From Draconibacterium orientale (lineage in GTDB: Bacteria > Bacteroidota > Bacteroidia > Bacteroidales > FEN-979): a DNA stretch of 43,265 nt. This document shows positions 1 through 43,265 of the stretch, piece by piece. Every line of letters starts with the position of its first letter. The stretch's first letter is position 1. A program made the position numbers and the translations under genes. The stretch covers positions 1-43,265 of the forward strand of contig DYSO01000007.1 in NCBI GenBank assembly GCA_020718225.1. Reading direction: 5' to 3'. The notes beneath the pieces were generated by a model. It was not told the DNA's origin. It was given only the letters and a program-made list of their open reading frames with translations, and did not search any database.

Positions 1-110
1 TCATCGGGCTACAGCAGCTTAAATTATTTTATGTTTTTATACTGGACTCATACATACAAAAAAAAATACCCATTTTTCCTGTAAATCGCTTAAATACCAC
101 TAATCTTTTT

Positions 111-118
111 TATCTTTG
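111..118 (+). promoter_or_regulatory. Candidate Bacteroidota -7 element (TATCTTTG) upstream of the OsmC-like gene
   Basis: TATCTTTG matches the TAnnTTTG consensus and lies 12 nt before the ATG at 131; no clear -33 TTTG seen. Confidence 0.45.
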
Positions 119-130
119 CAAAAAAAAGTT

Positions 131-550
131 ATGGGGAATCAGTCGGTAAATATAGAATGGACATCGGGAATGGCTTTTAAAGCGGATGTCAATGGTTTTA
201 ACATTATAATCGATGCCGATGAGCGTGTTGGCGGTAAAAACCAAGGTCCTCCCCCAAAGCCTTTGTTGTTGGTATCGTTGGGCGGATGTACCGGGATGGA
301 TGTGATTTCCATCCTGAAAAAAATGCGTATTGAACCTGCGTATTTTAATGTCCTTGTGGAAGGAGAGCTTACCGAAGAGCATCCGAAATATTTTTCACGC
401 ATCCACCTGATCTATGAGTTTAAAGGCGATAATTTACCAATGGAACAGTTGCAAAAAGCGATTTCGCTCTCGCAAGACAGATATTGTGGTGTTTCAGCAA
501 CCTTAAGGAATACGGTCGAAATTACTTCAGAGATCCGGATTCTTTCGTAA
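131..550 (+). CDS. OsmC family protein
   Basis: ORF listed from TTG at 116, but ATG at 131 (MGNQSVNIEW) is the more likely start; OsmC-like pattern LLVSLGGCTGMDVISILKKMR and DRYCGVSATLRNTVEI. Confidence 0.85.
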   Translation: MGNQSVNIEWTSGMAFKADVNGFNIIIDADERVGGKNQGPPPKPLLLVSLGGCTGMDVISILKKMRIEPAYFNVLVEGELTEEHPKYFSRIHLIYEFKGDNLPMEQLQKAISLSQDRYCGVSATLRNTVEITSEIRILS

Positions 551-824
551 CCGGGTTGGTTTTTTTCCTGTTTTGCTTTTTTCCCTGCTTTCCTTTTTTC
601 TCCTTTTTTTCTTTCTTCTCTTTCTTAAGTCGTTTGGAGCAGGTACACAACATCCCTTCACAGGCCTTCAGAAGTTCAATTTCCTTCTCATGCAATTCGA
701 TGATCCTGTCGATTTTCTTTTCAACCAATTTGGTATCGGGAATAAATTGCTTATCACAGGTATTGGTTTCAATGTCTTTCAATACCTTAAGCATTTGTTC
801 AAGAATAATTTCACGTTCGGTCAT
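522..824 (-). CDS. Small hypothetical protein with Lys/Glu-rich C-terminal tail
   Basis: 100-aa ORF with a helical N-terminal part and tail KKEKKEKKEKKGKQGKKQNRKK; overlaps the OsmC 3' end tail to tail by 29 nt. Confidence 0.6.
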   Translation of the reverse strand: MTEREIILEQMLKVLKDIETNTCDKQFIPDTKLVEKKIDRIIELHEKEIELLKACEGMLCTCSKRLKKEKKEKKEKKGKQGKKQNRKKTNPVTKESGSLK

Positions 825-917
825 GGTGTTAATTTTACTTCAAATTTACAATAAATCCGGACCATTTCCCTGCATCCGAAAAAAAAACTTTACCTTTACC
901 TGAATAAATACCGCCGG

Positions 918-1751
918 ATGAAAGACGATCCATTGCCCGTTTCAGAAAAAGAGAGGGAACTTACATTCTGGGAGCACCTGGAAGAATTACGCGGGACACT
1001 TTGGCACATATTAATTGCATTTTTCATTGCATCGATCATTTCCTTCTCATTCAAGGATGTTCTTTTTAATGATATTTTATTAGCCCCAAAATCAAAAGAT
1101 TTCCTCACTTATCAGGTTTTATGCCGGCTGGGTTCCTGGCTTTCCACTCCTTCGTTGTGCATCGAACCAACGGAATTTCAACTGATCAACATCAATCTGG
1201 CCGGTCAATTCACCTCGCATATGAATATTTCGCTGGTGGCAGGCTTTATTCTCGTTATTCCTTACATGCTCTGGGAGTTGTGGAGGTTTATAAAACCCGC
1301 GCTTACGGAAACAGAGATCCGCAATTCCCGGGGAGCAGTTGCGATTACCTCATTTTTATTTATCCTTGGGGCCCTTTTCAGCTATTTTATAGTTGCCCCG
1401 CTGATGATCAATTTTTTAGGAGGTTATAATGTCAGCCCTTCGGTGTCGAACCAGATCGCCCTGACTTCCTATGTGGGTTCCATAACCCTTTTTACTTTAT
1501 TGATGGGCCTTTTATTTGAGTTGCCGGTATTGGTTTTGTTCCTGACAAAGATTGGGTTGGTCACTCCCCAAAAACTTAAAAAATACCGCAAACACGTTGC
1601 TATTGGTATTCTCATCCTGGCTGGGATCATCACGCCAAGCCCCGATATTTTCAGCCAATTACTGGTTGCCATTCCCATCTATTCCCTGTTTGAACTCAGT
1701 CTTTCGGTGTCGTCAAGGATATACAACAAAAAAAAGGAAATGGCGGGTTAA
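918..1751 (+). CDS. tatC: Sec-independent protein translocase subunit TatC
   Basis: TFWEHLEELRGTLWHILIAF N-terminus, multiple TM helices, LWRFIKPALTETEIRNSR, GIITPSPDIFSQLLVAIPIYSLFELS. Confidence 0.95.
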   Translation: MKDDPLPVSEKERELTFWEHLEELRGTLWHILIAFFIASIISFSFKDVLFNDILLAPKSKDFLTYQVLCRLGSWLSTPSLCIEPTEFQLININLAGQFTSHMNISLVAGFILVIPYMLWELWRFIKPALTETEIRNSRGAVAITSFLFILGALFSYFIVAPLMINFLGGYNVSPSVSNQIALTSYVGSITLFTLLMGLLFELPVLVLFLTKIGLVTPQKLKKYRKHVAIGILILAGIITPSPDIFSQLLVAIPIYSLFELSLSVSSRIYNKKKEMAG

Positions 1752-1825
1752 TCAGGTCAGATCGGTTCCTGTAACCTTTTCATGGTTAATCCGTCTAAAC
1801 TTTCACAAATCAAAAAAAAAAAGTT

Positions 1826-2362
1826 ATGGAACCTAAACGCTTATATCGCAGCCTTGACGATCGGAAAATTGCAGGTGTTGCCGGAGGGCTTGGTGAATAT
1901 TTTCTTATAGACCCTTTGCTGATCCGGTTAATTTTTGTAGTCCTGTTATTAGCCGGGGGAGGAGGATTTATCATTTATCTTGTACTTTGGATTGTTACTC
2001 CAGAAAAACCCTATCGTATTGAAAACCATAAAGAACATAACCCCGGAATGAGACAACCCGACGCTGAAGCCCCTCCCGTTTCCGGCGACTGGCAGGAGGA
2101 ACCCAGGTCCCCACAAAGCCCGGAAGATACAACACAAGCAACCGAAAATAAACCTTTCAACACCCCAAAACCAATAAAAAAGAAGACAAAGGGGAGTTTG
2201 GTTGGAGGACTTGTTCTCATTACCCTGGGAGTACTTTTCCTTGCCGATGAATTGGTCCCCCAGGTCAATTTTGGCGACTTGTGGCCCCTGATCCTCGTTG
2301 CCGTTGGCATCGGCCTTTTGATCAATGCCATTGCAAACAGGAAAAATGAAACAAAAAATTAA
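1826..2362 (+). CDS. PspC domain-containing protein with additional C-terminal TM helices
   Basis: RLYRSLDDRKIAGVAGGLGEYFLIDPLLIRLIFVVLLLAGGGGFIIYLVLWIVTPEK is PspC; C-terminal GLVLITLGVLFLADELVP...WPLILVAVGIGLL is a DUF5668-like hairpin. Confidence 0.9.
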   Translation: MEPKRLYRSLDDRKIAGVAGGLGEYFLIDPLLIRLIFVVLLLAGGGGFIIYLVLWIVTPEKPYRIENHKEHNPGMRQPDAEAPPVSGDWQEEPRSPQSPEDTTQATENKPFNTPKPIKKKTKGSLVGGLVLITLGVLFLADELVPQVNFGDLWPLILVAVGIGLLINAIANRKNETKN

Positions 2363-2380
2363 CCTTTAAAAACTACGGAA

Positions 2381-3331
2381 ATGAAATACCGTCATGTGTT
2401 TTGGGCCTTTATCCTGATAGCTCTCGGGATATTGTTCATCCTGAATAATTTTGGAATATTCGAATTTGGCTGGCGTGCCCTCTGGAGCCTTTGGTCATTG
2501 ATCCTTATCTTATGGGGAATCTCCATTTTACCCATCAAAGACGGGATAAAAATTATTGCACTGGTCGCCGTCCTGGCCTTTACTGTCATTTTTTTCAACC
2601 GGATATCCGAACGGGCATCCTGGTGGCATTTTCCTAATTTTCACTATTATTCCGACCGGGATTGGGATGACCGGAATGATGATGATGAAGATGGTGAAGG
2701 CGCTTATCATTATAAGAACCAGGATCTGAGCGTACCTTTTGATACGCTTATCAACAAGGGGATGATCCAGCTGGATGCTGCCGCCGGAAATTTTTGCATC
2801 CAGGGGGTTACCTCCGACATGCTTACATTTAGTAAAACGGGTGATATCGGCGACTATTCACTAACGACCAACGATGAAAACGGCAGGAAAAAAATCATCC
2901 TTTCCATGGAAAAAACCAGGATCCGCCATTCCGTTTCTGAAAATAAAGTGGATATAAAATTAAACGAAAAACCATCCTGGAATATCAACCTGAATATTGG
3001 CGCCGCAGAAATCGACATGGACCTGCGCGATTACAAAATTGATACGGCCATCATTGATGCCGGAGCTTCATCGATTCATATTAAAATCGGGGAGAAAAAC
3101 CCACTGACAGTACTGACATTTAATGCCGGCGCATCATCCATCGAAGTTGACATTCCCAAAGAATCGGCCTGCCAGATCAAATCTGAATCCTTCCTGGTCA
3201 GTAAAGAGTTTGATGGATTTAATAAAAAAGGAGATGGGATTTATCAGACCGATAATTTCAACACCAAAAAAAATAAAATTTATCTGACAATTAAAACCGC
3301 CATTTCGAAAATCGAAATAAACCGGTATTGA
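2381..3331 (+). CDS. LiaF-like membrane protein with C-terminal beta-repeat domain
   Basis: N-terminal TM hairpin (LIALGILFILNNFGIF...LWSLILILWGISIL), then repeated beta motifs (NIGAAEIDMDL, DAGASSIHIKIG, NAGASSIEVDIP). Confidence 0.8.
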   Translation: MKYRHVFWAFILIALGILFILNNFGIFEFGWRALWSLWSLILILWGISILPIKDGIKIIALVAVLAFTVIFFNRISERASWWHFPNFHYYSDRDWDDRNDDDEDGEGAYHYKNQDLSVPFDTLINKGMIQLDAAAGNFCIQGVTSDMLTFSKTGDIGDYSLTTNDENGRKKIILSMEKTRIRHSVSENKVDIKLNEKPSWNINLNIGAAEIDMDLRDYKIDTAIIDAGASSIHIKIGEKNPLTVLTFNAGASSIEVDIPKESACQIKSESFLVSKEFDGFNKKGDGIYQTDNFNTKKNKIYLTIKTAISKIEINRY

Positions 3332-4102
3332 TTAACGGGAAAGAAAATCATACACCAGCGTATAGAACTCCCCGGGCGCATCTGCATGGACCCAATGTGA
3401 AGCATTCGCAATGGTCGCCACAGTAGCCCCGGGGAATTTCATTGTAATTGCAGGTATGTCTGTATCAAGGATATAATCCGACATTCCGCCCCGTATAAAC
3501 ATAACCGGGCCATCGAAAAACCCGGTATCGCTGACCCCCTCAAAAATAGCAGGCAAATGTTCATTGATGGCCCTGAGGTTTAATCGCCAGTCGAGGGTTT
3601 GATGATCGCGCCAGTAAACATTTTTCAACAAAAACTGCCGCAATTTTGTTCCGGGAACCTTCAATGCCAGTTGATCGTCAACCCCGGAACGGGAATGAAC
3701 GGAACTGAAATCGACCGAAATCATGGCATTTAATAGCTCCTGGTGATGCCTGCCTGACATTGATTTCCTCAGACTGATATCGATAACAACAAGCTTTTTC
3801 ACAATTTCCGGATGGTGCAATGAAAAAGAGATGGCTGTTTTGCCCCCTAATGAATGGCCAACCAGATATATTTCACCCAATCCCCATTCATCCACCATTT
3901 CCAGTAAATCGTTTTCAAGGGCAGGAAAATCAAAAAGAGGACTGTGCGGGGAGCGGCCATGGTTCCTTAAATCGGGAATATAGACCGAATATTGTTCCCC
4001 AAGCTCCCGCCCGAAAGTAACCCAATTATCGGAAAGGCCAAATAAGCCATGTAAAATAACAACCGGTTTCCCGTTACCAAAATGACGATAGAACAGCTTC
4101 AT
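3332..4102 (-). CDS. Alpha/beta-fold hydrolase (YbfF-like esterase)
   Basis: VVILHGLFGLSDNW oxyanion region, nucleophile elbow GHSLGG, catalytic His in NASHWVHAD. Confidence 0.9.
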   Translation of the reverse strand: MKLFYRHFGNGKPVVILHGLFGLSDNWVTFGRELGEQYSVYIPDLRNHGRSPHSPLFDFPALENDLLEMVDEWGLGEIYLVGHSLGGKTAISFSLHHPEIVKKLVVIDISLRKSMSGRHHQELLNAMISVDFSSVHSRSGVDDQLALKVPGTKLRQFLLKNVYWRDHQTLDWRLNLRAINEHLPAIFEGVSDTGFFDGPVMFIRGGMSDYILDTDIPAITMKFPGATVATIANASHWVHADAPGEFYTLVYDFLSR

Positions 4103-4309
4103 TGTCGGAATTTTATTAACACAATATTGTTGAAAAATAATTAATTGGACTGGTCAAAAATAGACAAATTTGTCACCTCTTTGCACCATCAAACACAGAA
4201 CAGGGACAACGCCCCACTAATTATCATAAGATATTGATTATAAATTAAATACGCAAATAATCCAAACACATCCAAATTCTTTACCACCCGAAAACTGACA
4301 GAACCTAAA

Positions 4310-5581
4310 ATGGAAACAGATCCAAACGAAAAACCGGAATATATCCATCCAGAATTATCAGAAGAAGAAGAACCTCCAAGTAAACCCACCTTCATTGACG
4401 AAGCATCCTTTTTAGATGAATATCTTAAATCGCGCAACGATCGGGATAAAAACACCATCAGTGACCATTCCCTCTCCTTTTTACAGACCTTTTTTCCTGA
4501 GGCGACCGTTAAAGATTGGAATAGCTGGCATTGGCAAATAAAAAACAGCGCCAGGAGCATTGGTCAACTCTCGCGGTTTATCAATCTTTCTGAAAACGAA
4601 GTCAAACCCGATTTCCCGAAAAGCCAATCGCTACCGCTTCGAATTTCTCCTTATTATATAAGCCTCCTCCAACGCGACAATCCCGAACATGCATTGCGAA
4701 AAAGTGTTGTCCCGGTATTTGATGAATTTTTGGTACAGCCCGGCGAATCTTCCGATCCATTATCTGAAGAACAATTCAGCCCGGTACCCAATGTGGTACA
4801 CCGGTATCCCGACCGGGTCCTGTTTTTAGTTACCGGTTTTTGCTCCACTTATTGCCGTTATTGTACGCGGACCCGAATGGTAGCCAAAGATAAATGTCAC
4901 ATCGGGGTAAAAGCCTGGGAAGCGGGGTTAAAGTACATTGAACAACACACGGAGGTACGCGATGTGCTTATCTCCGGAGGGGACCCGCTCACCATGCCCG
5001 ATTTGCATGTGGAATACCTGTTATCGCGCTTGCGCAGTATCCGGCATGTGGAAATCATCCGGATCGGGACTAAAGTCCCGGTGGTTTTACCCCAACGCAT
5101 CACCCGGCCACTGGTAAATATGCTGAAAAAATATCATCCGCTCTATCTCAGCATTCATTTCACCCATCCCGATGAAATTACCCCTGAAACAAGCGAAGCA
5201 TGTGAAAAGCTCGTCAATGCCGGAATCCCTCTTGGAAGCCAGACGGTATTGCTGAAAGGGATCAACGACGATTTACAGGTGATGAAGGGATTAATGCATG
5301 CTTTACTGAAAATAAGGGTACGCCCCTATTATCTTTACCAATGTGATCCTGTGGTTGGTACCGGCCATTTCCGGACAACCATCGACAAGGGGTTGGAAAT
5401 TATACGCGGGCTTCGGGGCCATACTTCCGGATATGCAGTTCCGACTTATGTGGTTGATGCCCCCGGCGGAGGTGGTAAAATTCCCCTATTGCCCGAATAT
5501 ATTACGGGAAGAGAGGATGGTGATGTGCTGCTGAAAAACTATGAGGGTAAACTTTTCCGTTATCCCGATTATTCCACCTGA
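4310..5581 (+). CDS. KamA family radical SAM protein (lysine 2,3-aminomutase-like)
   Basis: CSTYCRYCTR radical SAM cysteine motif, ISGGDPL, YYLYQCD, PLP-lysine motif VVDAPGGGGKIPLLP. Confidence 0.93.
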   Translation: METDPNEKPEYIHPELSEEEEPPSKPTFIDEASFLDEYLKSRNDRDKNTISDHSLSFLQTFFPEATVKDWNSWHWQIKNSARSIGQLSRFINLSENEVKPDFPKSQSLPLRISPYYISLLQRDNPEHALRKSVVPVFDEFLVQPGESSDPLSEEQFSPVPNVVHRYPDRVLFLVTGFCSTYCRYCTRTRMVAKDKCHIGVKAWEAGLKYIEQHTEVRDVLISGGDPLTMPDLHVEYLLSRLRSIRHVEIIRIGTKVPVVLPQRITRPLVNMLKKYHPLYLSIHFTHPDEITPETSEACEKLVNAGIPLGSQTVLLKGINDDLQVMKGLMHALLKIRVRPYYLYQCDPVVGTGHFRTTIDKGLEIIRGLRGHTSGYAVPTYVVDAPGGGGKIPLLPEYITGREDGDVLLKNYEGKLFRYPDYST

Positions 5582-5585
5582 CGAT

Positions 5586-6560
5586 ATGATCATAGGACTC
5601 ACCTACGACCTGCGCCAGGAATACCTGAAAGAGGGTTTTACTGAAGAAGAGACTGCCGAATTCGATAAAGAAGAAACCATCAACGCCATTGAAGAGACGT
5701 TACAGGATCTGGGTTATCAAACCGTCAGGATAGGCCATGTACGGCAACTCACCCAAAGGCTGGCCGGTGGGGCACGTTGGGACCTGGTTTTCAATATTTG
5801 TGAAGGGTTATTCGGAATCGGAAGGGAAGCACAGGTACCCGCCTTGCTGGATGCTTATCAGATTCCATATACCTTTTCCGATCCCATGGTCCTCTCCCTG
5901 ACCCTGCACAAAGCGATGACCAAACGCGTGGTACGCGATGCCGGTATCCCGACCCCCGATTTTTTTCTGGTTGAAGCTACAGGCGATATTCATAAAGTAA
6001 CCCTCCCCTTTCCTCTTTTTGTAAAACCCAATGCAGAAGGAACCGGAAAAGGGATCGATGCTGCTTCGAAGGTGGACAACTTCGCCGGACTGGAAAAAAC
6101 CTGTCATTTTTTATTGCCCAAATACAAACAAGGCCTGATCGTGGAATCCTATCTCCCCGGACGTGAATTTACCGTTGGTATAACCGGTACCGGTGAAGAA
6201 TCCCGGTCGCTGGGCGTGATGGAAATCATTTTTAACAAACATGCCGAAGCTCATGGTTATTCTTATCTCAATAAAGAAGATTATGAAAAACGGGTCTCCT
6301 ACCGGATGATTAAGAATGACCTGGCCAACCATTGCTCAGAAGTAGCCCTTGCAGCCTGGCGAACGCTTACCTGCCGCGATGCCGGAAGGGTCGACCTCCG
6401 TCTCGACCCCCAGGGATGCCCCGGTTTTATTGAAGTGAACCCGTTGGCCGGATTAAACCCCATCCATTCTGATCTTCCCATCATGTGCCGGCTCCAGAAC
6501 ATTCCCTTTTCTGAACTGATCCGGATGATCCTGGCTTCTGCCCTCAAACGCATTTCCTGA
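5586..6560 (+). CDS. ATP-grasp ligase (D-Ala-D-Ala ligase-like), first copy
   Basis: VFNICEGLFGIGREAQVPALLDAYQIPYTFSDP...HKAMTKRVVRDAGIPTPDF; FIEVNPLAGLNP; listed ORF starts at 5541 inside kamA but ATG 5586 fits better. Confidence 0.88.
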   Translation: MIIGLTYDLRQEYLKEGFTEEETAEFDKEETINAIEETLQDLGYQTVRIGHVRQLTQRLAGGARWDLVFNICEGLFGIGREAQVPALLDAYQIPYTFSDPMVLSLTLHKAMTKRVVRDAGIPTPDFFLVEATGDIHKVTLPFPLFVKPNAEGTGKGIDAASKVDNFAGLEKTCHFLLPKYKQGLIVESYLPGREFTVGITGTGEESRSLGVMEIIFNKHAEAHGYSYLNKEDYEKRVSYRMIKNDLANHCSEVALAAWRTLTCRDAGRVDLRLDPQGCPGFIEVNPLAGLNPIHSDLPIMCRLQNIPFSELIRMILASALKRIS

Positions 6561-6578
6561 AACCAACACCCTCTTCCC

Positions 6579-7574
6579 ATGAACAACCTTGCTTTAATCC
6601 TGTATAATAAACTGTCGAAAATCCCCACCGATGATGAGCTGGACGTTCTTGAACAGGTAAAAATCGTATCCGGGGCGCTCAAACAACTTGGCTTTCGTAC
6701 CAAAACCGGACAGGTTGACATGAACCTGCAAAAAACACTCGACCAGATAAAAAAAATCAACCCCCTGTTTATTTTCAATCTTGTCGAAACCATCAATAAC
6801 CGAGGCGAATTTGTCTATTTTCCGGCTGCCATCTACCATTTCCTCGAAATCCCCTTTACCGGATCCCCATTGATACCTCTTTTTTTTGCAGCCAATAAAA
6901 TACGTGCAAAAATGGAGATGAAACGATTGGGGATTCCGACTCCCGACTGGATTGAACTGGATAAACTCCACCGGATCAACCCAGCTAAAAATTACATTTT
7001 AAAACCCATCTGGGAAGAGGGCTCAGTTGGATTGGACGAACATTGTATTTTTAAAGGCGATGATACCGCCTTTATCCTTGAAATCGGCCATAAAAATAAA
7101 GATTACTATTTTGTTGAAGAATTTATTGAGGGGCGCGAATTCAATATTTCAATCATTGCAGGCCCGAACGGGCCGGAAGTACTTCCCTTTGCCGAAATGA
7201 CCTTTCTTAATTTCCCGGAAGGGAAACCAAAAATTATGGGATATACGGCAAAATGGAAAGAAGATTCCTTTGAATACCTGAACACCCGCAGGACTTTCGA
7301 AATCGAAGGTTTTCAACAAAAAGCGAAAAAACGCATGGTTCAGATTTGTAAAAAATGCTGGGTCGAAATGGGGTTAAAAGGATATGTCAGGCTCGATTTC
7401 AGGATCGATTCACAGGGCGCACCGTATGTTATCGATATCAATGCCAATCCATGCCTTTCGGGTTCGGGTGGTTTTATGGCAGCTTGCGAAATGGGAGGGA
7501 TGAAGCCACCCGAAATCATAAAAAAAATTGTGGAACATGCATTGGGCCATCCAATAGAAGCATTGCAAACGTAA
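6579..7574 (+). CDS. ATP-grasp ligase (D-Ala-D-Ala ligase-like), second copy
   Basis: IFNLVETINNRGEFVYFPAAIYHFLEIPFTGSP...MEMKRLGIPTPDW; VRLDFRIDSQGAPYVIDINANPCLS. Confidence 0.88.
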   Translation: MNNLALILYNKLSKIPTDDELDVLEQVKIVSGALKQLGFRTKTGQVDMNLQKTLDQIKKINPLFIFNLVETINNRGEFVYFPAAIYHFLEIPFTGSPLIPLFFAANKIRAKMEMKRLGIPTPDWIELDKLHRINPAKNYILKPIWEEGSVGLDEHCIFKGDDTAFILEIGHKNKDYYFVEEFIEGREFNISIIAGPNGPEVLPFAEMTFLNFPEGKPKIMGYTAKWKEDSFEYLNTRRTFEIEGFQQKAKKRMVQICKKCWVEMGLKGYVRLDFRIDSQGAPYVIDINANPCLSGSGGFMAACEMGGMKPPEIIKKIVEHALGHPIEALQT

Positions 7575-7577
7575 ATC

Positions 7578-8072
7578 ATGATGACTGAAAATCCAAAAAT
7601 CTCTTTCCGGACAGATGTCAGGGAAGAGGATGCAAAAACCGTCCGCGCAATTGTAACCTCTACCGGTTTTTTTTACGATTCTGAAATTCCCGTTGCTGTT
7701 GAACTTGTTGAAGAACGTCTGAGAATCGGGCTAAAAAGCGACTATTATTTCGTTTTTGCCGATGTTGACGGGAGAACCGTTGCATACACCTGCTTTGGAC
7801 CGATTGCAGGCGCAGAGGGAAGTTTTGACCTTTACTGGATCGTTACCCATAACGATTACCGGGGTAAGGGCATTGGGAAGTTACTGATCGGTGAAACTCA
7901 TAAAGCCATTCGGGCAATGGAGGGCAGACTGGTGATAGCAGAAACTTCGACGCTGGATAAATATACCCCCACGCGCCATTTTTACGACCAGATGGGTTAT
8001 ACCCTGGAGGCCAGGATTGACGATTTTTATAAAAAGGGCGACGGAAAAGTTTTTTTCGTAAAACGGTTCTAA
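7578..8072 (+). CDS. GNAT family N-acetyltransferase
   Basis: Acetyl-CoA binding motif NDYRGKGIGKLLIGETHKAI; C-terminal FYDQMGYTLEARIDDFYKKGD. Confidence 0.9.
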   Translation: MMTENPKISFRTDVREEDAKTVRAIVTSTGFFYDSEIPVAVELVEERLRIGLKSDYYFVFADVDGRTVAYTCFGPIAGAEGSFDLYWIVTHNDYRGKGIGKLLIGETHKAIRAMEGRLVIAETSTLDKYTPTRHFYDQMGYTLEARIDDFYKKGDGKVFFVKRF

Positions 8073-8124
8073 TAAACCACAGCGCCTAAAAGAATCAGAA
8101 TGCATAAAATTTTAATTGTTTTCA

Positions 8125-8937
8125 TCAGACATATTGGTTTTTGAGTGTTTCTATCAACGACGGGGTCAGTTTTTCCTGTTTCCGGATATCTTCAAATTTA
8201 TTAAGAAAATCATCGGTTGTCAACTTTTGTCTCTCCTCTTCACAGATATCATCAATGATACGGCCATGGTGCATCATGAGGGTGCGGGTTCCCAGTTCGA
8301 TCGCTTGTTTCATTGAATGGGTCACCATGAGGGCAGTAAGTTTATGCCCGGTTACAAATTTTTGGGTCAGTCGGATCACCTGTGCTGCTGTTTTTGGATC
8401 GAGCGCTGCCGTATGCTCATCAAGCAACAGCACATCGGGGGTTTTCAATACGGCCATCAGGAGGGTAACGGCCTGCCGTTGTCCTCCCGAAAGGGTTTTC
8501 ATCACCGTATCCAGGCGGTTTTCTAATTGCATATCAAGCTGTGAGAGTTGGTCCCTGAAAAACGATTTTTGCTTTCCATTCAGGCTAATGACCGGATATC
8601 GTTTTTTTCCACGAAACCATGCCATTAAAAGATTTTCGGCAATGGTCATATCGGGTGCGGTCCCCATAAAAGGGTTCTGAAAAACCCTCGATACATATCT
8701 TGCCCGCTGATAATCCCTTTTCCGGGTCATCGTTTTCCCTCCAATCTCAATGGAGCCGCTATCGGGGAAAATAGCGCCGGCAATGACATTGAGCAGGGTT
8801 GATTTCCCTGAGCCGTTGGTCCCGATCACGGTTACAAATTCGTGTTCCCTGATCTCCAGGTTAATTTCACGAAGTGCATATACTTCATCAAGCGATCCGG
8901 AATTGAACTTTTTATTGACACCGACGATCCTGATCAT
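8125..8937 (-). CDS. ABC transporter ATP-binding protein (TrpXYZ-type family)
   Basis: Walker A GTNGSGKST, signature LSGGQRQ, Walker B VLLLDEHTAALDP, H-loop VTHSM. Confidence 0.92.
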   Translation of the reverse strand: MIRIVGVNKKFNSGSLDEVYALREINLEIREHEFVTVIGTNGSGKSTLLNVIAGAIFPDSGSIEIGGKTMTRKRDYQRARYVSRVFQNPFMGTAPDMTIAENLLMAWFRGKKRYPVISLNGKQKSFFRDQLSQLDMQLENRLDTVMKTLSGGQRQAVTLLMAVLKTPDVLLLDEHTAALDPKTAAQVIRLTQKFVTGHKLTALMVTHSMKQAIELGTRTLMMHHGRIIDDICEEERQKLTTDDFLNKFEDIRKQEKLTPSLIETLKNQYV

Positions 8938-8954
8938 GGCTTTGTGGCTGAAAT

Positions 8955-10955
8955 TTATTTTTTCCCTTTTGAGAAACTGGAAGCGCTGTCGGACAATACC
9001 ATTTCCCGGTCTCCGTTCCCATGGTTTTCAGGAGGTAAAACGAGGGGGCGTTTGATTAATTTGCCGTGAATGAAGGTAGCGCTTGCGACATGGCGTATGG
9101 TATCCGGAAAACGGATACCCAATTGATCGGCCACATCATAATTAACTCCGAAGGTTATCAGTTTAAACTTTTCAAAAGGAATGTCAGCCGGATTTTCCCC
9201 TTTTAAAATCCGATCGACAAGATGTGCTGCCTGCATCCCGCTCACGTAGTATTCATAGCCATAGACCAAAAGAACCCCATCCTGTAACCGTTCCGCATCG
9301 TTACTGAATATGGGGATTTTCGCCTGACGCGAAATCTTCACTACCGACTCGAGTGAATTTAATATGGTAAGGTCGTTGATCAAAATAAAGGCGTCGATTT
9401 TTTTCGCTGCCAGGGATTGCGCGGCTTGTTGGACCTCGCTGGTACCGGCTACGGCAACCTCTTTCATGGTAAGCTGGGGAAAGAATGAAAGCGCAGTTAC
9501 AAATTCAGTCATGTTAACTTTGGTATTCAGGTAAGCAGGGTCATAGATGGTGCCGATGGTATGCTTCCCCGGGAACATCCGGGTATAAATTTTCAGGAGT
9601 TCACGGATGGGCGACATTCCATAAACACCGGTAACATTGGGGAGGTGGTTTGAGTCGCTGACCCCGGCCTGAATGGTGAACGGGTTTGCCACGGTAGCAA
9701 AAACAACCGGTATATCCCTGACTTTAGCGATGGCAGCCTGAGTTGATGCGGTAGAAACCGAAACCAGAATATCTACCTTTTCGGTCATCAGTTTATCAAC
9801 CATGGTACGGTTGGTTGGAATATCGCCTTCGGCATTTAATTCAATAATTCTACAGTTATCTCCGTTGCGGTATCCAAGTTTTTTCATCTCATCATAAAAA
9901 CCATTGCGCGTATTGGTCATTAATGAGCTCTGGTTGGCCAGTAGCAATCCGATCCTGGGTTTTTCATCCTCCGTTTTTGCGGGGGCAACGGATAAAAAAA
10001 GGATATACAGGGCCCCGGACAAAAGACCGATGAAAAGAAGCCATCGGGACAATTTTTTATTGCTTTGGATTAAGTTAAAAATCGGGCCCTCCCGGCCCTT
10101 GCCATAAGCATGGGACGCGATAATGGTCAGCAGGACAAACAGGGCAGTGAGGATTTTCAGGTCGTTCGGGTTCATGCCGATGTGAAGCGCCAATGCCACA
10201 GCTATACGAAAAATAACCGATCCGGCAACAACTCCCAAAACCATTACAAACATCGACCGGCTTCGAAAGACCGCCTCTCCGATTATTACCGAAGCAAGGC
10301 TGAATATGATCGATCCAATCCCCATGCCGATATCGGCGAAACCCTGATATTGTGCAACCAATGCGCCAGATACACCCACCAGGCCATTGGCCAAAGAAAT
10401 GCCGAAAATTTTATACCGGTCAACCGAAACCCCATGTGCGGCAATCATTACCGGATTATTTCCGGTAGTGCGCATGGTAAGTCCGAAATCGGTTTTTAAA
10501 AATAATGAAATCAATACCCAAACGATTATCATCACCAGGGCAAGCGCCATGGCTGTCCATAATTCCGCGTTTAACCCGGGGTTCAGGTTACTTAGAATGG
10601 AAAACACAGTTCTATTGCTGATCAGGGGAATGTTTGATTTTCCCATGATGTGCAGGTTAACCGAATAGAGTCCCGTCATCACAAGAATTCCGGCTAAAAG
10701 TCCTTCGATTTTAAAACGGGTATGGATAAACCCTGTGATAAAACCAGCCAACGATCCAACCAGGAAAGCAACCGGAAGAACGAGAAAAGGATTCCAACCA
10801 TCAACGATCAGGATGGATGCTACCGCTGCTCCGGTAGTAAAAGTTCCATCGATGGTAATATCGGGAAATGAATACAGTTTATAGGTAATAAAAGTGCCTA
10901 TTGCCATGAAGGCAAAAAGAAATCCCAGATTTATTGATCCAATCCAGAGTTCCAT
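8955..10955 (-). CDS. Fused ABC permease + substrate-binding protein (ABC_sub_bind-like)
   Basis: N-terminal about 300 aa multi-TM permease (ITIDGTFTTGAAVASILI...GMGIGSIIFSLASVIIGEAVF), then one TM (WLLFIGLLSGALYILFLSV) and a periplasmic binding fold (PRIGLLLANQSSLMTNTRNGFYDEMKKLGY...DILVSVSTASTQAAIAK). Confidence 0.88.
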   Translation of the reverse strand: MELWIGSINLGFLFAFMAIGTFITYKLYSFPDITIDGTFTTGAAVASILIVDGWNPFLVLPVAFLVGSLAGFITGFIHTRFKIEGLLAGILVMTGLYSVNLHIMGKSNIPLISNRTVFSILSNLNPGLNAELWTAMALALVMIIVWVLISLFLKTDFGLTMRTTGNNPVMIAAHGVSVDRYKIFGISLANGLVGVSGALVAQYQGFADIGMGIGSIIFSLASVIIGEAVFRSRSMFVMVLGVVAGSVIFRIAVALALHIGMNPNDLKILTALFVLLTIIASHAYGKGREGPIFNLIQSNKKLSRWLLFIGLLSGALYILFLSVAPAKTEDEKPRIGLLLANQSSLMTNTRNGFYDEMKKLGYRNGDNCRIIELNAEGDIPTNRTMVDKLMTEKVDILVSVSTASTQAAIAKVRDIPVVFATVANPFTIQAGVSDSNHLPNVTGVYGMSPIRELLKIYTRMFPGKHTIGTIYDPAYLNTKVNMTEFVTALSFFPQLTMKEVAVAGTSEVQQAAQSLAAKKIDAFILINDLTILNSLESVVKISRQAKIPIFSNDAERLQDGVLLVYGYEYYVSGMQAAHLVDRILKGENPADIPFEKFKLITFGVNYDVADQLGIRFPDTIRHVASATFIHGKLIKRPLVLPPENHGNGDREMVLSDSASSFSKGKK

Positions 10956-12166
10956 CAGTTCTTTTCCAGGTCAATAATTCCGATATAGCCGTTCACCAGC
11001 CGTGATGCCGGTAAAAGGTGCACTACTTTCTGAATATTAAAATCTGTAACGATACGCATCAACTCCACTTCAAAATTCCTGATATCGTTACTCCATAATC
11101 CATTTTCGCAGATTGCTGCATGGAGGTGCATATTTCCATCGCCTGGAAAAAGGTGTTTCATATCGGAAGGCACATTGCGGATATTTTTAACGACAACGCC
11201 ACAGGCGATCATGGTTTTATTGAAATCATCTGTTTCAGGGGTAAAATTCATCCATCGATGAAAATGACCAGCATCGAAAATGGATTCTTTTTCCGGATTG
11301 TTTTCCGAAATGGGCGCTTTTTTAAGGTGCATCCATTGTACCCCCCCTGATTTGGCAAGAATAACAACGGCAAACAGGGGGGCCTCGGTCATCATTCCGG
11401 CAACTTCTGCCAGTTTTCCAAGATCCACTGGTTCCTGTGATGAGTCAAACCGGAGTACCCCTGAAAAGCTGCCTTGAATGCCCAATCCATAAAGAAAATT
11501 AAATGAATGGTCCGCCCCGGGCTGAAAAAAGGAGAAATCAACCCGGGAGCGTTCCACGGCGGGGTAAGAAAAAAAATGATGCCCGATAATCACTGTTTCA
11601 CCGTACAATGACTTAAAATCGTTATAAGCATCACCCAATGCGGCAAGGCCAAAACCAAAATGGATTTGGGAAGGCTTAACCACTCTATTATCGCACTGCT
11701 GATAAGCAGCCCGGGAAAGGTTTTCAGTACTTCCGATAATAAAATAGTGGCCATGGCTGTCCGACAACTTTTTCCATTCATACTGAGAACCGTCGTGTTC
11801 TGTTATGACACCGGCCTGGTCCATGGCATCCGTTTGGATGGATCGTTGCACCGCTTGATAATCGGGCAGTATTGTCAAAAAATGGTCCATTCCGCTCACC
11901 CTGAAAACTTCCCTGACCAACTCCGGAATGGCGACCAGGATCAATTCGCCGCCGATTGGCTTCAAAGATTTCCTTCCCTGAACAAGGACCCTCAGACCGG
12001 CGCTGCTCATATACGAAACATCTGAAAAATCAAGTATGATTATCCGGTCACCGGAAGCAGCATGCTGGTCGAACAAACCTTTCAATTCAGGGGCAGAGAT
12101 ACCGTCAATCCTTCCCTGAATTTCCAAAACAATACAATTATTCCATCTTTTTGACAGGATGTTCAT
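10955..12166 (-). CDS. STAS domain (anti-anti-sigma factor-like) protein with uncharacterised C-terminal domain
   Basis: STAS: LEIQGRIDGISAPELKGLFDQ...IILDFSDVSYMSSAGLRVLVQGRKSLK; about 285 further residues with no family recognised; TGATG coupling to the permease gene. Confidence 0.85.
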   Translation of the reverse strand: MNILSKRWNNCIVLEIQGRIDGISAPELKGLFDQHAASGDRIIILDFSDVSYMSSAGLRVLVQGRKSLKPIGGELILVAIPELVREVFRVSGMDHFLTILPDYQAVQRSIQTDAMDQAGVITEHDGSQYEWKKLSDSHGHYFIIGSTENLSRAAYQQCDNRVVKPSQIHFGFGLAALGDAYNDFKSLYGETVIIGHHFFSYPAVERSRVDFSFFQPGADHSFNFLYGLGIQGSFSGVLRFDSSQEPVDLGKLAEVAGMMTEAPLFAVVILAKSGGVQWMHLKKAPISENNPEKESIFDAGHFHRWMNFTPETDDFNKTMIACGVVVKNIRNVPSDMKHLFPGDGNMHLHAAICENGLWSNDIRNFEVELMRIVTDFNIQKVVHLLPASRLVNGYIGIIDLEKN

Positions 12167-12195
12167 GGAGGGTCATTTTGACCTGAAATTCAATT

Positions 12196-13374
12196 TTAGC
12201 CGTCAAACCGGATGGCAAGAAGTGTTATATCGTCAGATTGGGGGGCCCCGGACGAGAATTCATTTACAGAGGCTGCAATTCCCCTTACTACCTCTTCGAG
12301 CGAGTTTTTGGAATTTGCTACCAGAAAAGATTCGAGCCGTTCTTCACCATAGGGTTGGTTAACGGGATTAAAAGCTTCCGTGATCCCATCGGTAAATAAA
12401 ACAAGCTGTTCGCCGGGCAACAACCGGATGGTTTTTGAACCATAGCTGATTCCTTCCATACAACCAAGGATAGGCCCGCCTGTCATTTCCACTTTCCGGA
12501 TCCCATTTTGGGAGAGGATATACGGCGGATTATGGCCAGCGTTCACATATTCAATACTACCGGTTGTGGTATTGAGAATCCCGTAGAATACGGTAACGAA
12601 CATACATGAGACGCTTTCGTTGCAGAGAAGGTCATTGACATAATCCATGCACTCGGCTGCGGGAATGCCTTTCAAACCGGTAGCCCGGATCAGGGTCCGG
12701 CTTACCGCCATAAAAATTGCTGCGGGGACTCCTTTTCCTGAAACATCACCGATCACAAAACCAAGTCGGTCGTTATCGATCATGAAAAAATCATAAAAAT
12801 CGCCACCCACCTCTTTGGCAGCAACCATGGAGGCAAAAATATCAAAATCATGCCGGGTTGGAAAAGGAGGAAAGGTTTTGGGAAGGATAGCCTGCTGAAT
12901 TTCACGGGCCGTGTTCAGGTCCTGCTGAATGGATATCAACTGGTCATGCTCTTCAAGCGACCGGCGGATCTGATAAATTTCATCCACTGTCCGGTTGATG
13001 GTGATTTCGAGATCTTCGAAATTAACAGGTTTGGTCACAAAATCAAAGGCACCCCGGTTCATGGCAGTACGGATATTTTCCATATCGCCGTAAGCGGAAA
13101 CAATCACCGTTTTTAACCCGGGGTTTTTTAATTCTTTTAATCTGGTCAGCAGGGTCAAACCATCCATCTCAGGCATGTTGATATCCGACAGGATAACGCC
13201 AATAGTGGGATGTTCGATTAATTTGGCAAGCGCTTCCAAACCGTTGTGGGCGAAAATAAAATCATACACCCCGTCGCGTATCTGACGACGGAATTTCTGC
13301 CTCACCAGTGGTTCGAGATCCACTTCATCATCAACCACCATTATTTTTACACTGCTTAATACATTCCCATTCAT
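12196..13374 (-). CDS. Response regulator receiver + SpoIIE/PP2C phosphatase (RsbU-like)
   Basis: REC: MVVDDEVD, ILSDINMPEMDG, VTKP; linker AREIQQAILPKTFP; phosphatase EVGGDFYDFF, GDVSGKGVPAAIFMA, LVLFTDGITEA, DDITLLAIR. Confidence 0.94.
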   Translation of the reverse strand: MNGNVLSSVKIMVVDDEVDLEPLVRQKFRRQIRDGVYDFIFAHNGLEALAKLIEHPTIGVILSDINMPEMDGLTLLTRLKELKNPGLKTVIVSAYGDMENIRTAMNRGAFDFVTKPVNFEDLEITINRTVDEIYQIRRSLEEHDQLISIQQDLNTAREIQQAILPKTFPPFPTRHDFDIFASMVAAKEVGGDFYDFFMIDNDRLGFVIGDVSGKGVPAAIFMAVSRTLIRATGLKGIPAAECMDYVNDLLCNESVSCMFVTVFYGILNTTTGSIEYVNAGHNPPYILSQNGIRKVEMTGGPILGCMEGISYGSKTIRLLPGEQLVLFTDGITEAFNPVNQPYGEERLESFLVANSKNSLEEVVRGIAASVNEFSSGAPQSDDITLLAIRFDG

Positions 13375-13597
13375 AAATAGTCTCTTTAATAGCCCGGGTA
13401 AAATAATAAAAAATCAAAAATAGAAAAAAATGATATATCCATTGTTATTAATGGACATCACTTGCTTTTATATGCAACCATAAAGGTAGATGATTTTTAA
13501 TTAGCCCCGGAGGATAAGTTGCGAAATAATATTTTTTTTGTCGATAATTGGAAAAAACATCCTATTTTCGATTGTAATTAAATAGCAACAACCATCC

Positions 13598-16500
13598 ATG
13601 GCATCACAGCTGCTTCACACCAACCCTTTTCCCGGAATCCGAAGCTATGAAATTCAAGAAGATGCTTTGTTTTTCGGCAGGGAGCTTCAGGTAAAGGAAT
13701 TGATAGAAAAATTATCGGAAACCAGGTTTCTGGCCATCGTCGGATCATCCGGCTGTGGTAAATCTTCGCTGATCCGGGCCGGATTGATTCCCTCTCTGAA
13801 TAAAGAAAATAACGGGAGGTTTCACGGAAACTGGAAAGTGACCATATTCAAACCCGGCGACGACCCCCTTCGGAACCTGGTTCATGCTTTCATCGAAAAC
13901 CACGAAGAGGTTGAAAACACCATTGCTTCTTTTCGCCGGGGATTACTCAGAATCAGCGATCTGACGAAACATCCTGCAGACTCTTTCAATACAAATCATC
14001 TGATTGTTATTGACCAGTTTGAAGAACTATTTCGATATAAACGCACCCGTACAGGGCCCCCCGATACCGCCGATGCTGCCCTGTTTGTAGAACTTTTTCT
14101 CAGTTCTATCCGGCAAACCGAAGTCCCGGTTTATATTGCCTTGTCGATGCGGACTGATTTCCTGGACGATTGTACGGAATTCCGTGATTTAAGTGAAATG
14201 ATCAACCAGGGATATTACCTGGTTCCAAGGATGAACGCAGATGAACGGCGCCGCGCCATAACCGGTCCCATTCATGCCATGGGAAGCGAAATTTCAGAAG
14301 CATTGGTTGAATGTCTGCTTGAGGATGTGGGCGATGATCCCGATCACCTGCCCATCATGCAACATGCACTGATGCGTACCTGGGATTACTGGACCCTGAA
14401 TAAAATCGGCGACCAGCCCATCGGATTGGAACATTACCGGGCCATTGGCACCATGAGCGAAGCATTATCGGTCCACCTTGAGGAGATTTATGAAGCGTTG
14501 AAAGACCACCGGATTAAATATTATGCCGAAAAACTGTTTAAATCGCTGACCGATGTCAGCAAAGAAAGCCGTGGGACAAGACGCCCGACCCCACTCATTG
14601 AAATCTGTACCCTGACCGAAGCCAAAGAGGATGAAATCATAAAAGTGATCAATAGTTTCAGGGAACCCGGCCGGGCATTTTTAATGCCTTCGGCCCAGAC
14701 GCCCCTGAATTCAAACTCCATCATCGACATATCGCATGAAAGCATTATGCGCGTATGGGTCCGGTTGCGAAAATGGGTTGAAGAAGAAAGCCGTTCCGCC
14801 CAATTGTACCTGCGGCTTTCCAAAACCGCTGAATTGCATCAAATGGGAAAATCGGGCTTGTGGGTCAACCCGGAACTACAATTGGCGCTTCAATGGAAAG
14901 AACAAACCAAACCCAACGCCACCTGGGCTTTACGGTACGATCCGGCCTATGAACGGGCAATGGGTTTTCTGGAGTACAGTAAAAAACAAAACGAACTTGA
15001 ACTGGCTAAAAAAGAGAACCAGCAGAAAAAAAACCTTAAACGGGCAAGGAATTTTGCGATAATTTTAGGGATCGCTTCCGTTATCTCCATTCTTTTTCTG
15101 ATCATCTCACTCAACCTCCGCTTTAAAGCAGAGGCAAGCCGAAAAGAAGCAACCGAAAAAGAAAAATTGGCCATATTCGAAAGAAAACGAATGGAAGAAC
15201 AACGGAAAGAGGCCATCCTTCAAAAAAAGATTTCAGAACAACAACAACAAATTGCCGAACAACAGAAAATCATTACCGAACAACAACGACAATATGCTGT
15301 TAAACAACAATTGATCGCTCAGGAACAGACGGCTGTGGCCATTCAACAAAAACAAAAGGCCGACGTCTCAAGGCAGGAAGCTGTAGTTGCCAGAGATGAA
15401 GCACAACTGCAACGCAAAGAAGCCGTCACACAAAAACTGATTGCCGACAACGAACGGGTCAAAGCAGAAGAATCCGAAAAAAACACCCAGCGCCTTCGGT
15501 TACTCTCTATCTCACGCTCCATGTCAATCCAGGCAAACCAGATATTTACCACCCAGAAAGACGACCTCCCCCCACTCCTGGCGCTCCAGGCATGGCGTTT
15601 TAACCGGGAAAACGGTGGCATTGACGATGATCCCGACATCTATGCGGCATTGTCGAACATCGTTAATGATCAGATCATCCTGAGAGGACATACCGATGGT
15701 GTCCGCGCGATTGCCCTCTTTGCCGACGGAAAAAAAATGGCTTCCTGTAGCGATGACGGAAATGTACTTTTATGGGACATCGACAACACGAATGCTACCC
15801 CTGGAATCATGAAGATGCCAAAAACCGGGAAAGAAAATTTCCGTTCCCTGATCGTCACCACCGATGGCAGCCTTCTTATTGCCGGAACATTTTCCGGGAA
15901 ACTTTTTTTCTGGAGCCCCATCTCCCCTTCCACATTACCGGTTGTCATCCCCGTCCATTCATCTGCCATCAACAGCCTGGCCATTAACCCTGTTAACAAT
16001 CAATTCGCCAGCGGGAGTTCCAACGGTGTTGTCCTCCTCTGGAAGAATACCGGGAAAGGTTATCAACCCGTACCCGTCGATACCGTCGCTGCTAAGGTGA
16101 ATGCCCTGACTTTGACCAACAATGGAAAATTTCTCTTCTATGGTTGTTCCGACGGCCTGATAAAAGGCGTTGACCTCCGGATTCAAAACGGAAAACCTTT
16201 TCAGGTTATCGCAGGGAAACACCCGGTACTCTCCCTTGCATGCGGCAACGATGGTCAATTTCTTGCATGCGGATTCTCCAACGGATCAATCCGGATATGG
16301 AATACTGCAAACCTGAACACACCACCCGTCGAATTGATCGGGCGACATCTCTCGGGGGTAACTGCGCTTTCCTCCAGTCCTGATAATAACAACCTCGCTT
16401 CGTCCGGTTACGATTGGGCCCTGAAAATCAGCAATTTAAAATCACCGGAAGGAAAACCCATATCCATCGAAAAACATGACCTTTGGGTTTATGATATCTG

Positions 16501-16690
16501 CTATACCCCCGACAACAACCATCTCATTTCATGCAGCGCGGATAAAACAATCCGGATCTTTTCAACCAAATGTTCAGACCTGTCTGATAAATTACAAAAA
16601 ACCTTGAAACGCAACCTGACAATCGAAGAGTGGAATAAATATGTTGGCGCCGATATCCCCTATGAAAAAACAAGAATGGACCTTCCATGA
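13598..16690 (+). CDS. nSTAND1-type NTPase with TM helix, Gln-rich coiled coil and C-terminal WD40 repeats
   Basis: NPFPGIRSYEIQEDALFFGRE, Walker A GSSGCGKSS, Walker B LIVIDQFEELFRY; TM FAIILGIASVISILFLIISLNL; EQQQQIAEQQKIITEQQ; WD40 units GHTDGVRAIALFADGKKMASCSDDGNVLLWD. Confidence 0.9.
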   Translation: MASQLLHTNPFPGIRSYEIQEDALFFGRELQVKELIEKLSETRFLAIVGSSGCGKSSLIRAGLIPSLNKENNGRFHGNWKVTIFKPGDDPLRNLVHAFIENHEEVENTIASFRRGLLRISDLTKHPADSFNTNHLIVIDQFEELFRYKRTRTGPPDTADAALFVELFLSSIRQTEVPVYIALSMRTDFLDDCTEFRDLSEMINQGYYLVPRMNADERRRAITGPIHAMGSEISEALVECLLEDVGDDPDHLPIMQHALMRTWDYWTLNKIGDQPIGLEHYRAIGTMSEALSVHLEEIYEALKDHRIKYYAEKLFKSLTDVSKESRGTRRPTPLIEICTLTEAKEDEIIKVINSFREPGRAFLMPSAQTPLNSNSIIDISHESIMRVWVRLRKWVEEESRSAQLYLRLSKTAELHQMGKSGLWVNPELQLALQWKEQTKPNATWALRYDPAYERAMGFLEYSKKQNELELAKKENQQKKNLKRARNFAIILGIASVISILFLIISLNLRFKAEASRKEATEKEKLAIFERKRMEEQRKEAILQKKISEQQQQIAEQQKIITEQQRQYAVKQQLIAQEQTAVAIQQKQKADVSRQEAVVARDEAQLQRKEAVTQKLIADNERVKAEESEKNTQRLRLLSISRSMSIQANQIFTTQKDDLPPLLALQAWRFNRENGGIDDDPDIYAALSNIVNDQIILRGHTDGVRAIALFADGKKMASCSDDGNVLLWDIDNTNATPGIMKMPKTGKENFRSLIVTTDGSLLIAGTFSGKLFFWSPISPSTLPVVIPVHSSAINSLAINPVNNQFASGSSNGVVLLWKNTGKGYQPVPVDTVAAKVNALTLTNNGKFLFYGCSDGLIKGVDLRIQNGKPFQVIAGKHPVLSLACGNDGQFLACGFSNGSIRIWNTANLNTPPVELIGRHLSGVTALSSSPDNNNLASSGYDWALKISNLKSPEGKPISIEKHDLWVYDICYTPDNNHLISCSADKTIRIFSTKCSDLSDKLQKTLKRNLTIEEWNKYVGADIPYEKTRMDLP

Positions 16691-16732
16691 AAACAGCGAT
16701 ATATGGCACATGAACTTGTTAAATAATTAAAT

Positions 16733-19333
16733 ATGAATGAATTAACTATACCCTGGCGTATCGTATGGCGCTTCGTCCTTTTCAGTGTACCGATCCTCTT
16801 TTTTCCGGTAGCGATGGTTGCCCAGCAATGCAATGATATTACCTTAAGCGATTCAAGAAAATTATATGAAAACGGAAAGTTCATTGACGTTATTCAAAAA
16901 CTGCAACCTTGTATAACCGATGGGTTCAGTGAAAGGCAAAAGGTCGAAGCCTACCGTCTTTTAGCGATGACCCATATTGCCACCGACTCGGTTGCCCAGG
17001 CGACAAAGGAAACAAATTCCATTCTGGAGATAAATCCATCGTATGAACCCAACCTGTTTGACCCTCCCGCATTTATTCAACTTGTGAACTCCCTGAAGTT
17101 AGCCGGGGGTACCCAGTTTGTCACTTCCGTTTCTAAAAAAGCCGAATCCATTTTTGAAGCCCCTGCAACCATCATTGTGATCACCCGCGATGAGATCAGA
17201 AAACGGGGTTATAACGACCTGATTGAATTGCTGAAAGATGTACCAGGGTTTGATCTGTCGATGTTCTATGGCCCTGAATATACCAATGTTTATCAACGCG
17301 GTTTCCGGCAGAATAACACCGAAAAAACCTTGCTCCTGTTCGATGGTATTGAAGAAAATGACCTTTGGACCAATTGGGCTTACATTGACCGACAATACCC
17401 CCTTTCCAACATCGAACGGGTTGAAATTATTTACGGGCCTGCTTCGACTATGTACGGGCCCAATGCCTTTGCCGGCGTTATCAACGTCATCATGCAAAAC
17501 TCTGTAGATGCAATACAACCGGGTAAAAGCATCGGCATCAGCGCCAATGTCGATTACGGGACCTATAACACGCAAACGGTGGATCTCAGCATATCGGGAA
17601 AACGGCGCAACCTATCATTTACGGTCACCGGTCGTCTTTTTCACTCAGATGAAATGAACTTGTCAAGCCAATCCTATTTTAACTACGATCCCGATGTTTA
17701 CAATGGTGTCAACTATAATAAACTGTTGGATATCACTACCGGCGCAAAGCAGTACCTGATTGACAACAACCTTCCCTTTATCAGTCCCTTATATTCCATT
17801 TCGTACGACACCAATCAGCTAACCCTGACCCCTTTCGGGGCAGAAACTGCACGAAATCTTGATAAATCAGGTTATAGTCAGGTTGTAAATGGCCATCAAA
17901 TCGGTTTTTCAAATCAAACCAGAAGTTGGCTGCTTAATGGAAAAATCAACATCGGACATTTTACCATTGGTTTTCAGACCTGGAAATACAGTCGTGGGGG
18001 GACGACCCAATATACCGATACCTATGTTGCCGGATCAGATAATGGTTTTAACTGGATACCCCAACTGAGTTATTTTTTCGCGAAATATGATAACCAGATC
18101 AGTGACAAAATCTTTTTTTCAAACCTGACCACTTACCGGATCCATGCAGTTAACGAAGCGACCAGTTTTGTCTCTGTTTCCAATTATGCCCGCGGAAATA
18201 AAAAGCTCACCGATCTTGTCAATAATAAAGCACCGGCCTGGATTACCTTATATATGTATGAGATTTCCAAACAACTTCGTACCGAATTTAAGGTAATTTA
18301 TCGTCCGGTATCAAGATTTGATCTGGTTTCGGGGTTGGAAATCAGGAACAGTACGCTTCAGGGGGCTTATTATACGAGCCTTACATCCACCCCCGAAGAT
18401 TCAGCCGTAATCCTTCCGTCGCCGAAAGGCGGGAATGAATTTAACGTCTGGGACCTGGGTGTATATTCCCAGGGAACTTTTCAGGCGTTCCGTCATCTTA
18501 AAATTACCCTGGGGCTCCGCTACGACTACAACCGGGTTCGCAATAATGATGGATTCGGTAATGAACTCAGCTCTCGTTTTGCCGTGGTTTACTCCCCGGG
18601 AAAATTTACCTTCAAGGCCATATATGCCAGAGGGATCATGAATGTATCGAACTGGACAAAATATTCGGCAGCAGGAAACCGTATCCCCAATCCCACCCTG
18701 AAAACAGAAAACATGCAAAACATTGAAGTCAGTGCAGGGTTCAGGCTAAATAAGGCTTTTCATGCCGACGTTACGGTGTATCGCGACTTTATCGACAACG
18801 TTGTAGGTACCGTAAAAGTTGAAGGTACTTCCGGAAAAATTCAAAATCAGAATATTGGTGAATTCCGGATTACCGGCATAATGGCCAATGCAATGGTTCA
18901 GATCGAATCGTTTTCAGCCTATTTCAACTATACTTTTTGCGACCCAAAACAAATCTACTCTGAAGCAGGAAAGATCAATAACCGGGTGGGGGATATCTCC
19001 AGTCACCAATTTAATATCGGAGCCGACAAGATGTTTTTTGACCAACTGAATGTCAACCTGCGCCTGAATTTTGTCGGAAACCGCCCTACCGGCGAAGGCA
19101 CCACCGTTCCCCTGAATTTTGATGTCTTTCCGACAACTGCAGTCCTTAACGGGGCCATCACATACTCCAATAAAAAGCTGGTTCCCGGTCTTGCACTGCA
19201 ATTGGTCTGCAATAATATTTTTAACGCCACCTATTATGATCCCGGAACCAAAGCTGCCGATGGCGTTAATAGTCCGACGGCAATCTTACAACGGGACCGG
19301 CATTTTTTGATCCGGTTATCCTATGATTTATAA
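16733..19333 (+). CDS. TonB-dependent receptor with N-terminal TPR-like extension
   Basis: Plug SIFEAPATIIVITRDEIRKRGYNDLIELLKDVPGFD, RVEIIYGPASTMYGPNAFAGVINVI; C-terminal beta-barrel ending RHFLIRLSYDL; signal-like N-terminus. Confidence 0.92.
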   Translation: MNELTIPWRIVWRFVLFSVPILFFPVAMVAQQCNDITLSDSRKLYENGKFIDVIQKLQPCITDGFSERQKVEAYRLLAMTHIATDSVAQATKETNSILEINPSYEPNLFDPPAFIQLVNSLKLAGGTQFVTSVSKKAESIFEAPATIIVITRDEIRKRGYNDLIELLKDVPGFDLSMFYGPEYTNVYQRGFRQNNTEKTLLLFDGIEENDLWTNWAYIDRQYPLSNIERVEIIYGPASTMYGPNAFAGVINVIMQNSVDAIQPGKSIGISANVDYGTYNTQTVDLSISGKRRNLSFTVTGRLFHSDEMNLSSQSYFNYDPDVYNGVNYNKLLDITTGAKQYLIDNNLPFISPLYSISYDTNQLTLTPFGAETARNLDKSGYSQVVNGHQIGFSNQTRSWLLNGKINIGHFTIGFQTWKYSRGGTTQYTDTYVAGSDNGFNWIPQLSYFFAKYDNQISDKIFFSNLTTYRIHAVNEATSFVSVSNYARGNKKLTDLVNNKAPAWITLYMYEISKQLRTEFKVIYRPVSRFDLVSGLEIRNSTLQGAYYTSLTSTPEDSAVILPSPKGGNEFNVWDLGVYSQGTFQAFRHLKITLGLRYDYNRVRNNDGFGNELSSRFAVVYSPGKFTFKAIYARGIMNVSNWTKYSAAGNRIPNPTLKTENMQNIEVSAGFRLNKAFHADVTVYRDFIDNVVGTVKVEGTSGKIQNQNIGEFRITGIMANAMVQIESFSAYFNYTFCDPKQIYSEAGKINNRVGDISSHQFNIGADKMFFDQLNVNLRLNFVGNRPTGEGTTVPLNFDVFPTTAVLNGAITYSNKKLVPGLALQLVCNNIFNATYYDPGTKAADGVNSPTAILQRDRHFLIRLSYDL

Positions 19334-20222
19334 ATATCCGACCATGGCATCAATGAAAAAAATTGTTGACCCATCCTCAATCTGGGGCGAACTATACGAA
19401 CCTGTCAAACCAAAATTGAATTCAGGAAGCGGTCTCCGGGTTGTTCTTTTTGTGAGTTGTAATTGCGGGAATACCGTTTTAAAATGTCTCTCCCTTTTCG
19501 AAAAAAAACATCCCAGCCTCCTGGATATCACTGCTGTTGTCACCGATGACCCGGTGGACCCTAACGCGCGGATATCGCTAAAAAAGAGGATCTGGGGCCA
19601 ATACACACCTGCCGAAAGAAGCAAACTAAAGGAAAAAATCATCGGTACTTCAATGGACATCGGGATTCCCTGTTATACCGGCGCTGTTAAAAATGAATAT
19701 TTCCGCAATCTTTATCGTTCCTGGAACCCTGAAGTTCTGATCATGTTTTGTTTTGGACAAAAACTGGATTCATTTCTTTATACTTTTCCTGTTTATGGCG
19801 CTTATAATTTTCATCCATCCGATCTTCCAAAACAAATAGGGGCTGGCACACAACCTTTTCAAAATGCCATCCGTAACGGATTGAAAACCTCCCCCATGGT
19901 CATTCATCAGGTAACTGAACTCATTGATATGGGTCAAATAACCGGAGTTTCAACGCCGATAAATATCTGTCTGGCGGATGGCGCTTACCCCAAAAGCCTG
20001 TTGACCCTGCTGGAAAAAATTACAAGCATTGGAGGATGGATGAGTGTCCAGCTGATTGCAGAAATCATCGAACGGAAAAAAAAGGGGCTGAACGGACCCG
20101 TGGAGTGGATCGACTTCGATAAAATTCTGCCGGAAAATATCAAACAATTATTGATGTCGCCGGCTACAAACGACCTGACCGAGATGTATGATGTGCCCCT
20201 TCATCCCTTATTAGCCCAATGA
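19323..20222 (+). CDS. Stand-alone formyltransferase-like protein
   Basis: YNFHPSDLPKQIGAG...NAIRNGLKTSPMVIHQVTELIDMGQITG resembles the formyl_trans_N core (N-x-HPS and catalytic-type D in IDMGQI); alternative start at 19344. Confidence 0.75.
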   Translation: MIYKYPTMASMKKIVDPSSIWGELYEPVKPKLNSGSGLRVVLFVSCNCGNTVLKCLSLFEKKHPSLLDITAVVTDDPVDPNARISLKKRIWGQYTPAERSKLKEKIIGTSMDIGIPCYTGAVKNEYFRNLYRSWNPEVLIMFCFGQKLDSFLYTFPVYGAYNFHPSDLPKQIGAGTQPFQNAIRNGLKTSPMVIHQVTELIDMGQITGVSTPINICLADGAYPKSLLTLLEKITSIGGWMSVQLIAEIIERKKKGLNGPVEWIDFDKILPENIKQLLMSPATNDLTEMYDVPLHPLLAQ

Positions 20223-23200
20223 CAATAACATCCATGGGACAAAAAATTGAACTCTCGAAAATCCTGAATATCCGCCCAGGGGAATTTAAACCTGTTGCGC
20301 TTCTGATGGCATTTTCGTTTTTTATCGGACTGTCACTTACTTTTTATTTTACTGCATCCAATGCCATTTTCCTGAAACATTTTTCACCACAGATGATCCC
20401 GGTGTCTTTTATCGCTTCCGGCATCATTGTCTGCCTGGCCTGGTGGCTTTTTTCACATTTTGATAAAAAATCAAGCCTCTCCGGACAGGTCTTTCTTAAA
20501 TTTTTATTTGTTTTTATCACCGTCCTGGCCATCAGTATCGGGGTCTGGGTTTTCGACACAAGCTGGCTTGCCTTTATTATGTACACCTGGGTAAGGGTTA
20601 TGGTTTATATTACCCTGGTCAATTTCTGGGGCGTAGCCGGCAAGCTGTTTAATCTGCGCCAGGGAAAACGAATTTTTGGACTGATCAGCATTGGGGAAGT
20701 CATTTCAATCATCATCGGATATTTTTCCATTCCGCTCTTGCTCCATTTTCTGAAAGCCCCCGATCTGCTCTTCCTCGCTTCGGCTTCACTGCTTATTTGT
20801 CTGATTATGGTAGTTGTCATTTTCAGAACATTTAATGATCAGCTCCAGTCAGGTAAAGCTCCGGCTACCCGGGAAAAAGCATTGGCTGAATCGGAATGGA
20901 ATTACTGGAACCTTCTGAAGAAGCCCTATTTCCTGCTGATTTCAATGATGGCCTTGTTGCCTATTTTCGGATACCTGTTTATTGATTTTTTATTTCTTGC
21001 CCAAACCAAACGTGAATTTGACAATAATCCGGAAACCATTGCCCGGTTCTTCGGAATTTTTCTTGGTTTTGTTGCCATCGTTGAACTCGTTTTTAAACTT
21101 ATTTCCGGAAGGTTCCTGAATAAATATGGGTTGAAACCAAGTCTGTTGTCTTTACCGGTTATTCTGATTTTCAGCATCCTGTTGGCCACCCTTTTTGGTT
21201 CTTTATACGGAACCATGGGGATGTTTTTTGCTTTTATTGCCCTGGCGAGGCTTTTCGAAAGGTCCATCCGTGGCGCAGTGTATGAACCCGCCTTCCAATT
21301 GTTGTATCAACCTGTTCCTGCCGTACAAAGGCTTCCTTTCCAAAATCAGATTGAAGGGATTCCCAAAGCGCTCGGTACGGTGATTACAGGCGCAACCATT
21401 CTTTTGCTTTCAAGTATCCCTCAGTTTGGGCTGGTATCTTTCAACTGGATTTTTATTCTTGTTCTCGGTTTGTGGATCTGGGTATCGTATAAAATGTACG
21501 AAGAGTACCGCAACATACTCAAATCAAAACTGATTGGATTAAAGAGGGAAGAGCGGAGGGAAGGGGAACCAATAACCCCCTTTATCAGTGAATCGTTATC
21601 TTCAGCCGGTGAAAATCAGTTTCAGGCACTGTATGATTTTTACGATAAAGTGGATCCGGCAGGGATTGACCATATCCTTGAAACCACATTCAACAATTCA
21701 CCGGTTAACATCCAGAAAGCCATTCTTGAAAAAATCAGGGATAAACAATATGTTCCGGCACTGGGTTTTGTTGAAAATCTCTGCGATCAAAACGATGCTT
21801 TATGGCATGAAACCATTGAAGAAACAAGGACTATCCTCCGGGAAGCCGAAGATCTTCCATTCGATTACCTGGTCTTATTAGCCCACGATGAAGATGCAGG
21901 AAAACGGCTTCGTGCAGCCCGTTTGCTTGGCTTTTCAGGTCGCTATAACACCTATAAGCTCCTGATCAACCTGATCAAAGACCCCGATCCCGAAGTAAAA
22001 AAGGCAGCCCTGATCTCAGCCGGCCGGATCAAACGGTACGAACTATGGCACTATATGATCGAAAACCTGATCGATCCTGAATTCTCCAACATTGCCGGTG
22101 TTGCTGTTAAAATTACCGGAGAACCCATCCTGACCGACTTGGACCGGTTTTTCGACAAGATATCCGACCACAAACAGTCTCAGCAGCAAATTATCGAAAT
22201 TATTGCATCCATTGGAGGGGAAAAATCAATTCGTATCCTTCGCGAAAAAATCAATTATCCCGACAAAGATATCCGCTATCAGATTTTAATATCACTCAGC
22301 AACCTCGAATACCACGCTTCGGTTTCCGAGATTCCTTCCATCCGTCAAACCATTGAAGAATCCGTTGAAACCATGGTTTGGCTAATGGCATCCATCATCG
22401 ACGTCAGCGGGTTGAATGAAACTGTGCACCTGCGCCAGGCCCTGATGGATGAAATGGAAAATAAAAAAGAGCAGATTTTCCTTCTGCTTTCCCTTATATA
22501 TGAACACGGTACCATCAGGCATATACGCGAAAATATTGAAAGCCCCGACAACAATGCAAAAATTTATGCGCTTGAGATTTCCGACATGATGATTTCAGAG
22601 GAAATCAAAGAGCTGTTCTTCCCGATATTTGAAGATATATCCATTCATGAAAGACTCAATCGGTTTAGCAACCGGTTCCCTCAGGAAAAACTGACCTTTC
22701 AGGAACGGGTTTCGGATATCATTAACAAAGATTATACGAAAATCAACAAATGGACCAAAGCCTGCGCCATTGCCATTTACGATCAACCGGGCATTCCCCT
22801 GCCTGACAGCGCCATTGAAATGTTAGAAGCCAACTTTGTCAACCCCGATCTCATGTTGGGTGAACTTGCCGCCTGGATCCTGTTTCAACGCAGTCAAAAG
22901 AGCTTTGACAATATGATCAAACGTTTTGAGAAAAAAGAGCCGTTGCGATCGGAAAAGATGCAAAACCGGATAAAACAGCTATCCATATTGAAAGATATCA
23001 CAATATTCCAAAAAGTGATAACACTGAAAAACACACCACTGTTTTTTCCCCTGCCTGAAATAGAAATCGTTCATTTTCTTTCACGCATCCTGGAAAATTC
23101 TCAGGGAAAAGAGAGGGGTTCCTCCCGGGAAACTGGCACTCATGACGACAACTGGGTTATTCCGGTCGGTACGGGGGAACCATTGCGAATTCCGTGGATC

Positions 23201-23278
23201 AATTTATATGAAACAATGGCAGGAAACCCCATCCTGATTGAACGGTTTGTCAGGATTTTTTTTAATAATAATGCATAA
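20219..23278 (+). CDS. MFS/NTT (ATP-ADP translocase)-like membrane protein with HEAT repeats and degenerate cNMP-binding-like C-terminus
   Basis: About 12 hydrophobic segments in the first 430 aa, then HEAT-like units (RLRAARLLGFSGRYNTYKLLINLIKDPDPEVKKAALISAGRI); ATGA overlap with upstream gene. Confidence 0.75.
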   Translation: MTITSMGQKIELSKILNIRPGEFKPVALLMAFSFFIGLSLTFYFTASNAIFLKHFSPQMIPVSFIASGIIVCLAWWLFSHFDKKSSLSGQVFLKFLFVFITVLAISIGVWVFDTSWLAFIMYTWVRVMVYITLVNFWGVAGKLFNLRQGKRIFGLISIGEVISIIIGYFSIPLLLHFLKAPDLLFLASASLLICLIMVVVIFRTFNDQLQSGKAPATREKALAESEWNYWNLLKKPYFLLISMMALLPIFGYLFIDFLFLAQTKREFDNNPETIARFFGIFLGFVAIVELVFKLISGRFLNKYGLKPSLLSLPVILIFSILLATLFGSLYGTMGMFFAFIALARLFERSIRGAVYEPAFQLLYQPVPAVQRLPFQNQIEGIPKALGTVITGATILLLSSIPQFGLVSFNWIFILVLGLWIWVSYKMYEEYRNILKSKLIGLKREERREGEPITPFISESLSSAGENQFQALYDFYDKVDPAGIDHILETTFNNSPVNIQKAILEKIRDKQYVPALGFVENLCDQNDALWHETIEETRTILREAEDLPFDYLVLLAHDEDAGKRLRAARLLGFSGRYNTYKLLINLIKDPDPEVKKAALISAGRIKRYELWHYMIENLIDPEFSNIAGVAVKITGEPILTDLDRFFDKISDHKQSQQQIIEIIASIGGEKSIRILREKINYPDKDIRYQILISLSNLEYHASVSEIPSIRQTIEESVETMVWLMASIIDVSGLNETVHLRQALMDEMENKKEQIFLLLSLIYEHGTIRHIRENIESPDNNAKIYALEISDMMISEEIKELFFPIFEDISIHERLNRFSNRFPQEKLTFQERVSDIINKDYTKINKWTKACAIAIYDQPGIPLPDSAIEMLEANFVNPDLMLGELAAWILFQRSQKSFDNMIKRFEKKEPLRSEKMQNRIKQLSILKDITIFQKVITLKNTPLFFPLPEIEIVHFLSRILENSQGKERGSSRETGTHDDNWVIPVGTGEPLRIPWINLYETMAGNPILIERFVRIFFNNNA

Positions 23279-23282
23279 TTGA

Positions 23283-26200
23283 ATGACTATGAATAAATTG
23301 CTCATTCCCCTCCTCTTTTATTTTCACGTGGGTTTGTGCATGGCACAAACAGGACAACAGGGCGAAAACGGACATCCTTTTGTAAAAAACTTTGATGCCA
23401 ATCAATATAAAGCGCATGCACAGAATTTTGCTGTCGCACGCGATCATAACGGGATCATGTATTTTGGAAATTTTGCCGGTATCCTTCAGTATGATGGTGA
23501 ATTCTGGAAATTAATACCAACTGAAAAAACAACCCGGGTCACAGCGCTTGCCACCGACAGCGCAGGAAGGGTTTATGTCGGGGCACGGGGCGAACTGGGT
23601 ATGCTGGTCCCCGACAATGAGGGTTCGATGATATTTTCAAGCTTAATAAATCGTTCAAAAGAAGAGCTGGGGTTTCTGGATGTTTTCAGGATTTTTCCTA
23701 CCCGGGATGGTATCTGTTTTCTTACTAAAAAAAAGATTTTCATCCGGAATGAAGGTATTATGGAGACCTTTAATCCGGGAGATGAAATTATCGCGGGATT
23801 CTATTTAAACAACCGCCTGTATCTTCAGCTGAAATCCAAAGGATTGGCGCTCTTCGCAAACAGAAAGCTGACGCCCATTCCCGGAGGTGATTTTTTTGCC
23901 GGCGCCATCGAAATCAAATCCATGCTCCCCTTCGCCCACAACGAAATATTGATAGCCAGCGGGACCCAGGGTCTCTACCTCATGGATTCAACAGGAATCA
24001 GGCAATTCAAAACCAATGCCGATGACTCCTTCAGGAAAAGTGTCATCACCTCCGGGGCTGTCTTAAAAGATAGCACTTATGCCTTTGGTACCTCCCGTCA
24101 GGGGATTATCATCCTTTATCCAACGGGATCGATAAAACTGGTCATTGATAAAAAGGCCAATCTTCTTGATCAGAATGTACAGGAACTCTTTGCCGATGAG
24201 AACAACATTCTATGGGCAGCCCTCAACAACGGGATTTCAATGGTCGAAATTCCGGCGCCCCTAAACTATTTTGACGATAATTCGGGATTGAACGGAAGTG
24301 TCAACCACATCATCCGGTTCAAAGGACAGTTGTATGTTTCCACATACCAGGGACTATTCTGGTACGACAGAAATAATCTGGGTTTTAAATCGTTCCCCCA
24401 GATCATTACAGCCTGCTGGGGTGTGGTTCCGTTTGGAGATGAACTGCTTGCTGCAACTTCGCAGGGGATTTTCAGCATCAGGGGAAACAATGTACATTTA
24501 ATCAAAGATGGATTTACCATGTCGCTGATCCGTTCTTCCCTTGATCCATCGCTTTTCTTAACCGGTGAAATGGGTGGGTTTTTTAGCCTGAAAAACAAAA
24601 ACGGCTCCTGGACATTGCAATTAATTGACGCATCGGAGGAGGAAATCACAGATTTACAGGAAGATTCTACAGGCGCCATTTGGGCTGCAACGCTGACCAA
24701 AGGTGTTTTTCGCTATACGATTGGCAGCCAAACCTCCGAATATTTCAACGAAACATCAGGATTACCCGAAACAGCAGGGAGTACCATCAATATTCTGAAC
24801 GGCAAGGTCACCGTGTCAACCCGCCAGGGTGTCTATCTTTTCGACGATAAAACCCGTTCGTTCCATAAAATCTATCTGACAGAAAACGATACGACCAACG
24901 AAGGCCAGTGGTATTCTTTTATTACCGAAACGAAAGATGGCAACCTTTGGGTAAATGCAGGCGATGAAACCCAACTCACTTTGCTGAAAAAACAAGGAAA
25001 GTGGTACAAACGGGAACAAACGCCATTTCTTCCCATTGACGACTGGGTTATCTGGGCCATGTACCCCGAAGATGACGGTGCGTCATGGTTCGGCGGGCCC
25101 AATGGCCTGCTCAAATATGATCCGTCAGTAAAACTTCAAAATCTTGACCCATGGCCAACACTGATACGACAGGTCACCACAAAGGACGATTCCGTGCTTT
25201 TTTCAGGATTGGCCGGACAAACCATCCTGCCATACAAGTATAATTCACTGAGGTTTGAATTTTCGGCGCCATTTTATTCTGCATTGGGAGAAAACCAGTA
25301 CCGTTATCTGCTCGAAGGATTTGAAGAGACATATTCCGATTGGTCGGCCCAATCACATAAGGAATACACAAACCTGCCCAAGGGAGATTATATTTTTCGT
25401 GTCCATGCCCGTAATGTTTATAACCGGATCAGCAAGGAGGCAACCTTCAGTTTCAGGATCCTTGCCCCCTGGTATTCCACCTGGTGGGCCTTTTTATTGT
25501 ACACCATCCTCGCAGGCGGCCTTATGTATCTCATTCTGATCTTAAGAAACCGTCAGTTATTAAAAGAGAAAAAAGCCCTGGAACAAAAAATTTCAGAACG
25601 TACGGCAGAAGTTGTTCAGCAAAAAGAAGAAATCGAAAAACAATCGGAAGAGTTGGCCAATAAAAACGATGAACTTGAAAAAATCAACATTGTTGTTAAA
25701 GCCATCAATTCTGAAATCAACTTTGCCAATTTGCTTCAATCGCTCCTCGAAAAAACCAGGATGATTAAATCGGTCGATAAATCGACTGCGCTGGTATTCG
25801 ATAAAACCTTGAACACCTTTAAATTCAAAGCCAGTTTCGGTTGGGATATCAACATACTGGAGGAGGTAACCCTTTCCCTGGCCCAGGCTGAAAAACGATA
25901 CCTGAAAAATGCAGAAGAAATTTTCGAAGATATTTTCCTCAAAACCGATTTTTCATCACTTGACGATATCGCTGTTTTAAATCAACTGGGCCTTCCCAAA
26001 TCCATGCTGGTACTGGTCATTAAAGTTGAAAACAAGGTGGAAGCCTTCCTGATACTCGAAAACATGAACCGCAGCAATGCCTTTGAAAACAGGGACCTGA
26101 GTTTTATCAGAAATTCAAAAGAGCATATTATCTCGGCATTTATCAAAACCCGGATACTTGAAGACCTTCAACAAACGCTGCAAAACCTGAAAGAGACCCA

Positions 26201-27014
26201 GGACCAACTCATCCAATCAGAAAAACTGGCCTCTCTGGGGGCGTTGACTGCCGGGATCGCCCACGAAATTCAAAACCCGCTCAATTTTGTAAACAATTTT
26301 TCCTCCCTTTCCGGTGAACTGGCCGGCGAACTCGACGTATTTATCAGGGAGATCAAAGATCAGATCCCTGCCGATAAATACGAGGACGCTGCCGAAGTGA
26401 TCGGAATGATCAAGGGAAATGTCATGAAGATTAACGAACATGGAAAACGCGCCGAAAGTATTGTAAAAGGGATGCTCCAGCATTCACGGGGCAGAAGCAG
26501 CGAATTCGAAGAGGTAGATATCAACAACATGGTAGCCGAATATGTTAACCTGGCTTATCACGGGATGCGGGCCAAAGACAAAAGCTTTAACACCAGTATC
26601 AAAACACAACTCGACCCCGCCGTGGGAAAAGCCCGTGTTGTTCCTCAGGACCTGAGCCGGGTTATTCTCAATATTGTCAATAATTCCTGTTATGCGCTCG
26701 ATGAAAAGACGAAAAAACACCTCCCGGGTTTCAACCCTGAAGTGGTTATCAGCACATTGAAAGTAAACGATAAAATAGAAATCCGGATTAAAGACAACGG
26801 GACCGGCATCCCCGACCATGTGATCGAAAAAATATTCAACCCTTTCTTCACTACAAAACCTACCGGGAAAGGAACGGGTTTGGGCCTTTCCATGAGTTTC
26901 GATATTGTAACCCAAATCCACAAAGGCAAACTGGAAGTAAAATCAAAAGAGGGTGAATTTACCGAATTCATCCTCACCATTCCCGAACGCCAACCACAAG
27001 AAACCCGGACCTGA
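23283..27014 (+). CDS. Two-component sensor histidine kinase (periplasmic beta-propeller, Y_Y_Y, TM, GAF-like, HisKA, HATPase)
   Basis: Signal peptide; propeller repeats; EGFEETYSDWSAQSHKEYTNLPKGDYIFRVHARN (Y_Y_Y); HEIQNPLNFVNNFSS H-box; VILNIVNNSCYAL N-box; DNGTGIPDHV; GKGTGLGLSMSFDIV. Confidence 0.93.
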   Translation: MTMNKLLIPLLFYFHVGLCMAQTGQQGENGHPFVKNFDANQYKAHAQNFAVARDHNGIMYFGNFAGILQYDGEFWKLIPTEKTTRVTALATDSAGRVYVGARGELGMLVPDNEGSMIFSSLINRSKEELGFLDVFRIFPTRDGICFLTKKKIFIRNEGIMETFNPGDEIIAGFYLNNRLYLQLKSKGLALFANRKLTPIPGGDFFAGAIEIKSMLPFAHNEILIASGTQGLYLMDSTGIRQFKTNADDSFRKSVITSGAVLKDSTYAFGTSRQGIIILYPTGSIKLVIDKKANLLDQNVQELFADENNILWAALNNGISMVEIPAPLNYFDDNSGLNGSVNHIIRFKGQLYVSTYQGLFWYDRNNLGFKSFPQIITACWGVVPFGDELLAATSQGIFSIRGNNVHLIKDGFTMSLIRSSLDPSLFLTGEMGGFFSLKNKNGSWTLQLIDASEEEITDLQEDSTGAIWAATLTKGVFRYTIGSQTSEYFNETSGLPETAGSTINILNGKVTVSTRQGVYLFDDKTRSFHKIYLTENDTTNEGQWYSFITETKDGNLWVNAGDETQLTLLKKQGKWYKREQTPFLPIDDWVIWAMYPEDDGASWFGGPNGLLKYDPSVKLQNLDPWPTLIRQVTTKDDSVLFSGLAGQTILPYKYNSLRFEFSAPFYSALGENQYRYLLEGFEETYSDWSAQSHKEYTNLPKGDYIFRVHARNVYNRISKEATFSFRILAPWYSTWWAFLLYTILAGGLMYLILILRNRQLLKEKKALEQKISERTAEVVQQKEEIEKQSEELANKNDELEKINIVVKAINSEINFANLLQSLLEKTRMIKSVDKSTALVFDKTLNTFKFKASFGWDINILEEVTLSLAQAEKRYLKNAEEIFEDIFLKTDFSSLDDIAVLNQLGLPKSMLVLVIKVENKVEAFLILENMNRSNAFENRDLSFIRNSKEHIISAFIKTRILEDLQQTLQNLKETQDQLIQSEKLASLGALTAGIAHEIQNPLNFVNNFSSLSGELAGELDVFIREIKDQIPADKYEDAAEVIGMIKGNVMKINEHGKRAESIVKGMLQHSRGRSSEFEEVDINNMVAEYVNLAYHGMRAKDKSFNTSIKTQLDPAVGKARVVPQDLSRVILNIVNNSCYALDEKTKKHLPGFNPEVVISTLKVNDKIEIRIKDNGTGIPDHVIEKIFNPFFTTKPTGKGTGLGLSMSFDIVTQIHKGKLEVKSKEGEFTEFILTIPERQPQETRT

Positions 27015-27017
27015 CCC

Positions 27018-27632
27018 ATGAAACGAATGGTTCTCCTCTTTTTTTCAACCCTTTTCTTCCACTTGGGGGCATCGGGACAGGCTATTTTTAAGATCAACCA
27101 GTACAACATCATTTACACCGGAGACCTGATGCCTGTCATAACCCTATTTACCAATTATTCCTTCAATAAAAAACTCAGCATCACCGGTTATTTTTATGTA
27201 AATGGCTATGAAAAAAACAGTTGGGGCGAAGGTTTGGCCGGGTTGACCTATACGCCTGTCACAGGAATATCCGTGGGGTTCCTGGGTGGTTTCCAGTCAA
27301 ATGAGCAAGTCCTCTGGAGGGTTTCACCCATTGTCATTCTCAATAAAAACCGGTTTTCTTTCTTTGGGGCTTTTGAATTTGGAGGTCAGCGCTACCGGTG
27401 GGATGCCATGGGATTTTATTCAATAAAATGGTTTAAATTCGGTGCAGAATTCATCCGATATTACCAGATGTATGCCGCAGGGCCCCGTATTGAATTCTCA
27501 TTTCTGAAAAAACAACCCATAACCCTATTTTACAGCGGGTTATGGGACTGGACTTATGGCCGCTATGCATCCATGTTTGGGATTTATTCAACATTCGGGA
27601 TCTCACCGGGAGCAGTTTTGCTTGATGATTAA
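27018..27632 (+). CDS. Small outer-membrane beta-barrel-like protein
   Basis: Signal peptide MKRMVLLFFSTLFFHLGASGQA, then alternating aromatic/hydrophobic strands (KLSITGYFYVNGYEKNSW..., FSFFGAFEFGGQRYRWDAMGFYSIKWFKFGAEFIRYY). Confidence 0.65.
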   Translation: MKRMVLLFFSTLFFHLGASGQAIFKINQYNIIYTGDLMPVITLFTNYSFNKKLSITGYFYVNGYEKNSWGEGLAGLTYTPVTGISVGFLGGFQSNEQVLWRVSPIVILNKNRFSFFGAFEFGGQRYRWDAMGFYSIKWFKFGAEFIRYYQMYAAGPRIEFSFLKKQPITLFYSGLWDWTYGRYASMFGIYSTFGISPGAVLLDD

Positions 27633-27695
27633 CCAAACCGGAACCCCTTCTCAAGACACTCAAACGGAAAGAACCTTTAAATTTAACATTTACCT

Positions 27696-28649
27696 ATGAA
27701 AGCCCTGGTATTCGACGGATCCTTAAAAATTCAGGAAACTCCAATTCCCCAACCGAAAGAGCATGAAGCGCTGATTAAAATCCTCTTTTCCTCAATCTGC
27801 AATACCGATCTTGAAATCATCAAGGGATATATGGGTTTTACCGGGATTTTAGGCCATGAATTTGTGGGTGAAGTCGTTAATCGTTCCAGCGATTTCTATG
27901 GTAAAACGGTTGTGGGGGAGATCAATTGTCCCTGCGGCACGTGTTATTTATGTAAAACCGGACGTAAAACGCATTGCCCTAACCGGACTGTCCTTGGAAT
28001 CCAGGGCCATCCCGGGGTTTTTGCCGGGTATATCGTACTGCCGGAAGAGAACCTGAAAATTGTCCCCGGGAACCTTCCCCTGACCTCTGCTGTCTTTACC
28101 GAACCATTGGCTGCCGCCATAGAAATTTTCGAACAAGTTCAGATCAAACCCTCCCAACATGTTTTTATTTTCGGGGCAGGCAAACTGGGATTACTCATCT
28201 CTCAGGTTTTCAGGCTCAACGGTTGTGATTATACCACTTTTGACACCCATGGCCCGAAGATAAAAAAAGCGATCGAAACAGGCATCCATGCCAAAGAACT
28301 TTCAGCCCTGGGCGAATCGGAGAAAGCTGAGATCTGCATCGATTGTACCGGTAACCCGGCCGGGATCAACCTGGCGCTTGCCCATCTTTACCCAAGGGGA
28401 AAGCTCATTCTTAAAACCACTGTTGCCCAATCGGAAAAAATTGACCTGAACCAGATCGTTATCCATGAGTTCGAACTTATCGGGTCCCGCTGCGGAGTTT
28501 TTGAATCCGCTTTACGCCTGCTCAGCCAGGAGTTGGTAAACCCCCAACCCCTGATCACCGCTATATTTCCGTTCGATGATATCCTGCAGGCTTTTCACAC
28601 TGCCATGCAACCCGATTCGTTAAAAATACTCATCCGGCATGGATCGTAA
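27696..28649 (+). CDS. Zinc-dependent alcohol dehydrogenase-like (MDR superfamily)
   Basis: CNTDLEIIKGY, GHEFVGEV, structural-zinc cysteines NCPCGTCYLCKTGRKTHCPNR, Rossmann GAGKLGLL. Confidence 0.92.
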   Translation: MKALVFDGSLKIQETPIPQPKEHEALIKILFSSICNTDLEIIKGYMGFTGILGHEFVGEVVNRSSDFYGKTVVGEINCPCGTCYLCKTGRKTHCPNRTVLGIQGHPGVFAGYIVLPEENLKIVPGNLPLTSAVFTEPLAAAIEIFEQVQIKPSQHVFIFGAGKLGLLISQVFRLNGCDYTTFDTHGPKIKKAIETGIHAKELSALGESEKAEICIDCTGNPAGINLALAHLYPRGKLILKTTVAQSEKIDLNQIVIHEFELIGSRCGVFESALRLLSQELVNPQPLITAIFPFDDILQAFHTAMQPDSLKILIRHGS

Positions 28650-28779
28650 CCGGAAATGGTATTTTAATTCAAAAAAAATATGACCAGATTAAAAAAAATC
28701 ATTTAATTTCGCATAGTCCCTGATCCGGGACAGGTAATCATGATTTATCATAAGTACAAACAATTTTTCAACTGAATTT

Positions 28780-29631
28780 ATGAAAGCACTGAAAAAAAGT
28801 TATTCCGGCCTTGCAGTGGCTGCTTTGTTTTTTGTTATCGCACTCACTGGCTGTAACAGTACATCCAATAAGGATAAAGAGGCAAACGAAGCCGTTGTCG
28901 ATACCATCCGAAAGGAGGTGGCCCTGAGCCCTGAGTCGCAAAACCTGCTCTACAAATTCCCGACCCCATTTGAAGTAACTGCCATGCTTGAAAAAGCCAA
29001 AGCGGGTTTCATTTTTGATATCACCAATGCTCCGGCCAACGTTACAAAATACACTACTGAAAAAAGCAAAGCACTCAACCTCGGAATTTACAGCGCCGAC
29101 CTGAGTTATTCTGCCACTTACAACCGGACAGATGAAACCAATAAATTTTTGGCCTGTACCAATAAACTGGCCGACGAATTAGGCATCGCCGGCGTTTACG
29201 ACCAAACCCTGCTGGATAAAATTAAAAAATACAACAACAACAAGGATTCGCTGGTCAGTATCATCAACCGGGTTTTTGCACAAACCAATGAATTTTTATC
29301 GAAAAATGACCGCAACCAAATTGCTGTCCTCATCGCAACCGGAGGTTTCTGTGAAGCTATTTACCTCACCGCATTTCTTGGCGAAGTAGCTAAGGATAAT
29401 ACCCGGATCATGGCCATCATTGCAGCGCAAAAAGAAAATTACGAAAAACTTTCAACCATCCTTTCGGCATACAATAACGATCAGAATATGAAGGCCATTG
29501 CTGATGAAGTTGTAAAACTGAAAGCGATCTGGGAAAACTATGGTATTAAATCGGGAAAGAAAATCCCGTTTGAAAAAACAGCAGAAATCGGTGATCTGGC
29601 CGAAAGCGTCCGTCTTCACTTTGTGAAATAA
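28780..29631 (+). CDS. Hypothetical lipoprotein
   Basis: Signal peptide with lipobox LTGC; no known domain recognised. Confidence 0.8.
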   Translation: MKALKKSYSGLAVAALFFVIALTGCNSTSNKDKEANEAVVDTIRKEVALSPESQNLLYKFPTPFEVTAMLEKAKAGFIFDITNAPANVTKYTTEKSKALNLGIYSADLSYSATYNRTDETNKFLACTNKLADELGIAGVYDQTLLDKIKKYNNNKDSLVSIINRVFAQTNEFLSKNDRNQIAVLIATGGFCEAIYLTAFLGEVAKDNTRIMAIIAAQKENYEKLSTILSAYNNDQNMKAIADEVVKLKAIWENYGIKSGKKIPFEKTAEIGDLAESVRLHFVK

Positions 29632-29660
29632 AAAAACCGGCCCAAATGAACGGGTAATCT

Positions 29661-29693
29661 AAAACCACCTTTGTTTTCAAAGGTGGTTTTTTT
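29661..29693 (+). terminator. Rho-independent terminator after the lipoprotein gene
   Basis: AAAACCACCTTTG-TTTT-CAAAGGTGGTTTT followed by TTT: perfect 13-bp stem and T tract. Confidence 0.9.
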
Positions 29694-29709
29694 ATCGTTT
29701 CAATTTTCG

Positions 29710-29717
29710 TACTTTTG
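29710..29717 (+). promoter_or_regulatory. Candidate -7 element (TACTTTTG) upstream of the ABC transporter gene
   Basis: Matches TAnnTTTG, 22 nt before the ATG at 29740 and just downstream of the terminator. Confidence 0.5.
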
Positions 29718-29739
29718 GTTCTGACAAATTCACACTTCT

Positions 29740-32700
29740 ATGTCGGAACCTATCCTGATGGCGTTGGTTCAACTTTTCGCCATAGTTGCAGCATCCGTTA
29801 AGAAACAGGTTTCTGCAAACACCCGGACCATACTCGAATCGTATCTCCGCCAGCACCTGAATAACCAGGAGCTGGATGAATACCTGAAACTATTTGATGA
29901 ACTGATGTTCTTTCATCAACCGGATGATGAAATCACCGAAGGGGGCGGATTGGACGTTTCAGATAAAATCCGCAACATCTGTCAGAAAATCCAAAACCAG
30001 CTTACATCCAAAGACCGGCTGATTGTTTTTTATAACTTTTTGGAATTCCTGGATGAACTTGCCCGCGACCAGGAGGAAAAACCAGTTGTGGGGGCCCCTT
30101 TAGCCGAAAAATACATCCTGGTATTTAAAGAGGTTTTCAATCCCCCGGAACAGGAATATTGTAATGCCCGTGCCTTTATTTTCGATCCTTTCGGAAAAAC
30201 CATGAACCAGGAACATCTTCTGGTCATCGACGCCCTGCCCGACAACCCGCAGCACCCCTTCAAACATATAACCCGCGAACATCTTGACGGGAAAATCATC
30301 ATACTCTATGTAGCCTCCGTCAGGACCATGATCTGCCGTTATCTGGGAAATGATGAATTATTCCTGAACGGTCACAATGTCCCCCCCTATCGTTCCTTTG
30401 TCTTTACCACCGGATCTATACTGAAAAACCTTAAAATCGCACCGGTTTATTATGCCGATGTTGCCGCCCAGTTCCTTCATTCCAAAGAGAAAATTAAAAT
30501 CGAATTTACAGCAAAAGAGGTTGAATACCGTTTTAAAAACAGTGTTAACGGGATCCATCCTTTCAGCTTTACTGCCGATTCAGGGGAATTGATCGGGGTA
30601 ATGGGAGGCAGCGGCGTTGGAAAATCGACCCTGCTGAATCTCCTCAACGGGAACCTCACCCTGAACCAGGGCCAAATCCTCATCAATGGTTATAACCTGG
30701 AACAAGAGAAAGAAAAGCTCCAGGGCATCATCGGCTTCGTTCCCCAGGACGATCTTCTGGTGGAAGAACTGACCGTTTTCCAGAACCTTTTCTTCAATGC
30801 CAAACTTTGTTTTAAAGATTTTTCCAAAAAACAACTGATCCGGTCCGTAATGAAGGTTTTAAAGGATATCGATCTGATCGGCATCAAAGATCTGACCGTT
30901 GGCGACCCCCTCAATAAATATATCAGCGGGGGCCAGCGCAAACGGTTAAATATCGCCCTTGAACTCATCCGCGAACCCTCCGTGCTCTTTGCCGATGAAC
31001 CAACCAGCGGCCTCTCCTCCATGGATTCGGAAATGGTGATGCTGCTGCTGAAAGAACAGACATTGAAAGGGAGACTGGTCATCGTGAATATCCATCAGCC
31101 TTCGTCCGATATATTTAAGTTGTTTGACAAACTTTTAATCATGGACAAAGGCGGGTACCCAATCTATTATGGTAACCCGATCGATGCCCTAACCTGGTTC
31201 AAATCGGCCACCAACCACGTTAATCCCGATGAAAGCGAATGTCAGTATTGCGGCTATGTAAACCCCGAACAACTCCTTCAGATAACAGAATCAAAAATCA
31301 TCAATGAATACGGGCGCATAACGGGAAACCGAAAAATTGCACCCAAAGAGTGGTACGACCTTTTCAGGAATAAAATCCAGCCACAAATTAAAATCAGAGA
31401 TGAAAAAAGCAACGTTCCCGGAAGCCATTTTAAAGTCCCTGGCCGCTTCAAACAATTCCGGATTTTCGCACTCCGAAACCTGCTGACCAAAGTCACCAAC
31501 CGTCAATACATGTTGATCAACCTGCTGGAAGCGCCATTTCTGGCTATGTTGCTTGCATATCTTACCCGCTGGCGTTTCGGGGAACAATACCTGTTCAGCG
31601 ATAACCGGAACCTGGTACCCTATCTCTTTATGAGCGTGGTGGTTTCCCTCTTTTTAGGTATGATGGTCAGCGCCGAAGAGATCATCAAGGACCGCAGGAT
31701 ACTCAAACGGGAAGCATTCCTTCACCTGAGCCGCTTCAGTTATCTGAATGCAAAGATCATCCTTCTTTTTATCCTTTCGGCCATTCAGACCATCCTGTAT
31801 GTCGTGGCCGGAAACCTGGTGCTCGGCATTCATGGCATGACCACCGGCTATTTCCTGATTCTGTTTTCCACTGCATGCTTTGCCAATATGGTCGGACTGA
31901 ACATATCCTCGGGGTTGAATTCCGTGGTTGCAATTTATATCCTGATCCCATTCATCCTGGTGCCTCAACTGCTCCTGAGCGGTACCATTGTCCCTTTCGA
32001 TTACCTAAACCCCGCCATCGCCTCACGTACCAGCGTTCCGCTCGTGGGAGATATGATGACTTCGCGATGGACCTTCGAAGCCCTTGCCGTTGAACAGTTT
32101 AAAAACAACAAATACGAAAAGATATTCTATCCCTGCGATAAAGAGATATCCCATTACAATTATACCACCGCTTATGTTATCCCGACACTTAAATCGGAAT
32201 TGGATGAGTGCCAGAGAAACCTTGTCCTGAAACTAAAACCCGACCGTACCAGGGATCTGCTTGCCATTCTGAAGACTGAAATCCCGTTGCTTCAGAAAGA
32301 GGCTGGTTTTACCTCATTTCCGTTTACGCAGGTGTTTAATGAACATCTGTTCAACGACTCCCTGGTCCAAAATACCAAAGCCTACCTCGACTCCCTCAGC
32401 CGGTATTTCTCCTCCCGACTTACCCTTGTTACCGCCCGAAGGGATGCCGTTTATGAACAATTGGTCAGGAAATGGGGGGAAGATGGCGTTTATGCTTTCA
32501 AACAGGCATATTATAATGAAAATATCGCCGACCTGGTCCTGAATAAAGCAAGTGAAAACAAGATCCTGGAAGGAAAGGGAAAACTCATCCGAAAAAAAGA
32601 CCCCATTTTTATGGATCCCGTTTCACACGATGGCAGGGCGCATTTCTATGCCCCTGTGAAATTTATTGGTAACTGGTCCATAGATACCTTCTGGTTCAAT

Positions 32701-32817
32701 TTCGCCGTCATCTGGCTGATGTCATCCATTTTATACATAACCCTTCTGCACGATACCATCCGTAAGGGCATCGTGTTTTTCGAGCGGATGAAATTCAATA
32801 AAAAACGGAAAGGATAA
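29740..32817 (+). CDS. Large ABC transporter, ATPase + permease (ABCG/ABC2 type) with N-terminal TerB-like and FHA-like regions
   Basis: Walker A GGSGVGKST, signature ISGGQRKRLNIAL, Walker B VLFADEPTSGLSS; CQYCGY; multi-TM C-terminal half; N-terminal SVKKQVSANTRTILESYLRQHLNNQELDEYLKLFDEL and FHA-like LNGHNVPPYRSFVFTTGSIL. Confidence 0.88.
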   Translation: MSEPILMALVQLFAIVAASVKKQVSANTRTILESYLRQHLNNQELDEYLKLFDELMFFHQPDDEITEGGGLDVSDKIRNICQKIQNQLTSKDRLIVFYNFLEFLDELARDQEEKPVVGAPLAEKYILVFKEVFNPPEQEYCNARAFIFDPFGKTMNQEHLLVIDALPDNPQHPFKHITREHLDGKIIILYVASVRTMICRYLGNDELFLNGHNVPPYRSFVFTTGSILKNLKIAPVYYADVAAQFLHSKEKIKIEFTAKEVEYRFKNSVNGIHPFSFTADSGELIGVMGGSGVGKSTLLNLLNGNLTLNQGQILINGYNLEQEKEKLQGIIGFVPQDDLLVEELTVFQNLFFNAKLCFKDFSKKQLIRSVMKVLKDIDLIGIKDLTVGDPLNKYISGGQRKRLNIALELIREPSVLFADEPTSGLSSMDSEMVMLLLKEQTLKGRLVIVNIHQPSSDIFKLFDKLLIMDKGGYPIYYGNPIDALTWFKSATNHVNPDESECQYCGYVNPEQLLQITESKIINEYGRITGNRKIAPKEWYDLFRNKIQPQIKIRDEKSNVPGSHFKVPGRFKQFRIFALRNLLTKVTNRQYMLINLLEAPFLAMLLAYLTRWRFGEQYLFSDNRNLVPYLFMSVVVSLFLGMMVSAEEIIKDRRILKREAFLHLSRFSYLNAKIILLFILSAIQTILYVVAGNLVLGIHGMTTGYFLILFSTACFANMVGLNISSGLNSVVAIYILIPFILVPQLLLSGTIVPFDYLNPAIASRTSVPLVGDMMTSRWTFEALAVEQFKNNKYEKIFYPCDKEISHYNYTTAYVIPTLKSELDECQRNLVLKLKPDRTRDLLAILKTEIPLLQKEAGFTSFPFTQVFNEHLFNDSLVQNTKAYLDSLSRYFSSRLTLVTARRDAVYEQLVRKWGEDGVYAFKQAYYNENIADLVLNKASENKILEGKGKLIRKKDPIFMDPVSHDGRAHFYAPVKFIGNWSIDTFWFNFAVIWLMSSILYITLLHDTIRKGIVFFERMKFNKKRKG

Positions 32818-32842
32818 TTATCAACAGAAATGCCATTTAACA

Positions 32843-32886
32843 GAAATGCCCCTATCGGACAGAAAGGGGCATTTCATCTTTTTTTA
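32843..32886 (+). terminator. Rho-independent terminator after the ABC transporter
   Basis: GAAATGCCCCT...AGGGGCATTTC perfect 11-bp stem followed by ATCTTTTTTT. Confidence 0.85.
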
Positions 32887-33053
32887 CCACCGTTGTGGTA
32901 TGGAGGAATACAGGTCCCGCCATGAGGATCCACCAAAAAAGGTGGAAGTAAACATTAAGTCATATTTAATGCAACTGACCAAATATACTACTATTTATCC
33001 GAAAAAATTCCATTTTAACATTTTTTAAGAAATCAGAAAACGGCCAGGCTGAA

Positions 33054-34343
33054 TCAATGGGTAAAAGGCAGTTTATCAGGAATTTGAGGCATCCGTGGTT
33101 TTTGTCCTTCCTGTAACGGGGCGGTTTTATCCTTCTTTCCGAATAAACGGTCCAACACCTGTTTTGAATTAAATAAATGCAGCAGATAATCCGACTGTTT
33201 TCCGGTAATGATTTCGTTCTCCTTTTTCCGAAAAAGATTGAAGATTGAAGTATTATTGGTGTAGAACAGATGGGAATCCTGTGAAAAAATCGAATAGGCC
33301 TCTCCGGAAAGAAATATCTTTCCTTTCAGTTGTGGCCCCCGGAGGTTGGAAATGTCATAGATATAGATAAAGCCTGATGTACTGCCTGCAACCAACATTT
33401 CGCCGATGAAGGTAAACGACCATAGTTCATGGTTATCGACAGGAAGCGTGTAAAGGCATTTGAAATCGGGTAATTCTGAGATTTTAATCAACCCGTCGAA
33501 ACTACAGGTAAAAACAATTTCCGGTTTCCGCGGATGGACCAGGATACCTGTAATATCATCCTGATGAACCTGATAAGAGGCATAAAGCCGGTCATTGCGA
33601 AGATTATACAAATGGATAAAACCTGTAATATCGGTTGAGATAAGTATGTTAAAACCAGGAGCGTGGCACATGGTACGGAAATCGCCCCGGATTGAATTTT
33701 CTTTTAACAACGTTCCCGAGTGAAGGTGAAAAACATTCAGAAACCCACTGTTTGAGATCACATACAAGCGCTCCCCGATGGGAATACAAACACCGCTCCT
33801 GGTGCTGCTTTTGTGTTGGCCGGTATGGGAATAGGACTGAAGCAACCTTCCGGTTTTATAGTCCCATTTCCTTACAATATTTGTTCGGATCAACGGATTT
33901 TTCTCAACATCATAGCTCAGCGAAAAGATGTAGTTCCCATCGGGAGAGACCGTAACAAATGGGCTTCGCCCCATATATCGTTCAGTTAGCGCCATCCTCT
34001 GGGAAAAGTCGCTGAAATTGACCACGCGTACCGTTCCATCCCAACTGGAGGTGATGATTTCATCGCGGAACCTGACAATATGCCGCACCGTCGTTTCGTG
34101 GTGGTCGTACCATCGCAAAGCGCCTGTTTCAAGGTTGATCAGATGAACGCGACGGACGCCGGTATTTGCAATGATCAGGGTATGCTCCTTCTCATCATAA
34201 CACAGGCACCGGATGCCCAATGCAGGAATTTCGTTTTTTATTTTATACTGGTAATCTTCGATCAGGAGATCCAGAAAATCGTTCTGCCAGGGGACCATGG
34301 CCGAATTTTGGTCGGGGGGACAAACAGTCAGCATCGGTTTCAT
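33054..34343 (-). CDS. WD40-like beta-propeller protein
   Basis: Repeated units: VRHIVRFRDEIITSSWDGTVRVVNF, ITGILVHPRKPEIVFTCSFDGLIKISEL, ELWSFTFIGEMLVAGSTSGFIYIYDI; no signal peptide. Confidence 0.8.
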   Translation of the reverse strand: MKPMLTVCPPDQNSAMVPWQNDFLDLLIEDYQYKIKNEIPALGIRCLCYDEKEHTLIIANTGVRRVHLINLETGALRWYDHHETTVRHIVRFRDEIITSSWDGTVRVVNFSDFSQRMALTERYMGRSPFVTVSPDGNYIFSLSYDVEKNPLIRTNIVRKWDYKTGRLLQSYSHTGQHKSSTRSGVCIPIGERLYVISNSGFLNVFHLHSGTLLKENSIRGDFRTMCHAPGFNILISTDITGFIHLYNLRNDRLYASYQVHQDDITGILVHPRKPEIVFTCSFDGLIKISELPDFKCLYTLPVDNHELWSFTFIGEMLVAGSTSGFIYIYDISNLRGPQLKGKIFLSGEAYSIFSQDSHLFYTNNTSIFNLFRKKENEIITGKQSDYLLHLFNSKQVLDRLFGKKDKTAPLQEGQKPRMPQIPDKLPFTH

Positions 34344-34350
34344 TTTTAAA

Positions 34351-35730
34351 TCAATTTACTTCAACGCCTGTGGATTTACTTTTCATCACTACTTGTATCT
34401 CTGTCAGAATTTCGGCAATTCGCTGATCCAGGTATTGGATTTGCATTTTCAGATAGTCTTCATGGATGGTCGAAAGTTCTCCATCAAAAACGTGCTTCAT
34501 TTTAAACGAGGTTTGCCGCCACTCCTTTAAATCCGAAATTTTTTTCGCAGTCTGCAATTTCATTTTCTGAACAGCCTCCTCATCCATCTGCCAATCAGGA
34601 AGATTATCCTGCTCCAATCCAGTATAATCGAAAAAATCAACCGGCAATCCATTCATTTTTCTGGTATTGAAGACCCGGATATACAGGTTGACCAATCGCT
34701 GGTATTGAATAAACTGATCAACGAAATCGACATTAACCTGGTTATAAATCGCATTGGAATCCATAAAAAACCGCACAGAATCAAAAGCAGGGGTAGTATT
34801 CTCAGTAGCTGTAAACGCTTCACGGCAGTTTTTGGAGATCGCCCTGAAGAGTTTCCGTATATTTTCTTTAAAACTGTCGCAGTTCTCCCCGGAACCGCTT
34901 TCGTTGTCCCACAGAACATTTTTTACTTTTATTTTTCCAGAGTTACTCTGTATCTCTTTTGCAATCAGATACGAGAAATATTTATTTTCGAGCTCCTCAT
35001 CCGTTCTGATCGTCGGATCGCCGGCATACATTAATTTTGTCCTCAATTGAAACAGGAGGCTCTCCCGGGAGGAAAGCTGAATAATATATTTCCGGAACCT
35101 TTCATCATAGAGTACATCTATGTAGTCGGCTACTTCAATTTCAGCAATGGCTTGCCGCACGATGAAACCGGGGCCTGAAAAGAACCGGGAAATCTGGTTT
35201 TTTTTATTGGTTTGATTCCGGAACCTGTTGATATCAATAGCGCTTAAAGAGGAAACAGGCAGTTTGAACAATTGCGACGAAAGAAGAAAACCCAGAAGTG
35301 AGCCAAAATCAATGTCATTCATTGCGGGAGAAACCGCTCGCAGTTGTTGCCGGATGCGGTTGAAGCCATCTTTGTACGATCCGAGATGGTCAATAAAATG
35401 GAGTGTGAATTCAATGTGGCTGTCATTGGAGCCATCGATGTGGAGTGTACCCTGCTCAAAAAGAGTCAGGGCAGGGATTCCGAATGTCAGAAAAACATGA
35501 CCTTCAAAAGCGTTTTTGACCAATAACGTCAAGGTCTGAAATGGTGAAAAGCCTTTTTGGGCTGCTATTTCCATAAGTTCGTCGGCGTTGTGGCTTTTCT
35601 GTAGAGCGGCCAAATTTCGTACGGTGTCCGTTTTTCCATTAAGTTCAGCTATATCCAGAAACAAAGGATAATAGGTGACATCCTGCGGGACTCTTGTTCC
35701 GTCCGGATCCTGATTTTTTTCGGTATTCAT
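34351..35730 (-). CDS. Hypothetical protein, probably cytoplasmic
   Basis: Long ORF; start MNTEKNQDPDG at 35730 fits 11 nt after the upstream stop better than the listed 35772; no family recognised. Confidence 0.75.
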   Translation of the reverse strand: MNTEKNQDPDGTRVPQDVTYYPLFLDIAELNGKTDTVRNLAALQKSHNADELMEIAAQKGFSPFQTLTLLVKNAFEGHVFLTFGIPALTLFEQGTLHIDGSNDSHIEFTLHFIDHLGSYKDGFNRIRQQLRAVSPAMNDIDFGSLLGFLLSSQLFKLPVSSLSAIDINRFRNQTNKKNQISRFFSGPGFIVRQAIAEIEVADYIDVLYDERFRKYIIQLSSRESLLFQLRTKLMYAGDPTIRTDEELENKYFSYLIAKEIQSNSGKIKVKNVLWDNESGSGENCDSFKENIRKLFRAISKNCREAFTATENTTPAFDSVRFFMDSNAIYNQVNVDFVDQFIQYQRLVNLYIRVFNTRKMNGLPVDFFDYTGLEQDNLPDWQMDEEAVQKMKLQTAKKISDLKEWRQTSFKMKHVFDGELSTIHEDYLKMQIQYLDQRIAEILTEIQVVMKSKSTGVEVN

Positions 35731-35741
35731 GGGTTTTGGTT

Positions 35742-37436
35742 TTATTTTAAATAGGTTCTGTTTAAATGGCAACGTAACGCAGTGATTTTTTTATCCCTGT
35801 CCATTTGGGATTCAAAGTACCTCCTTTTCGCTTCCAAGGAATTCATCATCCATTGAGTACATTCCGGATCATCGATGATTACCGGAATTTTTATCTCATC
35901 AAGGGCCCGATGTGTGTATGTTTTTCTGAGCAAAATAAAAAAATCAAGGACAGAAACGCTCATGACCGTCTGTTTTTCAATGTATTGCTGATGCTGAAGC
36001 AACCGGATCTTGTGCTCAATCCGTTCCGCAAGGATTTGTTTGATCGAATCATCCATGATCGTAGCGTCGACTTGAAGATGTTGAAGGCCCCGGGGAGTCG
36101 TTGCCTCACGGATCAATTGGTCAACCCGGGTCAACTCCGCCCCGATCTTTTGATATTGCTTAAAATCATCAAACAAATGTGTCACCTGTTCCATTGCCTT
36201 GCTGATTTCCATGCGGCTACCGGCATCCATGATCATTGAGTCAACCTTCAGGTTGCTGACAGCCCTGGTATTATCGGCATAGGCTAACTCCCGGTAAATC
36301 TCAAACTCAGCATTACCTTGGCGGAGCCTCCTGTAAATTTCCGAAATCATTTCAGCTTCGGCAATGAGTTGACCCCGGATACCGGTATTCCGGATCTCCG
36401 GATCAATGGTTATTATTGAATCTTCAAAACCACCTTGCTCCTCCCTTATGAATAGCAGCGCATTAAAAATTTTGTCTATTTGCGTACCGATCCATTCCTT
36501 GGGATTGTTCATTCGTACCTGGTCTTTCCTCATCTGAACGGTTTCATCGATCACCTCCTTCAGGTATTTGTTCTTTACCCTGAAATTCATCAAATGCTCC
36601 ATTTCATTGGTGTCGGATAGTTCGGACAGATGATAGACAATTTCGTCCCTGATTTTCTCCACCTCTGCAAGGTCTAATATTTTTAACCTGCTCGCGGCCT
36701 CAGAAATAGTTATGGACAGTTCTGTCCGAACCTTCTTATCCATGATACCTTCGGGAATCTTTATTTCCTTGATCTGTTCCGGGGTGGCAGCGAAAAGTAT
36801 TTCTCCGAGAAACTGCTGAATCTCCCTGACGAGATCTGTTTTCAGGTACATTTTTTCACCAAAATCCGACAGCTGTTTCTCTATGGCCTTTTGTCGGGTA
36901 ACGTAACCACACGGAAGATTTTCATTGATTGTTTTGTTGATCGGAAGATAGAGGGGCGTTCCGAACAGGTTGAGCGATGCATAAGCGGATTCGAGATTGG
37001 CCCTTTCGATGATCTGTTTTTTCCAGGAGATTTGCTGACAGAGATCATTATAATCTTCATCCCGGATCGGTTCCCGGTTTATGTGAATCGCATCCAGTAC
37101 CGGAATTGAATGGGCCATGCAGATCAGGTTCTGAATGCGCGCTTGCTCTGTAGCGCTGTTATAGTTGCGGATCTCTGATATCAGATACGCTTTTTTCGAC
37201 TCTGCTTGTTGAAGTAAATCGGTTGTGAAAACGCTGTCTGTAATTTCAGTCGCGGGCTTCAAATCATCAAGCCTTTGCAAATCAGCAATTTCAATGAAGC
37301 ATAAAGCGCTTAGCAGCGCTTCTTTTTCTACTTTGGAGGAAGGGAGCGGTTGCTTGTTGTTATTCTGGGCTTCGGATTGTCCAGGGTTATAAAGCAACAT
37401 CCCTGAAATAAGGATACCAACTATTTTCTTTCGCAT
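35742..37436 (-). CDS. Secreted repeat protein of unknown function
   Basis: Start at 37436 gives signal peptide MRKKIVGILISGMLLYNPGQSEAQ; the listed extension to 37661 lacks support; about 9 degenerate repeats with a roughly 58-aa period. Confidence 0.75.
   Translation of the reverse strand: MRKKIVGILISGMLLYNPGQSEAQNNNKQPLPSSKVEKEALLSALCFIEIADLQRLDDLKPATEITDSVFTTDLLQQAESKKAYLISEIRNYNSATEQARIQNLICMAHSIPVLDAIHINREPIRDEDYNDLCQQISWKKQIIERANLESAYASLNLFGTPLYLPINKTINENLPCGYVTRQKAIEKQLSDFGEKMYLKTDLVREIQQFLGEILFAATPEQIKEIKIPEGIMDKKVRTELSITISEAASRLKILDLAEVEKIRDEIVYHLSELSDTNEMEHLMNFRVKNKYLKEVIDETVQMRKDQVRMNNPKEWIGTQIDKIFNALLFIREEQGGFEDSIITIDPEIRNTGIRGQLIAEAEMISEIYRRLRQGNAEFEIYRELAYADNTRAVSNLKVDSMIMDAGSRMEISKAMEQVTHLFDDFKQYQKIGAELTRVDQLIREATTPRGLQHLQVDATIMDDSIKQILAERIEHKIRLLQHQQYIEKQTVMSVSVLDFFILLRKTYTHRALDEIKIPVIIDDPECTQWMMNSLEAKRRYFESQMDRDKKITALRCHLNRTYLK
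35804..37310 (-). repeat. Tandem protein-level repeats (about 58 aa, about 9 units)
   Basis: Anchor (I/V)-x-(D/N/E) at ORF residues 140,199,245,306,362,423,477,535,596; e.g. LKVDSMIMDAGSRMEISKAMEQVTHL / LQVDATIMDDSIKQILAERIEHKIRLL / IKIPVIIDDPECTQWMMNSLEAKRRYF / IKIPEGIMDKKVRTELSITISEAASRL. Confidence 0.65.
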
Positions 37437-37469
37437 AACAGGTTTTTTTATGCCACCCGGGGTGATTGT

Positions 37470-37490
37470 TTTGGTAATGGGATTACCAAA
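37470..37490. promoter_or_regulatory. Perfect inverted repeat, possible operator or 5'-UTR hairpin
   Basis: TTTGGTAAT-GGG-ATTACCAAA, 9-bp arms, 33 nt upstream of the start at 37436. Confidence 0.4.
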
Positions 37491-37513
37491 TGTCTGCCAG
37501 AGGTTAAGAAAAA

Positions 37514-37541
37514 TGTCATAAAATATTGTTTTATAATGACA
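37514..37541. promoter_or_regulatory. Imperfect inverted repeat in the divergent intergenic region
   Basis: TGTCATAAAATATTGTTTTATAATGACA, outer arms TGTCAT/ATGACA. Confidence 0.35.
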
Positions 37542-37743
37542 TACGACTTGCTCTTGGTTGAGACGGAAGGGTTGAGTTGTAATGAAATGCGGGGAAAAAG
37601 AGTGGAGAAGGATGTTTTCATTAACGGCAAAACCAAGGACAGCCGGGAATATACTGATCAATCCGCCAAAAAAAAAAAAAACACAACGGTTTTGATTCCC
37701 CTTTTTTTACTTTTTTTCATAAATTGCATGAAAACTTCCTGTC

Positions 37744-39174
37744 ATGAAAAAAGTGTTTTCGGTTTCATTGTTTATTCTGGCACCGTTGTTTCTGGCAGCC
37801 CAGCCGGTCAAGGGGGTCATTTATGCCGATACCACCAATATCCTGGTGGTCAAAGTATGGGGAACTCATCAGGAACGGGGTTATGCCCTGGGATATCTAA
37901 CCGGCGACCGCATCACCGACATCATCGAGAATTACATCAAACCCCAGTTCAGTGTCTATTATATCATGGCGCGGAACATCATCATCCAGGCGAATGACCT
38001 GCTGGTTGCACCGGATTATCATACGGAGGCTCAGGCCATCATTGACGGGATGAATGCAGCAGGTTCGAACACGGCCAGTCTCGATAAGACAGATATCCTG
38101 GTTGGGAACACCTTCCTTGACATTTCAAACCTCCTGATGATGAATTCAGGAGAGAATTGCTCGGCCCTCATGAGTTGGAGCGATGCCACTTCCGGTACAG
38201 ATCTGGATGGAAAATCGGTGATCAGCAGGCATGTCGACTGGCTCTATTCGGCAGTGCTCAACCGGAATCATGCCATCATCGTTCATTTTCCGCAGGAACC
38301 GGATGAAAGCAAATGGCTGCTGGTAGGTTTTTCAGGGATGATGAGCAGCCTTTCCGGATTCAATCCCGATTTCGGGGCATTTCAAAATATGATGAATGAC
38401 TTTTCTGGCAATGGACAGCACAATGCGCAATACAATCCGGTTTGGTTTGCCTTGCGCGATGCCATCGAAGCGGCAGACTACAATGGTGACGGTAGTCGTG
38501 ATGTCCGGGATGTCCGCTCCGCATTAGCTGCTTCTTCGCAAGGATTCGCGGATGGGTTTATTGTCAGTGCCCTGGCCCGGTCCAATCCCGTCGACAGCCT
38601 GGTGGCCATGGTCGCCGAACTGGCATCAACGGCTCCACTCCAGACTTACCGGTATAGTAATTATCCTGACAGTATTCCGGGCGACAATCTATACACCGCC
38701 AATTACCAGATCGCTCGAAACAACATGATGCATTTTTGCACACGGTACAACGGGATACGAAGTCATATCGGTAACGGCACCAATATTGGCCTCGACACAA
38801 ATTGGAATTTAATGCGTGACTATTCGCATCTGGCGACCAATACCCAGTTCATGCAATATGCTCCGGAACTTGATTACTTCAGGGTTTCGGTTTACCGTGA
38901 CGGAAAACCTGCCTATCAGAACGAGCCGGTTGTGTTTAACCTCAACGATCTCTTCGACAATCCGGCAACCGGGTTCGAACCACACGAAATGCCCCGTCAG
39001 GTTCATTGCTATCCCAACCCAGCCGGCGAAACCATCACTTATTCGATCAGCAGCGCCCAATGGCCGGAATCGTTTTCCGGATTTAGCGAAACCTGGCGCC
39101 AGGAGCTGGGATCGCTCCATGACAATATCAACAGGGCCATTTTTCAGATGATCTGGAACAAGGTTGCTATGTGA
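37744..39174 (+). CDS. C45/Ntn-hydrolase-like secreted protein with truncated type IX sorting-like C-terminus
   Basis: Signal peptide MKKVFSVSLFILAPLFLAAQ; GTHQERGYALGYLTGDRI; putative nucleophile region ENCSALMSW...GKSVISRHVDW; C-terminal VHCYPNPAGETITYSISS resembles the start of a T9SS CTD. Confidence 0.7.
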   Translation: MKKVFSVSLFILAPLFLAAQPVKGVIYADTTNILVVKVWGTHQERGYALGYLTGDRITDIIENYIKPQFSVYYIMARNIIIQANDLLVAPDYHTEAQAIIDGMNAAGSNTASLDKTDILVGNTFLDISNLLMMNSGENCSALMSWSDATSGTDLDGKSVISRHVDWLYSAVLNRNHAIIVHFPQEPDESKWLLVGFSGMMSSLSGFNPDFGAFQNMMNDFSGNGQHNAQYNPVWFALRDAIEAADYNGDGSRDVRDVRSALAASSQGFADGFIVSALARSNPVDSLVAMVAELASTAPLQTYRYSNYPDSIPGDNLYTANYQIARNNMMHFCTRYNGIRSHIGNGTNIGLDTNWNLMRDYSHLATNTQFMQYAPELDYFRVSVYRDGKPAYQNEPVVFNLNDLFDNPATGFEPHEMPRQVHCYPNPAGETITYSISSAQWPESFSGFSETWRQELGSLHDNINRAIFQMIWNKVAM

Positions 39175-39292
39175 ATAATCCGGGTTGTCTGGCAGTAGGT
39201 AAACCCAAGCGCCTGAAGCAACAAACCGGTATCGGTGGCTCCAGGAATATGCCGGACCGGAAATCTTCCTATTCCCGGAGGGCTCATGTCCC

Positions 39293-40600
39293 CTATTTAA
39301 TCAGCTTCTCGCATAAAAGCAGCAATTCCGTTTCCGTTAGTTTGGCCTTGAATTCGGCCGTTACCAACCGGGTACTGGCATACAACAAATCTTCCTGTAC
39401 TTCCCTTAACTGCAACGACGAAATGACGCCAATGGAATAACTCTCCCTGGCAATATCCATGTTTTTCATCGCCAAAAGAAGGTTTTCCTGTTCGAAAGTT
39501 ATCATCTCAAGCTGGTTCCGGTATTCATTGTAAATTCTTGCCAAAAAAGCCTCCAACCGGTTCTCAATCTGCTTTATCTCCAATTCGCCCGTTTGAAAAG
39601 AAATGGCTGCATTTTTAACCTGCCGGGTCAGGTTCATCCCGTCAAAGAGCTTCATGTTCAGCGACAGCCCGACGGAGGGCCCTACATGACGGTTATATTG
39701 AATGAAGTTGGCCTGGGTTTCCAACCGGTAATAATCATACCCCGCATACAAATCCAGGGTCGGCCATTGATTGGCCCGGGCCGTTTGCAACTCCAACCCT
39801 GCAACCCGCTTTTGAGCTACCGCCATCAGGATATGCCGGTTGGCCTTTTTCATGGACACCCGAAGCGAATCATATTGTAACACTTTGGACAACAATATGG
39901 TATCCTTGACCTCAAAAAGCGTGTTTACGTCCCGCGATAAAAGATCGTTCAGGGTGATTTTTGAATTTTTATAGATGGTCTGCTGATCGGAGAGGGCAGC
40001 AATATCCGCATTTAGTTCAACGCGGGCTTTCAGGTATTCCAACTCGGACCCGGTACCGGTTTCGAAACGCATTTTGGCCAATTCAAGCCTGAAACGGGAG
40101 ATGGATACCTGCTCGGTATATATCGCAGTGACCCGGGCCTGTCTGACAATCTCATAATAACTGCCCATAATCTTTGCAACCGTGTTCTCCACCGTAATTT
40201 TGGAGCTGAGCTCGCTGATCGCTTCAAGACTTTTGAGTTTGTCGTACGTGATAAACATCTTTAAACCATCAAAAAGGGTCCAGGTCAGCCCAATCCCGGC
40301 AGTTGCCAGATTCGAATTCGCCGACGGGTCGTCCAGCTCTGAGCCAGTAACCACACTGACCCTGGCATCGCTGTATCCATATAAGTAACCTGCATTCAAC
40401 GTCAGGGTGGGAAGCATTCCCGCATTCCCCGGAGTGGCATTCTGCCGCGCAATCTGCATTGAATTTTCAGCGATGCTGATCCCAAAATTGTTTTCAAGCC
40501 CCGTTGAGACTGCTTTTCTTAGGGTCAATAACTCCTGCCCCGACAGCCAACCGGCCATGGGGAACAACAACAATCCGGCAACAATGATTTTTTTCATCAA
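39293..40600 (-). CDS. TolC family outer-membrane efflux protein
   Basis: LTLRKAVSTGLENNFGISIAENSMQIARQNATPGNAGMLPTLTLNAGY; GLTWTLFDGLK; LSLNMKLFDGMN; overlaps the RND gene by 4 nt. Confidence 0.92.
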   Translation of the reverse strand: MMKKIIVAGLLLFPMAGWLSGQELLTLRKAVSTGLENNFGISIAENSMQIARQNATPGNAGMLPTLTLNAGYLYGYSDARVSVVTGSELDDPSANSNLATAGIGLTWTLFDGLKMFITYDKLKSLEAISELSSKITVENTVAKIMGSYYEIVRQARVTAIYTEQVSISRFRLELAKMRFETGTGSELEYLKARVELNADIAALSDQQTIYKNSKITLNDLLSRDVNTLFEVKDTILLSKVLQYDSLRVSMKKANRHILMAVAQKRVAGLELQTARANQWPTLDLYAGYDYYRLETQANFIQYNRHVGPSVGLSLNMKLFDGMNLTRQVKNAAISFQTGELEIKQIENRLEAFLARIYNEYRNQLEMITFEQENLLLAMKNMDIARESYSIGVISSLQLREVQEDLLYASTRLVTAEFKAKLTETELLLLCEKLIK

Positions 40601-43265
40601 CTGATATCTTCTGTCAATATCGCTTTTCTTTCGGTAGTCAGCTCCGTATAATCAATACGGCCTGTATGTGGGTTCCGCGAAATATACGAATAGATTGCCG
40701 GAACGATGTACAGGGTCAGAAACGTTGAAAACAAAAGGCCCCCTACCACTGCAATGCCCAGCGACTGCCGGCTTTCGGCGGAAGCGCCTAAGTTTAAGGC
40801 AATGGGCAGGATGCCAAGGACCATGGCCGAAGAGGTCATAAGGATCGGACGGAGACGGGAAACGGCTGCCCGCTGTACCGCTTCCGATTTTTCGATGCCA
40901 GATGCCTTTCGCTGGTTTGCAAATTCCACGATAAGGATCCCGTTCTTTGTGACCAGCCCAATCAGCATGATGATCCCGATTTCACTGAAAATATTCAGGG
41001 TCTGGTTAAAATACCAAAGTGAAAAAAGCGCCCCTGAAACGGCAAGCGGAACGGTAAACAGGATAATTAAAGGATCGATAAAACTCTCGAACTGAGCCGC
41101 CAGGATAAGAAAAATCAGAACGATGGCAAGCAGAAAGACATAGACCAGACTGGAAGAACTTTCCCTGAAATCGCGTGATTGGCCAGCCAGCGCCGTGTTG
41201 AAAGTAGCCGGTAAAACTTTTTTCGATACCTGGTCGAGCGCCCTGATCCCGTCGCCAAGGGTGGCGCCAGGGGCCAACCCCGCAGAAACCGTGGCAGAGA
41301 TATAACGGTTATAAGAAAAGATAGAAGCCGGATTGATGGATTCAGTCATACCGACCAGGTTGTCGAGTGGGATGAGCTCCCCTTTGTTATTTCGAACATA
41401 CAATGCTTTCAGATCATCCGGCTGGTTCCGGTCGTGCCGTAAAACCTGCCCAATAATCTCATATTGTTTGCCATTCATGATAAAATACCCATACCGCTGG
41501 CCACTCAGCGCCAGTTGCATGGCCTTGGCAATAGCCTGTGTTGAAACCCCAAGCTGGGATGCCTTCTCACGATCGATGGTAATTCGCAATTCCGGTTTGT
41601 TGACCTTGAAATTGGCATCGGTAAATAAAAGAATGGGTATCTTTCTGGCTTCTTCAAGAAATTTAGGCAACACCTCATTCAGGCTTTTCAGATCGGGGGC
41701 CAAAAGAATATACTGAACCGGTAGCCCCGAAAAACGATCGCCAATGGTCGGCGGTTCAAACGGAAAGGAACGGATGCCGGTAATTTGTGGCAACTCCCTG
41801 GACATTTTTCTGAAAATTTCATGCTGGCTCCGTTGTCGGTTTTCTGCATCAACAAGATAGACAATCTGCTGTGCTTTATTCGGATTCTCAATGGTACCCA
41901 TGCTGGGCGAAATCCAGGAAAAAGAAACCGATGCCTCAGGAAATGAATCGGCAATATACCGGTCCATCTGCGCCATATAGTAAGTCATAAATTCATAGGT
42001 AGCTCCTTCCGGCGCTAATGTGGGAATCCGGATATTCGACCGGTCTTCGAAAGGCGCCAGTTCTGAATGGAGCAACCGGAACATCCATGCGCTTAAAGCA
42101 ACAAGGAGCAGGAATACCGGAAAAAGTAGCCATCGCCGGTCCATAAACCATTTCAAAGAGTAGCGGTAACCCCGGTTCAAAGCCAGGAAAAAAGGTTCGG
42201 TTTTATTGATCAGCCAATTGGCATTGAGGTGCCGTTGTGATTTTAATATCCGGGAACACATCATCGGGGAGAGGGTTAGCGCTACGAAAGCCGAAATCAT
42301 TACCGATCCTGCAACAACAATGGCAAACTCCTTGAAAAGCCGCCCGATCAACCCCTGCAAAAACATGATGGGAAGAAAAACCGCGGCAAGGGTTATGGTT
42401 GTGGAGATAACTGCAAAGGATATCTCTTTCATCCCTTTCAGGGCAGCTTCCACAGGATGGATCCCCGTATCAATTTTCGTATAGATATTTTCCAGAACCA
42501 CAATAGCGTCATCGCAAACCAGTCCGATGGCCAGAACGATGGCCAGAAGGGTGAGTACATTGATCGAAAGTCCCATCAGGGCCATAATGATGAACGACCC
42601 GATAATGGAAACAGGAATGGCCACCACCGGGATAATGGTCGACCGCCAGTCGCGAAGGAATAAAAAGATTATCAAAACCACGAGCATCAGCGATAACAGA
42701 ATGGTTTGCTGAACCTCCCTGACAGCGCCCCGTTCAAATTTCGTAAAGTCGTATCCAATCCTGACATCATAATCCGGTGGGATCCCGCCGCGTAAATTTT
42801 CCATCCTTTTATAAAACTCATCGGCTATGGCAACATTGTTGGCCCCGGTTTGAGGGACAACGCCGATGATAATCACCGGAAGCAGTTCCATCAACACCGA
42901 CGACCGGTCGTTTTCGGGATAGAGTTCCGCTGATCCAATATCGCTGAAACGCACGATATTCCCTTTTTCCTGCCGGATGATGATATTGTTGAATTGTTCC
43001 GGCGTTTGGAGTAAACCCATGGCCCTGATGGTCAGCTCCTGCAGGTTGCCCTCTACCCGGCCGGCAGGAAGTTCAATATTCTCACGGTTAAAGGCTTGCT
43101 CAACATCCTCCGGGGCAATCCCGTTGGCCACCATTTTATAAGGGTCCAGCCAAAGTCGCATGGAATATTTTTTCTCGCCAAAAATTTTTATATCCCCAAC
43201 CCCAGGAATGGTCTGTAGCCGCTCCTTAATCAGGTTTTCAACCAGATCGTTCACCTCCATAATGT
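40597..43265 (-). CDS. RND efflux pump inner-membrane subunit (AcrB/HAE1-like), N-terminus beyond the window
   Basis: TIPGVGDIKIFGEKKYSMRLWLDPYKM; VLAIGLVCDDAIVVLENIY; IGIIMLIGLVTKNGILIVEFANQ; RLRPILMTSSAMVLGILPIAL. Confidence 0.95.
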   Translation of the reverse strand, partial: IMEVNDLVENLIKERLQTIPGVGDIKIFGEKKYSMRLWLDPYKMVANGIAPEDVEQAFNRENIELPAGRVEGNLQELTIRAMGLLQTPEQFNNIIIRQEKGNIVRFSDIGSAELYPENDRSSVLMELLPVIIIGVVPQTGANNVAIADEFYKRMENLRGGIPPDYDVRIGYDFTKFERGAVREVQQTILLSLMLVVLIIFLFLRDWRSTIIPVVAIPVSIIGSFIIMALMGLSINVLTLLAIVLAIGLVCDDAIVVLENIYTKIDTGIHPVEAALKGMKEISFAVISTTITLAAVFLPIMFLQGLIGRLFKEFAIVVAGSVMISAFVALTLSPMMCSRILKSQRHLNANWLINKTEPFFLALNRGYRYSLKWFMDRRWLLFPVFLLLVALSAWMFRLLHSELAPFEDRSNIRIPTLAPEGATYEFMTYYMAQMDRYIADSFPEASVSFSWISPSMGTIENPNKAQQIVYLVDAENRQRSQHEIFRKMSRELPQITGIRSFPFEPPTIGDRFSGLPVQYILLAPDLKSLNEVLPKFLEEARKIPILLFTDANFKVNKPELRITIDREKASQLGVSTQAIAKAMQLALSGQRYGYFIMNGKQYEIIGQVLRHDRNQPDDLKALYVRNNKGELIPLDNLVGMTESINPASIFSYNRYISATVSAGLAPGATLGDGIRALDQVSKKVLPATFNTALAGQSRDFRESSSSLVYVFLLAIVLIFLILAAQFESFIDPLIILFTVPLAVSGALFSLWYFNQTLNIFSEIGIIMLIGLVTKNGILIVEFANQRKASGIEKSEAVQRAAVSRLRPILMTSSAMVLGILPIALNLGASAESRQSLGIAVVGGLLFSTFLTLYIVPAIYSYISRNPHTGRIDYTELTTERKAILTEDIS

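Follow-up and report, generated by a model that had tools for sequence, protein, structure and literature searches.

The described proteins closest to the one reported here are the TPR, HEAT/ARM, PPR and Sel1 alpha-solenoids, whose units are 31–47 residues long, and the HAMP and poly-HAMP proteins (PF00672; Aer2), whose period is about 50 residues. P0001, encoded in the window that we analysed (a 43,265-nucleotide stretch of Draconibacterium orientale contig DYSO01000007.1, assembly GCA_020718225.1), resembles the alpha-solenoids in its degenerate tandem helical units, which likely form an elongated binding surface, but its unit is 59 residues long, has no Pfam match, and is predicted to consist of one ~40-residue helix with an extended, motif-bearing connector. 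In its model it shares with HAMP proteins the helix-connector-helix arrangement and helices that run on from unit to unit, and a poly-HAMP protein was its best, non-significant fold match; it differs from them in its period of 59 and in having neither the G-D-L or D-E-(I/L)-G motifs nor profile similarity.

With respect to gene neighbourhood, the nearest described counterparts are the MoxR-vWA beta-propeller ternary conflict systems (Kaur et al. 2020, PMC7159879), in whose main text the word sigma is absent. Common to both are a beta-propeller protein, uncharacterised partners, occurrence in Bacteroidota and, in one cassette related to ours, a MoxR-type AAA protein. Here, however, the WD40 propeller is a separate gene and the recurrent partner is a sigma-54 activator. 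The vWA domain that characterizes the ternary systems was not found: the propeller protein P0003 matches only WD40/propeller-type models, and a 778-aa neighbour in the related locus L009 has no Pfam match. The operon in the window and its direct neighbours contain no MoxR-clade AAA+ gene, an AAA_5-type gene being present only in the L009 and L046 cassettes. The P0001 system is one that resembles the ternary systems and falls outside their definition.

P0001 is a 564-aa product with an ATG start, read from the minus strand at 35742–37436, and the first gene of a three-gene operon. The coordinates, strand and open reading frame of the original prediction were correct, but its residue numbers had been counted from an upstream TTG and were hence 75 too high. 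In the ATG-started protein the I-x-D anchors lie at residues 65, 124, 170, 231, 287, 348, 402, 460 and 521, and the spacing first given for them (59, 46, 61, 56, 61, 54, 58 and 61) is unchanged.

Self-alignment of residues 25–564 at an offset of at least 30, the check proposed together with the prediction, gave a clear repeat score of 97, compared with 41.4 ± 6.7 and a maximum of 63 in 200 shuffles, and its best path, shifted by one unit, extends over the full length of the protein. Each unit was then scored by a profile of the others, with 500 shuffles apiece. No shuffle did as well as unit 4 (residues 204–262; 36651–36827), unit 7 (375–433; 36138–36314), unit 8 (434–490; 35967–36137) or unit 9 (495–552; 35781–35954), and a single shuffle did so for each of unit 1 (38–96; 37149–37325) and unit 6 (321–379; 36300–36476). 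These six units, which like the others are on the minus strand, align without gaps over 59 positions. For unit 2 (97–150; 36987–37148), which is weak, 42 of 500 shuffles were as good, as were 19 of 500 for unit 3 (151–203; 36828–36986) and 323 of 500 for unit 5 (263–320; 36477–36650), these last two being without statistical support; when the three were scored against a model restricted to the six good units, they did no better than shuffles (94, 537 and 451 of 1000, respectively). The nine repeats that had been claimed thus comprise six that are solid and three that are uncertain, their scores being at shuffle level; units 2, 3 and 5 are plausible repeat units by position, unit 2 also by eye. 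The existence of the repeat is firm; the function of the protein is one that we infer.

Different units of P0001 are on average 15% and at most 24% identical, whereas orthologous units in the two species that carry the gene share 71–80% identity, unit 1 excepted at 41%, indicating that the duplications are old and that the units have not been homogenised. Stretches in the activator C-terminus and in P0002 that look alike by eye were considered as further copies of the repeat and rejected by the unit profile and hhalign.

The unit was predicted to lie outside the TPR, HEAT, LRR and WD40 families, and this holds in every library that we searched. The whole protein had a sole, non-significant Pfam match (p55_CTD, E 0.36), 12 units scanned singly against Pfam gave no repeat family among matches up to E 10, and no credible match appeared in NCBIfam, PADLOC, PHROGs or the PDB sequences. 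Profiles of the known Pfam helical repeat families (TPR, HEAT, ARM, PPR, Sel1 and others) do not match P0001; neither do those of LRR or WD40, and the structure model is all helix and loop. A literature search for a new helical repeat in Bacteroidota found nothing fitting. The proposal of a new repeat family stands insofar as no known family was matched, but its membership is so far one gene in two genomes.

Modelling of the full-length protein with AlphaFold from a two-row alignment reached a pLDDT of 42 and was discarded as unusable. A model of units 7–9, for which units 4–6 and 1–3 from both species served as extra rows, reached a pLDDT of 75 overall and 81–92 over the first ~110 residues, and is confident for two units (about 85–92 in unit 7 and about 81–89 over most of unit 8); the third, unit 9, is poorly modelled (37–73). 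Helices span model residues 31–70 and 89–132 (40 and 44 residues); the segment between them comprises a helix of five residues and an extended stretch in which the repeated L-x-(V/I)-(D/P)-x2-I-x-D motif lies. One ~40-residue helix, followed by a helix of five residues and an extended connector bearing this motif, would accordingly make up the ~59-residue unit. Foldseek found no match to the best model with E ≤ 0.001 among PDB and viral models.

The operon is tight, its genes being separated by 11 and 7 bases. Its second gene, P0002 (34351–35730, minus strand), encodes 459 residues with no match in Pfam, NCBIfam or PADLOC, and its third, P0003 (33054–34343, minus strand), a 429-aa WD40 beta-propeller (Pfam WD40, 6.9e-9, and related propeller models). 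A P0003-type gene adjoins the P0002 relative in every case checked. Counting the window, the pair occurs in seven genomes, the others being G020, G036, G021, G026, G345 and G375, and outside the window and G020 these cassettes lack P0001. A P0002 profile recovered only four genomes already known from a set of 84,980, and only its own gene from 386 phylum-level genomes.

We use the term sigma-54-activator-linked cassette, a grouping made here, for a P0002-WD40 pair beside a gene with a Sigma54_activat domain. The activator is divergent from the pair in G021, G345 and G375 and immediately precedes it, in the same orientation, in G026; in G036 there is none beside the pair, and in G020 it is on another contig. 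The G021 cassette (L009) also contains two further genes, one MoxR-type AAA and one TraB-like (assigned by eye and without a Pfam match), and an HD-type gene, with a Pfam score below the HD cut-off, is found in the cassettes of G021, G345 and G375 (L009, L021 and L022). The linkage is thus directly observed. Since analysis of the operon in the window revealed no effector, toxin or immunity domain, a conflict role is one that we infer from the neighbourhood in relatives only.

Several further observations concern these loci. The activators of L009, L010, L021 and L022 share an N-terminal region of ~150 residues and a C-terminal region of ~130 residues without Pfam matches, and show no recognisable DNA-binding end of the usual Fis-like type. 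A second G021 activator (L046 2102–9097) is divergent from MoxR-type AAA, TraB-like, TPR-like and HD-type genes and has no P0002-WD40 pair. A relative of the activator in G020 (C96; L045 9447–13955) is on the same strand as HSP70-like and TPR-like genes, both recognised by eye, and marks another cassette type of that regulator. Small proteins near the pairs at L011 6380–7150 (plus strand) and L022 4526–4993 (minus strand) have a similar-looking stretch (YRVMLYPSKSFSIRM.. and FRLWLFPETSFKVQL.., respectively) and are perhaps a further member of the cassette.

Of the regulator, the window retains a sigma-54 activator remnant of 41 C-terminal residues (39049–39174, plus strand) that forms an in-frame fusion with an unrelated gene for a secreted protein (37744–39174, plus strand), divergent from the operon. 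Aligned with the C-terminal end of the activator in G020, these last 41 residues have a Smith-Waterman score of 120, compared with 26.4 ± 4.1 for shuffles, and their position and strand agree with the activator layout in G021, G345 and G375. Relatives of the secreted protein elsewhere match residues 4–441 only; they are frames of 499 aa in G009, G014 and G019, and the copy here is cut at residue ~436–441. The fusion is either the product of a deletion or insertion or an assembly join. The genome assembly contains no further close activator of the kind, the best match covering the generic AAA part only. Upstream of P0001, a -24/-12 (sigma-54)-like site, CTGGCAGACATTTGGTA (37484–37500, minus strand), scores 19 of 26, a value that is reached by 14% of shuffles and is not significant. 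Sigma-54-type sites upstream of P0002 in L009 and L010 are better than all of 300 shuffles, and those before P0002 in L022 and L021 stand at 2–3% of shuffles.

Among 43 genomes of the family, the only relative of P0001 is a 69% identical protein in G020 (L008 150–1802; record CAIVAT010000132), a metagenome-assembled genome of an uncultured Bacteroidales. A P0001 profile found its own gene only in 393 order-level genomes, and a unit profile run over 396 Bacteroidota genomes found its own gene plus five matches of 18–23 bits that look like chance. Peptide patterns found no relative in the set of 84,980 genomes, and none was found in IMG/VR, plasmids or phages. P0001 is so far known from two species only, and the isolate names of related records can be read as placing its hosts among freshwater bacteria.

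Comparison of these two copies (dN 0.18, dS 0.60) gives a dN/dS of about 0.3, and P0001 as a whole is under purifying selection. The divergence is uneven. DNA identity between the window and L008 is 0.56–0.57 over the first 300 bases and 0.77–0.89 from about residue 150 to 550, compared with 0.58–0.75 in P0002 and P0003; pS is 0.54–0.77 in the N-terminal part of P0001, 0.09–0.47 from about residue 175 on, and 0.63–0.79 in P0002 and P0003. The low pS from about residue 175 on makes it probable that most of the array was exchanged after the remainder of the operon had already diverged, strong synonymous constraint being the alternative. Values of pN in the low-divergence block (0.05–0.16, single values being rough at 50 codons per block) are high for its pS, and the amino acids of P0001 seem to change fast for the age of the array.

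The explanation that we tentatively favour, while holding that it may well prove wrong, is that P0001 is a Sec-exported, all-alpha repeat protein with a binding or scaffolding function, accessory to the sigma-54-linked P0002-WD40 cassette. Its chain of units would build a long helical rod or solenoid, an overall shape extrapolated from the two-unit model, and would serve as a surface for binding or scaffolding, located either in the periplasm or on the outside of the cell; P0001 would be the accessory, fast-changing part joined to a P0002-WD40 core. A probable Sec signal peptide at residues 1–23 (37368–37436, minus strand) was recognised by eye, reading MRKK-IVGILISGMLLY-NPGQSEA with cleavage before the following Q, and its charged, hydrophobic and S-E-A cleavage parts are in the right order; judged from this putative leader, the protein is probably exported. 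Translation could instead begin at an internal ATG, Met13, leaving the leader unused, and such a start, which we count against export, would make P0001 a cytosolic scaffold whose array keeps P0002 and the WD40 protein in one complex with sigma-54-linked machinery. The operon partners would fit this arrangement, as neither P0002 nor P0003 has a signal peptide by eye, and an exported partner of leaderless, cytosolic neighbours is an unexplained point against our preferred explanation, as are the lack of P0001 in every other cassette that we saw, the failure to find an effector, toxin or immunity domain, and the unusable full-length model. The G020 copy fits a cytosolic scaffold too: four near-identical ~24-base repeats at L008 44–137 (TGGCA..TTTGCTCCGGAAT), which look like the end of an element that we take to be of IS21 type, stop within its leader, so that this copy lacks the start used in the window and has lost the first residues of the leader, yet its frame is still open and the ATG at L008:162 matches Met13. 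Nevertheless, the correct order of the leader parts and a hydrophobic stretch still readable in frame in G020 speak against a cytosolic location, which we consider unlikely, if a serious contender.

Export of a binding protein must also be weighed against the loss of any present function. Normal control looks damaged in both genomes with P0001, through the reduction of the activator to a tail here and the element-cut leader in G020, and together with the weak promoter site and a pN near or above pS in some blocks this could describe a decaying orphan, a relic that lost its activator and promoter control. Such decay is rather improbable, as all three operon genes keep open frames across 4.4 kb in each genome, the G020 leader excepted, and the overall dN/dS is about 0.3. 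Poly-HAMP-like architecture, in which diverged helix-connector-helix modules would form a continuous chain and a parallel dimer passing conformational signals, would agree with the helices continuous between units in the model and with the top PDB fold match, the poly-HAMP protein Aer2 (E 1.8, probability 0.35, TM 0.36–0.41). That match is not significant, however, and HAMP identity by sequence was rejected: no unit matched HAMP in the Pfam scan, a HAMP family search of the genome does not list P0001, and when profiles were compared with seven HAMP domains encoded in that genome, E was 0.55 over 9 columns. We regard this as very unlikely.

In the cassettes of related genomes, a sigma-54 activator and, in one genome, MoxR-type AAA, TraB-like and HD-type genes suggest a regulated stress or biological-conflict cassette. 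A bolder version, to which we attach little likelihood, is that a hitherto undescribed conflict or stress system under sigma-54 control uses the new fold of 59-residue alpha-helical repeats as its outward-facing, exchangeable arm for binding, with P0002 and WD40 as its core, MoxR, TraB-like and HD or HSP70 and TPR partners in sister cassettes, and an array recombined between lineages. With only two members and a conjectural function, the finding carries moderate weight. A unit that the curated libraries lack nonetheless adds to the building blocks of helical-repeat proteins, and with its recombining array P0001 is a fair candidate for a recognition surface that varies. The repeated occurrence of P0002 with a WD40 protein and a sigma-54 activator suggests that freshwater Bacteroidales have a regulated system so far undescribed.
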